DNA from: Lacticaseibacillus suibinensis
Lineage (GTDB): Bacteria > Bacillota > Bacilli > Lactobacillales > Lactobacillaceae
Direction of reading: 5' to 3'
Assembly (NCBI RefSeq): GCF_003946175.1
Contig: NZ_RHOK01000007.1
Coordinates: forward strand, 1 to 64,000
Length of the DNA: 64,000 nucleotides
The notes under the pieces were generated by a model that had not been told where the DNA came from, did no database searches, and saw only the letters and a program-made list of their open reading frames with translations. Below, in pieces: positions 1 through 64,000 of this stretch. The position numbers and the translations under genes were made by a program. Position 1 is the first letter of the stretch, and every line of letters begins with the position of its first letter.

Positions 1-3
1 CAT
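1..3 (-). CDS. Start codon of a gene leaving the left edge
   Basis: On the minus strand an ATG occupies the first three bases. It is preceded by a purine-rich AATGGAG about nine bases upstream, a plausible ribosome binding site. Only the start codon lies inside the window, so nothing can be said about the product. Confidence 0.3.
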
Positions 4-291
4 CACGCACACTCCATTTCTCTTTTCTTTGGTCGGACGAGTGACAAAGGGACTGTGTGATGTCCCGTTTGTGTACTCGAATATAAAAATGGTATAGAAA
101 AAGGAGTTAGCAGGCAAATTGCCTATCAACTCTAAATATCGTAGCGCCGCTTTTGTCTACTTGGCGCAATTATGTTTGTGAATGCCTCGTGATTGGCTCC
201 GTACCTCAAGGTCAGATCCAGCCTAAGTGATACGACTACCCCAGGGCCGGGTCGCTAGAGCAGGCGGGGGCTCAGGGGTGAAATTGTTCTG
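4..291. other. Intergenic stretch, no gene seen
   Basis: No convincing open reading frame on either strand. The AT-rich part around 75-115 could carry the promoter of the leftward gene that starts at the window edge, but no well-spaced -35/-10 pair stands out. The remainder is GC-rich and unassigned. Confidence 0.4.
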
Positions 292-408
292 GGCTGTGGC
301 AAAAGGCGGTTTTGGAGCCGACAGGTAGCCTAGCCCTCCACCTAGTCCGCACTTTGGACTCGGTGGATGGCGTAGCTAATTGCTCGGCTCCGGCCTTCTG
401 CCACGTTA
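292..408 (+). repeat. Palindromic intergenic element, copy R1
   Basis: This member of the window's palindromic repeat family carries the conserved blocks GTAGCCTAGC and GCGTAGCTAAT. Stems found by eye are an outer AAGGC/GCCTT, GAGCCG/CGGCTC, CCACC/GGTGG and GTCC/GGAC around a short loop. The stem sequences differ from those of the other copies while pairing is kept. The element ends about 240 bp before the terminator that follows the leftward PTS operon. Confidence 0.75.
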
Positions 409-651
409 CTCTGCTAAAACAGCACACCGTATATAAACAAGCCGCGACTTTAAGACTCGCACTTTGAGGCTCCAAGCGCTGGCCACCCCGTTCCAGCCCC
501 CGCCTGCGGAAGCGACCCGGTCCGCCCGTTTAGCGTTACCCAATATAGTTGACACCCACCGCAAAACTTGAGATACTACTTCCGGTGCCAAACCACGGTC
601 CGGGAACTCGGTCGGCGCGAGAGCGTTCTGAAGGCTGACGCACCGGACCAC
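409..651 (+). other. GC-rich stretch that may encode a structured RNA
   Basis: No protein is supported here. A possible rightward promoter is TTACTC (405-410) with TATATA 18 bases later. Downstream, GGTCCG occurs twice (near 510 and 594), and both are complementary to CCGGACC near 643-649, just before the hairpin terminator at 652-682. That could give a folded, possibly alternative-folding RNA of about 240 nt ending at the terminator. I could not match it to 6S, SRP, RNase P or tmRNA. It may be plain intergenic DNA. Confidence 0.2.
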
Positions 652-682
652 AAAAGCCGCGATGAGAATCGCGGCTTTTTTT
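652..682. terminator. Rho-independent terminator, probably bidirectional
   Basis: The stem AAAGCCGCGAT/ATCGCGGCTTT has a GAGA loop and seven T on the plus strand, and about four T on the minus strand. It lies just past the stop codon of the leftward EIIC gene, so it probably ends that operon. It could also end a rightward transcript. Confidence 0.85.
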
Positions 683-689
683 GTTGCCC

Positions 690-2018
690 TTATTTAGCAG
701 TATCGTCAGCCGGCACCTCTTCTTGGGCCTTCAACGCATACTGATGATTAGAAGCAAAGACAAACGGCATGTAAATCAACGTATCAACCGCAATGATGAC
801 AACCTGCATGATCGCCGCCCGGATATCACCACCAGTGGCCAGATAGCCAGAAATGATTGGTGGGGTCACCCAAGGAATGAGAATGTAGGTCGCATTGATC
901 AAATGCAGTGCCGTGCAGACATAAGCAATGATGGTTGAAACCAGCGGCGCAATGCAGAATGGAATTGCATAGGTCAAATTGAAGACGACTGGCAACCCAA
1001 ACATAATCGGTTCACTGATGTTGAAGATGTTTGGCACACCCCCAATTTTGAGGATGGCCCGTTCATCAGGCCGCTTGGAGAAAATCAGCAAAGCGATGAC
1101 CAAAGCAATCATGGTGCCGCCGCCACCCATGTAAACATAGGCATCCAGGAATGGCTGGGTCACAATGTTTGGCGCCGCTTGGCCGGCGTGAATGGCATCA
1201 ATGTTCTGCTGCAAGGAAGCCAGCAGCACTGGCCCGGCAATCGAGCCGAACACATCGGCGCCGTGAATCCCGATGGTGAAGACAAACGTCGAAAGCAGCA
1301 CATAGAACAAAATCCCTGGCAAAGACTGGAACCCGGTGACCAGTGGCGCCTGCAAAATCTTGATGATAATGGCGGAAACGGTTAAGCCAGTGGTCGTATT
1401 CAAAATCCCTTCAATCGCGGCGAAGAAGCCCACCGTGATCATGCCTGGGAACAAGGCGGAGAAAGAATTCCCGACGGCTGGTGGCACAGAGTCTGGCATG
1501 TGAATTTTCAGCCTATCGGATTTTTGCAGCCGCATCATGATCAACGTGGCAAAAATCCCGGTCAAAAGGGACACCATCATCCCACTAGCAGAAGAATAAT
1601 CCTGGGTCAAAACTGAGGAAGCTTGCACCGTTTTGCCGGCATTGCTGATCACCGGCACGCTGTTTGGCACCAGTGACACATAACTGGCTAAAGCGATGAC
1701 CCCTTCAGTGACACCATCTTTGCTGCCCATGGACTTCGCCAAGCGGCAGGCAATCAAGAAGGTAATAATCAGGGCTAAAATCCCGAAGGTCCCGTTATAG
1801 GCCTGAATCCCGATATTGGTAATAATTTCGTGACCTGGCATGTTGCGCAGCAGGCCCGTGGTTGGTTCCAGTAAAACATTATTGATCAACAGGAAAAACG
1901 CGGCAGTGATGGTAATTGGAATCGTGTCCGCAAACGCATCACGAATCGCGAGAATGAATTTGTTTGTGCCGACCTTTCCTGAGGCCTGAGCAATCCACTC
2001 AACAAATTTATTGTTCAT
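690..2018 (-). CDS. PTS cellobiose-type permease, EIIC component
   Basis: This is a 442-residue integral membrane permease of the lactose/cellobiose PTS family, with about ten hydrophobic segments. Diagnostic stretches are GGGGTM and NISEPIMFGLP, the latter being the conserved substrate-site motif of EIIC-Cel proteins. The ATG at 2018 is chosen because GGAGG lies seven bases upstream. The gene starts 11 bases inside the end of the upstream GH9 gene, so the two are translationally coupled. EIIA and EIIB are absent from the operon and must come from elsewhere. It probably imports a beta-linked disaccharide for the GH9 enzymes. The sugar cannot be read from sequence. Confidence 0.9.
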   Translation of the reverse strand: MNNKFVEWIAQASGKVGTNKFILAIRDAFADTIPITITAAFFLLINNVLLEPTTGLLRNMPGHEIITNIGIQAYNGTFGILALIITFLIACRLAKSMGSKDGVTEGVIALASYVSLVPNSVPVISNAGKTVQASSVLTQDYSSASGMMVSLLTGIFATLIMMRLQKSDRLKIHMPDSVPPAVGNSFSALFPGMITVGFFAAIEGILNTTTGLTVSAIIIKILQAPLVTGFQSLPGILFYVLLSTFVFTIGIHGADVFGSIAGPVLLASLQQNIDAIHAGQAAPNIVTQPFLDAYVYMGGGGTMIALVIALLIFSKRPDERAILKIGGVPNIFNISEPIMFGLPVVFNLTYAIPFCIAPLVSTIIAYVCTALHLINATYILIPWVTPPIISGYLATGGDIRAAIMQVVIIAVDTLIYMPFVFASNHQYALKAQEEVPADDTAK

Positions 2019-4380
2019 GACAATCCTCCATTTCAATGAGTGCACGCAGGACCGCCAGCCACTTTGTCGCCGTCACGATCCAGACTTCTTTGTACGTCGC
2101 ATTGTTGAACTGCGGCCAGTAAGGGACATCCTCGTTCTCTTTGGTTTCTACGCCCACCGGCATTTCGCCGATGATCTCGCCTGACGAGTTCGAGTATTGA
2201 CTTTGGTAATGATGACCTTCGCCATAGAGCAGCGATTGATCAAAGGGATTATTTCCCACGATCCAGCGCAGTTGCCCATCGGCGAGCGCGGCGAGCTTTG
2301 GATCCGCCAGCACCTGACCCATCAAAGCGGCCGATTCGGCGGTGGCCAAAATCACGCCGTTGTTGCCGCGGAACGAGTACCACACTGGGAAACGTTTAAC
2401 AAATAAGTGCGGGGCGATTTGAACGCCGCCAGCCAGCTGCGTTTGATAATCACGGTAAGCTTCATCGCCGATCAGCAAGTGCTGCTTATCAAAACTGGCT
2501 TTATCCGCGACTTCATCGTCAAAGTACACGCCGCTGGCAATCATCGGATAAGGCGCGGTGAATTGCTGCAGGTACAGCAGGTAATCGCCATACGCCCGGG
2601 CCCGCTTTTGCCATTCTGCCTGGGCGGCCGGGGTAATGGGCAGCGCCAAAGCGGCCTGGAAGGCCTCGCCAAAGAGTGATTCGCGGGCCTGGTGGTTAAA
2701 GTGTTGGAACACGCGATGCTTCTCGTCGCGGTAGAACATGCCGGCCAGCTTGCGGCCATCGGTTAAGGTCAGCCCCACGCTTTCTTGGCACGCGAGCATT
2801 GAGGTCATCGCTGCCCGCGCCCGGTTCAGGTAGGATTGCTGCTTCGTCAACTGGTACAGCGCAGCCACCGCTTTCACCACCGTGGCGTTGTAGGTGGCCG
2901 GTGAGGTGTTTAAGGTGTGCTCCCAGAAAATCGGCTCCGTCGCATAAGGATGCTTAGCAAATTCGGCCTCAGCAAACCCGAAGTTGCGGCTGGCCACCGC
3001 GGTTAACCGCTGCTGCTCAGCCGCATCAGGCGTGAGCCGCGCAATTCTGGCGACAATACCACTTAATAGGTAGTTGTCATAGGCGCTGTTGTGCACCCGC
3101 GCTTTGGCATCATCCATCGTGCCGCGGCGGTTGTCAGTCCAGCGAGAAACCCCGGCGCTGGTGGCATGGTAGCCATCACCGAAGTCGGTTTTGAGGACAA
3201 AATCCAGACCCCACTCGCCTTCGGCCTGCAGCCTGGTGGCTAGCGCAGCGTTGGTTTTGCGTAGCGTCTTGGCCATGGCGAATAGCGCTTCGGCAGCCTC
3301 CGCGGTGTGGACGGTTTGCTGCGATAAGTCGCCAGCATCATGCCAGCCGCCGTTGAAGCTGATTTCTTCGCCATTGTGGGTGGCAATCACGTCATCATGG
3401 CAGTGGCTGTGGATGCCTGGCACTGGATAGCCGCAGCGCTCGGCGAAAATAAAGTTCAAGACTTTCGGAATGGTACTGCCATACCGCTGCTGCAAAGACC
3501 CAATCGGAAAGACTGGCGTTTGCTGATCAGCCCACTGCAAGCGGTACTCGCCCGCCGCTTTTAAGGCGGAAAAGTCGAGCAAGGTATAAGTGCCAGTGGT
3601 GGTGGTGGTCACTTGCGGCTTGCCGGCAAAGGCCACCGTGCCTTCAGCATCAATGACTTCAAATTGCGCAAAGCTTTGCTGGCCTGGCAGCACCGCAATT
3701 TTGCTGGCATCAGCTGCGTAGCCATCATGCGAATAGCTGACGGTTTGCGGCTGCCAGCCATGCGTCACGGCCTGGTTAGCAGTTTGTTGCAGCTCAATGC
3801 GTTCAACCGTCACCTTGTATTCACCAGGCAAATCAGCATAGGAGCCATTAATGTCGTAGCTAAAGCTGATGGCAGTCATGGCATCGCGCGGCAAGTCGGC
3901 AATATCCAGCAAGTAAGTATGGGTAGCTTGGTCACTCAAGTTGATGACATGGTGGCCTTCCCGATCATAACGGTCGGGAATTTTGGTCGCCCCGTCATTT
4001 TTGAAATGAACAATCAGGTTCGGGTTAATGATGTTGGTGCAGGCCGTGGTGATGGTAAAGGCGATTTGGTTGTAAGCCTGCCAATCCTCACGATCGAGCT
4101 TCAAGGTCGCTTGGGTTTCCCCGTAGCCGACATAATCACCATCCGCCGGGTCCCCTGGCGCCCAGGTCGCATAGCGCGTGGGGGCGGTCAAGGTAAAGCC
4201 AGTTTGGTTGGCTTCAGGCATCGCACCGCGCTTTTCATGCGTCCAGGCATGCTGGCCAGCTTCAAGCACCCGCCGCGCCGTAATGGCCCCGACTGACGGC
4301 TGAATATCAGCAATTTGCATCGGATCGATGGTCAAAGGGCGGTAGGTGGTGACGGCTTGTTCTAGCTGTTGATCATCCAT
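2008..4380 (-). CDS. Glycoside hydrolase family 9, intracellular
   Basis: This 790-residue GH9 enzyme has N-terminal beta-rich domains (an Ig-like CelD_N-type domain at about 230-310) and an (alpha/alpha)6 catalytic domain to the C terminus. The hallmark GGWHDAGD is present, with Asp348 and Asp351 at canonical three-residue spacing. The proposed acid is Glu765 in the C-terminal NATYKEVW segment. There is no signal peptide, so it acts in the cytoplasm on imported oligosaccharides. The ATG at 4380 has GGAAGGGAG upstream, and the gene overlaps the ROK kinase by eight bases. Family members include endoglucanases and cellodextrinases. Exact specificity is unknown. Confidence 0.88.
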   Translation of the reverse strand: MDDQQLEQAVTTYRPLTIDPMQIADIQPSVGAITARRVLEAGQHAWTHEKRGAMPEANQTGFTLTAPTRYATWAPGDPADGDYVGYGETQATLKLDREDWQAYNQIAFTITTACTNIINPNLIVHFKNDGATKIPDRYDREGHHVINLSDQATHTYLLDIADLPRDAMTAISFSYDINGSYADLPGEYKVTVERIELQQTANQAVTHGWQPQTVSYSHDGYAADASKIAVLPGQQSFAQFEVIDAEGTVAFAGKPQVTTTTTGTYTLLDFSALKAAGEYRLQWADQQTPVFPIGSLQQRYGSTIPKVLNFIFAERCGYPVPGIHSHCHDDVIATHNGEEISFNGGWHDAGDLSQQTVHTAEAAEALFAMAKTLRKTNAALATRLQAEGEWGLDFVLKTDFGDGYHATSAGVSRWTDNRRGTMDDAKARVHNSAYDNYLLSGIVARIARLTPDAAEQQRLTAVASRNFGFAEAEFAKHPYATEPIFWEHTLNTSPATYNATVVKAVAALYQLTKQQSYLNRARAAMTSMLACQESVGLTLTDGRKLAGMFYRDEKHRVFQHFNHQARESLFGEAFQAALALPITPAAQAEWQKRARAYGDYLLYLQQFTAPYPMIASGVYFDDEVADKASFDKQHLLIGDEAYRDYQTQLAGGVQIAPHLFVKRFPVWYSFRGNNGVILATAESAALMGQVLADPKLAALADGQLRWIVGNNPFDQSLLYGEGHHYQSQYSNSSGEIIGEMPVGVETKENEDVPYWPQFNNATYKEVWIVTATKWLAVLRALIEMEDCHEQ

Positions 4381-5338
4381 GCTGCTCACTCCCTTCCAGA
4401 CGTTCAAAGCCATACAGACCGCAGCCTTGCAAGGCGACGGAATTCGGCTCCAAGGCGGTGTTCTTAACCCCTTCGCGGACAAAGCGCATCGTCAGCGGCT
4501 TCAGTAGCGGCTGCAAATGAGCCACCAACCAGCCGCCGGTGGTCACGCCGCCGCCTAAGCGAACCGCCTCAGGGTTCAAGGCCCGGGTCAAATTCATGAT
4601 GAGATTGGCCAGTCCTAACAGCGCCTGATCCACCACCCGTTTGGCCAGCGGATCGCCAGCGTCATAGGCGGCAAACAAGGTCTCAGTGCCGATGCGTTGG
4701 CCTGGCGTGATCTGCAGCTGAGTTTTCCCCATATACTGGGGATAAAGCTCATGGGTGCGATCGGACATGCCTAGACCTGAAGCCAGTGGCTCCACGCAGC
4801 CATACCGACCGCACACGCATTGCACGGTGCTGGTTTGATCCACCACCATGTGGCCGAACTCGCCGGCGTCATAGTCTGGCCCGTTGACCAGCTGACCATT
4901 CAAGACAATCCGCCCGGCGATCCCGGTGCCAATCGCCAAATAAATAAAGTTTTTGGTAACGGTACCAATTCCAAGCAAATTTTCAGCAATGGTCCCCACC
5001 ATCACATCATTACCAATGAAGCATGGCAGGTGGAACCGGTCTTGGACTTGTTGACTCAAGGCAATCGGGTGGGGATCGGCAGGATCAATTTCTTCCCATA
5101 CCCCAGTGGCGCTATTCACCCGGCCCACCACGTCCAAGGCAATGGCCTGAATGTGGCTGGTGTCATGTTGCTTGAAGTAGTGTTCAATTTGATTCAAAAG
5201 CAATTGGGTCGCTGCGGCTTGGCTACTGACATCTGACGCCACCTTCTCACGCGTTAGAACGTGGCCAGCGTGATCAACCTCACCGAGGAGCACCTTGGTA
5301 CCGCCAAGATCGACGGCCAAAATTGTTTGTTTCTGCAT
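4373..5338 (-). CDS. ROK family sugar kinase
   Basis: This 321-residue cytoplasmic kinase opens with the ATP-binding motif DLGGTK. It carries the ROK zinc site CVCGRYGC preceded by a GHM histidine, so it is an enzyme rather than a ROK repressor, since no HTH precedes it. It likely phosphorylates the monosaccharide released by the GH9 enzymes (glucose, glucosamine or another hexose). It is the first gene of the leftward operon, with a promoter at 5413-5440 flanked by LacI-type operators. An additional operator-like palindrome lies inside the gene at 4953-4968. The start is preceded by GGGAAG. Confidence 0.88.
   Translation of the reverse strand: MQKQTILAVDLGGTKVLLGEVDHAGHVLTREKVASDVSSQAAATQLLLNQIEHYFKQHDTSHIQAIALDVVGRVNSATGVWEEIDPADPHPIALSQQVQDRFHLPCFIGNDVMVGTIAENLLGIGTVTKNFIYLAIGTGIAGRIVLNGQLVNGPDYDAGEFGHMVVDQTSTVQCVCGRYGCVEPLASGLGMSDRTHELYPQYMGKTQLQITPGQRIGTETLFAAYDAGDPLAKRVVDQALLGLANLIMNLTRALNPEAVRLGGGVTTGGWLVAHLQPLLKPLTMRFVREGVKNTALEPNSVALQGCGLYGFERLEGSEQHG
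4953..4968. promoter_or_regulatory. LacI-type operator inside the ROK gene (O3)
   Basis: The 16-bp palindrome TTGGTAACGGTACCAA matches the two intergenic operators O1 and O2 at nearly every position. It lies within the coding sequence, about 402 bp centre-to-centre from O1. This would suit repression by DNA looping, although it could have arisen by chance in coding sequence. Confidence 0.5.
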
Positions 5339-5354
5339 AAGCTAACTTCCCAAC

Positions 5355-5370
5355 TTAGTAACGTTACCAA
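5355..5370. promoter_or_regulatory. LacI-type operator O1
   Basis: The palindrome TTAGTAACGTTACCAA lies between the leftward promoter and the ROK start codon, roughly 35 to 50 bases downstream of the expected transcription start. It is a natural binding site for the divergently encoded LacI-family regulator, whose family commonly recognises palindromes with a central CG. Confidence 0.65.
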
Positions 5371-5412
5371 TTCATCAAACGATGGACTGAAGCGCTATCA
5401 TTTGACAACTGA

Positions 5413-5440
5413 ATTGTATCACGGCCAGAAACGCTGTCAA
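5413..5440 (-). promoter_or_regulatory. Promoter of the ROK-GH9-EIIC operon
   Basis: On the minus strand there is a perfect -35 TTGACA, a 16-bp spacer and a -10 TACAAT. It is flanked by operators O2 (just upstream) and O1 (downstream), as expected for LacI-family repression. Confidence 0.7.
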
Positions 5441-5447
5441 TATAAAT

Positions 5448-5463
5448 TTGGTAAGGTTACCAA
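5448..5463. promoter_or_regulatory. LacI-type operator O2
   Basis: The palindrome TTGGTAAGGTTACCAA lies between the two divergent promoters, 93 bp centre-to-centre from O1. It ends seven bases before the -35 of the lacI-like gene and seven bases upstream of the -35 of the leftward operon, so one bound repressor could influence both promoters. Confidence 0.65.
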
Positions 5464-5469
5464 AAATAC

Positions 5470-5498
5470 TTGTCAGCGCTCTCGCCCTGCTTTACACT
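5470..5498 (+). promoter_or_regulatory. Promoter of the LacI-HAD-SIS-GH9 operon, with cre-like site
   Basis: The elements are TTGTCA, a 17-bp spacer and TACACT. The -35 overlaps TGTCAGCGCTCTCG (5471-5484), which agrees with the degenerate CcpA cre pattern TGWNANCGNTNNCA at 13 of 14 positions, so catabolite repression of this operon is plausible. Confidence 0.6.
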
Positions 5499-5527
5499 GA
5501 ATTCAGAAATGCAAAGAGGTGAACGCA

Positions 5528-6601
5528 ATGAAGAAAAATATCACCATTAAAGAAATCGCCAAGCAAGCCGGCACTTCCGTTTCCACAGTGTCGCGAGTGC
5601 TAAACAACAACCCCTCGGTGTCGCCGGCCAAGCGCGCCAAGATTCAGGCGATCATCGACCAGAATCATTTTCAGCCTAGCATGCTGGCGCGCGGCATGGT
5701 GTCGCACAAAACCAACACCTTGGCCGTGGTGGTTTCCGATATCAATAACCCTTACTTTACGGATTTGATTTCTCAAATCGAGCAAAACGCCCGGCCGGCT
5801 GGCTACACGCTGCTGTTGATCAACACCATGACCGCCGGCACCGGCCAGGATGCCAGCGACGTCCAGGTCGAAATCGAGGCGTTCAAGCGCATCATGGAAG
5901 CCAAAGTCGATGGGGTGCTGATTTTAGGGGGCGAAATCGATAAGGAAGCCGTTGCCGACCGGTACATCAGTGCCTTGAACACGTTGAACAGCAAAGCGCC
6001 GGTGGTGGTCATTGGTCAAAAAGTCGCCGGCTGTGATGCCTTATTTGTTGAACGCGACCAAAAACGCAGCGTAACGCTGATTACCCAGCACCTGCTGGCG
6101 TTGGGTCACCGCCAAATCGGCTTTGTCGGCGGGGAACCCGGCGTGCGCATCACCTCGCAGCGCCTGGCGGCCTTTAAAGCCACGATGCAAACCTACTCTG
6201 AAATCGATGAGAGTTTGATTGTCCTGAACAACTACTATCCACAATCAGGCTACGATGCCATGGCGCAAATTCTGGCGACGCACAAGCAATTACCAGAAGC
6301 CTTAGTGGCCATCAATGATCGCGTGGCAGAAGGTATTTTCCGCTGCCTCGCCGATCATGGTCTGCAGGCACCTCAGGATATTGCCGTGGGAAGCTGTGAT
6401 AATTTTCCTTATGGTGACTTTCTCATTCCGCGCATCACCACGGTGGACCAGCACAACGAAGTGCTCGGCCGCATCGCGCTCCATTATCTGTTTCAATTGA
6501 TCGATCACAAGCAGCTTGAACAAACCGAAACTACGCACCTGCCTGAACTCATCATTCGCGAGTCCTGTGGCGCCAAGCTGCCCAAAGAAGGTAAACAATG
6601 A
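5528..6601 (+). CDS. LacI-family transcriptional regulator
   Basis: This 357-residue repressor has an N-terminal LacI helix-turn-helix (IKEIAKQAGTSVSTVSRVLN, about residues 5-24) and a periplasmic-binding-protein-like sugar-sensing domain. The ATG at 5528 is preferred over an in-frame GTG at 5519 because the GAGG Shine-Dalgarno overlaps that GTG and is correctly spaced for 5528. It is the first gene of the rightward operon and overlaps the HAD gene by ATGA. It probably represses both divergent operons through the palindromes at 5355 and 5448. The inducer is unknown but should be an intermediate of this pathway. Confidence 0.93.
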   Translation: MKKNITIKEIAKQAGTSVSTVSRVLNNNPSVSPAKRAKIQAIIDQNHFQPSMLARGMVSHKTNTLAVVVSDINNPYFTDLISQIEQNARPAGYTLLLINTMTAGTGQDASDVQVEIEAFKRIMEAKVDGVLILGGEIDKEAVADRYISALNTLNSKAPVVVIGQKVAGCDALFVERDQKRSVTLITQHLLALGHRQIGFVGGEPGVRITSQRLAAFKATMQTYSEIDESLIVLNNYYPQSGYDAMAQILATHKQLPEALVAINDRVAEGIFRCLADHGLQAPQDIAVGSCDNFPYGDFLIPRITTVDQHNEVLGRIALHYLFQLIDHKQLEQTETTHLPELIIRESCGAKLPKEGKQ

Positions 6602-7428
6602 CTCCCAAGCAACTCGTTTTTATGGATATCGATGGCACGCTGGTCGATGAGCAGCAGCACATTTCGACTTTCACCAAGCAAACCATTCGGCAATTTAGTG
6701 ATCACGCCCGTTTTTACGTTGCCACCGGCCGCATGTACGCCTCGGCCAAAATCATTGCCGATGAAATTGGCGCCGGCATCATTGCGTCCAATGGCAGCAT
6801 TTTTGACACCGGCACCCGCCAAGTCAAAAGATTAGGGGCCGCCGCCCTAAAGCAAATCATCACCGTGCTCCAGCAGCATCCCCTGAACGCCTTTTTCTTC
6901 ACGGATCACCAGGTGTTCTACACCGGCGCTTTGCCCAGCTATTTCCAGCACAGCGACCATAACCGGATCGCCAGCCCGAACCCGCACGACTATATCAAAG
7001 TGCCAAACCTGTCGGCGCTACTTGATCACAGCGCGGAAATCATCAACGGCATCATTATCGCCGAAAACCAAGCAACTGCGCTCAACGCCATCAATCAGCA
7101 GCTCGCAGCCATGCCGGCGGCTTTTGTCGTGTCATCCTCGCAGCCCAATAACATTGAACTGATTCCGCAGCATTCCGGTAAAGCCAGTGCCATCAAAGCG
7201 ATTCAAACTGCCACTGGCATTGACCGGCATCACACCTTTGTCTTCGGTGACGGCGACAATGATGTCGATATGTTTGGCGTCGCCGATTACGCGGTGGCGA
7301 TGGGCAATGCCACCCCTGCGGTACAGGTGCGGGCCCAGTACGTCACCGGCACCAACGAACAAGACGGGATCGCGCATTTTTTGCTGGCGCATCTGCCCGC
7401 CGAGAAAGGAAGCATCAATCATGGCTAA
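6598..7428 (+). CDS. HAD-superfamily phosphatase, Cof type
   Basis: This is a 276-residue hydrolase of the Cof (HAD-IIB) family. Motif I is MDIDGTLVD near the N terminus, where the first Asp is the nucleophile, and motif IV is GDGDNDVDMF near residue 220. Between them sits the alpha/beta cap of about 100 residues that selects the substrate. Such enzymes dephosphorylate sugar phosphates. It overlaps LacI by four bases and the SIS gene by eight, so it belongs tightly to this operon. It may remove phosphate from a PTS-derived sugar phosphate or from a toxic intermediate. Its substrate is inferred only from context. Confidence 0.9.
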   Translation: MTPKQLVFMDIDGTLVDEQQHISTFTKQTIRQFSDHARFYVATGRMYASAKIIADEIGAGIIASNGSIFDTGTRQVKRLGAAALKQIITVLQQHPLNAFFFTDHQVFYTGALPSYFQHSDHNRIASPNPHDYIKVPNLSALLDHSAEIINGIIIAENQATALNAINQQLAAMPAAFVVSSSQPNNIELIPQHSGKASAIKAIQTATGIDRHHTFVFGDGDNDVDMFGVADYAVAMGNATPAVQVRAQYVTGTNEQDGIAHFLLAHLPAEKGSINHG

Positions 7429-8518
7429 TCCAACCATGCTAACTTACATTCACCAGGAACAAGCCACCATGCTCAAGCTACTGACGGCATATCCCAAGGC
7501 CGCTGATCTTGCCTTGCAAAATTTGCCCGAGGGCGCTGACAGCTGGCTAATGCTGGGCATCGGCTCCAGCTACAACGCGGCATTAAGCGCCAAGCATTAC
7601 ATGGAAAAAATCGCCGGCTTGCGCATTGTGCTTGAGCAGCCATACAACTACACCCATTACGAGCAAATCGACCCCAGCCTCAAAGTCGTGCTGGGGATTT
7701 CGCAAAGCGGTCAAAGCACCTCGACCATTGAGGCCATCAACCGCTTCAAGAACCGGCCGGTGTTGACCATCGGCGTCACCAGCGCCCCGACCAAAGAGCT
7801 CGGCCAAGCCACGGCCAACACGCTCGATATCGGCATCGGCCACGAGCGCGTCGGCTATGTCACCCTTGGCTTCACCGCGACGGTACTGAACCTGATGCTG
7901 CTAGGGCTGCGGGCCGGGGTCAAGCGCGGCGTGGTCTCGCCAGCGCAAGAGCAAACTGAACTGGCTGAGTTCACGACAATGGCCAACACGATTGACACGA
8001 TTGTGACGGCCACGACCGCCTTTTTCCAGCAGCACGAAGCCGACTTCAAGGCGGCTTACCAGTTCACTGGCATCGCCTATGGGCCCAGCGTAGGTAGCAT
8101 TAAGGAAATGGAAACCAAGTTCTCGGAAACAGTGCGCATCCCCAGTGATGGCCAGGAACTGGAAGCCTTCATGCACGGGCCGTATCTGGAAATCAATGCC
8201 GAACATCGCCTGATTTTTGTTGAAACCCCGGCGGATGCCGAAACCCTCAGCAAGGCTCAGGCCCTGCGCGCTTACGAAAGCACCTACACAAAGCACGTCT
8301 TCGGCATCAGCTATCTGGCCGATGCGCAACCAGCCGCCAACACCTTAACGCTGCCGGCGGTGGCAGATGAAATGAAGATTCCGTTTGTCGGTGGCATTCC
8401 CTTCCAGGTCCTCGCCTGGCTCAGCACCAAGGCCCGCGGCATCGACTTGGCGCATCAAATCTTCACGGATTTTTCTGACCAAGTGGGCAGCAAAACCGTG
8501 CTGCAACAATATGTTTAG
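7421..8518 (+). CDS. SIS-domain sugar isomerase/deaminase (GlmD/GlmS-C-like)
   Basis: This 365-residue protein has two sugar isomerase (SIS) domains. Visible phosphosugar-binding segments are GIGSSYNA and GISQSGQSTST in the first half. The architecture matches the isomerase half of GlmS, fructosamine-6-phosphate deglycases and the SIS-type glucosamine-6-phosphate deaminases known from archaeal chitin catabolism. There is no glutaminase domain, so it should be catabolic. The ATG at 7421 is used, with AGAAAGGAAG upstream. Its place beside a GH9 with a glucosaminidase-like active site and opposite a ROK kinase suggests amino-sugar-6-phosphate as substrate. This is an inference. Confidence 0.85.
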   Translation: MANPTMLTYIHQEQATMLKLLTAYPKAADLALQNLPEGADSWLMLGIGSSYNAALSAKHYMEKIAGLRIVLEQPYNYTHYEQIDPSLKVVLGISQSGQSTSTIEAINRFKNRPVLTIGVTSAPTKELGQATANTLDIGIGHERVGYVTLGFTATVLNLMLLGLRAGVKRGVVSPAQEQTELAEFTTMANTIDTIVTATTAFFQQHEADFKAAYQFTGIAYGPSVGSIKEMETKFSETVRIPSDGQELEAFMHGPYLEINAEHRLIFVETPADAETLSKAQALRAYESTYTKHVFGISYLADAQPAANTLTLPAVADEMKIPFVGGIPFQVLAWLSTKARGIDLAHQIFTDFSDQVGSKTVLQQYV

Positions 8519-8529
8519 GAGGCTATCTG

Positions 8530-10281
8530 ATGCAGATTTTAATTAATCAAATTAGTTATCGTAGTCACGGTCCTAAAGTGGCGATTGTGCAAAGCGCGCA
8601 GCCGCTCACGAACGCCACCTTCATCCTGGCAGACACTGAGGGTACCGTGGTTTTGACTGGCCCGGTCACCGCTGTCGGCACCGTCGCGCACTGGCACACC
8701 GGGACTTATAGCACCATCGACTTTTCTGCGGCAGAAACGGAAGGCAAGTTTCAACTTAGTGTGAAGGCCGACCAAGGCACCGGACACTCTGCCCGCTTCA
8801 CCATCGACCACGGCTATATGGATCTGCGCCTGATTTCCGCCATGACTTATTGGTTCAAAGGCCAGCGCGCAGACGGCGAATGGGCTGCGCATGATCAGCA
8901 TGCCGAATTCATGGGTGCGCGCGAAGGCACTTGGAATGTGGCAGGCGGCTGGTTTGATGCCACTGGTGATGTCGGTGTGCATCTTTCCCACCAGTCGCAC
9001 ACGGCTTATTACAATCCGCAGCAAATGGCCTTTTCCGCCTACGCTTTTTATCAGTTGACGGAACAACTGGCGCATGGCGATGAGGCCTTCACCATCGTTA
9101 AGCGCCGCATTTTGGCTGAAGCTTCTTACGGTGCCGATTCGGTGATGCATCGCTTCGTGCCGACTCGCGGCTTCATCAAGTCCATCGATCGGCCGAGCGC
9201 TTATGCGGTGATGTCCGACACGCGGCAAATGGCGTATGAATTGCACCACAGCTCTGACCAGTTCGGCGAAGCCGCCACGGCAGCGCAAGAAACCGTCACC
9301 GATTTGAACTACGAAAGCTCCTTCCGCTCTGGCGGCGGCAGTGCGATTGCCACCTTGGCGATTGCTGGTCGTCACTACTATCCCGGCGCTGAGTATACCA
9401 GCGGTAACTACATCCAAACCGCGAAACAAGCCTATCGCTATCTCAAGGCCCATAACAACGAACTCACCAACGACGGTAAAACCAATCTGGTCGATGCCTA
9501 CTGCGCTTTGCTCGCTACGGTCGAGCTGTACAAAACCACCGAAGAATACGGCTATCTGCTGGAAGCCCGCGACTGGGCCACTCAAATCGAAAATGCCGTG
9601 GTGACTCAGGCTGGCTATCCTTGGCTGACGGTGGATCAAGACATGCCGTTCACCCATCCGGCCGACGAAGGTCTCCCATTGTTTGCCTTAGCGCTCTATG
9701 CTGAAGTCGAAAATGAACCGCAGCAAGCGCAAGCCGCCCAAACCGCCGCGAAGACGCTGCTCGAAAGCCTGATTGCCATGTCAGCCAGCGTGAATAATCC
9801 CTTTGATTACGCTCGGATTTGGGCCAAGGATAACCCGCAAGATGCTTTGCGCACCCAGTTCTTCTTCCCGCACCACACTGCCGCTGCCCCTTGGTGGCAA
9901 GGGGAAAACGCGCGCCTGGCTAGCCTTGCAACGGCGACGTTCAAGCTAGCCGCCACCACTGAAGGCGAGCAAAAAGAGCAATTCATCGCCTTTGGCCAAG
10001 CGCAGCTGGATTGGATCGAAGGCCGCAACCCCTTCGATAGCGCGATGATTGAAGGCTTCGGCCGCAACCATATTCAATACCACTTCGGCGACCGGGTGGA
10101 CTTCCTGAACGCCCCTGGTGGCATTGTCAACGGCATTACCAGCGGCATCGAGGATGAGCAAGACATCGCTTTTGTCCGCGGGCCGGAAGACGGCGTCGAT
10201 GACAATTGGCGCTGGGCCGAACAATGGCTCCCGCATGTTAGCTGGATGCTGCTGGCGCTGGGGCAAAAGAGCACCCTATAA
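8530..10281 (+). CDS. Glycoside hydrolase family 9, possible exo-beta-glucosaminidase
   Basis: This 583-residue intracellular GH9 enzyme has an N-terminal Ig-like domain (about 1-95) followed by the catalytic barrel. The active-site loop reads GGWFDATGD. Asp143 and Asp147 are four residues apart rather than three as in cellulases, and the C-terminal acid is probably Glu564 in WRWAEQWLPH. From memory, the characterised GH9 exo-beta-D-glucosaminidase of Photobacterium uses Asp139, Asp143 and Glu555, a very similar layout. AGGAGG precedes the ATG, eleven bases after the SIS gene. It is the last gene of the operon. A non-reducing-end beta-glucosidase role is the alternative. Confidence 0.85.
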   Translation: MQILINQISYRSHGPKVAIVQSAQPLTNATFILADTEGTVVLTGPVTAVGTVAHWHTGTYSTIDFSAAETEGKFQLSVKADQGTGHSARFTIDHGYMDLRLISAMTYWFKGQRADGEWAAHDQHAEFMGAREGTWNVAGGWFDATGDVGVHLSHQSHTAYYNPQQMAFSAYAFYQLTEQLAHGDEAFTIVKRRILAEASYGADSVMHRFVPTRGFIKSIDRPSAYAVMSDTRQMAYELHHSSDQFGEAATAAQETVTDLNYESSFRSGGGSAIATLAIAGRHYYPGAEYTSGNYIQTAKQAYRYLKAHNNELTNDGKTNLVDAYCALLATVELYKTTEEYGYLLEARDWATQIENAVVTQAGYPWLTVDQDMPFTHPADEGLPLFALALYAEVENEPQQAQAAQTAAKTLLESLIAMSASVNNPFDYARIWAKDNPQDALRTQFFFPHHTAAAPWWQGENARLASLATATFKLAATTEGEQKEQFIAFGQAQLDWIEGRNPFDSAMIEGFGRNHIQYHFGDRVDFLNAPGGIVNGITSGIEDEQDIAFVRGPEDGVDDNWRWAEQWLPHVSWMLLALGQKSTL

Positions 10282-10283
10282 TT

Positions 10284-10412
10284 TGGGCTGAGCCAAAAAG
10301 CGCTTCTAGCCCAGAGGATAAGCCGCACGCCCGACCAAGCCTGTACTTAGGCTTGACCGGGCGTGCGGCTTATCCGGCTAGGGCGTTGCTTTTCGGCTCG
10401 TAACGCTGCTGG
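10284..10412. repeat. Long hairpin element, divergent relative of the palindromic family (R8)
   Basis: At its core is a hairpin with perfect 18-bp arms (10316-10333 and 10358-10375) and an inner 7-bp stem, CAAGCCT/AGGCTTG. Flanking pairs (GAGCC/GGCTC, TAGCC/GGCTA) recall the nested layout of the other repeats, and GGCGTTGC is shared. The conserved GTAGCCTAGC block is absent. It follows the GH9 stop codon and may also serve as an mRNA 3-prime end structure. Confidence 0.6.
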
Positions 10413-10524
10413 AATTGGCTCGCCAAGCGTAATCAAGCCAGTTCAAGACGCGGCTTTTTGCTTTCGCCTGACTTTATTTCTCCTCAGGCTTTGTTACACT
10501 GGAAAGTGAAATGGAGGTTTTCTT

Positions 10525-11502
10525 ATGAAATACCGGACATTAGGTAAGAGCGGTTTTAACATCAGTGAAGTGTCCTTGGGGACTTGGCAGCTGGGCGGCA
10601 AATGGGGCGCCCCGTTCAACCAAAAGGATGCCGATGACACCTTGGCCGAGGCTTACGCGCAAGGGGTCAACTTCTTTGATACCGCCGATGGCTATCAAGA
10701 TGGCAACTCGGAACGCACCGTCGGCAATTTTGTCCGTCAGCACCCTGACGTGCACTTCACCACCAAAATGGGCCGCAAGGAATCGCCACTGACGGTTGAC
10801 CACTTCGATGCTGCACACTTAGACCGTTACGTTGATGAATCGCTGCAGAACATGAAACTGGACGCGCTGGATATGGTGCTGCTCCACTGCCCGCCGATGT
10901 CGCTTTATTACCAACCAGAAATGTTCTGGCATCTGGATCAGCTGAAAAAAGCTGGCAAAATCCGCAATTATGGCGTGTCGGTAGAACGCGTCGAAGAAGG
11001 GCTCAAGGCCTTGCAGTATGACATCAGTGCCGTCGAAATCATTTTTAACATGTTTCGGCTGCGCCCGGCGGCTCATTTCTTCGCCGCCGCCAAAGCAGCC
11101 AACGTCGGCATCCTCGCCCGGGTGCCCCTGGCTTCAGGCCTGCTGTCAGGCAAGTACACTGCTGACACCAAGTTTGCCCCAACCGACCAGCGGAGCAATA
11201 ACCGTAACGGCGAACTGTTCGACAAAGGCGAAACCTTCTCTGGGGTGGATTACCTCACTGGCGTCAAGGCTGCGGCCGAACTCAAGCGGCGCTTAGGCAC
11301 CGACGATCTGGCCGGCATGGCGCTCCGTTACATCCTGATGCACGACGCTGTGTCCGCTGTCATTCCCGGCGCCAGCAACCCGACGCAGATTGAGCGCAAC
11401 ACCCGCGCCTCTGAACTGCCGGCGTTGACACCGGCGCAAATGACCGCGGTGCAGGATGTGTATAACGCGTCCATCAAGAATCCCGTTGACTACCTCTGGT
11501 AA
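10525..11502 (+). CDS. Aldo/keto reductase
   Basis: This 325-residue NADPH-dependent oxidoreductase of the AKR superfamily has the N-terminal YRTLGKSGFNISEVSLGTWQ typical of the YghZ/PhnO-like group. The catalytic Asp-Tyr segment FDTADGYQDGNSE is near residue 55, and the nucleotide-binding IPGASNPTQIERN lies near the C terminus. It has its own GGAGG site and an upstream TGTTACACT extended -10 at 10492-10500. It is monocistronic between the hairpin element and a terminator. Substrate unknown. Confidence 0.9.
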   Translation: MKYRTLGKSGFNISEVSLGTWQLGGKWGAPFNQKDADDTLAEAYAQGVNFFDTADGYQDGNSERTVGNFVRQHPDVHFTTKMGRKESPLTVDHFDAAHLDRYVDESLQNMKLDALDMVLLHCPPMSLYYQPEMFWHLDQLKKAGKIRNYGVSVERVEEGLKALQYDISAVEIIFNMFRLRPAAHFFAAAKAANVGILARVPLASGLLSGKYTADTKFAPTDQRSNNRNGELFDKGETFSGVDYLTGVKAAAELKRRLGTDDLAGMALRYILMHDAVSAVIPGASNPTQIERNTRASELPALTPAQMTAVQDVYNASIKNPVDYLW

Positions 11503-11516
11503 CCCAAGAATCCAAA

Positions 11517-11562
11517 CGACGGCCACCATTTCCTAAGTTGGAAGTGATGGCCGCCGTTTTTT
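11517..11562. terminator. Terminator between the aldo/keto reductase and purA
   Basis: A long stem (ACGACGGCCACCATTTC pairing with GAAGTGATGGCCGCCGT, with mismatches) is followed by six T on the plus strand. It lies between convergent genes and can serve both. Confidence 0.85.
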
Positions 11563-11570
11563 AGTTTAAG

Positions 11571-12860
11571 TTAGAATTTCTGCCACACATCAGCGAGCAC
11601 ATTGGTTTGCTCCCGATCAGGACCCACTGAAAAGGTCAGTAAATCCACGTTGATCAGCTCGGCAATGCGCGCGACGTAATAGCGAGCGTTTGCTGGTAGG
11701 TCAGCCAAGGTTTTGGCGCCAGTGATGTCTTCATCCCAGCCTGGTAGCTCTTCGTAAATCGGCTTGCAAGCGGCCAGCTCTTTCAAGGAAGCTGGGTAAC
11801 GGGTGATAGTCTCACCATTCAGGTCATATGCCGTGCAGATTTTAACGGTTTTGAGGCCGGTGAGCACGTCAATCGAGTTCAAGGCCAAATCGGTCACCCC
11901 AGCTACGCGGCGGGCATGGTTGACCACCACCGCGTCGAACCAGCCGATGCGCCGCGGACGGCCAGTCACAGTGCCGTATTCATGGCCGGCTTCGCGGATG
12001 AAGTTGCCATCAGCATCGAACAATTCAGTGGGGAATGGGCCATCCCCGACCCGTGAGGTGTAGGCCTTCGCGACGCCCACCACGCGGTCGATTTTGCTGG
12101 CGCCAACCCCGGAACCGGTGGAAACCCCACCGGCCGGATTAGAGCTGGTGACGAATGGATACGTGCCTTGGTCGATATCCAGCATCGTGCCTTGTGCACC
12201 TTCAAACAGCACGTTGTCGCCGGCATCGATGGCATCGTTCAAAACCACCGAGGTATCGCAAACATACTGCTTCAGCTGTTGGCCGTAGCCATAATATTCT
12301 TCGAAGATGTCCTCGAAGGCCATCGGCTCAGCGTCATAAATCTTAGTGAATAGCTGATTTTTCTCAGCGAGGTTGGCTTTGAGCTTGGTTTCAAAGGTTT
12401 CTTTATCTAATAAATCCGCAATGCGAATGCCGACCCGCGCCGCCTTATCCATGTAGGCCGGGCCGATGCCACGGTTCGTGGTACCGATTTTACCGGCGCC
12501 TTTAGCGGCTTCCTGCAGCTTATCCAGCGCGATGTGGTAAGGCAAAATCACTTGGGCCCGATCGGAAACTCGCAGGTTATCACCAGCAACGCCTTGAGCC
12601 TTGATATGCGCTAACTCTTCAACCAGACTCTTCGGGTTCACGACCACGCCGTTGCCAATCACAGACAACTGGTGGGCATGCAAAATCCCAGAAGGAATCA
12701 GGCGCAGCTTGTACACCTGCCCGTCACTGTGAATGGTATGGCCGGCGTTGTCACCGCCTTGATACCGGCTAATGATTTTGGCCCCTTGACTGAGGAAATC
12801 GGTAATTTTGCCTTTCCCTTCGTCGCCCCACTGCGTTCCGACTACAACGACTGTTCCCAT
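11571..12860 (-). CDS. purA: Adenylosuccinate synthase
   Basis: This 429-residue GTP-dependent enzyme joins IMP and aspartate to give adenylosuccinate in AMP synthesis. The N terminus [15 protein letters not shown] carries the GTP/IMP-binding loop. [19 protein letters not shown] and SVGPDRE are standard family motifs, and the length is normal. AAGGAG precedes the start. In this organism group it commonly lies downstream of dnaB, as here, but a terminator and one extra gene separate them, so it is transcribed alone. Confidence 0.98.
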
Positions 12861-12991
12861 GAATGATCGCTCCTTAGTTGTCTATCGCATCAAAATCAAA
12901 ATCCTTTAATGCCACCAAGTATTCTACCAACTATGAGCGCCTGAGGCAAGGCAAAACCCGAATATTAATATTTTGACGCCTTAATTAAAAG

Positions 12992-13024
12992 AAAAAAGCC
13001 GAACATTTTCAGTTCGACTTTTTT
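12992..13024. terminator. Terminator between the repeat-domain protein gene and purA
   Basis: The hairpin AAAAAAGCCGAAC/GTTCGACTTTTTT has T-runs in both directions. On the minus strand it ends the gene at 13054-14214 before purA. Confidence 0.85.
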
Positions 13025-13053
13025 GATCTTCCTTGATAAACGAATAATACTCG

Positions 13054-14214
13054 TTAACGGGTTTGATGAGCGCGCGCCTCTTGCAAGTAGGCATAGATGT
13101 GGCCAAAAGCAATTTCTTGCACCTCATCGAAGGTCACGGCCACGGGTTCGTCCTCACTGGGGACGCTGATCTCAAACCCGGTTTGATCCGGATTCTCTGG
13201 GATGCCCATCAGGTGGGCATTTTCATTTTGCACCCGGACGCGGACCACCCGTTCAAAGGCCGCTGCTTCGTTGATCAAGCTGCGGAACAAATCCTCGGAG
13301 CGGTCGAATTCGCGGTCGGCATTCAGCACCGGCTGTTTCTCCAGGTGATGGGCCGTCATCCAGTCGCTATACGCTTTGACCGTTTGCAGGTAATCCGAAG
13401 CGGTAATCACGCTTTGAATGCTCGTCAGCCGCAGCGCGACATAGCCGCCGAATTGCCCGGCCATGTCTTTCAAGCGTAGCACCACCGTCTCGGCGTTAAC
13501 GGCGTTAACGGCCTTCACCGCCCCCACGTAGAATTGGTCACCAGCATTGCGCGGCATCGCCGCCAGCAGCTGGCCGGATTGCTCGGCCTCGTTGAACAAG
13601 GCCTCCAGCTGGCCATCATTTTGGGTGATTTCAGTGCGCACATGCTTGAGCTGGTTGCGCTGCTTAAGCAGTTCAGTTTCCAAATGCAGCTCTAGGCCTT
13701 CGCATTCCACCACCAGCACATCGGAAAAATCGACTTGCAAATAGCGGACATCGGTGTAGTTGAACTTGTTGAACACCGACAACGTCAGCCGGTCGTCAGC
13801 CACCGCGGTGACCTGACCTTCCAGATAACTATCATCATCGGCCAAAATCACCAAGATGACTTCGCCACTGGTTTGCGCATGCAAGGCCAGTTGGTGCAAG
13901 AGGTTTTGTCGCGGGTCAAAAGCCAGCGGTTTTTGCGGCGTGAGGCCGATGAAATGATGCTCCGCTGCCACGCGCATGCGAAACGACATATCGACCAAGT
14001 CATCGCCAGCGAATTCGACTTGTTCAATCGCCGGAAAGGCAATCAGCACAGCGCCATCTGCCAGCCCCGCATCGTTATACGTGGCCAACAAGACGCTTTG
14101 CTTGCCCAACAGCTGGACATAGCCGGTATAAAAATCATCTGTATCGCGTTGATAGACATTGATCAAGAGCTTTTCGTTGAGCGCCGTCATCAAACTCATC
14201 AAAATAGCATCCAT
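13054..14214 (-). CDS. Hypothetical protein with repeated small beta-barrel domains
   Basis: This 386-residue soluble protein is not recognised as a named family. Four segments of about 60 residues (near 12-80, 115-180, 220-285 and 320-380) share one pattern: a hydrophobic strand, an aromatic-x-Gly-x-Val step, alternating strands and a final I/V-x-x-V strand. This resembles repeated Sm-like or SH3-like barrels. A charged, probably helical stretch (about 180-215) sits in the middle. There is no signal peptide or membrane segment. The ATG at 14214 has AAAGGAGG upstream. It lies between dnaB and purA and is followed by a terminator. The function is unknown, and nucleic-acid binding is only a possibility. 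Confidence 0.75.
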   Translation of the reverse strand: MDAILMSLMTALNEKLLINVYQRDTDDFYTGYVQLLGKQSVLLATYNDAGLADGAVLIAFPAIEQVEFAGDDLVDMSFRMRVAAEHHFIGLTPQKPLAFDPRQNLLHQLALHAQTSGEVILVILADDDSYLEGQVTAVADDRLTLSVFNKFNYTDVRYLQVDFSDVLVVECEGLELHLETELLKQRNQLKHVRTEITQNDGQLEALFNEAEQSGQLLAAMPRNAGDQFYVGAVKAVNAVNAETVVLRLKDMAGQFGGYVALRLTSIQSVITASDYLQTVKAYSDWMTAHHLEKQPVLNADREFDRSEDLFRSLINEAAAFERVVRVRVQNENAHLMGIPENPDQTGFEISVPSEDEPVAVTFDEVQEIAFGHIYAYLQEARAHQTR

Positions 14215-14284
14215 GGGCCGGCCTCCTTTCGGGAAATGTGGGGGAACTTGTGAGTAGCTTTAGTTGAGATTTTGTTGCGTGTTT

Positions 14285-14452
14285 CTAGTTGCGCTGCGGT
14301 TGGCAACGCTCGAGCGATTAGCTACGCATCAGCCCTCGCCGCTTTCAGCGGCAATGACTGACGCTAGGCTACTCGTAGCGCAGAGCGCGTACAAGCTGAC
14401 ATGCGTTAGAAAGGCTACTCGTCGAGCTAAAAGCGCCAACCCCCACGGCCTT
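14285..14452 (-). repeat. Palindromic element R2a, with 40-bp insertion
   Basis: This is the first of four tandem copies in reverse orientation (starting TAGTTGCGCTGC on the plus strand). The outer stem is GGTTGGC/GCCAACC and an inner one is CGCCGC/GCGGC. At 14376-14416 it carries an extra 40-bp segment containing GACATGCG and GTAC, flanked by a duplicated GGCTACTCG. The same segment, as its reverse complement, is inserted at the same place in copy R4. Confidence 0.8.
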
Positions 14453-14453
14453 C

Positions 14454-14580
14454 CTAGTGGCGTTGCGCGAGACCTACGCCCGAGCAGCTAGCTACGCTCT
14501 GAGCCTCGAAGCAAAGTTCAGCTTCAAGGCTCAAAGCTAGGCTACCTGTCGGGCTAAGTGCGGCCTCGCTCCACAGCCTT
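14454..14580 (-). repeat. Palindromic element R2b
   Basis: This is the second tandem copy. The conserved GCTAGCTACG and GCTAGGCTACC blocks are present, with stems GAGCCT/AGGCTC and GAAGC/GCTTC specific to this copy. The next copy follows directly, with a period near 128 bp. Confidence 0.8.
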
Positions 14581-14582
14581 TC

Positions 14583-14711
14583 CTAGTTGCGCTGCGCGAG
14601 GCCAACACCGGAGTGATTAGCTACGCCAGCTGGCCCGCCGCCAAAAAACGGCGGCAAACCATCTGGCTAGGCTAATCATCCGGCTAAGTGCGGCCTCGCT
14701 CCACAGCCTTT
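14583..14711 (-). repeat. Palindromic element R2c
   Basis: This is the third tandem copy. Stems found by eye are outer GAGGCC/GGCCTC, then CCGG/CCGG, GATTAG/CTAATC, CCAG/CTGG and an inner CCGCC/GGCGG hairpin around an A-rich loop. Confidence 0.8.
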
Positions 14712-14838
14712 CTAGTTGCGCTGCGGTTGGCAACGGATGAGTGTCTAGCTACGTCCAGGTCCTCGAGGCCAAAACCCGGCCTCAATGCCCTGGACTAGGC
14801 TAGCCATCATCCTAAGCCCGCCAACCTCCACAGCCTTT
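14712..14838 (-). repeat. Palindromic element R2d
   Basis: This is the fourth tandem copy, ending just before the dnaB stop codon. Stems are outer GGTTGG/CCAACC, GGATGA/TCATCC, GTCCAGG/CCTGGAC and inner GAGGCC/GGCCTC. The array fills the whole gap between dnaB and the upstream-coordinate gene. Confidence 0.8.
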
Positions 14839-14841
14839 TCT

Positions 14842-16242
14842 TTATGCTGGGACTGGGGAAATCGAGCTGAACTTATTGTACGACTTCACAAACAGCAGGT
14901 TCACGGTGCCGCGCGCACCGGAACGGTTTTTCTCGACGATAACTTCCACTGGACCCACGTCGGGTTCGTCTTGGTTTTGCCCTTGACCCTGACCTTGGCC
15001 ACCATCTTCATCGCCGTCTTCACCATCTCGGTAGTAGTCTTCCCGGTACAGGAAGGCAACGATATCGGCGTCCTGTTCGATTGAGCCGGATTCACGGATA
15101 TCAGAAAGCACCGGCCGCTTGTCTTGGCGTTGTTCCACGCCACGCGAGAGCTGTGACAGCGCGATGACTGGGCAATGCAGTTCCTTAGCAAGCTTCTTCA
15201 GCTGCCGGGAAATCGCCGAGACTTCTTGCTGGCGGTTTTCCTGACCGGAGCCTTCAATCAGCTGCAGGTAATCAATCACCACTAACCCCAGAGGCCGCCC
15301 GTTTTGTTCACACTCTTTTTGCAACTTCAGGCATTGCGCACGAATCTGGGCCACGCGAATGCCGGGAGTGTCATCGATATAGATGCTGGCCTGGCTTAAG
15401 CTGCCCATCGCCACCACCAAGTTCTGCCACTCGTCGCCGTTGAGCTGGCCAGTGCGCAGGTGCTGAGAATCGATGTTACCTTCTGCACAGAGCATGCGGT
15501 TAACCAAGGATTCGGCACTCATTTCCAGCGAAAACATCGCGACGGTTTTGTCGGTTTTGGTGCCGACATTCTGCGCCACATTCAGCACGAACGCGGTTTT
15601 CCCGACGGCTGGGCGGGCGGCTAATATAATCAGTTCATCGTCGTGCAAGCCAGTGGTCAGCTCATCCAGCGCCTTGAAGCCAGTGGGCAGGCCGGTGATG
15701 GTTTGATCGCCTTGCGCCAGCTTGTCGACTTCCGCCATGGCGTCATTCAGCACATCTTTGATGGGCTTGAATCCGGAATGGTTATTGCCATCGCTGACCG
15801 CCATAATCATGGATTCGGCATTTTCCATCAAATCTGGGACATTGGCCTGGTCGTCGTAGCTTTGCTGAATAATTTGTTCCGAGGTGCTGATCAACCGCCG
15901 CAGCTGCGCTTTTTCGGCCACAATTTTGGCATAGTAAACCACATTAGCGGCGGTCGGCACGGCATCGGCTAAGTCGGCGAGGTACGGCACGCCGCCAATG
16001 TCATCCAGCTGTTTGTGGTCCTCTAAATAAGCCCGCACGGTCAAGACGTCAATGGCCTGGTCCTGCAGGGATAAGTCGCTCATCGCATGGAAAACCAGTT
16101 GGTGGGCGCGCTTATAAAAATCGTCTTCAACTAAGAACTCCTGCGCATCCGCCAGGGTCCGCGGCGCGAGGAAAACGCCGCCTAAAACTGCTTGTTCCGC
16201 CTCTAAGTCCTGCGGCGGGAGGCGCCGAATTTGATTATCCAT
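14842..16242 (-). CDS. dnaB: Replicative DNA helicase DnaB
   Basis: This 466-residue hexameric replication-fork helicase has the N-terminal DnaB domain (LPPQDLEAEQAVLGG) and a RecA-like motor with Walker A ARPAVGKT and the DYLQL Walker B segment. Near residue 420 the usual short linker after FLYREDYY is expanded into an acidic and Gly-Gln-rich tract (DGEDGDEDGG, then repeated GQ) before the conserved VEVIVEKNRSGARGTV. The ATG at 16242 is preferred over an upstream start because AAAGGAG precedes it. It lies downstream of rplI, with a terminator between them. Confidence 0.97.
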   Translation of the reverse strand: MDNQIRRLPPQDLEAEQAVLGGVFLAPRTLADAQEFLVEDDFYKRAHQLVFHAMSDLSLQDQAIDVLTVRAYLEDHKQLDDIGGVPYLADLADAVPTAANVVYYAKIVAEKAQLRRLISTSEQIIQQSYDDQANVPDLMENAESMIMAVSDGNNHSGFKPIKDVLNDAMAEVDKLAQGDQTITGLPTGFKALDELTTGLHDDELIILAARPAVGKTAFVLNVAQNVGTKTDKTVAMFSLEMSAESLVNRMLCAEGNIDSQHLRTGQLNGDEWQNLVVAMGSLSQASIYIDDTPGIRVAQIRAQCLKLQKECEQNGRPLGLVVIDYLQLIEGSGQENRQQEVSAISRQLKKLAKELHCPVIALSQLSRGVEQRQDKRPVLSDIRESGSIEQDADIVAFLYREDYYRDGEDGDEDGGQGQGQGQNQDEPDVGPVEVIVEKNRSGARGTVNLLFVKSYNKFSSISPVPA

Positions 16243-16342
16243 GACCAGACTCCTTTGGCTAACTGTCACTGCCGACTCGTTTTGTCGCTATCTTATATAG
16301 TTTAGTCGAGCAGCTTAGCATTCGCAACTAGCCCGCGCCATC

Positions 16343-16387
16343 AAAAAAGCGGCTGACCCACCCGCCTTGGCGTTTGGTCTCACCGCT
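16343..16387 (-). terminator. Terminator after rplI
   Basis: On the minus strand an imperfect stem (AGCGG-TGA-GACC pairing with GGGTC-A-GCCGCT) is followed by six T. It separates rplI from dnaB, so dnaB expression needs read-through or its own promoter near 16270-16330. Confidence 0.65.
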
Positions 16388-16395
16388 TGGAAAAA

Positions 16396-16851
16396 TTATT
16401 TTTGCGCCGTCACATGCACGCGGATTTTGGCATCCACACCTGGGTACAGGTGCACCGTCACATTGCGATAGCCCAAAGCCTTGATGGGCTCTGGCAAATC
16501 CATTTTGCGCTTGTCGACTTTGATCTGGTATTGCTTGTCGAGCGCTTGGGCGATTTGCTTGCTGGGAATGGAGCCGAACAGGCGGGAGTCTTCGCCGGCT
16601 TTGGATTGGATTTCAACCACAGTTTTGTCGTCTTCCAACTTGGTTTTGATGGCTTCGGCATCGGCTTTTTGTTCCGCTTCCTTCTTGGCTTCCAGCCGCT
16701 GCTGGCCTTCCAAGGCACTCATGGCCTGGCGCGTCGCCAGCTTGGCCTTGCCGTTTTTGATCAAGAAGTTCTGGGCGTAACCATCAGGTACGTCCTTGAC
16801 TTGCCCGCGCTTGCCTTTACCGCGCACGTCTTCCAAAAAAATCACTTTCAT
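16396..16851 (-). CDS. rplI: 50S ribosomal protein L9
   Basis: This 151-residue large-subunit protein has the N-terminal rRNA-binding domain [19 protein letters not shown], the long connecting helix rich in Lys, Glu and Ala (about 40-80) and the C-terminal domain. Length and order are normal. It follows gdpP by 15 bases, as in many Firmicutes. Confidence 0.97.
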
Positions 16852-16866
16852 GAGATGGCCTTCTTT

Positions 16867-18876
16867 CTAGTTGTTTGCTGCTTCATCCTTGATGGCGGCC
16901 AATAACATGGTCCGCACTTCAGACACCGACTTGCCTTCTACTTGGGTAGCGGCATTACTCAAATGCCCACCGCCGCCGAGCTTTTCCATCAGCACTTGGA
17001 CATTCACATCGCCCAAACTGCGTGCGGAAATGCCGACTTTACGATCCGAGCGGCGCGTAATGACGAAGCTGGCTTCAATGCCATTAAGCGTCAGCAGCGT
17101 ATCGGCCGCCTGCGCCGCAATGACGGGATCATAGGCTTCATTGTCTTCCCCTGTACATAATGCCATAGCCGGGGTAATCATTTCAATTGTGTCGATAAGA
17201 TGGTTCTTTTGAATGTATGAATCGACGCTTTCCTTCAAAAAGTCCTGCGTCATTTGCGGGTCGGCGCCCAGACTGCGCAGATACGACGCCGCGTCGAAGG
17301 TACGCGTGCCGGTGCGCATCGAGAAGTTCTTGGTGTCGACAGTGATCCCTGCCAGCATCGCGGTGGCTTCCAACTTGCTTAAGGTTGGCATCCCTTTTGG
17401 CTGATATTCGAACATTTCGGTAATCAGCTCACAAGTTGAGGACGCGTAAGGTTCGATGTAAACCAGCATCGGATCTTCCGGAAATTCTTCCCCGCGCCGG
17501 TGATGGTCAATAATCACCGTGCGCGTCGCCAGCCGATCATACAAATCTGGCGCTGCAGTGATGGACCGCTTACTGTGGTCCACCAAAATGAGCAGGGATT
17601 GATCCGTAGCTTCGGCCAGCGCCGCTTCCGGCGTCACAATCGCATTGCCAATATCTGGATCCTTGCCCACTGCGCTCATCAGCCGTTCGACATCGGAATG
17701 CAGGTGTTCAGGGTTAATCACCACGTAACACTCTTTGCCGTTCATTTGAGCAATGCGGCGAATGCCCAGCGCAGCGCCGATGGCATCCATGTCGGGCCGA
17801 TTGTGACCGACCACGAACACTTTATCCGTTTGTTTGAACAATTCCTGCAGCGCTCCAGAAATCATCCGCGCCCGCACCCGCGTCCGTTTTTCCATCGGGT
17901 TGGTCTTACCGCCGTAGAACCGGGCCTGACCATTCTTTTCGCGGACCACGACCTGATCGCCGCCGCGGCCTAACGCCAGATCCAGGTTCGACTGCGACGT
18001 CACCGCTAGTTGAGCCAAATCGGCCTCACCATAGGCAATCCCCACTGACAGCGTCAACGGATAGTTTTGCTTCGAGGTTTCCTCACGGATCTGGTCGAGA
18101 ATTTTGAACTTATCTTTTTCCACGGCTTCCAGCGACCGCACATAAGCAATCAACAGGAACCGGTCAGTGGCCACCCGCTTAACGAACATGCCAAAGTGGC
18201 TGGCCCAGTTGCTCATTTGATTCGTCACATAGGAGTTCAGATTGGTCGTGGCCTGATCATCCAAGGTCTGGGTCACTTCATCGTAGTTATCGAGGAACAC
18301 TTGGCCAATGGCGATGCGCTCGCCTTCCGCCTTCGCTTCAATCTGGGCGTAGCGGGTGACATCCATCAAGTACGCCACGCCGATACTCTTTTGCACGGTC
18401 AATTCAAAATCGTGTCCGCCCCAGTGCACCTCAGCCAGCTCATTGCTGTCTTGGTGTTCACTGATGACCTTCGCCAAATCCGGATCCAACTCCGGCAGCG
18501 ACTCGCCTAAGATATCTGATTCATGGAAGTATTGAAGTAAGTACGGATTCGCCCACTCAATTTTCATCGCCTTGTCGAAAATCAAAATCCCCACCGGCAT
18601 CTTGATCAGAGCCTCTTGCTCCCCGCGCTTAATGCGGTAGGACAAATCCGAAATGTACTTGTTCGTGCTGACGGTAATGCGTTCTAACGCAAAAAAGGTG
18701 GCGACTACCAAGCCCACCAAAAACACGAACAGTAAAATGGCCAGCCAAGGCCGAATGAACGCCGCCACGATCACATCGATCGCCGCCAGTACGGTCATCA
18801 CCATGGCCAAAGTCCGCAGCCGCGAATCCTCCAAAAAGGCCGGCAACGTAATTCTTTCTAGTAATTTTTTCATCAT
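16867..18876 (-). CDS. gdpP: Cyclic-di-AMP phosphodiesterase GdpP
   Basis: This 669-residue membrane enzyme hydrolyses c-di-AMP. Two transmembrane helices lie at about 20-62, followed by a PAS-like domain, a degenerate GGDEF domain, and DHH and DHHA1 domains carrying GHNRPDMDAIG (about 355-366), DHSKRS and DHHRRGEEFPED. C-terminal GGGGHLSNAAT is the DHHA1 signature. The start is a tandem ATG-ATG with only a weak GAAAGCGAG site. It heads the gdpP-rplI block. The rpsR/ssb/rpsF genes usual upstream in relatives are not here, and repeat elements and accessory genes follow instead. Confidence 0.96.
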   Translation of the reverse strand: MMKKLLERITLPAFLEDSRLRTLAMVMTVLAAIDVIVAAFIRPWLAILLFVFLVGLVVATFFALERITVSTNKYISDLSYRIKRGEQEALIKMPVGILIFDKAMKIEWANPYLLQYFHESDILGESLPELDPDLAKVISEHQDSNELAEVHWGGHDFELTVQKSIGVAYLMDVTRYAQIEAKAEGERIAIGQVFLDNYDEVTQTLDDQATTNLNSYVTNQMSNWASHFGMFVKRVATDRFLLIAYVRSLEAVEKDKFKILDQIREETSKQNYPLTLSVGIAYGEADLAQLAVTSQSNLDLALGRGGDQVVVREKNGQARFYGGKTNPMEKRTRVRARMISGALQELFKQTDKVFVVGHNRPDMDAIGAALGIRRIAQMNGKECYVVINPEHLHSDVERLMSAVGKDPDIGNAIVTPEAALAEATDQSLLILVDHSKRSITAAPDLYDRLATRTVIIDHHRRGEEFPEDPMLVYIEPYASSTCELITEMFEYQPKGMPTLSKLEATAMLAGITVDTKNFSMRTGTRTFDAASYLRSLGADPQMTQDFLKESVDSYIQKNHLIDTIEMITPAMALCTGEDNEAYDPVIAAQAADTLLTLNGIEASFVITRRSDRKVGISARSLGDVNVQVLMEKLGGGGHLSNAATQVEGKSVSEVRTMLLAAIKDEAANN

Positions 18877-18937
18877 TTACTCGCTTTCGCCGTACGCTAA
18901 TCGCCATAGATTGCCAGTCTATTCTAACATATTTGAA

Positions 18938-19062
18938 CAGGCTGCGAAGTCGAGCGCATTTAGGGGACTGGCCAGCCTAGCGCCAGGCATTGAAGCCGTC
19001 CTTTGGCTTCGAGGCATAGCGCGTAGCTGGACACGTCCCCGTTGCTCGACTGAGCGCAACTA
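18938..19062 (+). repeat. Palindromic element R3a
   Basis: This copy has outer stem AGTCGAG/CTCGACT, middle GGGAC/GTCCC, inner GAAGCC/GGCTTC, and the conserved ends AGGCTGCGAA and GAGCGCAACTA. It lies upstream of gdpP, between it and the small lipoprotein gene. Confidence 0.8.
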
Positions 19063-19065
19063 AAC

Positions 19066-19192
19066 CAGGCTGCGGAACAGGGCCGCTTTTAGCCGGACAG
19101 ATAGCCTAGCCTGAAGTCTTACCGCCGCTCTTTGGCGGTGAGACTTCAGGCGTAGCTATATGCGCCGGCGTTGGCCCTGTGGAGCGCAACTA
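19066..19192 (+). repeat. Palindromic element R3b
   Basis: This is a tandem second copy with completely different stem sequences: ACAGGGCC/GGCCCTGT, CCGG/CCGG, CCTGAAGTCT/AGACTTCAGG and CCGCC/GGCGG. It retains TAGCCTAGC, GCGTAGCTA and GAGCGCAACTA. Confidence 0.85.
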
Positions 19193-19258
19193 TAGGCTGC
19201 GAAGGTCGGTGCCCTTAGCGTGAGGAGTAGCCTAGCTTTGGGCATTGAAGTCGCGCGC
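19193..19258 (+). repeat. Palindromic element R3c, left half only
   Basis: This truncated copy contains AGGCTGCGAAGG, TTAGC, GAGTAGCCTAGC and ATTGAAG, and then stops at the end of the converging lipoprotein gene (stop at 19262). The right arm is missing. Confidence 0.7.
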
Positions 19259-19261
19259 CTT

Positions 19262-19741
19262 TTACTTCACCTCATGATACCCATCAGCCTTCAGCGTCTG
19301 CGTCACATTCGCCAGCCCGATATGATCCGTTTTCCCAGCCAGCACTTGATCATCCAACTTCGCCAGCTTAGCGAAGTTCACTTTGGCAGTGTCAACGGTA
19401 ATCACCTCGTGCACGATGTTTTGCTGGCGCGAAACTGTGGCTTTCACCCCGCGTAGCTTGGCATGCGCCTTGGCGTTTTGTTGCATAATGCGCCAGCCGT
19501 CATCGAGCGTTGAAGCGTTTTTGGTGCCCATGGTTTTCACCAAGTCAATGTCCAGCTTGGTCACTTGCTTATCCACTACATCGGCATTGCCTTTGGTGTA
19601 AAAAATCATGGTGGTTTGCTCTTCGCCATCGTCTTTGGTGAAAGTGGTGCGCCGCGTGGTGGCTTGACAGCCAGCGAGCACCAGCGTCAGAAGCGTCGCC
19701 GACAGCAGCCAGCGGAGCAGCTTAGCGGCTGGTTTCTTCAT
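19262..19741 (-). CDS. Small lipoprotein, YehR/DUF1307-like
   Basis: This 159-residue secreted lipoprotein has a hydrophobic signal ending in lipobox LAGC (Cys25), then a beta-rich domain with TMIFYTKGNADVV and a C-terminal KADGY motif. It is a diverged paralog of the protein at 21607-22077. The ATG at 19741 is chosen over a GTG at 19753 because it starts directly at the MKK signal. It overlaps niaR by 20 bases, so the two are probably coexpressed. The function of this family is not established. Confidence 0.8.
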   Translation of the reverse strand: MKKPAAKLLRWLLSATLLTLVLAGCQATTRRTTFTKDDGEEQTTMIFYTKGNADVVDKQVTKLDIDLVKTMGTKNASTLDDGWRIMQQNAKAHAKLRGVKATVSRQQNIVHEVITVDTAKVNFAKLAKLDDQVLAGKTDHIGLANVTQTLKADGYHEVK

Positions 19742-20243
19742 ATAAATAACCACTTTCGCGCAAGGCCTGCTTAATCGCCGTCAGCTGGGCCGGGGTGTCA
19801 TAGGCAATCGTATGCAAATGCACACCGCCAGTCAGCTCTGACAGCATTTTGCCATGGCCTTCTTGCATCCGGGCCAAAAACAAGTTGATATCGGTTTGCG
19901 TGTGAATCTGCAATTCACCGCGCAGCTGGCCGTACAACGGATGGTCAACCATCACATCAAGCACGGCCCCGCCATTATCGATCACCCGCGCCAGTTCATC
20001 CCCCGCTTGCTGCGGCGTGTGGCGGCAGACGATGATGGCGGTGTGGGCGTCTTCAGTCGTGTACATGTAGCCCCGCGGCGTGGCCACGATTTGCTCGCCA
20101 CGAGCGCGCATCAACGCCACGTCGCCCACAATGGTCTGGCGGCTAACTCCGAAGCGTTTGCCAAAAGCGGTGGCGCTGATTGGCGCGGCGCCGTCTTGAA
20201 GCGCCATGCGAATCTGCGCTTGTCGTTCTGCACTAGTTATCAT
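19722..20243 (-). CDS. niaR: Niacin-responsive transcriptional repressor, 3H domain
   Basis: This 173-residue regulator has an N-terminal DeoR-like winged helix (ISATAFGKRFGVSRQTIVGDV) and a C-terminal 3H domain. The histidines expected for metal/nicotinate binding are visible in DHPLYG and GGVHLHT. The family represses NAD-salvage and niacin-uptake genes when nicotinate is plentiful. Start at ATG with AGGAGG upstream. TGTCTTTACA just upstream (near 20256-20265) resembles half of a NiaR-type palindrome and may be used for autoregulation. No niacin transporter gene is adjacent. Confidence 0.88.
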   Translation of the reverse strand: MITSAERQAQIRMALQDGAAPISATAFGKRFGVSRQTIVGDVALMRARGEQIVATPRGYMYTTEDAHTAIIVCRHTPQQAGDELARVIDNGGAVLDVMVDHPLYGQLRGELQIHTQTDINLFLARMQEGHGKMLSELTGGVHLHTIAYDTPAQLTAIKQALRESGYLYEETSR

Positions 20244-20372
20244 CGATCTTCCTCCTGTCTTTACACAGCTTACCGCCTTTTGCCGCTCGACAAAAGACTT
20301 AACTGAGACTTAACCACCGCGCGGGCCGTAACATGATAATCTAACGATGAGAAACTGAAGGAGGCGACGTCG

Positions 20373-20723
20373 ATGTTCAAAAAGTTGGTGATCACCCTCG
20401 GGCTGCTGCTAGCTGCTGGTTTATTTGGTTTTACCTTGTGGCTGTGGCCTGATTATGTCGCCCGCACCACCACTTTGAAAACATTGAACGCCGAGAACGT
20501 CACCCTGACGGATTACACCGATGTGGAAACCGCTCGCCAGTTGGAAGCAGACAACTACCGAGTCGTGCTAGATAGTGACAATCAAGGCAGCAAAGGCGTC
20601 GCGGCCTACGCCATGAAAATCAACGGCGTGGAATACTGGGTGGAACTGAAGCGCGAAGGAAATTGGTTTCCACGTGAAACATTAAAGCGTATCAGCGTCT
20701 TTCAACCAGATGGCTCGAATTGA
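20373..20723 (+). CDS. Small membrane-anchored hypothetical protein
   Basis: This 116-residue protein has one N-terminal hydrophobic helix (about residues 4-27, uncleaved anchor or signal) and a small extracytoplasmic domain with a KINGVEYWVELKREGNWF beta segment. GAAGGAGG precedes the ATG. Function unknown. It could be a DUF1093-like (YxeA) secreted protein, but I am not sure. It contains a parS-like sequence in its coding region at 20666-20681. Confidence 0.75.
   Translation: MFKKLVITLGLLLAAGLFGFTLWLWPDYVARTTTLKTLNAENVTLTDYTDVETARQLEADNYRVVLDSDNQGSKGVAAYAMKINGVEYWVELKREGNWFPRETLKRISVFQPDGSN
20666..20681. promoter_or_regulatory. Degenerate parS-like site
   Basis: GTTTCCACGTGAAACA matches the ParB-binding consensus TGTTNCACGTGAAACA at 14 of 16 positions, with a perfect right half and central CACGTG. 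The mismatches are the first two bases. In B. subtilis and relatives, parS sites often fall inside genes near oriC. Confidence 0.4.
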
Positions 20724-20793
20724 CGATTTCGGCCGCGTTTTCACTCAAAAAATGATAAACTTACGCTGAATATATTTTATAGGAGGCGCACTC

Positions 20794-21564
20794 TTGAGTG
20801 ACTCAGCTTTAGCGCACCTGATTGAATTACCTGGCACCATTAACCTGCGCGATATTGGCGGCTATCACACCCGCGACGGCCACACCATTCGCAAGCACAA
20901 ACTGTACCGCTCCGGCCTGATTACTTACATGCCAGAAGCCGTTCAGCAGCATCTGATTGAAATCGGGTTGAACACCGACATCGACCTGCGCCAGCCCGCC
21001 GACCGCAGCAAGGCGCCAGATGTCGAGCTGCCAGGCGTGGCTTATCACAACTTGTCGCTTTACCCCTTTGCAGATCATCCCCACTTCATGATGAAGTTTC
21101 GGCTCGCATCCAAAGCGGCTCACTTCACCCTCGCCCGCGATTCCTACCGCTACATGGCCACGGACCCGCGCACCGCGAAGATGCTACGCAAGGTAATCCA
21201 GCTCCTGGTGCAAAACGAAACCGGCGCAACCTTGTTTCACTGTTTTGCTGGCAAAGACCGCACCGGCGTGGTAGCCATGCTAATTGAAGGCCTGCTCGAT
21301 GTGCCGGAAAAAGTCGCCCATCAAGATTACATCGTCACCAACGATATTTTGATGGACCGCTTCACCGGTGATCAAGCCGCCGCCGATTTGCCCATGACCA
21401 ACCGTATGGTGATGGGCATGAATTCCCAACCGGCCGATGACAGCTACTTCGAAGCCGTGCAAACTGTGGTCAAACAATATGGCGGCTGGCCGGCGTATGC
21501 TAAGGAACATCTGGATTTAACTGACAGTGACATCAAAGATTTGAAGCGTCTTTATTTGGAATAG
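20794..21564 (+). CDS. Tyrosine-protein phosphatase, LipA/Y_phosphatase3 type
   Basis: This 256-residue phosphatase has the N-terminal NLRDIGGY motif and the P-loop HCFAGKDRTG, with catalytic Cys150 and Arg156. The extra Lys-Asp in the loop (C-x-x-G-K-D-R) is typical of the bacterial PTP/lipid phosphatase group. It is translated from a TTG, with AGGAGG seven bases upstream. The likely role is phosphotyrosine or phosphoinositide-like dephosphorylation. Substrates in lactobacilli are not known. Confidence 0.9.
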   Translation: MSDSALAHLIELPGTINLRDIGGYHTRDGHTIRKHKLYRSGLITYMPEAVQQHLIEIGLNTDIDLRQPADRSKAPDVELPGVAYHNLSLYPFADHPHFMMKFRLASKAAHFTLARDSYRYMATDPRTAKMLRKVIQLLVQNETGATLFHCFAGKDRTGVVAMLIEGLLDVPEKVAHQDYIVTNDILMDRFTGDQAAADLPMTNRMVMGMNSQPADDSYFEAVQTVVKQYGGWPAYAKEHLDLTDSDIKDLKRLYLE

Positions 21565-21566
21565 CA

Positions 21567-21604
21567 AAATGGGTAGGCAATCCGCGGATTGCCTACCCAT
21601 TTTT
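21567..21604. terminator. Bidirectional terminator
   Basis: A perfect stem (AAAATGGGTAGGCAATCC and its complement) with a two-base loop has T-runs both ways. It lies between the convergent phosphatase and lipoprotein genes. Confidence 0.92.
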
Positions 21605-21606
21605 AA

Positions 21607-22077
21607 TTACTTTTCTTCGTAGCCAGCGGCCTTCAGTACGCCGACCGATTGCTTCAAGCTAACGCTATCCGCCGTCCCAGTCCCGGCGCCTTCAGCGGCT
21701 TTCAGCTTTTTCATGTTGACCTTAGTGTAATCAATCGTGATTTTTTGCGTGGCCTTGTCGCCATCGCGCTTCACTTCCGTCGTCACGCCAGCCAAGCCCT
21801 TGTATGGCTTCACCGCGGCCTTCATTTTGGCATAAGCAGCGTTGGTTTGCTTCTTACTCTTACTACCCATTAACTTGGAAAGCGTCACTTCGCTGAGCGC
21901 TTCTTGCTTCACAACCTTGTCGGAATTGCGCTTGGTGTAATACGTAATGGTGGTTTTATCCCCAGCGATTTGCGTATTCACCAACGTGGTCTTCTGCAAA
22001 AACAGCGAGCACGCGGCCAGCGTGGTCACCGCCAGCACCGCCAAAACCGCGAGTAATGATTTGAGTGTTTTCTTCAT
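21607..22077 (-). CDS. Small lipoprotein, YehR/DUF1307-like
   Basis: This 156-residue lipoprotein has signal and lipobox LAAC (Cys23). The mature part is rich in Lys and Thr and contains TTITYYTKRNSDKVVKQEAL and a C-terminal LKAAGYEEK. The core pattern (YTK-N-D-VVKQE, TVDY-KVN-KL, LKA-GY) is shared with the lipoprotein at 19262-19741, so the pair arose by duplication. GAAGGAG precedes the ATG. Function unknown. Confidence 0.85.
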   Translation of the reverse strand: MKKTLKSLLAVLAVLAVTTLAACSLFLQKTTLVNTQIAGDKTTITYYTKRNSDKVVKQEALSEVTLSKLMGSKSKKQTNAAYAKMKAAVKPYKGLAGVTTEVKRDGDKATQKITIDYTKVNMKKLKAAEGAGTGTADSVSLKQSVGVLKAAGYEEK

Positions 22078-22174
22078 ACAATTCTCCTTCGTTAACGGTT
22101 AGTCACCTTTCACCTGGCCAAAATGGCAAAGCGAATTGTGTTTATCATAATATTTTAATCTTACGAAAGCAACA

Positions 22175-22349
22175 CCAGGCTGTGAAGCCGGGCGTACTTA
22201 GCCCGACAGGTAACCTTTCTCTCGCATGTCAGTATGTACGTGCTTTGCACAACAGACTGATCAAACTTGCGACATTGCCGCCAGGTTTTGGCGGCGAGGT
22301 CACAAGCGTAGTTAGCTGCTCGGCCGTTGCCCAGCGCAACGCAACACCA
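22175..22349 (+). repeat. Palindromic element R4, with 40-bp insertion
   Basis: The stems GGGC/GCCC, CGG/CCG and inner GCCGCC/GGCGGC remain, and the left arm is interrupted at about 22213-22252 by the 40-bp segment also found in R2a (shared CCTTTCT, CGCATGTCAG, GTACG). A second, very short fragment (CCAGCCTGTGG) follows at 22347-22357. It lies between two divergent genes. Confidence 0.75.
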
Positions 22350-22455
22350 GCCTGTGGCGCTGGCACCCGGCCCGTTGTGAAACCGCTTTATTTTTCCGGG
22401 CATTCGTGAAATAATGATCATGTGTTAAATCCAATTTCCCAAAGGAGTGTTCAGA

Positions 22456-23577
22456 TTGAAGATCAAAGCAGCTGTTGTTGAGAAGCAAAACGCCGATTTT
22501 GTGATTAAAGATGATATTGAATTAGCGGAAATGGGACCAGATGACATTCAAGTGCACATGGTGGCCAGTGGGATTTGCCACTCAGACGAAGCCCTGCGCA
22601 TCGGCGACGCAGTGATTGACTATCCCATCGTGCTCGGCCATGAAGGCTCTGGGATTGTCGAAAAAGTCGGCCCGGAAGTCACCCAATTCAAGCCGGGTGA
22701 TCATGTGGTGCTTAGCTTTTATGCCTGCGGCAACTGTAAGAGCTGCCTAAAGGGCATTCCGACGCAATGTGAAAACTACGCGCATAACAACCTGTCTGGC
22801 ATTCGCCCCGACGGCTCCAGCCACTTCACCGAAGATGGTCACCATGTTGCCGACATGTTCGACCAAAGCTCCTTCACCACCACCACCGTTGTACGCGAAC
22901 GCAACGCCGTGAAAGTCGACAAGGACCTTGACTTGCGCAAGCTGGGGCCGCTGGGCTGCGGCTATGTCACCGGCTCCGGCACCGTTTTGAACACCCTGAA
23001 GCCAAAACCTGGCGACACGATTGCGGTCTTTGGCACTGGCGCGGTTGGCCTGGCTGCCATGATGGCAGGCCGGATTTCCGGCTGCACCAAGGTCATCGGC
23101 ATCGACATCGTGGACTCGCGGCTGGAATTGGCCAAGGAACTGGGCGCAACCGATGTGATCAACTCCAAAGGCATCGACGTGGTCAAAGCCGTGCAAGACT
23201 TGACCGGCGGCTACGGCGTTGACTGGGCCGTTGATACCACTGGTGTCACCAAGGTCATGGAAGACTCCATCAAAGTCTTAGCCCAAGGCGGCACCACGGC
23301 GACGATTGCGGTCACGCCAAATCACATTGACGTCGACACTTGGAACGACCTGTGCGTCAACGACAAGAAGATTGTCGGCGTCAACATGGGGGACTCCATT
23401 CCGCAAGTCGACATCCCCCGCTTGATTGACTTCTACAAGATGGGCGTCTTCGACTTCGATAAAACCGAAAAGTTCTACAAGTTCAATCAGATTAACGAAG
23501 CTAACGCCGACTCCCGCTCTGGGAAAACCATCAAGCCAGTGCTGGTGATTGACGAAGATTACAAGCCAGGCGAATAA
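22456..23577 (+). CDS. Zinc-dependent alcohol dehydrogenase
   Basis: This 373-residue medium-chain dehydrogenase resembles aryl/benzyl-alcohol dehydrogenases. The catalytic zinc ligands lie in GICHSDE and GHEGSG. The structural zinc site is the four-cysteine cluster in CGNCKSCLKGIPTQC, and the NAD-binding fold has GTGAVGLAA followed by Asp in VIGIDIV. Start at TTG 22456, eight bases after AAAGGAG. An earlier in-frame GTG overlaps that site. It is monocistronic with a strong terminator. Substrate inferred as a primary or aromatic alcohol/aldehyde. Confidence 0.92.
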   Translation: MKIKAAVVEKQNADFVIKDDIELAEMGPDDIQVHMVASGICHSDEALRIGDAVIDYPIVLGHEGSGIVEKVGPEVTQFKPGDHVVLSFYACGNCKSCLKGIPTQCENYAHNNLSGIRPDGSSHFTEDGHHVADMFDQSSFTTTTVVRERNAVKVDKDLDLRKLGPLGCGYVTGSGTVLNTLKPKPGDTIAVFGTGAVGLAAMMAGRISGCTKVIGIDIVDSRLELAKELGATDVINSKGIDVVKAVQDLTGGYGVDWAVDTTGVTKVMEDSIKVLAQGGTTATIAVTPNHIDVDTWNDLCVNDKKIVGVNMGDSIPQVDIPRLIDFYKMGVFDFDKTEKFYKFNQINEANADSRSGKTIKPVLVIDEDYKPGE

Positions 23578-23593
23578 ACCCCTAAGCCAAAAG

Positions 23594-23633
23594 AAACTGC
23601 CAGTCCTGTTTGATACAGGACTGGCAGTTTTTT
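23594..23633. terminator. Terminator after the alcohol dehydrogenase, shared with araD
   Basis: A perfect 13-bp stem (AACTGCCAGTCCTG and complement) is followed by six T on the plus strand. It lies between convergent genes. Confidence 0.92.
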
Positions 23634-23646
23634 GCTGCTGAAGCCT

Positions 23647-24342
23647 TTATTTTTGCCCGTAATAGGCGTGCTTGCCATGCTTGCGGTAATAATGCTTATC
23701 CAGCAGATACTGCGGTACATGATGATCAGTTGAACTTAAAGTCATGGCTTGATAATCAATCTGGCTGACCACTTCAAGCACCTTGGCGTTATAAACCGCC
23801 TTAGCCGGCGTTGCCCCCCATGTGAAGGGCCCGTGCTGGCTAACCAGCACCGCTGGCACCGCGTCATGATCCAAATGGCGCTCCTGGAAGGTTTTCACAA
23901 TCACGTTGCCGGTTTCCTCTTCGTAAGCCCGTTCGATCTGGGCCTGCGACAGCGGATCCGACACTGGGACATCCCCGTAGAAGGTGTCGGCAGCAGTGGT
24001 GTTGAGCGCCGGAACATCGAGATTAGCACTGGCAAACGTCACCGCGTAAGGTGAGTGCGTGTGCACAATCCCACCGATATCTTTGAACTGGTTGTATAAG
24101 ACGACATGCGTGGGAGTATCACTGGATGGACGCAAATCACCTTCCACCACTTCCCCTTTCAGGTTCACCACCACCATATCGCTGGGCTTTAGGGTCTCAT
24201 AAGCCACCCCTGACGGCTTAATCACAAACAAACCCGCCTCCCGATCAATGCCGGAAACATTCCCCCAAGTAAAAGTCACCAGATTCAGCTTGGGCAGCTG
24301 CATATTCGCCTCATAGACTTCTTCTTTCAGCTTTTCTAACAT
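23647..24342 (-). CDS. araD: L-ribulose-5-phosphate 4-epimerase
   Basis: This 231-residue class II aldolase-fold enzyme converts L-ribulose-5-phosphate to D-xylulose-5-phosphate, the last step of arabinose entry into the pentose phosphate pathway. Zinc ligands lie in VHTHSPYA and in the C-terminal SQHGPFTWG. AADTFYGDVP and the TWGNVSG phosphate loop are diagnostic of AraD. It is the last gene of araBAD and starts nine bases after araA ends. Confidence 0.96.
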   Translation of the reverse strand: MLEKLKEEVYEANMQLPKLNLVTFTWGNVSGIDREAGLFVIKPSGVAYETLKPSDMVVVNLKGEVVEGDLRPSSDTPTHVVLYNQFKDIGGIVHTHSPYAVTFASANLDVPALNTTAADTFYGDVPVSDPLSQAQIERAYEEETGNVIVKTFQERHLDHDAVPAVLVSQHGPFTWGATPAKAVYNAKVLEVVSQIDYQAMTLSSTDHHVPQYLLDKHYYRKHGKHAYYGQK

Positions 24343-24351
24343 GCTAGCCTC

Positions 24352-25776
24352 CTACTGAATCACAACAGCTTGAACATCGAACATCGTCGCCAGCGCCTGA
24401 ATTTGATCCATAGTCAGGTTGAACGACAAAACCGTATGGTGACCGCCACCATTTTGAATCCAGGCGGTGGCCCCTTTTTCTAACCCAACGGTCGGGGTCC
24501 AAAGCTGGCTGGCCACCGGCAAGTGGGGCAACGCCTTTTCGGCCTGCTTGGCATGAACGGGGTAGCCAATCAACTTGAAGCCATCGCGAAAATCAGCCAA
24601 GGTCACATCAATGGCCGCTCCGGCACTGCCATTGAAGACCAGACGAGCCGGATCGGCCTTGCCCCCAATATCCAAGGGATGGACTTCGATGCGCGGCTGA
24701 TCAGACGCGATAGAAGGATCAACTTCCAGCATATGCGACCCCAAAATTGCCTCGTGCCCTGGTCGCAAATCCAAGGTGTAATCTTCCATGAAGGAAGTTT
24801 TTTGATTATGCGCCATGACCTTCAGCACATGGCTGAGCGCAGAAGTCTTCCAATCCCCTTCGGCCCCAAAGCCGTAACCTTCCGCCATCAGCAGCTGTGC
24901 CGCCAATCCTGGTAGCTGCTCCAACCCATGGAGATCCTCGAAATTAGTGGTAAAGCAGTTGTAGCCACGGTCGTCTAAGAACTGCTTGATGCCAAGATAT
25001 TCACGCAATTGATAGCGGACAGCATGATCATACGCCGCTGGCGCGCGGTCTCCGCGCACGACCTGGTACTTCGCAATTAACTTCGCATAAGCGTCATCAA
25101 TGTCATTTTCTGTCACCGCATCGATGACCTCAACCACATCATGCAAGGCATAATAATCAACAGTCCAGCCAAACTTAATCTGGGCCTCGACGCGATCGCC
25201 ATCGGTCACCGCCACATTGCGCATGTTATCGCCGAAACGCGCCACTTTGGTCTGAAAACTTTCAGCATAAGCCACGGCCACATCCTGCCAAGCCGCAATC
25301 TCCGCCTTCACTTTCGGCGTATCCCAATGGCCGTACACGATTTTGTTGTGAAGCCCCAGCCGCGCATTGATGTAGCCATACTCACGATCCCCATGGGCGC
25401 TTTGATTCAGATTCATATAATCAAAATCGATGGTTTCGTAGGGAATATCTTGGCGGAACTGCGTCGCGAGGTGGAGCAGCGGCTTTTGCAACAGTTTGGT
25501 CCCGCGAATCCAATTCTTAGCTGGTGAAAACGTGTGCATCCAGGTGATGACGCCGGCCACTTGATCGCGATAGTTGGCTTCTTTCATAAAGGCCGTAATC
25601 CCGTCGGCGGTAGTGAGCACGCCTTTGAATACGACTGGATAAGGCAAGGTGCCACTTGCGTTTAATTGCGCCGCAATCACCTGGCTGTCTGCTTCCACCT
25701 GTTTCAGGGTTTCTTCGCCATATAACGCTTGGCTCCCCACGGCAAACCAAAACTCATAGTCCTGTGCTAATTTCAT
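24352..25776 (-). CDS. araA: L-arabinose isomerase
   Basis: This 474-residue manganese-dependent isomerase converts L-arabinose to L-ribulose. It begins with the typical [18 protein letters not shown], and the metal-site region contains [18 protein letters not shown] and the C-terminal GGGHHTVLS. The ATG at 25776 is supported by GGAGG. An upstream in-frame start would overlap the Shine-Dalgarno. Middle gene of araBAD. Confidence 0.97.
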
Positions 25777-25799
25777 GTCATATCCTCCATTCAATCGGT

Positions 25800-27386
25800 C
25801 TAATCGACTAAATTCCCCGCCTGCCGAGCCAGCGGCAGCGCCTGCTGATACCGCACTAGGAACTGCTGATAAGCGGCCTGCCCTTTGGCCGCCGGCGTTA
25901 GGGTGATGCCTGTCGCTGCTTGAAAGACCCGATGCTTCAGAAAAGCCGCTAAATCACCACCACCTTGCTGGGCAAACAAGGCCAACACCGCCATGCCAAA
26001 CGGTCCGCCGACATCGGCGTTGGTCATCACAGTGATGGGTACCCCCAAGGCATCGGCCAAAACTTGCTGCGCAATCTTCGGTGTCTGGAACAGGCCGCCC
26101 TGCGCGACCATCGCGGTTTGTTTCAAACTGACTTCCTGCTCCAGCTGCGCCATCCCAATGCTTAATGGGACAAAAGCGGCAAACAGTTGCGTGGCCATAA
26201 AATTGGGTAGCGTCAACCGGCTACTAGGCGTCCGGACCTGCAGCGGCCGCCCTTGCTCCACTCGAGTTAGGTTTTCTCCTGACAAGTTTGCGAAAGCCAA
26301 CAAGCCGCCCAAATCGGCATCTGCGTCAGGAACAGTCCCCAAGAGCTTGGGATAAAGGTCGCTCGGCGCCATGCCTGTCGCCGCGGTGATGGCATCACCC
26401 AGCAGCGTGACCCAAGCGTTGAGATCAGAAGAGCAGTTATTGGCGTGAATCATCGCCACTGGCTGCCCTGTCGGCGTCGCCACAAGATCAATGGCAGGGT
26501 CCCAGTGCTTGGGGACGCTTGGCAAAACCACCATGGCAAACGCGGAAGTCCCCACCGAAATATTGCCTGAGTTGATGGCCACACTGTTAGTCGCCACCAT
26601 ACCAGTCCCGGCATCGCCTTCTGGTGGGGCCATCAGTGCACCAGCCTGCAAAACGCCACTAGGATCGAGCAAGCGCGCGCCAGCCGGTGTCAAATAACCA
26701 GCAACGGTACCCGCTTTTAACGGCGTCGGCAAAAGCCGCTCGAGATGCAGTCCTTGTGCCTGCACGGCAGGCAAGGCGTCGAATAACGCCAGTTTCGTGG
26801 CGTCATACTGACCGGTTGCCGCGTCAATGGGAAACATCCCTGCTGCATCCCCAACGCCAAGCACCTTTTGCCCTGTTAGCTGCCAATGCACATAGCCCGC
26901 CAGCGTGGTCATGGTGTTAATCCGAGTCACAGGTTCGCCATTTAAAATTGCTTGGTAAAGATGTGCCACACTCCAGCGCTGGGGAATGTTAAAGGCAAAC
27001 AACTCGGACAACTCAGCTGAAGCCGCTGCCGTCGTGTTATTGCGCCAAGTCCGAAAAGGCGTCAGCAACTGATCTTCATCGCCGAAAACCAAATAGCCAT
27101 GCATCATGGCACTAATCCCGATGGCGCCAATCTGTTCCAGCTGGCAATCGTATTGCGCCTTCACAGCGGTCGCCAGCGCTTGGTAGGCGGCCTGGATCCC
27201 ACGCCAAACCTGAGCCAGGCTGTAGGTCCAGGTGCCGTTTTGATAATCATTGGTCCAGCCATACGCGCCGGTGGCAACCGGCGTTAATTCATCCGTTAAT
27301 AACTCGGCTTTGATCCGCGTCGAACCCAGCTCCAGGCCCAACACCAGCCGGCCACTTTGAATTGCTTGTTTGATTGCCTTTTCCAT
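25800..27386 (-). CDS. araB: Ribulokinase
   Basis: This 528-residue FGGY-family kinase phosphorylates L-ribulose. N-terminal [15 protein letters not shown] is the first phosphate-binding segment, and C-terminal [13 protein letters not shown] with [13 protein letters not shown] is the second. The ATG at 27386 is preceded by GGGAG. An unusual feature is that the only space before this ribosome binding site is filled by the T-run of a perfect hairpin terminator (27404-27435), so the mRNA must pass it. See the separate entry. Confidence 0.95.
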
Positions 27387-27403
27387 TGGTTTCTCCCACC
27401 CAT

Positions 27404-27435
27404 AAAAAAAGAAGTTGCACACTTTGTGCAACTTC
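27404..27435 (-). terminator. Intrinsic terminator or attenuator immediately upstream of araB
   Basis: On the minus strand a perfect 10-bp stem (GAAGTTGCAC/GTGCAACTTC, five-base loop) is followed by seven T. The T-run ends 17 bases before the araB ATG, leaving no room for a promoter after it. Every transcript that reaches araB therefore crosses this structure. It may simply end araR mRNA with some read-through, or act as a regulated attenuator. Confidence 0.85.
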
Positions 27436-27499
27436 AAGGTATGAGATTTATTCGTCCCTATCAAATTAATTCAATTGTTTCAAACCAATTCGGATCAAT

Positions 27500-28576
27500 T
27501 TACACGAGTGCCCGGGTCGAGGCGCGTAGCATCAACTTGGCCGGATATTGATGTGAGCTTGGACGTTGCTGCGCAATCGCCTTCAGCACCGCCCGACCGG
27601 CATCCTCACCCATCAGACGTTTCGGATGCACCACTGTGGTTAACTCAGGGTTCAGATAGCGGCTCATTTCATAATCATCAAATCCGACCAAGGAAATATC
27701 GGCTGGCACTTTCAAGCCAATCTCACCGAGCCAAGAAATCAGGCGAATGGCGAGTTGATCGTTGTAACAAGCAATCGCAGTCGGTTTCAACTCCCCTGTC
27801 ACTTGGTCGAGAATCCGCGCCTTAAGCTCCGCCAGGCGATCACCTGACTGGTAAAGCATCACATTACCGCTCGTCACCCCTGCCAACTTGGCTTGATACG
27901 CTTGAACGAAGCCCTGCATGCGGTTAACGCCTTGTTGATCATCAATCTGAAAGAGCCCCAAAATCTTGCGGTGGCCCTGTTCAAGTAAATACTCAACCAA
28001 CTGCCGTTCGCCGCTTGCCTCATCCACGGTCAAGGTCGGAAAGTCTGCCAGTCCAGCGTAGCCGGCGTTAATGAACACCACTGGCGTACCCGCCAACGCA
28101 ATCCGGCGATACAGGGCTAAATTAGGATTGGTCATGGCACTGCGCGTCGGCTCGATAATCAAGCCAGACACACCGGTCTCAATCATGCGCAGCAAGCTCC
28201 GCTGTTCATTAGCAAATTCATTATGCGTATTACTCAGCATCAGGCCGTAGCCGGCGGCACTCACGACGCTGTCAATCCCAGAAATAATCGGCGGAAAAAT
28301 GTAGTCCGCCAAATGCGTTGTGATAACGCCGATAATTTTCTGTGCCGCTTGCTGATGCTGCCGATGCCGAGGATCTTCCACAAAGTAGCCACTGCCTTGG
28401 ACAGCGCGCAATAGGCCTTCATCAACCAAGACCTTTAGCGCCTGCCGTAGCCCATAGCGGGACACCTGAAACTGCGTCAGCAACACGCGCTCAGTCGGTA
28501 GCTTTTCCCCGATGGTATATTGCCCAGCAATAATGGCTTCCCTTAAGGCTAATTCAACTGCTTCGTGACTCTGCAT
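27500..28576 (-). CDS. araR: Arabinose-type repressor, GntR HTH with LacI-like effector domain
   Basis: This regulator of about 358 residues has an N-terminal GntR winged helix (LREAIIAGQYTIGEKLPTER, QVSRYGLRQALKVL) fused to a LacI/PBP-type sugar-binding domain (IIGVITTHLADYIFPPIISG onward). This fusion is the AraR architecture. It sits directly upstream of araBAD in the same direction. The start is uncertain: the ATG at 28576 has GAGGAG only one base upstream, so a GTG at 28588 may be used. It is expected to repress araBAD and itself without L-arabinose. No clear AraR palindrome was identified by eye. Confidence 0.9.
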   Translation of the reverse strand: MQSHEAVELALREAIIAGQYTIGEKLPTERVLLTQFQVSRYGLRQALKVLVDEGLLRAVQGSGYFVEDPRHRQHQQAAQKIIGVITTHLADYIFPPIISGIDSVVSAAGYGLMLSNTHNEFANEQRSLLRMIETGVSGLIIEPTRSAMTNPNLALYRRIALAGTPVVFINAGYAGLADFPTLTVDEASGERQLVEYLLEQGHRKILGLFQIDDQQGVNRMQGFVQAYQAKLAGVTSGNVMLYQSGDRLAELKARILDQVTGELKPTAIACYNDQLAIRLISWLGEIGLKVPADISLVGFDDYEMSRYLNPELTTVVHPKRLMGEDAGRAVLKAIAQQRPSSHQYPAKLMLRASTRALV

Positions 28577-28724
28577 GCTCCTCACCACCCTGCCTGTGAT
28601 TCATTCCGAAACCGGCTTACTTTTAATCTCTAGTTAACACCATCTACCGTTTGAAATAAATAGCATGAAGCAATAATCGCAGCCAGTGCAGTGTGGCTCA
28701 AGCATCGACTGCTATCAATGGTAG

Positions 28725-30065
28725 TTAAAGCGTCCCGTTTGCGCGCAATGCCGCAAAATCAAATTGCGGCAAGTACGGTTCATTCGCCAGCAGCAGTTCA
28801 TTCAGGAGCGGCCGCGCATCGACATCACTATGCACCAGCGGATTAATGGTCATGGCCTTCAGGGCGGTGGCGTAATCGCCGGTCACAGCGGCTTCACACC
28901 CCACGTGCTCGAAAGCCTTCATTTCGCGCACAATCCCGGCCGCCGCCACGGGTAAATGGCCCACGGTTAACGGCATTGGGCCGTGGCTGGTGATAACGCA
29001 ATTCAACTCCATCACCGCGTCGGGGGCCAAGTCAAGGCACGCCCCATTGTTCGGCACATTGACGGTTTGAATATCGCGCCGATCCGCGTATAACCCATAG
29101 ATTAAATTGCACGAGGCCTGACTGTACCCCGACCCGCCGCGCTTTTTCAGCTCCGGCGGCACGGTATTGAGCTGCGGATCACGATATAGATCAAACAGCT
29201 GGTGCTCCAGGCGCTGAGCGACCACGGCGCGCGATCCTTCGTGACTGGCGGCGCGGGCTTCTTCCGCCACCACCTGCTTGGTTTTCCAGTAATATTGCAG
29301 ATAGCTAATCGGCACCACGCCGAGGCTTTGGAGAAAGTCCCGGTCCCAATTGCCCACGCCAGGATTATCGACGCGCTGGCGTTCAGTGGTGACCAAATCA
29401 ATGACATGCCGCGTCACGTCAGCGCCATCCAGGTAAATATGCTTTGCGAACACAAGATGATTGAGCCCGATAAATTCGGTGTAAACATGCTCCCGGGTGG
29501 TTTGCAACGCATTCACGATATCGCGCTGAATATTATCAGGGCCATTGCACAAGCCAATGACTTTCTTCCAGCCGGTATAATGGGTCACCGCCTCGGCCAT
29601 CATCCCAGCCGGATTGGCAAAATTGATCAACCAGGCGTCAGGGCACAGCGCGGTCATTTCTTTCACAATCGCCAGCAGCACCGGTATCGAGCGTAGCGCC
29701 ATCATTAGCTCCCCAGCACCATTGGTTTCTTGGCCGACCAGCCCGTATTTCAGCGGAATATTTTCATCGTTGACCCGTGCCGGCAGCTGCCCCACGCGAA
29801 ATTGGGTGGTGACAAAATCGGCGTCCTGCAGCGCCGCCCGCCGATCCAGGGTGGTGATGATTTTCATCGGTCGGTTGGCGCATGCGACCATGCGCTTGGC
29901 CATAGCGCCAATGATGGCCAGCTTCTCTTCCCCTGCCGGCACATCCACCAGCCACAGCTCCTTGACAGGCATGTCATCGTACCGATCCAAAAACCCTTGG
30001 ACCAACTCAGGTGTGTAACCCGAGCCACCACCAATCGTGGCCACTTTAATTGCTTTTTTGCTCAT
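28725..30065 (-). CDS. 6-phospho-beta-glucosidase, GH4
   Basis: This 446-residue NAD- and Mn-dependent GH4 enzyme hydrolyses phosphorylated beta-glucosides by a redox elimination mechanism. It has an N-terminal Rossmann motif VATIGGGSGYTPE, then NFANPAGM and GLCNGPDNIQ (metal-binding Cys), and the family GLNHL segment. GGAGGG precedes the ATG at 30065. A leftward -10 (TATAGT, 30095-30100) lies in the divergent region shared with the RpiR regulator. No PTS gene is adjacent, so the substrate must be delivered by another permease. Confidence 0.93.
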   Translation of the reverse strand: MSKKAIKVATIGGGSGYTPELVQGFLDRYDDMPVKELWLVDVPAGEEKLAIIGAMAKRMVACANRPMKIITTLDRRAALQDADFVTTQFRVGQLPARVNDENIPLKYGLVGQETNGAGELMMALRSIPVLLAIVKEMTALCPDAWLINFANPAGMMAEAVTHYTGWKKVIGLCNGPDNIQRDIVNALQTTREHVYTEFIGLNHLVFAKHIYLDGADVTRHVIDLVTTERQRVDNPGVGNWDRDFLQSLGVVPISYLQYYWKTKQVVAEEARAASHEGSRAVVAQRLEHQLFDLYRDPQLNTVPPELKKRGGSGYSQASCNLIYGLYADRRDIQTVNVPNNGACLDLAPDAVMELNCVITSHGPMPLTVGHLPVAAAGIVREMKAFEHVGCEAAVTGDYATALKAMTINPLVHSDVDARPLLNELLLANEPYLPQFDFAALRANGTL

Positions 30066-30225
30066 GTTTTCCCTCCGCATACTTTGATACCTTCACTATA
30101 CGAAGTTGCACTCGCCTCAACTAGGCCTAAAGGGGCAATAGGCAACTGATCGGCAAATGGGTATTTGTGACTTTGGCGATACGCCCTGTATCATTCGCGG
30201 TACAATAGCGTTGGAGGTATTGCCT

Positions 30226-30975
30226 ATGCTGTTTCTCGATCATCCCGTCGCTCTATCTGATATCGACTTAAGTATCTATAAATACGTGTTGCAACACTTG
30301 GATCAGGTCAGCTACATGCGCATTCGCGAATTGGCGGCTGCCACCCACAGTAGCACCGCCAGCATTCAGCGTTTTTGTCACAAATTCGAATGCGCCGGCT
30401 TTTCGGAATTCAAAATTCGGCTGAAGCTCTTCGCCACTGAACAAGCCGCCAAAAGCCGCCCGGCGCCAGTGGATTCAGGCATGTACATCAACTTCTTCCA
30501 CCGCGTCAGCACCCCTGATTTCGACCGCAATATTCAAGCAGCGGTCAAACTGCTGCGGCAGTGCGAACTGGTGCTGTTCATCGGCGTCGGCTCATCGAAT
30601 GTCATGGCCGAATATGGCGCGCTGTATTTCTCATCGCTGTTTCACATGGCGGTGCGGATTGAGGATCCGGTGACCTATCCGCAACGCTATTTTCCCAAAG
30701 CACTGCTCGACCATGCTTGCGTCGTGGCGCTCTCCGTGTCTGGCGAAACGCCGGAGATTATCAGCTACCTGAGCAATCTGAGCTTCCGCAATAGCCACAC
30801 GATTTCCATCACCAACAGCGCCCAATCCACCGTCGCGCGGTTGACAGATGTCAATATTGCCACCGATATCGCCAAGGAAAGCTACGTTGAACAGGATGTG
30901 ACCTCGCAGGTGCCGTGCTTGTTTACGTTGGAGTATATTGCCAAGCTACTGCATGAGGAAGTCGGGGCAGGATAA
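30226..30975 (+). CDS. RpiR-family regulator with SIS domain
   Basis: This 249-residue regulator has an N-terminal RpiR helix-turn-helix (MRIRELAAATHSSTASIQRF) and a C-terminal SIS domain (LFIGVGSSN, ALSVSGETPEII) that senses a phosphosugar. The ATG at 30226 has TTGGAGG upstream. It is divergent to the GH4 gene and probably regulates it. Two 8-bp inverted sequences, ATAGGCAA (30138-30145) and TTGCCTAT (30220-30227), flank its promoter region and could be operator half sites. A TACAAT -10 lies at 30201-30206. Confidence 0.9.
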   Translation: MLFLDHPVALSDIDLSIYKYVLQHLDQVSYMRIRELAAATHSSTASIQRFCHKFECAGFSEFKIRLKLFATEQAAKSRPAPVDSGMYINFFHRVSTPDFDRNIQAAVKLLRQCELVLFIGVGSSNVMAEYGALYFSSLFHMAVRIEDPVTYPQRYFPKALLDHACVVALSVSGETPEIISYLSNLSFRNSHTISITNSAQSTVARLTDVNIATDIAKESYVEQDVTSQVPCLFTLEYIAKLLHEEVGAG

Positions 30976-30982
30976 GGTACAC

Positions 30983-31012
30983 AAAAACGGGTGTCCCGCT
31001 CAAGGACACCCG
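30983..31012 (-). terminator. Hairpin with T-run on the minus strand, after the RpiR gene
   Basis: The stem GGGTGTCC/GGACACCC has five T on the minus strand; on the plus strand only TTGATGTTTT follows. It is a close sequence relative of the antisense-RNA terminator at 31235-31264. It may end the RpiR mRNA or a second small leftward RNA, suggested by TTATAT at about 31051-31056. Confidence 0.6.
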
Positions 31013-31093
31013 TTGATGTTTTATGTGACCGGGATAAAGTGAGCTTTTGAATATAAAGCGTTTAATCAATCGCTTTGACACCGTTTCAGGACA

Positions 31094-31123
31094 GCGGTGA
31101 ATCGAATGGTACTTCTCTTCACT
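31094..31123. repeat. Direct repeat DR1 over the toxin start
   Basis: This 30-bp sequence starts GCGGTGA and contains TCGA and TCTCTTC. It is nearly identical to DR2 at 31297-31326. The toxin ATG lies in its middle. In par-type loci such repeats create complementary regions between toxin mRNA and antisense RNA. Confidence 0.7.
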
Positions 31124-31180
31124 TACGTCAGCGCACACGTCACCGCGGTCATCATCGGCGGCGGCGTTAACGTTGACTAA
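31106..31180 (+). CDS. Possible Fst/Lpt-like type I toxin peptide
   Basis: This is a 24-residue hydrophobic peptide beginning MVLLFTYVSAHV and ending GGGVNVD. The order of a short N terminus, an LF-x-Y-V-x-A segment and a Val/Ile/Gly-rich helix recalls Fst-family membrane toxins, although the usual Pro after Ala is His and the C terminus is short. It is followed four bases later by a strong terminator and overlaps the direct repeat DR1. A possible promoter is TTGATG (31013-31018)-16 bp-TAAAGT. The genetic layout carries more weight than the peptide itself. Confidence 0.5.
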   Translation: MVLLFTYVSAHVTAVIIGGGVNVD

Positions 31181-31183
31181 CGG

Positions 31184-31225
31184 CGCAGCGACCAAGTCTC
31201 ACTTAACCTGGTCGCTGCGTTTTTT
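31184..31225 (+). terminator. Terminator of the toxin transcript
   Basis: The stem GCAGCGACCA(A)G/CTGGTCGCTGC with a 13-base loop is followed by six T. It begins four bases after the toxin stop codon. Confidence 0.88.
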
Positions 31226-31234
31226 GATTGCAAC

Positions 31235-31323
31235 AAAAAAGCGGGTGCCCATTAAGGACGCCCGCCGCCGGCTTACACCAGGTCACTACTCCTGATGCGG
31301 TGATCGACATGGAATTTCTCTTC
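31235..31323 (-). ncRNA. Candidate antisense RNA of a par-like toxin-antitoxin locus
   Basis: A leftward extended -10 TGTTATAGT (31330-31338) predicts a start near 31323. The RNA would begin with the complement of DR2, so it can pair with DR1 over the toxin start codon. It would end at the hairpin CGGGCGTCC/GGGCACCCG followed by six T (31235-31264). The length would be about 90 nt. This convergent organisation is that of type I par (Fst) systems, except that each RNA has its own terminator. Confidence 0.5.
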
Positions 31324-31326
31324 GCT
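31297..31326. repeat. Direct repeat DR2 at the antisense RNA 5-prime end
   Basis: This is the second copy of the 30-bp repeat. It also contains ATGG, and its plus-strand frame would give only a 16-residue peptide, possibly a vestige of a duplicated toxin start. It coincides with the predicted start of the antisense RNA. Confidence 0.7.
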
Positions 31327-31367
31327 GTCACTATAACAGGTAATCAACTAATTGAATAATCAATTGA

Positions 31368-34079
31368 TTAAGCTTGTTTCTCTGCCTCAACGGCCCGCTC
31401 TTTATGCGCCCACTTGCGATAAGCCAACCGCACGAGCTTGTCGGCTTCGGTGACGACCAGGGTAATCACCCCGGCGCCGACCGCGACGCCCCATTCCAGC
31501 CAGGACATCCCCGCAGTGCGGAAGACATCTTGCATGAATGGCACATAGGTGATCGAGAACTGCAGGAGCATCATCAAACCAATGACCACAAAAGCCATGG
31601 GATTCTTGAAGAACTGCTTCGACAGCGCCGGCGCACTGGTGCGGATGTTGAACAGGTAGAAAATCTTCCCCAGGATGATGATGTTAACCATCATCGTGGA
31701 GGCCACCGTCGCGGTGACATAGCCATTATCCAGCAGGAAGTCATGGGCAATCAGCCCGATTCCGGAAATCATCACCGACACATAGATCATCTGCACAATA
31801 TCATGCAGGTTCATCATGCTGGCGGTGTTCGAGCGCGGCGGCCGCGCCATGATGCCAGGTTCCGCCGGTTCCCAGATAAACGCGAATTGAATCGTGATGG
31901 CCGAAACCATGTTGATCCACAGCATTTGGCTGGCGTTCAGCGGCATGTTGTCTTGAGTCAAAATCGTAAACGCGATGACCAAGCCTTCCGCGAAACTGGT
32001 TGGCAGCAAGAACAAGATACTCTTTTTGATGTTGTCATAGATCCGGCGGCCTTGCGCGATTGCCTTTTCCATGGTGGTGAACTTATCATCGGTCAAAATC
32101 ATGTCCGCCGCGTCTTTCGCCACGTCGGTCCCGGATTGACCCATGGCCACCCCAATGTCGGCCTTCTTCAACGCTGGCGCGTCGTTCACGCCGTCGCCGA
32201 CCATGGCGGTGACATTCCCGGCTTCTTGCAAGGCCGTGATGATGGCCAGCTTATCCGCCGGTGTGGTGCGGGCGAAAACATCCGTGGCCACCATCGCTTT
32301 GGTGCGGTCGGCCTCACTTAAAGCCGCCAGCTCGGTCCCGGTAATCACGGATGGCGAGTCCGCCAAGCCCAGCTTTTTGGCAATCGCTAGCGCGGTGTCT
32401 GGGTGATCCCCGGTAATCATCCGCACCTTAACGCCTGCCATGCGCATGTGGGCAATCGATTCAATAACTTCTTCCCGTGGTGGGTCAATGATAGCCGCCA
32501 GCCCTAAGAAGGTCACGCCGGCCGTGCACAGTTCATCGGTGATTTCGGTCACCTCTGCACCAACGGTTTGCGCCGCCACGGCGATGACACGCTGACCATT
32601 TTGGGAATAGTTCTTGGTCAAATCCAGGTAGCGCTGCGCATCAAAATCAGGGTCCGCCGCCTGCGCCATCGGCAGCACCTTATCAGGTGAGCCCTTGACG
32701 AAAAGGCGGTGCTTCCCATTCGGCAGTGCCATCAGCTTGGCCATGTATCGGTTGTCCGAGTCAAATGGCAGCATATCCAGTTCTTCGTACTCCGGCTCTT
32801 CTTCATAACCTTTGAAGTACGCGGTTAAAAATGAGCCGTCCGTCGGTTCACCATTGATTTCGTATTTGCCATCGATTTCCGCCAGCGTCGTATCGTTCGC
32901 TTCAAAGCCGGCAATCAGCAAGTCGCGCAAGTCGGCGCGGTCCTGCGGGGTCACGGTTTCGCCGTGCAAGGTAAAGTGGCCGGTTGGCGTGTAGCCCGTG
33001 CCGGACACTTCATATTCGTGCTTAGGGGTGACGATTTGGGTGATGGTCATTTCGTTTTTCGTCAGCGTCCCGGTTTTATCCGTGGCAATGACATCCACTG
33101 AGCCCAAGGTTTCCACCGCCGGCAAGGTTTTGACGATGGTGTTTTCCTTGCGCACCAGTTGTTGCATCCCCATGGCCAACACCACAGAGGTTGTCGCTGG
33201 CAGGCCTTCTGGCATCGAGCCCACCACCATGGTGACAATGGCCAGCGCCAAAGTGCCCACGGTGTATTGACCCGACCACATACCGAGGCCGAACAGCACC
33301 ACAGCCACGGCCAAAATGCCGTACGAAATCCCTTTCCCGAGGTTGTCGAGTTCGCGCATCATCGGGGTTTTCCCTTTGCGCACGTCGGCAACCGCTTGTG
33401 AAATCTTACCCAGTTCAGTATCTTTCCCAGTCGCTACGACCAGCCCCATCCCGGAACCTGTCGCGACCGCCGTCGACGCAAACGCCATATTGGTTTGCTC
33501 CGCCAGCGGTGTCTCGGCCGGTAAGGCTTCAACTTGCTTTTGCACGGAATTACTTTCACCGGTCAAAGCGGCTTCTTGAATCGAAAGATTATCAATGTCG
33601 AACAGGCGCAGGTCAGCTGGGACGTTATCCCCAGCTTCGAGGAACACCACATCGCCCACCACAATGTCAGCCGTGTCGATATCGACGCGTTCGCCATCGC
33701 GGTAAACCGTGGCGGTGTGGGCCAGCATCTGCTTGATTTTTTCAAGCGCGTTGCTGGCGTTGCTCTCCTGCGAATAACCGATGATCGCATTGATAATAAT
33801 GACCAGGGCAATAATGATCGTATCGGTCATGTGCCCCATCACCGTCGTCAGCACGGCGGCCCCAATCAAAATATAAATGATCAGGCTGTTGAACTGACGG
33901 ATGAAAATGACCCATTTAGGTGTCGTGTGCGACTCCAACGCATTCGGCCCATTTTGTGCCAAACGCTTTTGTGCCTCTTCGCTGGTTAAGCCAGCCTCTA
34001 AATCAGGCACATCGAGTTCTTGTTGAAGGGTAGTTACGTCTAAATGGGTCATCGGCCTATGTTCACCGGGATCGTCCAT
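31368..34079 (-). CDS. P-type ATPase, calcium-transporting (PMCA/SERCA-like)
   Basis: This 903-residue P2-type cation pump has an N-terminal cation-ATPase domain, the actuator motif LTGES, phosphorylated Asp334 in DKTGTLTK, KGSPD in the nucleotide domain, and MVGDGVNDAPALK in the hinge. About ten transmembrane helices are expected, with NASQMLWINMVSA and further C-terminal helices after residue 690. It is most similar in layout to bacterial Ca2+ exporters, although Na+/K+ or Mn2+ cannot be excluded. The start ATG has AAAGGA upstream; an internal Met at residue 10 is an alternative. Monocistronic. Confidence 0.93.
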   Translation of the reverse strand: MDDPGEHRPMTHLDVTTLQQELDVPDLEAGLTSEEAQKRLAQNGPNALESHTTPKWVIFIRQFNSLIIYILIGAAVLTTVMGHMTDTIIIALVIIINAIIGYSQESNASNALEKIKQMLAHTATVYRDGERVDIDTADIVVGDVVFLEAGDNVPADLRLFDIDNLSIQEAALTGESNSVQKQVEALPAETPLAEQTNMAFASTAVATGSGMGLVVATGKDTELGKISQAVADVRKGKTPMMRELDNLGKGISYGILAVAVVLFGLGMWSGQYTVGTLALAIVTMVVGSMPEGLPATTSVVLAMGMQQLVRKENTIVKTLPAVETLGSVDVIATDKTGTLTKNEMTITQIVTPKHEYEVSGTGYTPTGHFTLHGETVTPQDRADLRDLLIAGFEANDTTLAEIDGKYEINGEPTDGSFLTAYFKGYEEEPEYEELDMLPFDSDNRYMAKLMALPNGKHRLFVKGSPDKVLPMAQAADPDFDAQRYLDLTKNYSQNGQRVIAVAAQTVGAEVTEITDELCTAGVTFLGLAAIIDPPREEVIESIAHMRMAGVKVRMITGDHPDTALAIAKKLGLADSPSVITGTELAALSEADRTKAMVATDVFARTTPADKLAIITALQEAGNVTAMVGDGVNDAPALKKADIGVAMGQSGTDVAKDAADMILTDDKFTTMEKAIAQGRRIYDNIKKSILFLLPTSFAEGLVIAFTILTQDNMPLNASQMLWINMVSAITIQFAFIWEPAEPGIMARPPRSNTASMMNLHDIVQMIYVSVMISGIGLIAHDFLLDNGYVTATVASTMMVNIIILGKIFYLFNIRTSAPALSKQFFKNPMAFVVIGLMMLLQFSITYVPFMQDVFRTAGMSWLEWGVAVGAGVITLVVTEADKLVRLAYRKWAHKERAVEAEKQA

Positions 34080-34183
34080 ATATCATCATCCTTTTTCTCA
34101 TAAATTTGGCAGAGTTTTCCTGCTCGTATCTCATATTTTAACCAAACCAAAAGCGCAAAGCAACAGGACTCGGGACTGATTTC

Positions 34184-34309
34184 GAGGCTGCGAACGAAGG
34201 CGCTTTTAGCCGGATGATTAGCCTAGCCAAGCGCATTGAAGCCCGGGCTTGGCTTCAAGGTGCTTGGCGTAGCTAATCACTCCGGCGTTGCCTTCGTGAG
34301 CGCAACTAT
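34184..34309 (+). repeat. Palindromic element R5a
   Basis: This complete copy shows the fold clearly: ACGAAGGC/GCCTTCGT, CCGG/CCGG, GATTAGC/GCTAATC, GCCAAGC/GCTTGGC and inner GAAGCC/GGCTTC, ending GAGCGCAACTA. It lies between the ATPase start and the oxidoreductase stop. Confidence 0.88.
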
Positions 34310-34311
34310 AA

Positions 34312-34355
34312 AGGCTGTGGCGTAAGGCCGGTCTTAGCCTGATGATTAGCCTTTT
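34312..34355 (+). repeat. Palindromic element R5b, left part only
   Basis: This truncated copy contains GGCTGTGG, TCTTAGCC and GATGATTAGCCTTTT. It breaks off at the position where R2a and R4 carry their 40-bp insertion. Confidence 0.6.
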
Positions 34356-34424
34356 GAGTTAGAAAAAAGCCAACCCCCTCGCATCCACTGCGGTCAGGAT
34401 GACTCTCATCTCAAAACAAATGTA

Positions 34425-35456
34425 TTACAGCGTTGCTTCCAGCTGCTCGGCCCCTGTTTCCAGAATTTCCATCAGCTTAATCGTCTGCTCCGGCGTCACC
34501 ACTTGCGGGGCGCCTGCCGTCAGGGTTTTAACCAATGCTTCATAGAAATATTGATACCCGCCGACTGCCGAAACCACTTTTTCTTCGTGAAATTGGCCGG
34601 CCTCATCCATATATGATAAAAGCCCGTACTGGTCCGGCGTATCAACGCCAAAATCAGGGTGATCAGGGCTTGGCATGTAGAATTTCTTCATCATCGCCTC
34701 TTGCTGATCGGTTTCCTGCTTCAGGAAGCGCCCGCGCGTGCCGTAAACCACAAAGGACGGCCGATAAATCAGACGGAAGTGACTGGACTTCACCGAAATC
34801 TTCAGGCCCTTGGGATAATGCAAATCAAGATCGAAGTAATCCGCGTCGTGGCCCGGGCCTAGCATCTGATGCACGTCATATTGAATCGACTCTGGTTCGC
34901 CCCAGTAGGACAGCACCTGATCCACCGTGTGCACGGCGTGACCATATAGGAAGCTACCCAAGCGCGAGTAGCCGTTACTCTGCTCGGAAGATTGCGGCCG
35001 GTAGTAGTCAAAATTGTTTTCGACTTCATAGATCTGGCCGAGCTTGCCTGATTCGATCACCTTTTGCACGGTCAAGAAGTCAGAGTCAAAGCGCCGGTTC
35101 TGATAGCCTTCCAGTAGTAGACCCTGCTTTTTGGCAAAAGCAAACAACTCCTTCGCCTGCGCCGCGGTTTCGGTAAACGGCTTTTCTAGCAGCACGTTTT
35201 TACCATGGGTCAACGCCGCCATCGCCAGCTCGTAATGGGCAGCCGGCGGCGTGGTAATGGCCACCAGGGTTACTTCGGGGTCGTTCCAGATGTCGTCGAT
35301 GTTTGTCGTATAGGCAATGCCGGGCTGCTTGGGCCATGGTGAATTATCATGGCGCGCATAGATTGTTTTGATCTTCAGACCGGCGACTTGCTGAGAAAAC
35401 GGCAGGTGATAGCGATTGGTCGCCTTGCCGTTGCCAATATAAGCCATTGTAATCAT
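34425..35456 (-). CDS. Gfo/Idh/MocA-family oxidoreductase
   Basis: This 343-residue NAD(P)-dependent sugar or inositol dehydrogenase-like protein has an N-terminal Rossmann domain (MAYIGNGKATNRYHLPF), the EKPFTETAAQAKEL motif with the catalytic Lys typical of the family, and a beta-sheet C-terminal domain. The ATG at 35456 is chosen because GGAGG lies eight bases upstream. It resembles the YhhX/scyllo-inositol dehydrogenase-like group. It is followed by an esterase-like gene upstream in the same direction, but no other pathway context is visible. Confidence 0.9.
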   Translation of the reverse strand: MITMAYIGNGKATNRYHLPFSQQVAGLKIKTIYARHDNSPWPKQPGIAYTTNIDDIWNDPEVTLVAITTPPAAHYELAMAALTHGKNVLLEKPFTETAAQAKELFAFAKKQGLLLEGYQNRRFDSDFLTVQKVIESGKLGQIYEVENNFDYYRPQSSEQSNGYSRLGSFLYGHAVHTVDQVLSYWGEPESIQYDVHQMLGPGHDADYFDLDLHYPKGLKISVKSSHFRLIYRPSFVVYGTRGRFLKQETDQQEAMMKKFYMPSPDHPDFGVDTPDQYGLLSYMDEAGQFHEEKVVSAVGGYQYFYEALVKTLTAGAPQVVTPEQTIKLMEILETGAEQLEATL

Positions 35457-35520
35457 CGTGATAACCTCCATCAGGTTGGGATAACTTTACTGTAGCGAAA
35501 TTGCCCGGGAAATACAAAGC

Positions 35521-36360
35521 TCAAGCGACAAATGGCCCGCGGTTAAACTGCGTATCGACCCATTTGGTAAACAGTGCCACCCACTGCGCCACGACTGGTT
35601 CAATGCCGTATGCGTTGCGCTGGCTGTAGGTTTCATGTGTCGCCAAGCTCAAGCCATGCCCGCCACTTGGGAACAGATGAAGTTCAAAGGACACGTGGTG
35701 AGCCTGCAACGCGTTGGCGAAAAGCAGCGTGTTTTCTACCGGCACAGTATCATCCGTTACGGTGGCCCACAGGAAAGTCGGCGGCGTGGTCGGCGTGACT
35801 TGGTGCTCCAATGAGACTGCGGCGAGCGCGGCATCAGTCGGGTTCGGCCCCAACAGGTTAAGGAAAGAGGCGCGATGAGCGAACTCACCCGCCGTAATCA
35901 CGGGATAGGCTAGCATCAGCGCATTCGGCTTAATCTCAGGCGCTTTGAAACCATACCGTTTCAAGAGGGGGCCATCCCAACCGGTAGCCAAGCTGCCAGC
36001 CAAATGCCCGCCGGCGGAAAAACCAGCCACCACAATCTGATCACGATTGATGTGCCAAGCAGCCGCATTCTGGCGCGTCAGTTGCATCGCCGTGGCCAGC
36101 TCCAGCAGTGCAGCGGGGTACGGATGCGTCTGGCCGACACTGTAGCGCAACACTAGGGCCTGATACCCCGCCGCCAGCAGCCGCAGTGCCACGGGTTCAG
36201 CCTCGCGATCGGACACAAACTCGTAGCCGCCGCCAGGACAGATGAGCACTGCCGGCCGCACGCGCGCTGGCTCAATCTCCGGCGAGTTGTCGGCTAAATA
36301 AGCGGTTAACGTGGCTTCGGTGGTTAATTCGGTGTGAAGCTGCTTGATGATGAGTTGCAT
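35521..36360 (-). CDS. Alpha/beta hydrolase, esterase-like
   Basis: This 279-residue cytoplasmic hydrolase has the oxyanion motif CPGGGYEFVSDRE, nucleophile Ser115 in GFSAGGH, Asp in TDDTVPVENT and His in PSGGHGLS, giving a complete catalytic triad. The layout matches small acetyl-xylan-esterase-like (BD-FAE) enzymes that deacetylate sugars. There is no signal peptide. TAGGAGG precedes the ATG. It may act on acetylated oligosaccharides taken up by the cell. This is inference. Confidence 0.9.
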   Translation of the reverse strand: MQLIIKQLHTELTTEATLTAYLADNSPEIEPARVRPAVLICPGGGYEFVSDREAEPVALRLLAAGYQALVLRYSVGQTHPYPAALLELATAMQLTRQNAAAWHINRDQIVVAGFSAGGHLAGSLATGWDGPLLKRYGFKAPEIKPNALMLAYPVITAGEFAHRASFLNLLGPNPTDAALAAVSLEHQVTPTTPPTFLWATVTDDTVPVENTLLFANALQAHHVSFELHLFPSGGHGLSLATHETYSQRNAYGIEPVVAQWVALFTKWVDTQFNRGPFVA

Positions 36361-36559
36361 GATGATAGCCTCCTACGCATGATGCGTTGCCTTCAGTGTA
36401 GCGCAAAATTATCGCGCGGAAACGCAAACTTTATCGGGCTTAAAAAACCTATTTATAAAAAGGCATTAGAATTCAACCAGCGTTAGATAATAATTTAAGT
36501 ATATTGCTGATAAATGTTGGTTTTACTTGTATAATGCCTGCGTTAAGGGGGATACTTTT

Positions 36560-37378
36560 TTGAATAAATATTTCGTGATTTTGGCCACAACCAGTTGTCT
36601 CGGCCTCACTACCGCTACCTGGGCAGCAGCTGAGCCAGTTGCTGCCGCCACCACCGCCAGCGTTCAACCAGCCAGTTCAGGCTTTGAAGTCGGTAATTTC
36701 ACCTTTATGCTGGATGGGCAAAGCCACCAGTCGGACATCGCCGAAGTAGTCGCTGGCCAGACCTACCAGGGCGAACTCATTGTCAGTTACTACGGCCTCA
36801 CCGGGGCGTTGCCGCTGGATTCACTCATCATTTTGAGCAATAATCCTGCAGTGAAAATTGTCACTGGCCAAGCCACTGCGCCCGATCCAACTGCGCCTAG
36901 CGGGACGTTCACCATCCCGTTCACATTAACCGTCACCGGTGATACCGACAGCTATGTATTTGCCAATATCAGCTTTCATCGCACAGACGGTGGCCAGATG
37001 ACGGGCTACTCGCAGGGCCAGACGTTTAAAATCATTGGCCAAAGCGAGCCCACACCCGGCCCTGACCCAGAACCCGGTCCGGATCCAGAACCAGGGCCGG
37101 ATCCAGAGCCAGGTCCAGATCCAAAACCGGATCCTAAACCCGACCCAAAACCAGAACCAAAGCCCGATCCAAAACCGACGCCTAAGCCCACGCCAGTCCC
37201 AACGCCGGCGCCAAGCACTAATACCGCAAAAACAGCTGAGCCATCCCGATCATCGCGGCAAGCAACGGCAACCAAACGCCTACCAGCCACCGGCGACAAA
37301 GCCAACCCGCTAGTGGCGTTAGCCGGCAGTGCTTTGCTGATTAGCCTCTTCGGCCTTAGCCGCTTACGCCGCCATTAA
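36560..37378 (+). CDS. LPXTG cell-wall-anchored protein with Pro-rich stalk
   Basis: This 272-residue surface protein starts from a TTG with AAGGGGGA upstream. The signal peptide runs to about residue 24. An Ig-like beta domain (about 35-160) is followed by a wall-spanning stalk of repeated PEPGPDPEPGPD and PKPDPKP units (about 163-228). The sortase signal LPATG is at 241-245, then a hydrophobic helix and RLRRH. A TATAAT -10 at 36530-36535 supports local transcription. The binding partner is unknown. The repeat tract is likely to vary in length between strains. Confidence 0.88.
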   Translation: MNKYFVILATTSCLGLTTATWAAAEPVAAATTASVQPASSGFEVGNFTFMLDGQSHQSDIAEVVAGQTYQGELIVSYYGLTGALPLDSLIILSNNPAVKIVTGQATAPDPTAPSGTFTIPFTLTVTGDTDSYVFANISFHRTDGGQMTGYSQGQTFKIIGQSEPTPGPDPEPGPDPEPGPDPEPGPDPKPDPKPDPKPEPKPDPKPTPKPTPVPTPAPSTNTAKTAEPSRSSRQATATKRLPATGDKANPLVALAGSALLISLFGLSRLRRH

Positions 37379-37392
37379 GCGCGAATCAAAAT

Positions 37393-37433
37393 AACCTTCA
37401 TCGCTCGCAGTCGAGTTGATGAAGGTTGTTTTT
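37393..37433 (+). terminator. Terminator after the LPXTG gene
   Basis: The stem AACCTTCATC/GATGAAGGTT with a 15-base loop is followed by G and five T. It lies between convergent genes. Confidence 0.85.
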
Positions 37434-37446
37434 GAATCGCGGCTGG

Positions 37447-37773
37447 CTATCCCCAGCCAAGCAGCCGAATCACGGCCATCGCGATGACGCCCACCAGCAC
37501 CACCGCCAGCAGGCTCTTGGTGATGACCGCAGTCACCACTGCCGGCAACGAGGCCAAGAGATTTTCCCAGTTGATCCCCGGCCAGGCACCAGGGCGATAC
37601 ACCAACAGACTTTCCACAAAAATCGCCGTCAAAATGGCGACCGGCACGAAGCTCAAAAACCGCACTACTGCTGCCGGCAGCGTGGTGGTTTTCACCAGTA
37701 CAAACGGCACGACCCGCAGCAACCAGGTGACCAGACCACTTAAAACGATGGTTAATAGAATATACTTCGTCAT
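37447..37773 (-). CDS. azlD: Branched-chain amino acid exporter subunit AzlD
   Basis: This 108-residue membrane protein has four hydrophobic segments and the AzlD pattern RVVPFVLVK and RFLSFVPVAILTAIF. It forms the small subunit of the AzlCD exporter of leucine/valine-type amino acids. Its ATG overlaps the azlC stop (ATGA). Confidence 0.9.
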   Translation of the reverse strand: MTKYILLTIVLSGLVTWLLRVVPFVLVKTTTLPAAVVRFLSFVPVAILTAIFVESLLVYRPGAWPGINWENLLASLPAVVTAVITKSLLAVVLVGVIAMAVIRLLGWG

Positions 37774-38471
37774 CGCTTCACCGCCACCATTCCGAATAAG
37801 CAGCCCAGCACCGTTGCCACCAAAATCGCCGAGGTCCCCGGCATGAAACGCATCAGCACAATCATCGTCAGCGCCACAAACCCAGCGACGGTGAGATGTT
37901 GCAGCAGCGGCCGCGTTTTATCGGTAATCATCTGCAGGTACAGCAGCCCGATGAACATCGCCACCACCGCAAAATCCAATCCGAACGTTTTGGCATCGGG
38001 AATCATGTTGCCAATCAGCACACCCACCATCGTTGCCACACACCAAACGAGGTAAGCACCAAGGTTAGCGGCATGAAACCAGGCTGGCTTCAGCTGCCGC
38101 TTGGTCGCGTTCAGTTTATTCATTGACAGGGCAAAGGTTTCATCGGTGAGCAGGCTGCCAATCAGCACATTTTGGGTTAAGGATTCTTTTTTGAGATAAG
38201 GGGCGACGGTCATCGACATTAGGCTCATGCGGGCGTTGATCAGAAATACCGACGCTACCATGGCCCCGATTGGACTACCGGCCATCAGCATGCTGGCCAG
38301 GACGAATTGCGCCGACCCGGCGTACACGATCAAGGACATCAGCATGACTAGCCACACGGATAAGTGCGCGGTGTGCGCCACCACACCAAACGCCAGCCCA
38401 ACGCCAATATAGCCGAACACCGTGGGCAAAACGTCCTTCAACCCCGCGCGAAAACTCAAGTCGCCTGTCAT
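37770..38471 (-). CDS. azlC: Branched-chain amino acid exporter subunit AzlC
   Basis: This 233-residue permease has the AzlC motif GVGLAFGVVA near the N terminus, YAGSAQFVL, and MSLMSMTVAPYLKKE. About six to seven membrane helices are expected. The ATG at 38471 is supported by GGGAGG. It works with the overlapping azlD. The promoter region holds two direct AACTAGTT repeats (38494-38511). Confidence 0.92.
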   Translation of the reverse strand: MTGDLSFRAGLKDVLPTVFGYIGVGLAFGVVAHTAHLSVWLVMLMSLIVYAGSAQFVLASMLMAGSPIGAMVASVFLINARMSLMSMTVAPYLKKESLTQNVLIGSLLTDETFALSMNKLNATKRQLKPAWFHAANLGAYLVWCVATMVGVLIGNMIPDAKTFGLDFAVVAMFIGLLYLQMITDKTRPLLQHLTVAGFVALTMIVLMRFMPGTSAILVATVLGCLFGMVAVKR

Positions 38472-38493
38472 CAGCCTGCCTCCCAACATTAAA

Positions 38494-38511
38494 AACTAGT
38501 TAGAACTAGTT
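38494..38511. promoter_or_regulatory. Tandem palindromes upstream of azlC
   Basis: AACTAGTT occurs twice, offset by ten bases (one helical turn), between the azlC ribosome binding site and the GntR gene. Each is itself a palindrome, as expected for two dimers bound on one face. The regulator is unknown. Confidence 0.4.
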
Positions 38512-38550
38512 TAGCAATTGTGGGCGAGGTTGCAAGGAAAAGCTGAAAAC

Positions 38551-38577
38551 AAAAAGCCAGGCTGATTAGCCTGACGC
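38551..38577 (-). terminator. Terminator after the GntR regulator
   Basis: On the minus strand the stem GTCAGGCT/AGCCTGGC with an AATC loop is followed by five T. It begins right after the GntR stop codon. Confidence 0.8.
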
Positions 38578-38578
38578 T

Positions 38579-39253
38579 TTACCGTGCCACAAAATAATCT
38601 GGATACTGCTTCAGCAAACTGCCTTCTTCTTCGAGCATCAACTTCAAATGCTGTCCAATCAGCTTTTCGCCGGCGGCCGCATCCCCAGCCGCCACGGCCT
38701 GCAAAATCTCCTGGTGCTGGGCAATAATGGTCTTCCAATCCAGCGCCGTCACCGACAGCCGCAACCAGCGGAAGCGGTCCAGCTGCATGTTCAAACTCTG
38801 AAGCCACTGCCAGACGGTGTCTTTATTCGCCGCCTGGAACAAGGCGTGGTGAAAGTCATTATCAAACTGGAAAAAGGCGCGTGGGTCGCGGGTTTCGGAC
38901 ATCACCTCAGCCTGGGCAATCAGACTTTTCAGCGTGGTGAGCAGCGTGGCGCTGTGGGCCTGAATCGCCTCTTTAACAATCCGCCGCTCCAGCACTTCTC
39001 GCACGAAGCGAGCGTCCTCGGCGACGGTGAGGTCAATTTTGGTGATATAAGTCCCGCTTTGGGGAATCATTTCCACCAAGCCTTGTTGGCGCAACTGAAT
39101 CATGGCCTCGCGCAGCGGCGTGCGGCCCAGTCTGAGCTGCGTCATTAAAGCAGCTTCGCTAATTTTTTCGCCTGGAATAAGCTCGGCATGGATGATCATG
39201 TCGCGCAGTTGGTCGTAGGCGGTGGTTTGCATGTTACCGGCTGGATTTTGCAC
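38579..39253 (-). CDS. GntR/FadR-family regulator with FCD domain
   Basis: This 224-residue regulator has a winged helix (YDQLRDMIIHAELIPGEKIS, GRTPLREAMIQLRQQGLVEM) and an all-helical FCD ligand domain with candidate metal/ligand residues in DNDFHHALF and GQHLKLM. The start is GTG at 39253 with GAGGGA five bases upstream; a downstream ATG lacks a site. It is divergent from the EIIC-GH1-uxuA operon and is the obvious local regulator. FCD proteins commonly sense organic acids such as gluconate or uronates, which fits the uxuA and gluconate genes nearby. Confidence 0.92.
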   Translation of the reverse strand: MQNPAGNMQTTAYDQLRDMIIHAELIPGEKISEAALMTQLRLGRTPLREAMIQLRQQGLVEMIPQSGTYITKIDLTVAEDARFVREVLERRIVKEAIQAHSATLLTTLKSLIAQAEVMSETRDPRAFFQFDNDFHHALFQAANKDTVWQWLQSLNMQLDRFRWLRLSVTALDWKTIIAQHQEILQAVAAGDAAAGEKLIGQHLKLMLEEEGSLLKQYPDYFVAR

Positions 39254-39323
39254 GTTAGTCCCTCACTTTTCGGTCGTCAAACGGATGACTGCCCTCATAT
39301 TGTAACGCTTTCTCAAATTTTAT

Positions 39324-39352
39324 TTGACAAAGGAGGCCTGTCTCGTTATGAT
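39324..39352 (+). promoter_or_regulatory. Promoter of the EIIC-GH1-uxuA operon
   Basis: There is a perfect -35 TTGACA, a 17-bp spacer and a -10 TATGAT. It lies between the divergent GntR gene and EIIC. Confidence 0.8.
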
Positions 39353-39364
39353 GAAATCGTATTC

Positions 39365-39378
39365 ATATACTAATATAT
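39365..39378. promoter_or_regulatory. Possible GntR operator
   Basis: The inverted repeat ATATA-CTAA-TATAT begins about a dozen bases after the -10, over the expected transcription start. A repressor bound here would block transcription. It is AT-only, so chance occurrence is possible. Confidence 0.4.
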
Positions 39379-39399
39379 CAGTTTGGAGGAAAAAGTACA

Positions 39400-40737
39400 A
39401 TGAAAGACAAGATCATCAATGGTCTTAACCGCGCTGCGCTGGTTGTGAACAACAACAAGTACATCTCCGCGATTAAGGAATCATTCTACTCTTTGATCCC
39501 GATCATTATCACCGGGGCCTTTGCGACTTTGTTTTCCAGCATGGTCTTCGATGACGTCAATGGGCTGGCGCAGATCAAAGCCTTGCACTGGTTGGTCGCA
39601 TTCAAGCCAATCACTGCCGCCATCAACTATGCTACGCTGAGTTTCTTCACTATTTATGCCGTGTTCCTGATCGGGATTCAAATGGGGAAACGCAATCACA
39701 TCGAGGGTTACTTCCCTGGCGTCATCGCCCTCATGAGTTATGTCAGCATCAACCCTTCTATTTATAACTTTGTCACCAGCAATAATAAGACGATTGCGGT
39801 TACGGATGTTTTCGCCAAGCAATATACCGATACTAAGGGCCTGTTCCTTGGGATGTTCATTGCCATCATTTCCGTTGAACTTTATAACTGGTTGCGGCAT
39901 CGTAAAGCCTTGATCATCACCATGCCTGACAGTGTGCCAAGTAACGTGTCGGTCAGCTTCTCCGCTTTATTCCCAACCATGTTCACCGTGGCCATCATTG
40001 CTCTGGGTAGCTTCCTGGTCAACCTGGCCACTGGTATGTCCCTGTTCGACATTATTTACAGCTTGGTGCAACAACCACTGCAAAACGTCGTGCAAGGCCT
40101 GCCTGGGATCTTGCTGCTGATGCTGGTTTCCCAAGTCTTCTGGTTGATCGGGATTCACGGCAACCAGATGATCAAACCGATCCGCGAACCGCTGCTGATT
40201 GCGGCCATCACCGCCAACACCGAAGCCTTCGCTGCTGGCAAGCCACTGCCAAACGTCATCACCATGCCTTTCTGGGATATGTATATGAGCATGGGTGGGT
40301 CCGGGTTAACCATTGGTTTGTTGATTGCCATTTTCATGGTCAGCAAGCGGGAAGACTTCAAGGCCATCGCCAAGTTGTCCTTCATCCCTGGGCTGTTCAA
40401 CATTAACGAACCTGTCATCTTCGGGATGCCAATCGTCCTGAACCCAATCTTAGGGATTCCGTTTGTCATCACCCCACTGGTCACTGGGACCATCGGCTAC
40501 ATCGCCACCATCACTGGGTTTGCGGCCAAAGCCTACGTTTACACGCCATGGCCAACACCACCACTGATTTCTGGCTTCTTAGCGACTGGCGGGAGCTGGG
40601 GCGCGGTCGCCACTCAGGTGGTCTGCATCCTCGTTTCCATTCTGATTTACCTGCCATTCGTCAAAATCGCGAATAATCAGCGCAACCTCGCTCAAGATGT
40701 TGCCGATGCCGCCGATCAAGCCGACGCTAAGGCCTAA
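39400..40737 (+). CDS. PTS cellobiose-type permease, EIIC component
   Basis: This 445-residue EIIC of the lactose/cellobiose family is a paralog of the one at 690-2018. It has about ten membrane helices. The motifs are SMGGSGLTIGLL (first substrate loop) and GLFNINEPVIFGMPIVLNP. GGAGG precedes the ATG. No EIIA or EIIB is encoded in the operon. With the GH1 phosphoglucosidase downstream it should import and phosphorylate a beta-glucoside. Confidence 0.93.
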   Translation: MKDKIINGLNRAALVVNNNKYISAIKESFYSLIPIIITGAFATLFSSMVFDDVNGLAQIKALHWLVAFKPITAAINYATLSFFTIYAVFLIGIQMGKRNHIEGYFPGVIALMSYVSINPSIYNFVTSNNKTIAVTDVFAKQYTDTKGLFLGMFIAIISVELYNWLRHRKALIITMPDSVPSNVSVSFSALFPTMFTVAIIALGSFLVNLATGMSLFDIIYSLVQQPLQNVVQGLPGILLLMLVSQVFWLIGIHGNQMIKPIREPLLIAAITANTEAFAAGKPLPNVITMPFWDMYMSMGGSGLTIGLLIAIFMVSKREDFKAIAKLSFIPGLFNINEPVIFGMPIVLNPILGIPFVITPLVTGTIGYIATITGFAAKAYVYTPWPTPPLISGFLATGGSWGAVATQVVCILVSILIYLPFVKIANNQRNLAQDVADAADQADAKA

Positions 40738-40757
40738 TTTTCACTCGCAAACTAAGG

Positions 40758-40788
40758 CGGATCTGACCGACAACGTCAGGTCCGTTTC
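40758..40788 (+). terminator. Weak hairpin between EIIC and GH1
   Basis: The stem CGGATCTGAC/GTCAGGTCCG (one G-T pair) is followed by only TTTCT. It may lower downstream expression or protect the EIIC mRNA 3-prime end rather than terminate fully. Confidence 0.45.
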
Positions 40789-40827
40789 TCATTTCCCCGT
40801 CACGCAGCCTTTATATAGGAGGACTTC

Positions 40828-42252
40828 ATGCAAATTCCTGAACAATTTCAATTAGGCGCCGCTTCTTCCGCCTGGCAAACAGAAGGTTGGAAAGGCAAAA
40901 AGCCGGGCCAAGATTCCTACTTGGATGATTGGTATAAAAACGAGTATTTCGTTTGGCACAATGGCAAAGGGCCCGATGTGGCCACCGACTTCATGACCCG
41001 GTATCAAGAAGATATCGATTTGATGAAGGCAATTGGCCTCAAGACCTACCGCACCTCGATTAACTGGAGTCGCTTTTTCACCGACTACGAAAAGCTCACC
41101 GTCGATGAAGACTACGCCCAGCACATTGATGATGTGATCAACGCCTTACTCGCTGCCGGCATCAAGCCAATGATTGCGATGGAACACTATGAAGTGCCAC
41201 AATTCCTGCAGGATAAGTTCGGTGGCTGGAATTCTCGCGAAGTAGTCCGGCTGTTCGTTGAATACGCCCGCATTTTGTTCAAGCGCTATGGCGACCGGGT
41301 CTGCGACTGGTTCACCTTCAACGAACCGATTGTCCCGCAGACCCGCATCCACCTCGACGGCGTGCGCTATCCACATGATCTCAACCCGCAAAAATGGATG
41401 CAGTGTAACTACCACAAAGTTCTCGCCACCGCGCTGGTGGTGAAAGCTTACCGCGCCATGGAACTACCGGGCCGCGTGGGCATCATCCACAACTGGGAAT
41501 TCGCCTATCCCCGCGCCGCCGGTTATCAACCCGACGTTGACGCCGCACACGCCTATGACCTCTTCCACAACCGCCTGTTTGTCGATCCGCTGCTTAAAGG
41601 TCACTACAGCCATGAACTGTTGACCCTGCTGGATCACAACGACATCCAGTTTAAGGCGGAGCCACAAGACGATGGCATCATTGCGGCGAACACCATCGAC
41701 GTGATTGGCCTGAACCTCTACTTCCCGGCGCGCGTTAAGGAACCAGAGCACCTGTGGAATCCGCAAGCCGCCTTCAATCCGCGTAAGTACTACGACGATT
41801 TTGTCCTGCCTGGGCGTAAGTTCAACGCCTCCCGCGGCTGGGAAATCTATCCCCCAATGATGTACGACCTCGCCATGATCATGAAGAATGAATACAACAA
41901 CTTCCCGTGGTTCATCAGTGAAAACGGCATGGGCATTGAAAACGAGGCCCAGTTCCGCGATGACAGCGGCATGATCAATGACGACTATCGCATCAACTTC
42001 ATCCAGGAACACCTGCACTGGCTGATCAAGGCCGTCAACGAAGGCGCGAACTGCGAAGGCTACATGCTCTGGGCCTTCACCGATTGCGTGTCCCCGATGA
42101 ATGCCTTCAAGAATCGCTACGGTTTAGTTGAAATCGACCTCGAGCACAATCTCGCCCGCCGGCTGAAACGCTCGGGCCTCTGGTATCGTGACCTGATCAA
42201 AAACCGCACCCTGCCAGACACCACGGCCTTTGCCAAAGGAGTAGACGCTTAA
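40828..42252 (+). CDS. GH1 beta-glucosidase / 6-phospho-beta-glucosidase
   Basis: This 474-residue GH1 enzyme has acid/base Glu166 in TFNEP and nucleophile Glu365 in ISENG. It has the N-terminal FQLGAASSAWQTEG and the C-terminal WAFTDCVSPMNAFKNRYGLVEID. The Ser and Lys-x-x-Tyr in that last segment suit a 6-phosphate pocket. Coupling to a PTS EIIC makes the phospho form likely. A TATAGGAGG site precedes the start, and the stop codon overlaps the uxuA ATG (TAATG). Confidence 0.93.
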   Translation: MQIPEQFQLGAASSAWQTEGWKGKKPGQDSYLDDWYKNEYFVWHNGKGPDVATDFMTRYQEDIDLMKAIGLKTYRTSINWSRFFTDYEKLTVDEDYAQHIDDVINALLAAGIKPMIAMEHYEVPQFLQDKFGGWNSREVVRLFVEYARILFKRYGDRVCDWFTFNEPIVPQTRIHLDGVRYPHDLNPQKWMQCNYHKVLATALVVKAYRAMELPGRVGIIHNWEFAYPRAAGYQPDVDAAHAYDLFHNRLFVDPLLKGHYSHELLTLLDHNDIQFKAEPQDDGIIAANTIDVIGLNLYFPARVKEPEHLWNPQAAFNPRKYYDDFVLPGRKFNASRGWEIYPPMMYDLAMIMKNEYNNFPWFISENGMGIENEAQFRDDSGMINDDYRINFIQEHLHWLIKAVNEGANCEGYMLWAFTDCVSPMNAFKNRYGLVEIDLEHNLARRLKRSGLWYRDLIKNRTLPDTTAFAKGVDA

Positions 42253-43328
42253 TGACGATGAAAATGAGTTTCCGCTGGTTCGGTGAAGACGCCGATCCTG
42301 TGAAGTTACAGCAAATTCGCCAGCTCCCAGGCGTGGATCAAATCGTTGGCACCTTATTCGACCAACCAGCTGGCGCTGCTTGGCCAGAAGCCGAAATTGC
42401 CGCTTTGAAGCACCAAGTGGCAGCCGCCGGCATGAAACTGGAAGTCATCGAATCCGTTAACATTCACGAAGACATCAAGCTCGGCCGGCCTAGCCGCGAT
42501 CAATACATCGAAAATTACATCACCACAATCAAACGCCTCGCCAAGTATGGCATCAAGGTGATTTGCTACAACTTCATGCCGATTTTCGACTGGACCCGGA
42601 CCGACCTGTTTTACCAGTTGCCAGACGGTTCCACAGACTTGGCCTTCGACCACACCCAGGTGCAAGGCAGCGCCCAAGCCATGATTGCCAAGGCCAAAGC
42701 CGCGCATGATGAATACCCGATGCCTGGCTGGGAACCGGAACGCCTTGATGACCTCGCCACCCTGTTCACCGCCTATGAAGGCGTCACTGAAGCGGACTTG
42801 GCGGAAAACCTGCGCTATTTCCTCGCTGCGATCATCCCCACCTGCGAAGCGGTAGGCATCAAAATGGCCATCCACCCTGACGACCCGCCGCAGCCCTTGT
42901 TCGGCCTGCCCCGCATCGTCAAGAACCGGGACGACCTGGACCGCATCATTCACATGGTCGATAGCCCGATGAACGGCTTGACCCTGTGCGTCGGCAGCCT
43001 CGGCGAAGACCCCGCCAACGATGTCCCTGCCATTATCCGCGAATTCGTCGGCCTGGACCGCGTGCCATTCGTGCATGCCCGCAACCTCAAGCGTGGGGAA
43101 AACGGCGACTTCCACGAAACCGCCCACGCCTCTTCTGCAGGCTCCATCGACATGTATGAGATCATCAACACCCTGACTGAAAGCGGCTTTGACGGCTACA
43201 TCCGCCCAGACCATGGTCGCATGATCTGGGGCGAAACCGGCCGCGCCGGCTATGGCCTGTATGACCGGGCCCTTGGCAGTCAGTACCTGAACGGGTTGAT
43301 TGAAGCCTGCGCCAAGGCTGCGAAGTAA
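42252..43328 (+). CDS. uxuA: Mannonate dehydratase
   Basis: This 358-residue enzyme dehydrates D-mannonate to 2-keto-3-deoxy-D-gluconate. Typical segments are FRWFGEDAD at the N terminus, CYNFMPIFDWTRTDL, MAIHPDDPP (metal His and Asp) and the C-terminal IRPDHGRMIWGE. AAAGGAG lies upstream, within the end of the GH1 gene. Other hexuronate genes (uxaC, uxuB, kdgK, kdgA) are not in this window. Its coupling to a PTS/GH1 pair suggests that the imported glycoside carries or yields a sugar acid. Repeat element R6 starts at the base after its stop codon. Confidence 0.95.
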   Translation: MTMKMSFRWFGEDADPVKLQQIRQLPGVDQIVGTLFDQPAGAAWPEAEIAALKHQVAAAGMKLEVIESVNIHEDIKLGRPSRDQYIENYITTIKRLAKYGIKVICYNFMPIFDWTRTDLFYQLPDGSTDLAFDHTQVQGSAQAMIAKAKAAHDEYPMPGWEPERLDDLATLFTAYEGVTEADLAENLRYFLAAIIPTCEAVGIKMAIHPDDPPQPLFGLPRIVKNRDDLDRIIHMVDSPMNGLTLCVGSLGEDPANDVPAIIREFVGLDRVPFVHARNLKRGENGDFHETAHASSAGSIDMYEIINTLTESGFDGYIRPDHGRMIWGETGRAGYGLYDRALGSQYLNGLIEACAKAAK

Positions 43329-43452
43329 GGCTGCGAAAGTCGGCGTTTTTAGCTCGACGAGTAGCCTAGGCAGAAGCATCAAAGCTGCATTTTAGCTCTG
43401 ATGCTTCTGCCGTAGCTATTCGCTCGAGCGTTGCCGACTTGAGCGCAACTAG
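43329..43452 (+). repeat. Palindromic element R6
   Basis: This complete copy follows the uxuA stop codon immediately. Stems are AAGTCGGC/GCCGACTT, TCGA/TCGA, GAGTAGC/GCTATTC, a long GGCAGAAGCATCA/TGATGCTTCTGCC and inner AGCT/AGCT. It ends GAGCGCAACTA. As a very stable hairpin it could end or protect the upstream mRNA. Confidence 0.88.
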
Positions 43453-43559
43453 CGTGAAGCACCAAGCTACGCTGACTTCATTCGCGTCCCTAGCCCTTTT
43501 AGTGATACTATTTTGAACGACGACTATCGCAAACACAGATTGGAGCAAACAAACACATC

Positions 43560-44456
43560 ATGGAAATTGGATTGATTGGACTCGGAAAAATGGGCCTGAA
43601 CCTGGCTCAGAACATGCAGGACCACGGCCTGACGGTGAAGGCCTTCGACTTGATGCCAGAAGCCCGCACCCGCGCTACTGAAGTAGGCGTCAGCACGACC
43701 GATTCCCTGCCTGCCTTGATTGAAAGCCTCCAGACCCCGCGCCTGATTTGGGTGATGGTGCCTGCCGGCAAGCCGACCAAAGCCACGCTGCAGTCCTTGC
43801 GTGAGCTGGCGACGGCTGGTGACCGCATCATCGATGGCGGGAATTCCTATTATCAGGATTCGCTGGCTGAAGCCGAAGCCTTTGACGCCAAGCAAATGCA
43901 CTTCTTTGACGTCGGCAGTTCAGGTGGCATGTCCGGCGCCCGGGCCAATGGTAACTTCATGATTGGCGGCGACAAGGCCGTGTTTGCAACGATTGAGCCC
44001 CTGTTTGAAGCCATCGCTCAACCTGGTGGTTACCTCTACACTGGTCCCGCCGGTTCCGGTCACTATTTGAAAATGGTCCACAACGGCATCGAATACGGCA
44101 TGATGGCGGCCATCGGTGAAGGCTTTGATGTGCTGGCCAACTCGCCGTTCGACTACGACAATGAAGCCGTCGCTGCCATGTGGGATCACGGCAGTGTCAT
44201 TCGCGGCTGGCTGATGGCATTAGCTGCTGATGCCTTTTCTAAAGATCCGAAGCTCGAACAGCTTAAAGGCGTGATGCACTCCAGTGGGGAAGGCGCCTGG
44301 ACGGTTGAGGAAGGCATTCGCCAGCACACCCCGACGCCTGTCATCACTGCGGCTTTGATGGCGCGCTACAACTCCGAACGCACTGACACTATGACCGGTA
44401 AAGTGGTTGCTGCCTTGCGGAACGAATTCGGCGGCCATCCCATCGACAAGAATTGA
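43560..44456 (+). CDS. 6-phosphogluconate dehydrogenase, short (GndA-like) type
   Basis: This 298-residue decarboxylating dehydrogenase of the short class has N-terminal GLIGLGKMGLNLAQN, the substrate motif DVGSSGGMSGA, GPAGSGHYLKMVHNGIEYGMM with the catalytic Lys, and a short C-terminal helical domain instead of the long one in 470-residue Gnd. It converts 6-phosphogluconate to ribulose-5-phosphate and CO2. The nearest GGAG lies 14 bases upstream, further than usual. It is paired with the following gluconokinase, six bases apart. Confidence 0.92.
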   Translation: MEIGLIGLGKMGLNLAQNMQDHGLTVKAFDLMPEARTRATEVGVSTTDSLPALIESLQTPRLIWVMVPAGKPTKATLQSLRELATAGDRIIDGGNSYYQDSLAEAEAFDAKQMHFFDVGSSGGMSGARANGNFMIGGDKAVFATIEPLFEAIAQPGGYLYTGPAGSGHYLKMVHNGIEYGMMAAIGEGFDVLANSPFDYDNEAVAAMWDHGSVIRGWLMALAADAFSKDPKLEQLKGVMHSSGEGAWTVEEGIRQHTPTPVITAALMARYNSERTDTMTGKVVAALRNEFGGHPIDKN

Positions 44457-44462
44457 GTTAAT

Positions 44463-45938
44463 ATGACAGAATCCATCATTGCAGTAGATATTGGCACCAC
44501 CAGTACGAAAGTGGTCGCCTACGACCTCAACGCTAACGCCTTGGCCAGTGCCAACCATGGCTACCCGCTGGCGCAAACCACGCCGGGCATGGCTGAACAA
44601 GCTCCCGCCGATTTGGTGGCAGCAATGCAAGCTGGCGTGCAGGAAGTGTTAACGCAGGTCGATGCCACCCAAGTCATTGGTCTGAGCTTCTCTGGGGCCA
44701 TGCACAGCCTCGTGCTGACTGATGCAGATAACCAGCCGCTGACGCAAATCATGACCTGGGCCGACAACCGCCCGGCCGCCATTGTTGACCAGTTGCATGA
44801 ACCAGCAACGGTCGCTTTACTGCGACAAACCGGCGTACCGATTCACCCCATGACTCCCTTTGCCAAGTTGCTTTGGCTGAACCAAACGCAGCCCGGCCTG
44901 GTGGCGCGGGCCGCGCATGTGCTCGACCTCAAGAGCTATCTTTTTGCCGTTTTAACTGGGCAATATGTCATGGATTACAGCACCGCCAATGCCACTGGGT
45001 TATTTTTCCCGGGAAATATAGCCTGGGCCTCGGCTTTGCTGGCGCGGGCTGGCGTCGAAGCCAAACAGCTCCCGACGCTGGTTGAAACTACAGCGCATGT
45101 GCCACTTTCTGCGGATGGTGCCTCACTGCTCAACTTGCCCGCCGGTCTGCCGCTAGTGCTCGGCGCGACGGATGGGCCGTTGAGTAACCTAGGTCTCGGC
45201 GCGATTCGCCCTGGTGACGAAACGCTGACCATCGGCACTTCCGCCGCCTTGCGCACCACGCTGCATGCCCTGCAGCTGGACCCCAGCGGCCAAACCTTCA
45301 GCTACTACTTGACCCCAGGCTATTGGGTCAACGGTGGCCCAGTCAACAATGGCGGCAACGTCCTGAACTGGCTGCAGCAAGTCTTTGATCCGAGTCAGGA
45401 AGCCGACTATCCTGCGCTTTTGGCTGAGGCCGCTGAGGCACCGGCGAATGCGCATCATCTGGTGTTCCTGCCTTATCTGCACGGCGAACGGGCCCCGTTA
45501 TGGGACTCCAACGCCTTTGGTAGCTACCTCGGCTTAACCGCTCAGCACACCCGCGCCGACCTCATTCGTGCGGCAGTAGAAGGCATGCTATTTAACCTCA
45601 AGCTAGTTGATCAAAAGCTGCAGCTGACGGGCAACGACGCGCCACTGTTTGCCGCCGGTGGCTTCGCCCAAAGTCCGTTTTGGTGCCAGTTGACCGCTGA
45701 TATTTTGAACCGGCCGCTAAAGGTGCTGGATGGCGGGCAAAGCTCCGCACGCGGGGCCGCCGCCATTGGCCTACTGGGCTTGGGCCGCTGGAACTCGCTG
45801 GCGCAAATCAACCAAGAACCGAGTGATTTCGCGCATTATGCGCCAAATCCTGAGGTGGCTGCGCAATACGAACAGTGGTGGCCCCACTGGCGGCACATGT
45901 TTAAGGTGATGGCAACCGAATACGACACTTTTAACTAG
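44463..45938 (+). CDS. gntK: Gluconokinase, FGGY family
   Basis: This 491-residue carbohydrate kinase has N-terminal AVDIGTTSTKVVAYD, the GLSFSGAMHSL active-site region, and LGATDGPLSNLGLGA near residue 240, typical of bacterial gluconokinases. It feeds 6-phosphogluconate to the neighbouring dehydrogenase. No gluconate permease is present next to it. The ribosome binding site is weak (GAATTGAG), suggesting translational coupling. A terminator follows. Confidence 0.9.
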   Translation: MTESIIAVDIGTTSTKVVAYDLNANALASANHGYPLAQTTPGMAEQAPADLVAAMQAGVQEVLTQVDATQVIGLSFSGAMHSLVLTDADNQPLTQIMTWADNRPAAIVDQLHEPATVALLRQTGVPIHPMTPFAKLLWLNQTQPGLVARAAHVLDLKSYLFAVLTGQYVMDYSTANATGLFFPGNIAWASALLARAGVEAKQLPTLVETTAHVPLSADGASLLNLPAGLPLVLGATDGPLSNLGLGAIRPGDETLTIGTSAALRTTLHALQLDPSGQTFSYYLTPGYWVNGGPVNNGGNVLNWLQQVFDPSQEADYPALLAEAAEAPANAHHLVFLPYLHGERAPLWDSNAFGSYLGLTAQHTRADLIRAAVEGMLFNLKLVDQKLQLTGNDAPLFAAGGFAQSPFWCQLTADILNRPLKVLDGGQSSARGAAAIGLLGLGRWNSLAQINQEPSDFAHYAPNPEVAAQYEQWWPHWRHMFKVMATEYDTFN

Positions 45939-45955
45939 TATCCTGGCATACAAAT

Positions 45956-45987
45956 AGGCGACTGACGAAAATGTCAGCCGCCTTTTT
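45956..45987 (+). terminator. Terminator after gntK
   Basis: The stem AGGCG-ACTGAC/GTCAG-C-CGCCT is followed by five T, between convergent genes. Confidence 0.88.
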
Positions 45988-45992
45988 CAATC

Positions 45993-46931
45993 CTATTTTG
46001 CGCCAATCAGTTGTTCTTTGGCGTGAACCAACTGTGTCAACAGCTTGCAGTATGGCGTAGGAATGCCATACTTCGCGCCTTTGCGCGCTACCGCGCCATC
46101 GATAAAGTCAATTTCGGTCAAACGGTGATGTTGCACGAGGTCTTGGTGCATGGAAGGATAGTGATCGGCAATATTCGCAGTGAAGGTGGCCGCGACGTGA
46201 TTGTAGACTTCGGTTTGATCCAGCTTAACGCCTTCCTTGGCCGCTACCGCAGCAAATTCAGCGATAATCGTGTGCAGTAGGTCAGGCGCTTCCTTAGTCT
46301 TGCCGAACTGGCCGATATTGCAATCCAGCAGTGCGCACAGGCAGTTCAACGTGCCGTTGACGCAGGCTTTACGCCAGATGGCATACTTCACGTTCTCGCT
46401 ATATTTTGGATGCAAACCGGCTTTGTCAAAGACATCGACCACTTGTAGCGCAAAGTCTTTACCCGCTGGCGCGAAGTTTTGCAGCTCGACTTCGCCATCC
46501 CCTACCAGTTCCACATGGCCCGGACCGGTCATGCCGGCAGTCCACATGGTAATCCCAAGAATGAGATGGTCCTTGGCCACGTATTGCTCCAAAACATCTT
46601 CATGGCCGATGCCATTAAGCAAGCAAAGCACGTAAGTATCCGGATGAATCAACGCTTTGACCTGATCGAACATCGTCTTCAACTGGTTGGACTTGAGGAA
46701 GACGACAATCAAATCAGCTTGCACGCCACTTTTTTCGATTTCAGCTGGGGAATAAATTGGCATCTTGGCACTGACGGCCTGGCCGTTAAAATTGGCCTGA
46801 ATGCCATCTTGGCGAATGGCGTCAATGTTGGCTTGCCAGCCGTCAACCAGCGTTACATCATTGCCCGCTTGGTGCAGCATCAAGGCAAACCGGCTGCCCA
46901 TGCCGCCGACCCCTAAAACAGTGATTTTCAT
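45993..46931 (-). CDS. 2-dehydropantoate 2-reductase family protein
   Basis: This 312-residue NADP-dependent reductase of the PanE/ApbA family has N-terminal KITVLGVGGMGSRFALML and the central KSNQLKTMFDQV and CLLNGIGHED segments. C-terminal KACVNGTLNCLCALL contains the catalytic Lys. It could make pantoate for CoA synthesis. Many lactobacilli have extra homologs acting on other 2-keto acids, and no other pantothenate gene is nearby, so the precise substrate is open. Confidence 0.88.
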   Translation of the reverse strand: MKITVLGVGGMGSRFALMLHQAGNDVTLVDGWQANIDAIRQDGIQANFNGQAVSAKMPIYSPAEIEKSGVQADLIVVFLKSNQLKTMFDQVKALIHPDTYVLCLLNGIGHEDVLEQYVAKDHLILGITMWTAGMTGPGHVELVGDGEVELQNFAPAGKDFALQVVDVFDKAGLHPKYSENVKYAIWRKACVNGTLNCLCALLDCNIGQFGKTKEAPDLLHTIIAEFAAVAAKEGVKLDQTEVYNHVAATFTANIADHYPSMHQDLVQHHRLTEIDFIDGAVARKGAKYGIPTPYCKLLTQLVHAKEQLIGAK

Positions 46932-46997
46932 GATTTAACATCTTCTTTCAGGTTTATTCTACCGCCTTCAGGAAGTGGATTCAAAAGCTCAAGCCGT

Positions 46998-48203
46998 CTA
47001 AATGACCTGGTGCTCGATATGGCCGCTTAACGCGACCGCCGGCTGACCACGCCGGTGAATCGTCGTCGGTGCAGTCAAAGTCACATCGTCAAGCACAACG
47101 ACCGCCGCATCATCAATCTGGAGCAAAGGCTGACCGCTTGGCGGGGTCACCCGACACTGGCTGAGCTTCAACTGAACAGGCCGGCCATGACCGAAGAATT
47201 TGGACGTCTGCTCAAGCTGGCCAATCACATCCCCCACCAAGCTGAGCACACGCAAAGGTTGCCCATCTTGCATGATGACCTTGTCGCCATAGGTGTAGGT
47301 GACCAGATTCCGGGCCCGGAACATGACCGAGTCGCTAATCTCAAAAGTCGTGGATTCGACGGCAACATCAGCCGCCATCGCGTACCATTTCACCATGGCA
47401 TGGGTATCATGAGTATTTTCACTGCGATGCGAGTATTCGCCTGGCCCGGTAAACAAGCAGCGTGTCACCTTTAGCTGGCGCCCACCAATGCGCAGGCTGT
47501 TGCACGCCGTATTCAAAACCGTATCATGCACCGTCAAATCGGTGATGTCATAGCCGGCAAGACAGTCGTCACCGGACTTGATGACACACTGCCCAATTTC
47601 AATGGCCTGCGAGTGATGCAAATCAAAGCCATCATGGCCGCCCAGCACCGTCACGCCATTAATCTGAACGTCCTTGCACCGCGCAATCACATGCGCCCAG
47701 TTCGCGGCGTTTTGAATGGTATAGCCCTTGAGCGTTAACCCTGAGACTCTGGCGAACACCATGCCCATGGGTCCACGAAACGATTCTTCACCAGCCGAAT
47801 CAAACACATCCTGCCCATCAATGATGGCCCCTGGTTCGGCCTCAATCGTGATGGCGGTGGCATCGTACGCGGCAATCAGCGCATGAAAATAATACGGGGG
47901 CAAATGCCAGGCTTGAATATAGTAGTCAGCGTGCAAATACGCGATATCTGGCTCCTCCCCAAAGGTCTGGTAATCAGCCAGGTTGGTGGACCCTTTAATC
48001 AGGGCACCGGTTTTGAGCAATAACCGCGTATTGCTGTACAGCCGAATACTGCCAATCACAAACCGCCCTGCTGGTACAACCACCGTACCACCGCCAAGAT
48101 CACGGCACGCATCTAGCACTGCCTGAAAGGCCCTAGTTTGAACAGCCGCTGCGTCGGTTTTGACGCCATAATCAGTCACAAGTAGCTCTGCCATTTTCGT
48201 CAA
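46998..48203 (-). CDS. GH28-like pectinase-fold protein, intracellular
   Basis: This 401-residue right-handed beta-helix protein is related to polygalacturonases and rhamnogalacturonases. Its N terminus DYGVKTDAAAVQTRAFQAVL is the family start. Asp191 in GHDGFD replaces the classical NTDG, and Asp212-Asp213 (SGDDC) are kept, but the usual GHG histidine appears to be replaced by CNS. There is no signal peptide, so any substrate would be an imported oligogalacturonide or similar. The start is TTG at 48203, with AGAGGTG suitably spaced; ATG at 48194 is too far away. Confidence 0.82.
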   Translation of the reverse strand: MTKMAELLVTDYGVKTDAAAVQTRAFQAVLDACRDLGGGTVVVPAGRFVIGSIRLYSNTRLLLKTGALIKGSTNLADYQTFGEEPDIAYLHADYYIQAWHLPPYYFHALIAAYDATAITIEAEPGAIIDGQDVFDSAGEESFRGPMGMVFARVSGLTLKGYTIQNAANWAHVIARCKDVQINGVTVLGGHDGFDLHHSQAIEIGQCVIKSGDDCLAGYDITDLTVHDTVLNTACNSLRIGGRQLKVTRCLFTGPGEYSHRSENTHDTHAMVKWYAMAADVAVESTTFEISDSVMFRARNLVTYTYGDKVIMQDGQPLRVLSLVGDVIGQLEQTSKFFGHGRPVQLKLSQCRVTPPSGQPLLQIDDAAVVVLDDVTLTAPTTIHRRGQPAVALSGHIEHQVI

Positions 48204-48263
48204 CTTTGCTCACCTCTTATTTGTTATACGCAAAAAGCGTGCCAATTTAAGGCGAATGCCAAC

Positions 48264-48295
48264 AAAAAGGCCGCTTCTGTGATAGCAAGCGGCCG
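48264..48295 (-). terminator. Terminator after the sugar-binding lipoprotein gene
   Basis: On the minus strand the stem CGGCCGCTT/AAGCGGCC is followed by five T. It separates the binding protein from the downstream GH28-like gene. Confidence 0.85.
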
Positions 48296-48329
48296 AACAG
48301 TTCAGTTGAAAGGTTGTTAAGGGCTTCTT

Positions 48330-48345
48330 TGTTTCACGTGAAACC
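48330..48345. promoter_or_regulatory. parS-like ParB binding site
   Basis: TGTTTCACGTGAAACC matches the ParB/Spo0J consensus TGTTNCACGTGAAACA at 15 of 16 positions, differing only in the last base. It lies in a noncoding gap just after the binding-protein stop codon. A replication-origin-proximal location agrees with the gene content and orientation of the window. Confidence 0.8.
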
Positions 48346-48347
48346 AC

Positions 48348-49631
48348 TTAATTAGCTTTTAAAATCTTCTCCGTTTGTTGCTGCAACGCATCAAAGGCGG
48401 TTTTTCCTGCTGTCCCCTTCGTCACGGTGACATCCACGGTGTCCATCAGGTCATTGCGATAATCGCCGTAACCAGCAAACACGGTTGAGGCAAAGGCATC
48501 ATCTGCCGCCTCCCCTGCAGCCTTGAAGGTCGGATTGGCCTTCAGGTACTTTTGATAGGCCGCAGACGCCAGCCCGCTCCTAGTTACCGGCACATAACCG
48601 GACTTAATGGCCCACTGAGCGGTGTTAGCCTGCTTGAGCAAGAACTTCTGGAAAGCCCACGCCCCAGCCTGTTGTTGCTTGGTCGCCCCTTTGAACAGCA
48701 CGTTGTCATTGCCGTTCAGTGGCGCCGCGGTGGAGCCATTGGCGAAGCTTGGAATGATGGCAGTGCCCCAGTGCATGCTCTTTGGGGCTTCGCTTTGCAC
48801 CGAACCGATCGAACTGGAGCTGCCAATGCCGAACACGGTTTTACCCTGAGTGAAGGCCACGTCGAAGTAGTAATCGTTTCCGGCGGTCACGAGGTACCCC
48901 TCTTTGCGCATGTTCAAAATGGTATCGACAGCCTGCAGCGTCGTTGGTGCATTCAAGTTAGCCTTTTTCGCTGGCGTAATCAGCTGGTGGCCGGCTTGCT
49001 TCGCCATCCCTTCCAGCTGCACGTCGTAGGACTGATCCGTAGCAATCACGCCCAGGCCAGCGGCTTTGAGCTTCGGGCCCATGGCCTGCAGATCCGCCCA
49101 GGTCTTCGGCAAGGTCAGGTTATATTTGGTCATTAGGTCCTGATTGTAGAACAGCACCTGGGTGGAAACCGAGTATGGCAAGCCATAGTATTTGCCTTCG
49201 TACTTGCCGGCGGCGAGGAAGCTCGGAAAAATATCGGCTTTGGCGCTCGCCGAAAGTTTGTTAGCCCCGTCTAACATCTGACTATCCCAAGGAATCAAAA
49301 AGTCATTTTTCACATAGTCACCGATGTTGGTGTATGGCGCCTGCGCCATCACCGGCAGCGTTTTGGACTTCGCCGCTGCCATCAGCTTTTGCTGCAAGGC
49401 GTCATAGCTGCCTTGCGAGGTGGCCACGACCTTGTAGTCTTTTTGCGACTGATTGAATTCATCGATCAGCTTTTGCTGGGCCTTATCCCATGAGCCAGTC
49501 ATGCGATGCCAGTACGTAATTTTCACTGGCGTGTCGGCTTTCGCCTGCTGCTTACCCCCGCAGCCAGCCAGCCCCACTGTCAACAATAACCCCAAAGCGA
49601 ACGCCAGCCAGCGGCTTGTGCGTTTTTTCAT
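48348..49631 (-). CDS. Extracellular sugar-binding lipoprotein of an ABC importer
   Basis: This 427-residue solute-binding protein has signal peptide with lipobox LAGC (Cys24), followed by KITYWHRMTGSWDKAQQKLI and other cluster-type I sugar-binding features. It anchors to the membrane and delivers an oligosaccharide to an ABC permease. Neither permease subunits nor an ATPase lie nearby, so it is an orphan that must use a transporter encoded elsewhere. GGGAGG precedes the ATG. The GH28-like gene downstream suggests pectin fragments, but the terminator between them weakens the link. Confidence 0.9.
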   Translation of the reverse strand: MKKRTSRWLAFALGLLLTVGLAGCGGKQQAKADTPVKITYWHRMTGSWDKAQQKLIDEFNQSQKDYKVVATSQGSYDALQQKLMAAAKSKTLPVMAQAPYTNIGDYVKNDFLIPWDSQMLDGANKLSASAKADIFPSFLAAGKYEGKYYGLPYSVSTQVLFYNQDLMTKYNLTLPKTWADLQAMGPKLKAAGLGVIATDQSYDVQLEGMAKQAGHQLITPAKKANLNAPTTLQAVDTILNMRKEGYLVTAGNDYYFDVAFTQGKTVFGIGSSSSIGSVQSEAPKSMHWGTAIIPSFANGSTAAPLNGNDNVLFKGATKQQQAGAWAFQKFLLKQANTAQWAIKSGYVPVTRSGLASAAYQKYLKANPTFKAAGEAADDAFASTVFAGYGDYRNDLMDTVDVTVTKGTAGKTAFDALQQQTEKILKAN

Positions 49632-49781
49632 TCTGTTTTCCTCCCATGCTGTCTATGATGTCTTGACACCCCATCATTATGCCAACTTTTGCAGGGAAAG
49701 GAAAGTGCTAAGCCCTATTTTCTGTAATTGGGAGCTGCGGCCGAGCCAACCGAAAGCGATTTCTTTACCGGCTAGTCGGTC

Positions 49782-49810
49782 TTGTGCCGCCCTGACGGCT
49801 AGTGTATTCT
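49782..49810 (+). promoter_or_regulatory. Promoter of the NUDIX gene
   Basis: TTGTGC, a 17-bp spacer and TATTCT lie 22 bases before the ATG. Confidence 0.55.
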
Positions 49811-49832
49811 GAAAGCGAAAGGATGGTGCTTT

Positions 49833-50294
49833 ATGCCAGAAACATACGGCTACATCAAACGCATTCGCGGGCTCGTCGGGCACATGCCCTTGATTTTGAA
49901 CTGCTCTGCTGGGGTGCTACTGAACGACAAGCGGGAGATTTTACTCAATCATCGCACCGACAACGGCACCTGGAGCTTGCCCGGCGGCTACATGGAATAC
50001 GGCGAAACCTTTGCCCAGACGCTGATCCGCGAATACAAAGAAGACAGCGGCCTGGACGTCAAAATCGAGAGGCCGCTGTCGGTCTTCGATCAAGGCGAAA
50101 CCGTCTATCCCAATGGCGATGTGTGCCAGACCATTGCGATGCTTTACCAGGTCGCACAAATCGGCGGCAGTTTTGCCGAAGCCGACGCCAACGAAACCAC
50201 GGAAGTGAAATTCTGGCCACTGGACGCCTTACCGCCGCTGCTTAATCAGCAAAACGCCGACATGATTGCTTACGCCGCCGCACACTGCGCATAG
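49833..50294 (+). CDS. NUDIX hydrolase
   Basis: This 153-residue pyrophosphohydrolase has a Nudix box starting GGYMEYGETF and ending REYKEDSGL. The second Glu of the consensus EE pair is Asp here (KED), a conservative change in a metal-binding position. AAAGGATGG precedes the ATG. It may hydrolyse a nucleoside diphosphate derivative. The substrate is unknown, and a terminator follows directly. Confidence 0.9.
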   Translation: MPETYGYIKRIRGLVGHMPLILNCSAGVLLNDKREILLNHRTDNGTWSLPGGYMEYGETFAQTLIREYKEDSGLDVKIERPLSVFDQGETVYPNGDVCQTIAMLYQVAQIGGSFAEADANETTEVKFWPLDALPPLLNQQNADMIAYAAAHCA

Positions 50295-50337
50295 GACATG
50301 CTAGCGGCCCTCACCGCATGAGTAGAACCCTGGAATC

Positions 50338-50369
50338 AAACAAGCCGCATCGACGCCGATGCGGCTTTT
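50338..50369. terminator. Bidirectional terminator
   Basis: The perfect stem AAGCCGCATC/GATGCGGCTT with a GACGCC loop has short T-runs both ways. It lies between the convergent NUDIX and VIT genes. Confidence 0.85.
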
Positions 50370-50381
50370 GCTTGCATAAAA

Positions 50382-51080
50382 TCACATCAGCTGCCCGATG
50401 GCGTAGTGAATGATCATGGTGATAATACCGACAATGATGTTGCGGATCATCGCGGTTTTCACCAGCCCGTCGCCGAATTTGGCCGCCAGATAACCAGTTA
50501 ACGACACCGACAGTAGCACCGCAACAATCGTCCCTGGCCACTGCCAGCCCACTGGGAGCACCGTCATCGCGAACAGCGGGAAAATGCCGCCACTGGCCGC
50601 CGACACCAGCGATGAAAACGCCGCATACCACGGGTTCATGTAGTGGCCTTTTTTCAAGGCGAACTTGACCCGAATCACCGTGCCTAGCGCATCTTCTGCC
50701 AGCAGCTGATCGGCGATTTGACCCGCTGTCGCTGCTGTCACACCGCGCGCGACATAATAGTCGATCACCGCTTGGCGTTCGCCAGCCCAATCGGTTTTGA
50801 GCAGCTCAGATTCCTGCGCGACCACAGCCTGCTCCGTGTCTTTTTGGGAGCTGACACTGGCATACTCACCACTGGCCATGGAAAACGCGCACGCCAGCAG
50901 ATCCGACAAGCCCGCGATAAAAATCGTGAACTGATTGGTCGTGGCTGCCGCGACAGAAAACAGCACCCCGACCACCGTCAAAATGCCGTCATTGGCCCCG
51001 AGTACCCCGGCGCGCAAGGTGTTGGCGCGCTCGGCCATGGTCTGCTGGGTTTTGGTTTTTGGTTTCACGATTGCTTTCAT
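50382..51080 (-). CDS. VIT1/CCC1-family metal transporter
   Basis: This 232-residue membrane protein of the vacuolar iron transporter family exports or sequesters Fe2+/Mn2+. N-terminal RAGVLGANDGILTVVG is diagnostic, SMASGEYASVSSQKDTE contains the metal-site Glu residues, and five membrane helices are expected. The ATG at 51080 is used; a GTG two codons earlier is an alternative. It lies 45 bases after its paralog and 1.1 kb from the divergent mntH. Confidence 0.9.
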   Translation of the reverse strand: MKAIVKPKTKTQQTMAERANTLRAGVLGANDGILTVVGVLFSVAAATTNQFTIFIAGLSDLLACAFSMASGEYASVSSQKDTEQAVVAQESELLKTDWAGERQAVIDYYVARGVTAATAGQIADQLLAEDALGTVIRVKFALKKGHYMNPWYAAFSSLVSAASGGIFPLFAMTVLPVGWQWPGTIVAVLLSVSLTGYLAAKFGDGLVKTAMIRNIIVGIITMIIHYAIGQLM

Positions 51081-51125
51081 GCTCACCGCCGCTTTCTGCT
51101 AAAAATGCCGACCAACCATTAGCGC

Positions 51126-51794
51126 TTAATACGCGAATAACGTCCCAATGCCGTAAGTCACTGCCATGGTCAACACGCCAGCGACCACATTGCGGCCCAT
51201 GGCCTTCCCGCGGTTGGCATGGCCCAAAGCCGCCGCGGTGTAGCCCGTCAAGGACAAGGCAATCATCACCGCAATGACGGTCGCGATGACTTTAATGGCT
51301 GGTGGAAACACCGAGATGGCGACCAGGGGCAAAATCGAGCCGGTCGGAAAAGAAATCATGGAAGCTAGGGCGGCCGCGACGGCGCTGGCTTTTTCGTTGA
51401 GATCAAAGCCGTAGCGTTCACGCACTGCAATGTTCAACGCGTCGCGAGTGAGCATCTCATGCGTGGCTTGCTTGGCGAGGGCAGGTGAAATGCCGGTTTG
51501 CTCGTACTTGTGCTGGATAAAGTCAAACTCACCTTGGTAATCGTTATCCAGCGCGCGACTTTCCCGCGCAATCGCCTGGCGCTGGCCGTCCCGTTCGCTG
51601 TTGACCGAGACATATTCTCCCATCGCCATCGACACCGTGCCGGCGAGCATGCCTGACAACCCGGAAAGTAAAATCGCATAGCTGTTGCTCGTGGCGCCGG
51701 CCACCCCAATGACAATCCCGGCCACCGACAAAATACCGTCATTGGCCCCCATCACGCTTGCCCGCATGACGTTCACTTTTTCTGCAAGTTTCAT
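51126..51794 (-). CDS. VIT1/CCC1-family metal transporter
   Basis: This 222-residue paralog of the preceding gene has RASVMGANDGILSVAGIV, SMAMGEYVSVNSERD and five predicted helices ending near GTLFAY. The ATG at 51794 has GAGGG upstream. The tandem duplication may encode a heteromer or two transporters with different metal preference. Its start faces the manganese importer mntH across a 420-bp gap. Confidence 0.9.
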   Translation of the reverse strand: MKLAEKVNVMRASVMGANDGILSVAGIVIGVAGATSNSYAILLSGLSGMLAGTVSMAMGEYVSVNSERDGQRQAIARESRALDNDYQGEFDFIQHKYEQTGISPALAKQATHEMLTRDALNIAVRERYGFDLNEKASAVAAALASMISFPTGSILPLVAISVFPPAIKVIATVIAVMIALSLTGYTAAALGHANRGKAMGRNVVAGVLTMAVTYGIGTLFAY

Positions 51795-52135
51795 GCTTTT
51801 CCCTCGCTTTTTGGAACCACTCCAATGTAACAAAATCGATTGTAGTCCGCGCCTGGCGACATGTAAACCACCCGGAAAAATTTATTTCGTTGTTCCTAAC
51901 TTTTTGTGAGTTTAAAAATGATTGGCGGCCCGGTCAAGCAAAAGTCCTCGGCGCTTAGACTTTGCCATTTTCACGTTACGTCCGCTTAACGGATTGGCAC
52001 CACGGCTGAAAGCGCCTTTAATCAGGCGTTATTTTCCCATGCAACCGACCCAAATCACCTTTTTCGCTCGGGCCTCGATGACTTTTTTCCTTTTCGGCAC
52101 CTACCCTTGCAGTCAGTAATTCCTCGTTATTTTTG
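51795..52135. other. Intergenic stretch between VIT and mntH, no gene seen
   Basis: A 65-codon plus-strand frame at 51922-52119 has no ribosome binding site and an unconvincing composition. I looked for a yybP-ykoY-type manganese riboswitch and did not recognise one. Weak inverted sequences such as GCGCCTTTAATCAGGCG (about 52009-52025) are present. Promoters for both divergent genes must lie here. Confidence 0.4.
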
Positions 52136-52149
52136 TTAGGCAACACTAA
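52136..52149. promoter_or_regulatory. DtxR/MntR-type operator
   Basis: TTAGGCAACACTAA fits the dyad TTAGG-N4-CCTAA with one mismatch. It ends nine bases before the mntH -35, where a manganese-loaded MntR-type repressor would be expected. Confidence 0.5.
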
Positions 52150-52157
52150 ATAAAATA

Positions 52158-52185
52158 TTTACATCCCTTTTCAGGGGCGTATACT
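52158..52185 (+). promoter_or_regulatory. Promoter of mntH
   Basis: TTTACA, a 16-bp spacer and TATACT lie 30 bases before the start codon. Confidence 0.65.
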
Positions 52186-52214
52186 GAAGGTGATTTCAGA
52201 AAGGATTGATTGAG

Positions 52215-53873
52215 TTGAAGGAGACAAACAGCGCGCCTAAATCGCGCAAGTTGATTGCTTACGCCAACGGCCCCTCACTGGAGGAAATCAACGGGACTGT
52301 GGAGGTGCCTAAGGGCAAAGGGTTTTGGCGCACGTTACTGGCTTATTCAGGTCCCGGGGCTTTGGTCGCCGTCGGTTACATGGATCCAGGTAACTGGTCA
52401 ACCAGTATCACCGGCGGGCAAAACTTCGGGTACCTCCTCATTTCCATCATTTTGATTTCAAGTTTAATTGCCATGCTCCTGCAAAACATGGCGGCTAAAC
52501 TTGGCATCGTAAGTCGCATGGATTTGGCGCAGGCCATTCGCGCTCGCACTAGCAAAAGCTTGGGCATCGTCCTTTGGATTATGACTGAGTTGGCCATTAT
52601 GGCGACCGATATTGCCGAAGTCATCGGCGCCGCCATTGCCTTGTACTTATTATTTGGCATTCCGCTGGTGATCGACGTGTTCATCACCGTCTTTGATGTC
52701 TTGCTATTATTACTGCTAACGCGCATCGGTTTTCGGAAAATCGAAGCGATTGTTGTAACTCTGATCATGGTCATTTTGCTGGTCTTTGTTTATCAGGTGG
52801 CCTTGAGCCGGCCTGATTGGCTCAGCGTGATCAAAGGCCTGGTGCCCTCGGCTGGCGCCATTGCTTCCCATCCGGTGGTCAATGGCATGTCACCGCTGAA
52901 CGGGGCGCTAGGCATTATCGGCGCCACCGTCATGCCACATAACCTTTACCTGCACTCAGCGATTTCCCAGACGCGGAAAATTAACCATGATGATGAGGAT
53001 GAAGTCGCCACTGCCGTTCGTTTCAGCCAGTGGGATTCCAACATTCAGTTATCGGTCGCTTTTGTCGTCAACTCCCTGCTGCTGATCATGGGGGTCGCGG
53101 TGTTCAAAAGCGGCGCCGTGAAGGATCCGTCCTTCTTCGGCTTGTACCAAGCCCTTTCCGATAGTTCCGTGCTCAGCAATGGCATTTTGATTGCCGTGGC
53201 GAAATCCGGTGCGTTGTCCGCCTTGTTCGCCATTGCGCTGCTGGCCTCCGGGCAAAATTCCACCATCACCGGGACCTTAACCGGGCAGGTGATTATGGAA
53301 GGCTTCATTCACATGAAGATGCCGCTGTGGGCCCGGCGCCTGGTCACCCGGCTGATCTCGGTAATCCCGGTACTGGTCTGTGTGTGGATGACGCGCAACC
53401 TGTCAGCGGTGGATGAACACGAGGCGCTGAATACCTTGATGAATAACTCACAGGTGTTCCTGGCCTTCGCCTTGCCATTTTCCATGTTGCCGCTGCTGAT
53501 GATGACCGATAGCGCCGCCGAAATGGGTAGCCGCTTCAAGAACTCGCTGTGGGTCAAAATCTGCGGCTGGATTTCCGTGCTGGGCCTCACCTTCTTGAAT
53601 ATGCTGAACCTGCCTGATTCTTACGCCGGCTTCCTCGGCGCGCACGCCTCAGCAAGTGAAATCAACACGGCACATGTCTTAGCCTACATTTCGATTGGCT
53701 TGATTGTGCTGCTGCTTGGTTGGTGCGTCACCGATCTTTACCGTGGCAACAAGAAGCTGCTGGCCGCCGGCATGGGCCGCGATCAGCTATTAGCCGCCGG
53801 CAAATCAGCCGACACCATGATCAACGCCGAACGGGCCAAAGAAACCGCTGAAGACAAGCACACTGAAGCCTAA
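52215..53873 (+). CDS. mntH: Manganese importer, NRAMP family
   Basis: This 552-residue proton-coupled Mn2+/Fe2+ importer has the first-helix metal motif DPGN (in [10 protein letters not shown]) and the sixth-helix MPHNLYLHS. About eleven to twelve membrane helices are expected, with a charged cytoplasmic tail of about 45 residues. The start is TTG at 52215, nine bases after AAAGGA; an in-frame TTG at 52206 touches the Shine-Dalgarno. The uspA-type gene follows 14 bases later and is probably cotranscribed, as in many lactobacilli. Confidence 0.94.
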
Positions 53874-53887
53874 GGAGGAGACAGAAT

Positions 53888-54325
53888 ATGGCACAAGATG
53901 ATTTCAAACACATTCTCGTGGGGGTGGATGATTCCCCCGACGCCCTAGCCGCCTTCCAGTATGCGATTCACCGTGCCAAGGCGGATCAAGCTGAACTCAT
54001 CATTGCTTCCATTCTCGAAAGCGATGAAATGAACGTTTACCAGGCCTTATCGAAAGATTATGTGCATGGTGAGCGGGCCGATTTAGAGCAGCACCTCAGC
54101 GAATACGTCAAGCTCGCCGAAAAAGCCGGTATCGCTAAGGTCCGCGCCGTCATCGGCGAAGGCGACCCTGGCGAAACGATTGTGAAGACGCTCATCCCTA
54201 AGTATCAGCCTGACCTCTTGGTGATCGGTGCCTCGGCCAAAACCGGCTTAGCGAAGCACTTTGGCAGCCAGGCCGCTTACATGGCCAAGCATGCCCCGAT
54301 TTCGGTGCTGGTCGTGCGCGAGTAG
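53888..54325 (+). CDS. Universal stress protein, UspA family
   Basis: This 145-residue Rossmann-like protein has N-terminal HILVGVDDSPDALAAF. The C-terminal ATP-binding loop reads VIGASAKTGLAKHFGSQA, matching G-x2-G-x9-G-(S/T) closely, so nucleotide binding is likely. AAGGAGGAG precedes the ATG. It is linked to mntH and may tune transport or oxidative-stress responses. The mechanism is not known. Confidence 0.93.
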   Translation: MAQDDFKHILVGVDDSPDALAAFQYAIHRAKADQAELIIASILESDEMNVYQALSKDYVHGERADLEQHLSEYVKLAEKAGIAKVRAVIGEGDPGETIVKTLIPKYQPDLLVIGASAKTGLAKHFGSQAAYMAKHAPISVLVVRE

Positions 54326-54355
54326 GCGATATTTCCCGGAAAATATTGAGCAGAC

Positions 54356-54394
54356 AAAGAATCCCTGCAGCCGCTTGGCTACAGGGATTCTTTG
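54356..54394 (+). terminator. Terminator after uspA
   Basis: The stem AAAGAATCCCTG/CAGGGATTCTTT forms a stable hairpin between the convergent uspA and EIID genes. Its flanking A and T runs allow use in both directions. Confidence 0.82.
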
Positions 54395-54432
54395 CGTTCA
54401 CCATCTATGTTCACTGACTCAGACTGTCAAAC

Positions 54433-55257
54433 TTAGGCCCCGGTAATGCCCAGAAAGGTTAAGGCAAAACCTAGGACAACGACGCCGAGCAAAACTTTAA
54501 CTGGGCTGACGTTCTTGCGTAGCAGGACAAAGCACCCCACTGCCAGCAGCAACGGCAGCATGTTCGGCAAGATTTGGTCGAGCACTTTTTGCAGTTCGAA
54601 GACCGTGCCGTTGATCTTCGTCTTGAAAATAACTGGCACTTTGACCAAGGTGGCAATCATGCCGCCGACAACGGTGACCCCGACAATGGAAGCGGCCTTG
54701 GTGAACATCGCCATCACGCCATTTTCCACGGCCTTTTGAATGTACTTGGTCCCCAGTTTGTACCCGAACTTCTGGCCGTAGTACCGGACCAACAAGTTAG
54801 GAATTAGGGCAATCAGCGGCAAGGCCGCCACAATCAGGTTCCCTTGCTTGGCAAAGGAAATCGCAATCCCCATGATGATCAAAGCCCAAACACCGGAGAA
54901 GAAGGTATCACCAATCCCGGCCATTGGACCCATAAGCCCAATCTTCATCCCGGAAATCCCGGCGGTATCAAAGGTGCCCTTAGGTGCCTTCGCATTTTCT
55001 TCTTCCATGGAAAGGGCTAACCCTGACACCATGCCGTTCATGTTCGGCGTGATGTTGTAGAATTCCATGTTCCGCTTCATCGCTTCCCAGAACTGATCAT
55101 CATCTTTGTAAATTTCGCGGTAGATTGGCGCGTGAACCCAGTCCCAAGCTACCCCTTGCTGCCGGGTGTAGGACATGTTGAAGCCCAGGAACATGTTGCG
55201 CCAGAACATGCGCTTCGTTAACTTTTTATCTTGCGCAGTCATTTCAATTTTAGTCAT
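54433..55257 (-). CDS. PTS mannose-class EIID component
   Basis: This 274-residue membrane protein starts MTKIEMTAQDKKLTKRMFWR and contains the family EIID pattern NMSYTRQQGVAW, GPMAGIGDTFFSG, and C-terminal hydrophobic helices. The ATG at 55257 has GAGGAGG nine bases upstream and overlaps the EIIC end by eight bases. With EIIB and EIIC it forms a mannose/fructose/sorbose-type permease. The substrate cannot be assigned, but the neighbouring lyase and GH43 suggest a polysaccharide breakdown product. Confidence 0.94.
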   Translation of the reverse strand: MTKIEMTAQDKKLTKRMFWRNMFLGFNMSYTRQQGVAWDWVHAPIYREIYKDDDQFWEAMKRNMEFYNITPNMNGMVSGLALSMEEENAKAPKGTFDTAGISGMKIGLMGPMAGIGDTFFSGVWALIIMGIAISFAKQGNLIVAALPLIALIPNLLVRYYGQKFGYKLGTKYIQKAVENGVMAMFTKAASIVGVTVVGGMIATLVKVPVIFKTKINGTVFELQKVLDQILPNMLPLLLAVGCFVLLRKNVSPVKVLLGVVVLGFALTFLGITGA

Positions 55258-56047
55258 TGAAGAAGTCCTCCTCATCATTACCTGTTGATGCGGCTGTTTT
55301 TGCTTGCTTGACCTCGTTAATATGCCGGTCAATGAAGAACATCATCAGCCCAAAGACGACACCGAAAATGGACACCGCCATGATTGGCAATTGCAGGTAC
55401 GCCGCCATGGCAAACCCGGCGATAAAGAATGGCAGGAATTCAATGTTCCAAACGAACTTGAGCAGCATCCCCATCCCAACGGCTGGCAGCATGCCCGCGG
55501 CCACCGTCAAACCGGTCAGGAAAGGCTTTGGAATGGCGTTAACAAAAGCATTGATGCCTTTGGTCCCGAGCAAAATGGCAACGAAGGCCAAGGCGAAGTA
55601 GGCAAGCAGGTAAACCGCGATCTGCAACCACCAGAGGCGATTGAACTTCTTCAGGTTGCGCTGATCGATGTAGCGGTCAAAGACTTCAACGTTAGCGGTG
55701 AACCAGAATTTCAGCAGGTTCCAAACAATCACCGCCAACATGGAGATTGGCACTGCCAGGGCGACGGCAACGGCAGGCTTTTGGTTCAAAATCAAGGCGA
55801 AAGCCACCCCGAGCACGCCCCCAACGGCGGTATCTTGTGGCAGCACCGCGCCGATTTGCATGACCCCATAAAAGGCTAATTCAACGGCGGCGCCTAAAAT
55901 CAACGCTTGCGATGGGCTCTTGCCAAGCACCAAAGCCAAAACGATATAAGAGAAAAATGGCATTAACTGTAAGAATGAACCATAAGCGTTGAGCCATTTG
56001 CTGAAGGCCAGCACCAGCCCAACCACAACTGCTTGATAAAGTAACAT
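55250..56047 (-). CDS. PTS mannose-class EIIC component
   Basis: This 265-residue permease has about six to eight helices and the mannose-class motifs ILGAAVELAFYGVMQIGAVL and PQDTAVGG. GAAAGGAG precedes the ATG. It lies between EIIB (two bases upstream) and EIID (overlapping). Confidence 0.95.
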   Translation of the reverse strand: MLLYQAVVVGLVLAFSKWLNAYGSFLQLMPFFSYIVLALVLGKSPSQALILGAAVELAFYGVMQIGAVLPQDTAVGGVLGVAFALILNQKPAVAVALAVPISMLAVIVWNLLKFWFTANVEVFDRYIDQRNLKKFNRLWWLQIAVYLLAYFALAFVAILLGTKGINAFVNAIPKPFLTGLTVAAGMLPAVGMGMLLKFVWNIEFLPFFIAGFAMAAYLQLPIMAVSIFGVVFGLMMFFIDRHINEVKQAKTAASTGNDEEDFFND

Positions 56048-56049
56048 AA

Positions 56050-56544
56050 CTATTCTCCTTTCAGAAGACTCAAGAATGGTACTGGCGTGTCACTTGGGAG
56101 CGGCTGATAAACGAAATTATTGCGTTTCTCCCCAATCGCCTTGACCGCCTCGACCTCATCATCGGTGAGATAAACCGTTTCTGAGATCTTATGTTTATCA
56201 TTCAAGTTGCCGCCGCCAATCCGGCCAACATTGGCAATGTCCACCTTGGTTTCGACATCGACGTTATCCACCAGCGTCTTCAAGTTAGCCACCGTGTTAG
56301 TGAGCAGCAGCATCTTCAGCTTGGCCCCCCGCGGATCATTCGCCAACTCAATGGCTTTGGCGACTGGCACCACCGCCACCTTGATGCCAGCCGGCGCTGC
56401 CAGGAGCAGCGCGTTCTTCTGGATATCACTTTTGGCCGCTTGATCACTCGCCACGATAATCCGGCTCAGCTGTAGTTCCTTTGACCAGAGCAGCGCGACT
56501 TGGCCGTGAATCAAGCGATCATCACAACGCATCATACTAATCAT
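56050..56544 (-). CDS. PTS mannose-class EIIB component
   Basis: This 164-residue cytoplasmic phosphocarrier is phosphorylated on His13 in RCDDRLIHGQVA. GGAGG lies seven bases before ATG 56544. A TTG one codon earlier is less well placed. It is the first gene of the operon and follows a sigma-54 promoter. No EIIA is encoded in the operon, so phosphate must come from an EIIA elsewhere. Confidence 0.95.
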   Translation of the reverse strand: MISMMRCDDRLIHGQVALLWSKELQLSRIIVASDQAAKSDIQKNALLLAAPAGIKVAVVPVAKAIELANDPRGAKLKMLLLTNTVANLKTLVDNVDVETKVDIANVGRIGGGNLNDKHKISETVYLTDDEVEAVKAIGEKRNNFVYQPLPSDTPVPFLSLLKGE

Positions 56545-56600
56545 CAAAACACCTCCATCTGCGGATGATTGCTCACCCGATTTGCTTACACTGACGTATA

Positions 56601-56616
56601 AGCAAATACGGTGCCA
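56601..56616 (-). promoter_or_regulatory. Sigma-54 promoter of the PTS operon
   Basis: On the minus strand TGGCAC-N5-TTGCT is a perfect -24/-12 element, 57 bases before the EIIB start. The adjacent gene encodes a GAFTGA-containing sigma-54 activator, which fits exactly. TTGCTTA is also half of an inverted repeat with TAAGCAA (56581-56606). Confidence 0.9.
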
Positions 56617-56649
56617 ATCTTGTTAAACCACAGCTGGAGGCGTTATTTG

Positions 56650-56663
56650 GTGAAGCGTTTACA
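56650..56663. promoter_or_regulatory. cre-like sequence upstream of the sigma-54 promoter
   Basis: GTGAAGCGTTTACA has a perfect right half of the CcpA cre pattern and fits 11 of 14 positions overall. Its place about 35 bases upstream of the -24 element would permit catabolite repression of the PTS operon. Confidence 0.35.
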
Positions 56664-56671
56664 TGAAATGC

Positions 56672-56680
56672 TTAGTGTGC
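56672..56680. promoter_or_regulatory. Possible activator binding half-site
   Basis: TTAGTGTGC is almost identical to TTAGTGTGT at 59370-59378, upstream of the other sigma-54-like promoter flanking the activator gene. It lies 56 bases upstream of the -24 element, just after the activator stop codon. Confidence 0.35.
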
Positions 56681-56688
56681 AACGGGGT

Positions 56689-59277
56689 TTAAGCTGGCGC
56701 CAAAATGGATTTAAACAGTTCTGACAGCAGCGACAACTCATAGCCATCGATGGTAATGCCATATTTCAACTCAATCGGCTTGAAGATGCCTTGTGCCACT
56801 GTGAAGAATTCCTCTTCCTTGGCGTCTTTTGGCTGCAGTGAGGCACTACGGCTGCCCGACACGCCAGTCATCAGGCGTTCGACCATCAGGGAAATGTGCA
56901 TGTACAAGTTGAGCTTCGTTTTCCCATCGATTTTGACATGGTAATAATTCTCGAATTTAAAGATGACCGTTTCCACTTCTTGAATAATGATGCTGGGGTT
57001 CAAAAAGGCTAAGCGCTCGGACACGCCTTCGATAGAAAGGAAGCGCACCAGCCGGTTATAGAGGTCATCAAAGGTCTTTTGATCCACGTACTGCTTGAGA
57101 ATATCGTGAATCATCACCTGTCCGCTGGCATCCAGCAGGTCGTAAATGTTGATATGCGGGATTTCGAAGGTCTCTGGCAGGTTCGTGGTGGTGATGACCA
57201 GCAAGGTGGATTCAAAGGCCTCAATGTCATTGGCCGCCACACTTTGCCGCAGGCGGTCAAAGTCCATCGTCACCAAACTGATGCGCCGACCCAGCACTTC
57301 TTGGAAGATATCGCGCAATTTTTCGGAAATACCCAAACCGGACATGCAGGAAATCACAATATTCTGATTCTTGGCAAACCCTTCGAAGTACTGGGCCGCA
57401 ATCGTGTAGTCGGTGCTGGCATGTTCGGCAATCGCCTCAAAGGGCAGTTTCTGCTGAATTTTCAGCCCGATATCCAGCGCCGTCGCTGTGGTGAGGTTGT
57501 TCACGACGAGCAAATCGCCTTGCAATTGGCTTTTGATTTGGGTGTACAGCTGGTTCAACGAGCCCATGTCGACCAGCAAGATGAAGCCATTGGAGGTGTC
57601 AAAATCCGCCACGGTTTGCTTGGCGCGTTTGGCAATTTGATTGATCGTAGTATCGATCGGCATATCCAGGGCATCCACTAAGTAGGTGCCACACAGGCGG
57701 TTGACCACCGACTGAATGCTGGTCGCCATGTGACTGCCATGTGCCACCATTAAGCAGCGCAGCGGAATTGTTTCATCTACCGTTTCGCTTAAACAGCAGG
57801 TCAAAATCGCCGTCAACACTTCATGACTGGCCGGCGCGATCACTGGCAGCTGGGCATAAAAGGCCTGGGCCACATGCTGCGAGCGGGCGAAATGACTGGC
57901 CAACCGTTTAATGGCAGCCAGACTATCGGCGCTGAGGGTAAAGTTTTGAACGTATAACTGGAATAATACCGGTTCGTAGTCCAACGCCGCTTTCAGACCG
58001 AATTGATCCACCACCACCTGCCGAAACTGTCGAGCATGCATGGCGTGAAGCACGGAATCTTCACCGGTATCGGCGCCATTCAGCTGATACAAAGTCTGCA
58101 ATTGGGTGCGCACGGCCCGCGCCGTCAGTTCCGGATGCGCCGTCAGGTACGCCTCAAAATGCTGCGCCGGGCTGGCCGTATTCAGTTCAAACACTGTATC
58201 GCTGGCCTGCTCCCCCACAATCAGCGGTTGGGTGATATTCAAGTTATCGGCAGTGATTCGGGAGGCTTCACGATCAAAATCGGTGATCGCCACCACCAAC
58301 TGGGCCCCGGTCTTTCTGGTGCTGGCCTTGGCGCAGGCGACTTTGATCATATTTTTTAGCCGGCCGACATTGCCATCGGGTTTCAAATTCAATAGATAAG
58401 TCAACGCTTCTGGCGCGACCTGAATGGGGCACTTGAAGTTCTTCGCTTCAGTGCCGAATAACACCTTAATGAAGGCTAGGCGCTCATTGATCGGCCGATG
58501 GGCATAGGCCGTGAGATGCACATTAACTGGCACTCGCCGGTTAAAGGTTTCTAGCATCGCCGTGTGCGGATCTTCCGTCGTGGCGAAAATGAAGCGGACC
58601 GAAGCCGTGCTATCGTGCTGGTTTTCACCGATGGGCCGAAAGCGGCCGGTATCCATAAAAGTGAACAGTTTTTCTTGGTTTTCACCAGACAGACGGTGCA
58701 CTTCATCCAAAAACAGGTAGCCGCCATCGGCTTCTTGCAGCAGGCCTGGCTTGTTGGCGTTGGCCCCGGTGAAGGCGCCTTTGACGTAGCCAAACAGAAT
58801 CGAGGAGAACAGTTCCGGGTTATTCGCATAATCCGCACAGTTGAGCACCTTGTACGGCGCCGTTTTGGCCAGGGCACCGGTATCTTTGGCATAGCGGTAG
58901 ATTTGCTGGGCCAAGAAGGTTTTCCCAACCCCAGAGTGGCCAGTAATGACAATGTTCAAGCCGCCAGGGTAAGCCACTGCCGCAATACACTTACGGATAC
59001 TTTCCCGCTGGCTACCATTAGCGCCAATCACCGCCGCCAAACTGTGCAAATCATCGACAGCGCTGGCCACTGGCGCCACGGTGCTCGTTAACTGCCAATA
59101 CACCGGCCGCCCGGTGCCTTTTTTGACCAACCCCGCCTGCAATAAGTCACTGAGGTAATGACTCGTCACGGAGCGACTCACGCCCATGCGCGCTGCAATA
59201 TCCGCCGTTGCCACCTGCGTTTGCTCAGTCAGCAGCTGCTGCAGCGTTGCCAGGACTCGTTCTGTCGCTTTACTCAT
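56689..59277 (-). CDS. LevR-family sigma-54-dependent activator with PRD and EIIA/EIIB-like domains
   Basis: This is an 862-residue regulator. An N-terminal winged helix (about 1-65) is followed by an AAA+ domain with Walker A GHSGVGKT (113-120, Lys119), GAFTGA (167-172, sigma-54 contact) and DEVHRLSGENQ. A PRD lies at about 400-490, an EIIA-Man-like domain with His513 in VAHGSH, an EIIB-like segment CMSGLGISEKL near 640, and a final PRD with HISLMVERL. PTS phosphorylation of these histidines should report sugar flux and HPr state. It controls the adjacent PTS operon and possibly the divergent lyase. It needs RpoN, which is not in this window. Confidence 0.95.
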   Translation of the reverse strand: MSKATERVLATLQQLLTEQTQVATADIAARMGVSRSVTSHYLSDLLQAGLVKKGTGRPVYWQLTSTVAPVASAVDDLHSLAAVIGANGSQRESIRKCIAAVAYPGGLNIVITGHSGVGKTFLAQQIYRYAKDTGALAKTAPYKVLNCADYANNPELFSSILFGYVKGAFTGANANKPGLLQEADGGYLFLDEVHRLSGENQEKLFTFMDTGRFRPIGENQHDSTASVRFIFATTEDPHTAMLETFNRRVPVNVHLTAYAHRPINERLAFIKVLFGTEAKNFKCPIQVAPEALTYLLNLKPDGNVGRLKNMIKVACAKASTRKTGAQLVVAITDFDREASRITADNLNITQPLIVGEQASDTVFELNTASPAQHFEAYLTAHPELTARAVRTQLQTLYQLNGADTGEDSVLHAMHARQFRQVVVDQFGLKAALDYEPVLFQLYVQNFTLSADSLAAIKRLASHFARSQHVAQAFYAQLPVIAPASHEVLTAILTCCLSETVDETIPLRCLMVAHGSHMATSIQSVVNRLCGTYLVDALDMPIDTTINQIAKRAKQTVADFDTSNGFILLVDMGSLNQLYTQIKSQLQGDLLVVNNLTTATALDIGLKIQQKLPFEAIAEHASTDYTIAAQYFEGFAKNQNIVISCMSGLGISEKLRDIFQEVLGRRISLVTMDFDRLRQSVAANDIEAFESTLLVITTTNLPETFEIPHINIYDLLDASGQVMIHDILKQYVDQKTFDDLYNRLVRFLSIEGVSERLAFLNPSIIIQEVETVIFKFENYYHVKIDGKTKLNLYMHISLMVERLMTGVSGSRSASLQPKDAKEEEFFTVAQGIFKPIELKYGITIDGYELSLLSELFKSILAPA

Positions 59278-59369
59278 TGTAAGACCCTCCTGTGTGAAAG
59301 CACTTTCGCCCTCAATTTAGCAGACGTTCTGTGCAAAAGCAAGGGCACTTCAACCACTAAATAGCAGGA

Positions 59370-59396
59370 TTAGTGTGTAGCAAAGTTAAACACTAA
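59370..59396. promoter_or_regulatory. Inverted repeat upstream of the lyase-side sigma-54-like promoter
   Basis: TTAGTGT and ACACTAA form 7-bp arms separated by 13 bases, a candidate enhancer for the LevR-type activator. The same half-site occurs at 56672. It is unusually close (about 12 bases) to the -24 element at 59408. Confidence 0.4.
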
Positions 59397-59407
59397 GACT
59401 CGAGTTG

Positions 59408-59423
59408 TGGCCCGTTACTTGCT
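59408..59423 (+). promoter_or_regulatory. Sigma-54-like promoter towards the wall-anchored lyase gene
   Basis: TGGCCC-N5-TTGCT differs from the -24/-12 consensus at one position and shares TTGCTTATAC with the PTS promoter at 56601-56616. It points right, about 345 bases before the lyase start, with two palindromic elements in the leader. Confidence 0.55.
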
Positions 59424-59458
59424 TATACAAAGGTGGCAATCAAGTAGTGTGCAAAGGC

Positions 59459-59583
59459 CAGGCTGCGACGGTCGGCCGGCTTAGCGCGACAGATAGCCTA
59501 ACCCCAAGCATTGCCAGCGTTCTCTGCTGGCGAGGCTTGGGGTGTAGCTAGCTGCTCGAGCGTTGCCGACCGGAGCGCAACTA
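59459..59583 (+). repeat. Palindromic element R7a
   Basis: This copy has outer stem GGTCGG/CCGACC, CCCCAAGC/GCTTGGGG and inner GCCAGC/GCTGGC, ending GAGCGCAACTA. It is the left member of a head-to-head pair in the lyase leader. Confidence 0.85.
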
Positions 59584-59608
59584 CACTAGCCGAGTCAATC
59601 CGTAGCCT

Positions 59609-59735
59609 CTAGTTGCGCTCCGTGAGGCCAACGCCTGAGCGATTAGCTACGCGGCAAGCCTCGAAGCCTAAGACCGGCTTCAATGCTTGTCGCTAGGCTA
59701 ATCGTCAGGCTAAAGGCGGCCTCACTCCGCAGCCT
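59609..59735 (-). repeat. Palindromic element R7b
   Basis: This copy has the opposite orientation to R7a. Stems are GTGAGGCC/GGCCTCAC, CCTGA/TCAGG, GATTAGC/GCTAATC, CAAGC/GCTTG and inner GAAGCC/GGCTTC. It ends 32 bases before the lyase start codon, so in the mRNA it would form a large hairpin near the ribosome binding site. Confidence 0.85.
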
Positions 59736-59766
59736 GCTTTTGCTCACAACCAAAGGAGGAAGAAAA

Positions 59767-62700
59767 ATGTCACATCATGGATTTTGGCGCTTCGGCGTGA
59801 TTCTGGGGGCGGCGGCCGCATTGCTCATTCCCGCCCACCTCACCCACGCCGCCGATGCGAATAGCATCGATACGACCAGTGTGCAGTTGCAGATCACCAA
59901 AACGGATGGCTTCACCCACCCCGGAATCAGCATTGATCCTGAGGCTTTGGCCAATACCCGCAAGGAACTCGCCGCGCATGCCGAGCCTTGGGAAAGCTAC
60001 TATCAAGGGATGCTCGCCAGTCCCTATGCGAGTTTGGATTTTCAAGCGGCGAACCTGAAGGAAGGGACTCGGGATGTCCCGCTGGATAAAACCTTCACCT
60101 CAAACAAGCAGGAACCGCGGTTGTCCCAAGATGGCTTTCGTGCCTACACCCAGTCCGTGCTTTACTATTTGACTGGCAACGTGAAGTACCGCTACAACGC
60201 CATTCGCCTGATCCGCATCTGGGAGAATATGGACAAAGACGGCTACAAGTATTACGCCGATGCTCACATCCACGCCCCAGTGCCGTTTTACTATATGGTC
60301 GCAGCGGCGGAGCTGACCAAGTACACCAATCCGACGCAAGGCAGCTACAAGGATACTGAAGGCAACACCATCAACCTGCGCTGGACCGACACTGACAACC
60401 AGAAACTGATTGATAACTTTATTGATCCCCTCACCACGAACTTGTTAATCAATGTCAAAAATCAATACTTCAATCAGCACCTGTATGCCTTAACCGGCGT
60501 CATGGCCGCCAGTATTTTCAAAGATGACACCGCCGCCTATCAGGACGCGGTGGAACAGTATTTCGTCAATGCGCAATCTGAACGCCCGAATATCAACGGC
60601 GCGCTAGGCAACTTGATGCATGTGATGACCGCGGACGATCCGCGCAACCCAACCGGCCAGGATTTTGTCCAACTGCTGGAAATGGGCCGCGACGCCAACC
60701 ACGCCAAGGACGATGCCTTGGATCTCGCTGGTCTGGCGCGCACGATCAACAACCAAGGCACCAAAGTTGACCCGACCACCGGCACGATTTCCACGGCAGC
60801 CAATGCGGTGGATCCTTACAGCTTTGGCAATAATCGCTTACTGGCAGGAACGCAGCAGTTCTACGCCTACAATACCGGTCGCACGACTCCTTGGATTCAG
60901 GTGTCACAACCGGGTGACGCTGCGCACCCAGCAATTGAATCCGATGGGGTCACCAATATCATCGACTTCGGCGGCCCAGTATCGCCTGATGGCCGCGGGC
61001 GCTTGAACAAGTTCTACAGCCTCAGCGAAGTGTATGACTATTATCGTTACCAAGAAGGCTTATCCGCTGCCGAAATCGCCAAAATTGCGCCAGCTGTGGC
61101 CAATGAAGCGACGCATTTAAGTAGCACGACTTACTACGAAGGTACCAAGCAAATGAACTACTGGGGCGCCTATTCCGACAACAAGATGACCGAAATCGGG
61201 GCGGAATATTGGCTCTCGATGCCGCAAGCGAAAGCGGCTGACACCACCACCTTCCCTAGTCAAACTGCTGGCACGGAAGATGTCACCTTCAATCAATTCG
61301 GCACCGTGCTGAACAGCAATCTCGCCAAGACCACTAAGGAAGGCATTGAAGTCACTGCCGCCACGACCCAAAAGGACATTTCCGAAACCGCCTACGACGC
61401 CACTTACCCTAAGGACACCACCACCAATCGCGGCGGCGCTCAGGTAGCCTTGGCCGGCTTGGTGAAGCCTACCACTGGCACCTTCGCCGTGCGGCTGAAG
61501 ACCAATGGAACCGCTCAGCTGCTGATTTCTGCCAGCAACACCCCGAACGCCGCTTACCAGACCCTGACTTTGCCCGATACCAAGAATAAGTGGCAAACCG
61601 TGGCCTATCCAGTGGCTGGTGGCAATGCCAACATCGACTTCTTCACGGTTTTAGGCCAACCAAACGTTAAAGTGACGTTTGCCGCTGGTGTCTACACCGA
61701 TGATGCCGCCTTGCCAGTGATCGGCGACACCGCCCGCGATACCGCCATGTTTTTAGGCAAAACGCTGAACCTGAAGCTGACGGCAACCAATGCCACCAGT
61801 TTGACCTTGGTGAACGGACCGCAAGGCTTGACCTTAGCCGCAAATGGCACCTTGACCTTCACGCCGACCGCAGCCGGCACTTACCCGGTCACCGTGACCG
61901 CCACCAACGGCCAACGCACCGTCACCAAGACCTTCACCATTACCGTTGAAAATGATCGCGTGGCGGCTTACAACACCGCCACCAAGCAGCTCAGCGATGG
62001 CACCTACACCACGGCGTCACTGGCGAAAGTCAACGCCGCGGCCAAAGCGGTGCAAGCGCTGATTAAAACCGGATCGGATGACGACTTCCAAAACGCCTTG
62101 AATGCTTACACCAAGGCCATCAAAGCCGCTGAACTGATGAACCCGACCTTGGCTGATGGTAGCTTGGCCTATGCCGGTCTCACGACAGCTAACTTGTTGC
62201 AAAAGGACTCGCAAGCCATCGATGAGACCAAAACGGCGAACACAGCGCTGCTCACCGATGACAATCAGGCGACCCAAGGCGGCGACTGGCACACGCCGGC
62301 TGTGATTGACTTCGGCGAAGACGCCGCTGTCTCCTTAACGAAAGTGATGTTCTTGGCCCGGACCGGGTTCCCGAACCGCAGCCAAGGCACCAACCTTTAT
62401 GGCTCCAATGATGGCATCAACTGGACCAAACTCACCGATGCCATGACCACCTTGAGCAACCAGCCGCAAACGATCACCGTTTCCAATCACACCCAATATC
62501 GCTACTTCAAGGTGCAAGTTGATGCCGCTGGCGAACCGACCGACCCGGCCTACCCTGGCATCGCTGATTATGGCGAGATCCACCTCTTCGGCACGCGCTA
62601 CGAACTCGCGCCAACCGCAGACGGTATGACCAAGCCGCAGCTTCTAGCGGAAACAACGCCAAGCGTCACCGATAACAGCAAGCCGCAAACCGAAGTTACC

Positions 62701-62973
62701 ACCCCTGGTCAAGGCGGTCATCAAGGCCAAACTGACAACCCTGCCCGTCAAGGTACCAACGTGGCTGTTGGGGCCCAGTCCAGCAGCCACAACCAAACCG
62801 CTGATCAGCAGGCAACCAGCACGGCCAAGGCTAGCCCAAAGGCCAACCGTCAAACAGCGGCTGGCAAACAGGGCCAGCTGCCGGCCACTGGTGAAGCGGC
62901 TCAGCCATGGCTGCTAGCCGCCGGTGTCTTACTCTTAGCCGGCGCGCTCTATGGCCTAAAGCGCCGCGCTTAA
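59767..62973 (+). CDS. Wall-anchored alginate-lyase-like protein with CBM32-type domain
   Basis: This 1068-residue surface protein has a signal peptide ending THAADA (about 32) and an alginate-lyase/heparinase-like alpha barrel (about 40-420) with RLIRIWENMDKDGYKYYADAHIHAP and NQHLY around His238. A beta-rich linker follows, then a putative-Ig domain (about 650-728), a FIVAR-like helical module (730-795) and a discoidin/CBM32-like domain (about 820-955) with the WxLYGSND-type segment. The end is LPATG (1038-1042), hydrophobic helix and KRRA. AAAGGAGGAAG precedes the ATG; longer in-frame starts run into repeat R7b. It probably cleaves or binds an external polysaccharide whose products feed the PTS. 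The substrate is unknown. Confidence 0.88.
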   Translation: MSHHGFWRFGVILGAAAALLIPAHLTHAADANSIDTTSVQLQITKTDGFTHPGISIDPEALANTRKELAAHAEPWESYYQGMLASPYASLDFQAANLKEGTRDVPLDKTFTSNKQEPRLSQDGFRAYTQSVLYYLTGNVKYRYNAIRLIRIWENMDKDGYKYYADAHIHAPVPFYYMVAAAELTKYTNPTQGSYKDTEGNTINLRWTDTDNQKLIDNFIDPLTTNLLINVKNQYFNQHLYALTGVMAASIFKDDTAAYQDAVEQYFVNAQSERPNINGALGNLMHVMTADDPRNPTGQDFVQLLEMGRDANHAKDDALDLAGLARTINNQGTKVDPTTGTISTAANAVDPYSFGNNRLLAGTQQFYAYNTGRTTPWIQVSQPGDAAHPAIESDGVTNIIDFGGPVSPDGRGRLNKFYSLSEVYDYYRYQEGLSAAEIAKIAPAVANEATHLSSTTYYEGTKQMNYWGAYSDNKMTEIGAEYWLSMPQAKAADTTTFPSQTAGTEDVTFNQFGTVLNSNLAKTTKEGIEVTAATTQKDISETAYDATYPKDTTTNRGGAQVALAGLVKPTTGTFAVRLKTNGTAQLLISASNTPNAAYQTLTLPDTKNKWQTVAYPVAGGNANIDFFTVLGQPNVKVTFAAGVYTDDAALPVIGDTARDTAMFLGKTLNLKLTATNATSLTLVNGPQGLTLAANGTLTFTPTAAGTYPVTVTATNGQRTVTKTFTITVENDRVAAYNTATKQLSDGTYTTASLAKVNAAAKAVQALIKTGSDDDFQNALNAYTKAIKAAELMNPTLADGSLAYAGLTTANLLQKDSQAIDETKTANTALLTDDNQATQGGDWHTPAVIDFGEDAAVSLTKVMFLARTGFPNRSQGTNLYGSNDGINWTKLTDAMTTLSNQPQTITVSNHTQYRYFKVQVDAAGEPTDPAYPGIADYGEIHLFGTRYELAPTADGMTKPQLLAETTPSVTDNSKPQTEVTTPGQGGHQGQTDNPARQGTNVAVGAQSSSHNQTADQQATSTAKASPKANRQTAAGKQGQLPATGEAAQPWLLAAGVLLLAGALYGLKRRA

Positions 62974-63003
62974 TCTTCTTCAACTAGTTCTCCTCCCTGC
63001 CTC

Positions 63004-63036
63004 AGCCCCAGCTTGCTTGGTGCTGGGGCTTTTTGT
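63004..63036 (+). terminator. Terminator after the wall-anchored lyase gene
   Basis: The stem AGCCCCAGC/GCTGGGGCT is followed by five T. Confidence 0.9.
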
Positions 63037-63046
63037 CGGCACTATT

Positions 63047-63062
63047 TGGCATGAAACTTGCT
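63047..63062 (+). promoter_or_regulatory. Sigma-54-like promoter of the GH43 gene
   Basis: TGGCAT-N5-TTGCT, one mismatch from consensus, lies 34 bases before the GH43 start. No good -35/-10 pair was found in the same gap. A one-mismatch site is expected about once per window of this size by chance, so support comes from its position. Confidence 0.45.
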
Positions 63063-63096
63063 TGTATTGAAGTGACACGGTAAAGGGAGGATTCAC

Positions 63097-64000
63097 ATGA
63101 CAGAGCTGTACACTAATCCAATTCTCAAAGGCTTTAACCCTGACGCTAGCATTTTGCGCGTCGGCGATGATTACTACATTGCCACCTCAACGTTCGAATG
63201 GTGGCCAGGGGTTGAGATTTATCATTCCACCGATCTGATCAACTGGACGGTGGTGGCAGAGCCGGTTGACCGCCCCAGCCAGGCGAATTTGGTGGGAAAT
63301 TACAATTCCGGTAGCTTGTGGGCGCCTGCCTTATCTTACGACCAGGGCCGGTTCTATTTGATTTATACGGATGTCAAAACCACCGGCATTTTCAAAGATA
63401 CCTTGAACTACCTGATCGAAGCGCCAGCCATCACCGGGCCTTGGAGCGAGCCGGTTTTTCTGAACGCCAGTGGCTTTGATCCGGCCATGTTTCACGATGA
63501 CGATGGCCGCCATTACTTGATGAATATGCTGTACGATCACCGGCTTGACCACGATGGCTTTGCCGGCGTCGTGATGCAGGAATACGACCTCGCCCATCAT
63601 CAGCTGGTGGGCACGCGCCAAAAGATTTTCCAAGGCACCCAGTTGGGCAACGCGGAAGGCCCGCAAATGCTCAAGCGCAACGGCTGGTACTACCTAATTT
63701 GCGCTGCGGGCGGCACTGGCTATTCACATGCTTCAACGATCGCCCGGGCGCGCAACATCTGGGGACCTTACACCGTGGCGCCGAACACGCCACTGATGAC
63801 CACCAAACCGCACCCTGACAGTCCCTTGCAAAAATGCGGCCATGTCAGTCTCGTCGAGATCACGCCGGATGAGTGGTATGCCACGTTCATCACCGCCCGG
63901 CCCCTGAAACTGCAGCGCGGCAACTGCACCCTGGGCCGAGAAACCGGCTTGACCCCGATTCGCTGGCAGGACGATTGGCCTTACCTGCTTGAGGGCGGCG
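63097..64000 (+). CDS. GH43 beta-xylosidase/arabinofuranosidase, 3-prime end outside window
   Basis: This is the first 301 residues of a GH43 enzyme; the frame is open to the window end. The catalytic set is visible: base Asp16 in GFNPDAS, pKa-modulating Asp128 in GFDPAMFHD and acid Glu187 in GNAEGPQ. Spacing agrees closely with characterised XynB-type beta-xylosidases. There is no signal peptide, so it is cytoplasmic and acts on imported xylo-oligosaccharides. AAAGGGAGG precedes the ATG. The C-terminal beta-sandwich expected for a protein of about 540 residues lies beyond the window. Confidence 0.92.
   Translation, partial: MTELYTNPILKGFNPDASILRVGDDYYIATSTFEWWPGVEIYHSTDLINWTVVAEPVDRPSQANLVGNYNSGSLWAPALSYDQGRFYLIYTDVKTTGIFKDTLNYLIEAPAITGPWSEPVFLNASGFDPAMFHDDDGRHYLMNMLYDHRLDHDGFAGVVMQEYDLAHHQLVGTRQKIFQGTQLGNAEGPQMLKRNGWYYLICAAGGTGYSHASTIARARNIWGPYTVAPNTPLMTTKPHPDSPLQKCGHVSLVEITPDEWYATFITARPLKLQRGNCTLGRETGLTPIRWQDDWPYLLEGG

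Follow-up and report, generated by a model that had tools for sequence, protein, structure and literature searches.

Organisation of the cluster

The window, that is the whole stretch of DNA analysed, comprises the first 64,000 nucleotides of a contig (C53) of Lacticaseibacillus suibinensis. Near its right-hand end lie genes for a mannose-class PTS, a LevR-type activator, a putative surface lyase and a GH43 glycosidase, together with predicted sigma-54 promoter sites, as follows (the last row lies beyond the window):

54433–55332, minus strand: EIID, mannose/sorbose class (Pfam PF03613)
55250–56047, minus strand: EIIC, mannose/sorbose class (Pfam PF03609; the best NCBIfam match is AgaW, under its cut-off)
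56050–56547, minus strand: EIIB, mannose/sorbose class (Pfam PF03830)
56601–56616, minus strand: predicted sigma-54 -24/-12 site TGGCACCGTATTTGCT(TATAC) before EIIB-EIIC-EIID; perfect match
56689–59277, minus strand: LevR-type activator with HTH, AAA+ (with GAFTGA), EIIA-man and PRD domains (domain profile matches and motif check)
59408–59423, plus strand: predicted sigma-54 -24/-12 site TGGCCCGTTACTTGCT(TATAC) before the lyase; TGGCCC-N5-TTGCT, one mismatch
59456–59750, unstranded: dispersed palindromic repeats in the lyase 5' leader (117 genome matches; RNA fold z = -11)
59767–62973, plus strand: putative polysaccharide lyase, LPATG-anchored and carrying an F5/8 C domain (weak Alginate_lyase / PL38 signal)
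63047–63062, plus strand: predicted sigma-54 -24/-12 site TGGCATGAAACTTGCT(TGTAT) before GH43; TGGCAT-N5-TTGCT, one mismatch
63097–64000, continuing to C53:64683, plus strand: GH43, beta-xylosidase-like (2exh beta-D-xylosidase, E = 1.8e-151)
C53:73992–74007, minus strand: fourth site, perfect, 10 kb past the window, before GH88-GH43-EIIA-HAD-rpoN-GH36

The lyase and PTS genes are on opposite strands. The lyase gene is followed by a terminator-like hairpin, which separates it from GH43 and directly 3' of which the GH43 site is found. In the fourth unit, the GH88 protein is similar over its full length (residues 20–364 of 372) to a solved unsaturated glucuronyl hydrolase (1vd5, E = 4e-55), and the GH43 protein is beta-1,3-galactosidase-like. 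This unit also holds the EIIA gene, 15 kb from the other PTS genes. A KduI/IolB-family gene with an adjoining short-chain dehydrogenase is present elsewhere in the genome.

A sequence-only reading of the window had proposed a LevR-controlled sigma-54 regulon with three promoters: a perfect TGGCAC-N5-TTGCT before EIIB and one-mismatch versions before the lyase and GH43. All three sites were found, 56 nt upstream of the EIIB ATG (56544), 343 nt upstream of the lyase ATG (59767) and 34 nt upstream of the GH43 ATG (63097). Three is too low a count: one more unit, at the least, has to be added, with rpoN and the missing EIIA; its site had been missed because it lies outside the window. The four sites match the core TGGCAC-N5-TTGCW perfectly in two cases and with one mismatch in two, and all keep the invariant GG and GC and continue with RTA ([AG]TA). 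The PTS and lyase sites share the continuation TTGCTTATAC, as had been noted. The lyase site has C in place of A in TGGCAC. The TGGCAT of the GH43 site recurs in relatives, in front of EIIA, rpoN and lyase genes.

A simple consensus scan found no sigma-70-like promoter before the lyase or GH43, and no Cre-like TGWAANCGNWWNCA (up to one mismatch) was found at promoters within C53:54–75 kb, where the single match lies inside GH36.

RpoN and the LevR-type activator

RpoN is encoded by a single gene in the genome and contains the AID, CBD and DBD domains. The LevR-like protein contains both Walker A (GHSGVG) and GAFTGA motifs, and its gene lies between the PTS and lyase genes, as the sequence-only reading had stated. 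It is the one sigma-54 activator of the genome: the other four Sigma54_activat matches are a better fit to AAA_2 and lack GAFTGA. Among 18 LevR-type proteins examined, all 15 with Walker A had a -24/-12 site before their PTS genes, and the three without it had none in the fetched stretch.

Candidate regulatory half-sites

Repeated TAGTGT elements were identified close to the PTS and lyase promoters:

56672–56683, plus strand: TTAGTGTGCAAC, putative half-site for LevR ahead of the PTS promoter; the genome has two exact TTAGTGTKYAAC, of which this is one
59370–59396, unstranded: TTAGTGTGTAGCAAAGTTAAACACTAA, putative inverted repeat for LevR, placed between the levR gene and the promoter of the lyase; L. 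suilingensis retains the arms and differs by one base in the centre
59444–59455, plus strand: third half-site, 3' of the -12 element of the lyase promoter; kept in L. suilingensis

The TTAGTGTG half-sites that had been reported near both promoters are present, at 56672 (+) and 59370 (+). Both exact copies of TTAGTGTKYAAC in the genome are in the cluster; when one mismatch is allowed there is no genome enrichment (25 matches, against 35 for the reversed control). Six of the seven occurrences of TAGTGT[GT][CT]A in 79.9 kb are at the PTS, lyase and EIIA genes. Near GH43 a half-site occurs at 63104, within the coding start, here and in L. suilingensis, and none that was convincing was found near the GH88 promoter.

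These elements are candidate binding sites for LevR. It is possible, though we consider it unlikely, that the -24/-12 sites are real and that the half-sites are instead operators of another regulator, for example a repressor, which would give the PTS, lyase and EIIA genes a second layer. EIIA is preceded by a palindrome, CTAGTGTGCA-N6-TGCACACTAA, that has no -24/-12 site beside it, and half-sites lie on both sides of the lyase promoter, as would suit such a regulator. The lyase inverted repeat ends 11 nt upstream of the -24 element, which is nearer than usual for an enhancer, and it may therefore serve levR or a repressor. Against this, no further regulator gene was seen inside the cluster, and in genome G008 and L. 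camelliae, whose LevR proteins are 64–65% identical, AGTGTTTA stands about 70 nt upstream of the PTS -24 element, close to where the PTS half-site lies here.

Placement and conservation of the promoter sites

Mismatch counting alone is uninformative, because a loose scan of the window (up to two mismatches) gave 45 matches against 54.6 expected, no excess over shuffled sequence. We therefore consider stricter patterns. TGGC-N7-TTGCTT occurs 17 times in the 2.56 Mb genome, compared to four times for the reversed pattern; only four of the 17 are intergenic and point into a called gene, and all four are in C53:56.6–74.0 kb. The pattern TGGC[AC][CT]-N5-TTGCTT has seven matches, and the RTA continuation is present in the four local ones and absent from the other three. 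Fourteen genomes of the genus have no rpoN match; in the ten of these that served as a comparison set, none of the 18 matches continues with RTA and all are inside called ORFs (Fisher p = 0.003 for placement). From the match rate in genomes without rpoN, the expected number of right-strand matches is 1.7e-4 in the lyase upstream region and 4e-5 in the GH43 upstream region.

Candidates for further promoters were rejected. The perfect match at C55:72424 falls within a signal-peptidase-like ORF and has no RTA, the remaining perfect-core sites (on contigs C4, C13, C22, C23 and C52) are all inside called ORFs, and a site at C2:42197 is intergenic but is aimed at the end of an opposite gene.

All four sites are conserved in L. 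suilingensis. Its lyase site keeps the -24 and -12 elements, while two spacer bases and eight upstream bases differ. In L. camelliae, a TGGCAT..TTGCTT site lies about 84 nt upstream of both lyase genes, in other surroundings. In G008 and L. camelliae the PTS orthologues are preceded by sites whose spacers differ, and G008 has one site before EIIB-C-D-GH88-GH43-GH43 and another before EIIA-HAD-RpoN. The RTA extension is not general, being absent from both L. camelliae lyase sites and from the G008 EIIA site.

A more restricted possibility is that sigma-54 dependence is confined to the two units with perfect sites, the PTS operon and GH88-rpoN; the lyase and GH43 sites would then be decayed or accidental, and their genes read from sigma-A promoters or by read-through. 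Both of these sites do deviate at one position, the leader of the lyase gene is long and full of repeats, a transposon-type ORF is present within the L. suilingensis leader, and sigma-70 promoters were sought by a simple consensus scan. We nevertheless think this improbable, given that both sites carry the extended TTGCTTRTA that is absent from the three other genome matches and from all 18 in rpoN-less genomes, that the chance expectations quoted above are so small, that the L. camelliae lyases have sites of their own, and that a terminator-like hairpin stands between lyase and GH43. Chance clustering of all four sites would fit the loose scan, but is hardly credible for four strict matches within 17.4 kb (Poisson 2e-7 to 1e-9), all kept in L. 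suilingensis.

The surface enzyme and its leader

An upstream ATG at 59683 was rejected as the lyase start, which was set at 59767 because AGGAGG and a signal-like N terminus fit there; the predicted catalytic domain is encoded by 59875–61224. The family is weakly assigned, with scores under every cut-off for both PL38 and Alginate_lyase: the match to Alginate_lyase (PF05426) has 15 bits against a curated cut-off of 22.2, and the PDB profile match has E = 0.43. A structure predicted from the single sequence was useless (pLDDT 32). The model from a five-sequence alignment is poor (pLDDT 44) and gives a hint of the fold only; its first 14 Foldseek matches are to BoPL38, with E values of 0.013–0.07 and TM of about 0.3. 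The wall-anchored enzyme is probably a uronate-polymer lyase.

The 117 genome matches to the leader repeats include many that are both strands of one place. The leader has no match in Rfam and was rejected as a known RNA family; its strong fold accompanies the dispersed repeat. The 343-nt repeat leader might hamper expression of the lyase. L. suilingensis has an IS605-type orfB between the -24/-12 site and the lyase.

A proposed sigma-54 regulon

The single RpoN, the single activator, the exclusivity of the motif, its conservation and the recurring half-sites support the regulon of the sequence-only reading, including the external lyase and GH43. We put the probability at about 0.82 that LevR and sigma-54 drive one regulon coupling the wall-anchored lyase to PTS uptake and intracellular breakdown. 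We propose that sigma-54 RNA polymerase, together with the LevR-like activator, would read four adjacent units, namely EIIB-EIIC-EIID, the gene of the wall-anchored lyase, that of the GH43 beta-xylosidase, and GH88-GH43-EIIA-HAD-rpoN-GH36. The lyase would cleave a uronate-containing polymer at the cell surface, and the mannose-class PTS, with EIIA from the fourth unit, would import the unsaturated fragments. These would be dismantled by GH88, two GH43 and GH36, presumably cytoplasmic, and the unsaturated uronate released would pass to the KduI-like isomerase and dehydrogenase. Phosphorylation of the EIIA-like and PRD domains may let LevR sense the flux. With rpoN and EIIA in the regulon, induction would feed itself.

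The arrangement resembles known systems. The levDEFG-sacC system of Bacillus subtilis and Clostridium is described as a LevR regulon in one operon (PMC6615313, PMC3162934), and shares with our cluster a LevR-type activator, sigma-54, a mannose-class PTS and a polymer-degrading enzyme under common control. Our cluster differs in having four promoters, in that levanase is replaced by a wall-anchored lyase, in its split-off EIIA, and in the presence of rpoN in the regulon; EIIA, B, C and D do not share one operon with a polymer hydrolase here, as they do in a lev-type system. The esu operon of Lactobacillus casei, to judge from a title cited in PMC3162934, similarly places a PTS and an accessory hydrolase (an esterase) under a LevR-like activator and sigma-54, but as a single operon. 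Both L. suilingensis and L. camelliae have a paralogous, esterase-bearing system next to a lyase.

The sequence-only reading had also drawn an analogy to the L. casei levan system. This holds for the layout, in that fosRABCDXE of Lacticaseibacillus paracasei couples a cell-wall-anchored fructosidase to a mannose-class PTS (PMC8517115, PMC11126519). It fails for sigma-54 in the one such genome checked (G017), where the LevR-type regulator of the fos-like cluster has neither Walker A nor GAFTGA, unlike the activator here, no -24/-12 site was found in the fetched 20 kb and the genome has no rpoN match.

A streptococcal hyaluronan PTS cluster (PMC6837340) has a lyase, a PTS and an unsaturated glucuronyl hydrolase. 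The pathway proposed here is alike in combining a lyase, PTS import of an unsaturated disaccharide and an unsaturated glucuronyl hydrolase. The streptococcal lyase is of another family (PL8) and the regulation is different; that cluster is not known to contain GH43 or GH36. Autoregulation of rpoN is not a novelty, since a study of Bacilli already reports rpoN to be enriched under predicted sigma-54 promoters (PMC12316311). Our literature search found no paper joining Lacticaseibacillus, sigma-54 and a polysaccharide lyase.

In this lactic acid bacterium the compact proposed regulon can be enumerated completely: one sigma factor, one activator and four promoters. The predicted sigma-54 output of the genome is therefore testable by two deletions. 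The regulon also suggests a route for a lactobacillus to exploit a plant or microbial polymer that contains uronate, and provides an unassigned surface enzyme whose predicted reaction is open to assay. More tentatively, sigma-54 may have become the private switch for one polymer in this species group, served by a single activator and four local promoters and reinforced by positive feedback through rpoN and EIIA, and the surface enzyme may found a new polysaccharide-lyase family, whose substrate would be a galactan or xylan-like polymer bearing glucuronate.

The sigma-54 sites and a fourth unit

The genome searched comprised 2.56 Mb in 55 contigs, with the window at C53:1-64000 (C53 is contig NZ_RHOK01000007.1). 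The three sigma-54 sites that the sequence-only reading had placed before the PTS, wall-anchored lyase and GH43 genes are present, as are the GAFTGA motif of the LevR-like activator, the TTGCTTATAC common to the PTS and lyase sites, and the TTAGTGTG half-sites; the observation is thus confirmed as real. The contig extends past the window, where a fourth unit was found:

C53:73992-74007, minus strand: sigma-54 site TGGCACGCTTTTTGCT(TATAG), 43 nt upstream of the GH88 gene
C53, beyond the window, minus strand: GH88-GH43-EIIA(man)-HAD-rpoN-GH36, with GH88 as the first gene

The PTS in the window consists of EIIB, EIIC and EIID, and its EIIA lies in the fourth unit. At the level of sequence, the comparisons below support the proposed LevR/sigma-54 regulon, enlarged beyond its original version.

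The genome has one RpoN. There are five matches to Sigma54_activat, the LevR-like protein scoring E = 4e-39. The other four are weak (E = 1e-9 or weaker), match AAA_2 far better and contain no GAFTGA-like loop, and are therefore regarded as Clp-like proteins rather than activators.

The pattern TGGC-N7-TTGCTT occurs 17 times, against four for the reversed pattern, which underestimates the background (13 matches outside the cluster versus 4), genomes without rpoN being the better null. When all 17 were inspected, just four proved to be intergenic and directed into a called gene: those of the PTS, lyase, GH43 and GH88. The same four are followed by the extension [AG]TA, which is missing from the other three of the seven TGGC[AC][CT] matches. 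Fourteen genus genomes have no PF04552 match, and 10 of them served as the null (leaving out G003, G017, G021 and G028): all 18 matches fall within called ORFs, and none has the extension. ORFs were called with our own simple caller, and single placements may therefore be wrong; three sites in relatives (stretches L120, L123 and L145) also fall within ORFs that it extended too far upstream or invented.

Candidate LevR operators

TTAGTGTKYAAC occurs twice in the genome without mismatch, once upstream of the PTS and once upstream of the lyase. With up to one mismatch there are 25, four of them in the regulon locus, against 35 for the reversed control, so that single matches of this kind say little. 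Within the initial 79.9 kb of the contig there are seven occurrences of TAGTGT[GT][CT]A, six of these at the PTS (1), lyase (3) and EIIA (2). The EIIA pair forms a palindrome, of which L. suilingensis has the same arms but a different centre, and AGTGTTTA lies about 70 nt upstream of the PTS sites in genus genome G008 and L. camelliae. TAGTGT-type half-sites are possible enhancers; against this reading, the lyase inverted repeat ends only 11 nt before the lyase promoter, and no convincing half-site was found at GH88.

Conservation in relatives

In L. suilingensis (G025) the corresponding proteins share 93-100% identity with those of the regulon here, and all four sites are kept. At the lyase promoter both elements (-24 and -12) and the inverted-repeat arms are identical; the base differences number two in the spacer, eight between the repeat and the promoter, and one in the repeat centre. 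G008 (LevR 65%) has one site before EIIB-C-D-GH88-GH43-GH43 and another before EIIA-HAD-RpoN. L. camelliae (G004) has one each at the PTS, EIIA-HAD-RpoN and both lyase genes, neither lyase site showing the [AG]TA extension. The lyase was found in three of 30 genus genomes, at five loci. Four have an upstream site; at the remaining one, in L. suilingensis, the front part is cut off by a contig end.

Walker A is present in 15 of the 18 LevR-type proteins examined (12 with G[A/S]FTGA, three with GAYTGA), and in every one of these cases the associated PTS genes are preceded by a site; for the three without Walker A and GAFTGA, no site was found within the fetched stretches. These three paralogues (L085, L086, L084) adjoin EIIABCD, followed in L085 by a GH32/Big_3 ORF, and seem to be fos-like clusters that have departed from sigma-54.

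L. suilingensis and L. camelliae each have a further LevR/PTS/esterase system, equipped with -24/-12 sites of its own. It neighbours a lyase copy in L. suilingensis (L047:14932-19900 with L048) and a broken lyase copy in L. camelliae (L049:10300-19901 with L050); for the esterase, only the L. camelliae match was tested.

A same-strand -24/-12 site is ahead of, or carried by, rpoN in 10 of 13 loci looked at (G000, G025, G008, G004, G019, G023, G001, G029, G026, G016), a count that leaves out weak PF04552 matches in G009, G015 and G022 and a second match in each of G023 and G029. None was found at the G007 and G024 loci, and G002 could not be scored because its contig begins inside the PTS genes. 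The G026 and G004 rpoN copies are read in two frames. In G019, rpoN has its own site, TGGCAT..TTGCTTGTA, 45 nt upstream (L149:12049-12064). For Bacilli, PMC12316311 has already described rpoN autoregulation.

Comparison with known systems

A known LevR/sigma-54 operon that links a PTS with a polymer hydrolase is levDEFG-sacC (PMC6615313), and L. casei esu, by a title in the references of PMC3162934, joins a PTS to an esterase. In an E. faecalis rpoN mutant, genes for wall-anchored PL8 and GH31 proteins were among those changed, with predicted cre sites (PMC8262876). Unlike the known operons, the proposed regulon here draws on four predicted promoters, including a separate one for the surface lyase; its EIIA is split off, and rpoN stands in the same locus.

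The putative lyase and a possible substrate

The putative lyase has an LPATG anchor motif together with an F5/8 C domain. Its catalytic part has sub-threshold similarity to Alginate_lyase and matches PL38 structures at E = 0.43; the structure model is poor, and its first 14 Foldseek hits are BoPL38. The leader of its gene (window 59456-59750) is filled by a palindromic, roughly 127-bp repeat, often in adjacent copies, that is dispersed through the genome (117 matches, both strands counted); it has a very strong RNA fold and no Rfam match. In L. suilingensis, the sigma-54 site is separated from the lyase gene by an IS605-type orfB (TnpB-like, with a Cas12f1-like TNB domain; L047:1853-3034).

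GH88 is similar to unsaturated glucuronyl hydrolase, the GH43 at 63097 to beta-xylosidases, and the second GH43 to 6eug ('beta-glucanase') and galactan 1,3-beta-galactosidases, a similarity that suggests subfamily GH43_24 and use of arabinogalactan. GH36 is of the melibiase family. A KduI/IolB-family protein (C12:72157-72780) and a short-chain dehydrogenase encoded next to it are candidates for processing the unsaturated uronate. This enzyme set would fit a polymer of glucuronate, galactose, and xylose or arabinose.

In the actinobacterium Humibacter sp. RRB41, a 1467-aa lyase relative (41% in the best segment) stands side by side with a GH43 relative (L116:8109-14113), which hints at a common substrate. 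Near the cluster, a GH28-like gene and an extracellular solute-binding protein (window 46998-49631) suggest further plant-polymer use.
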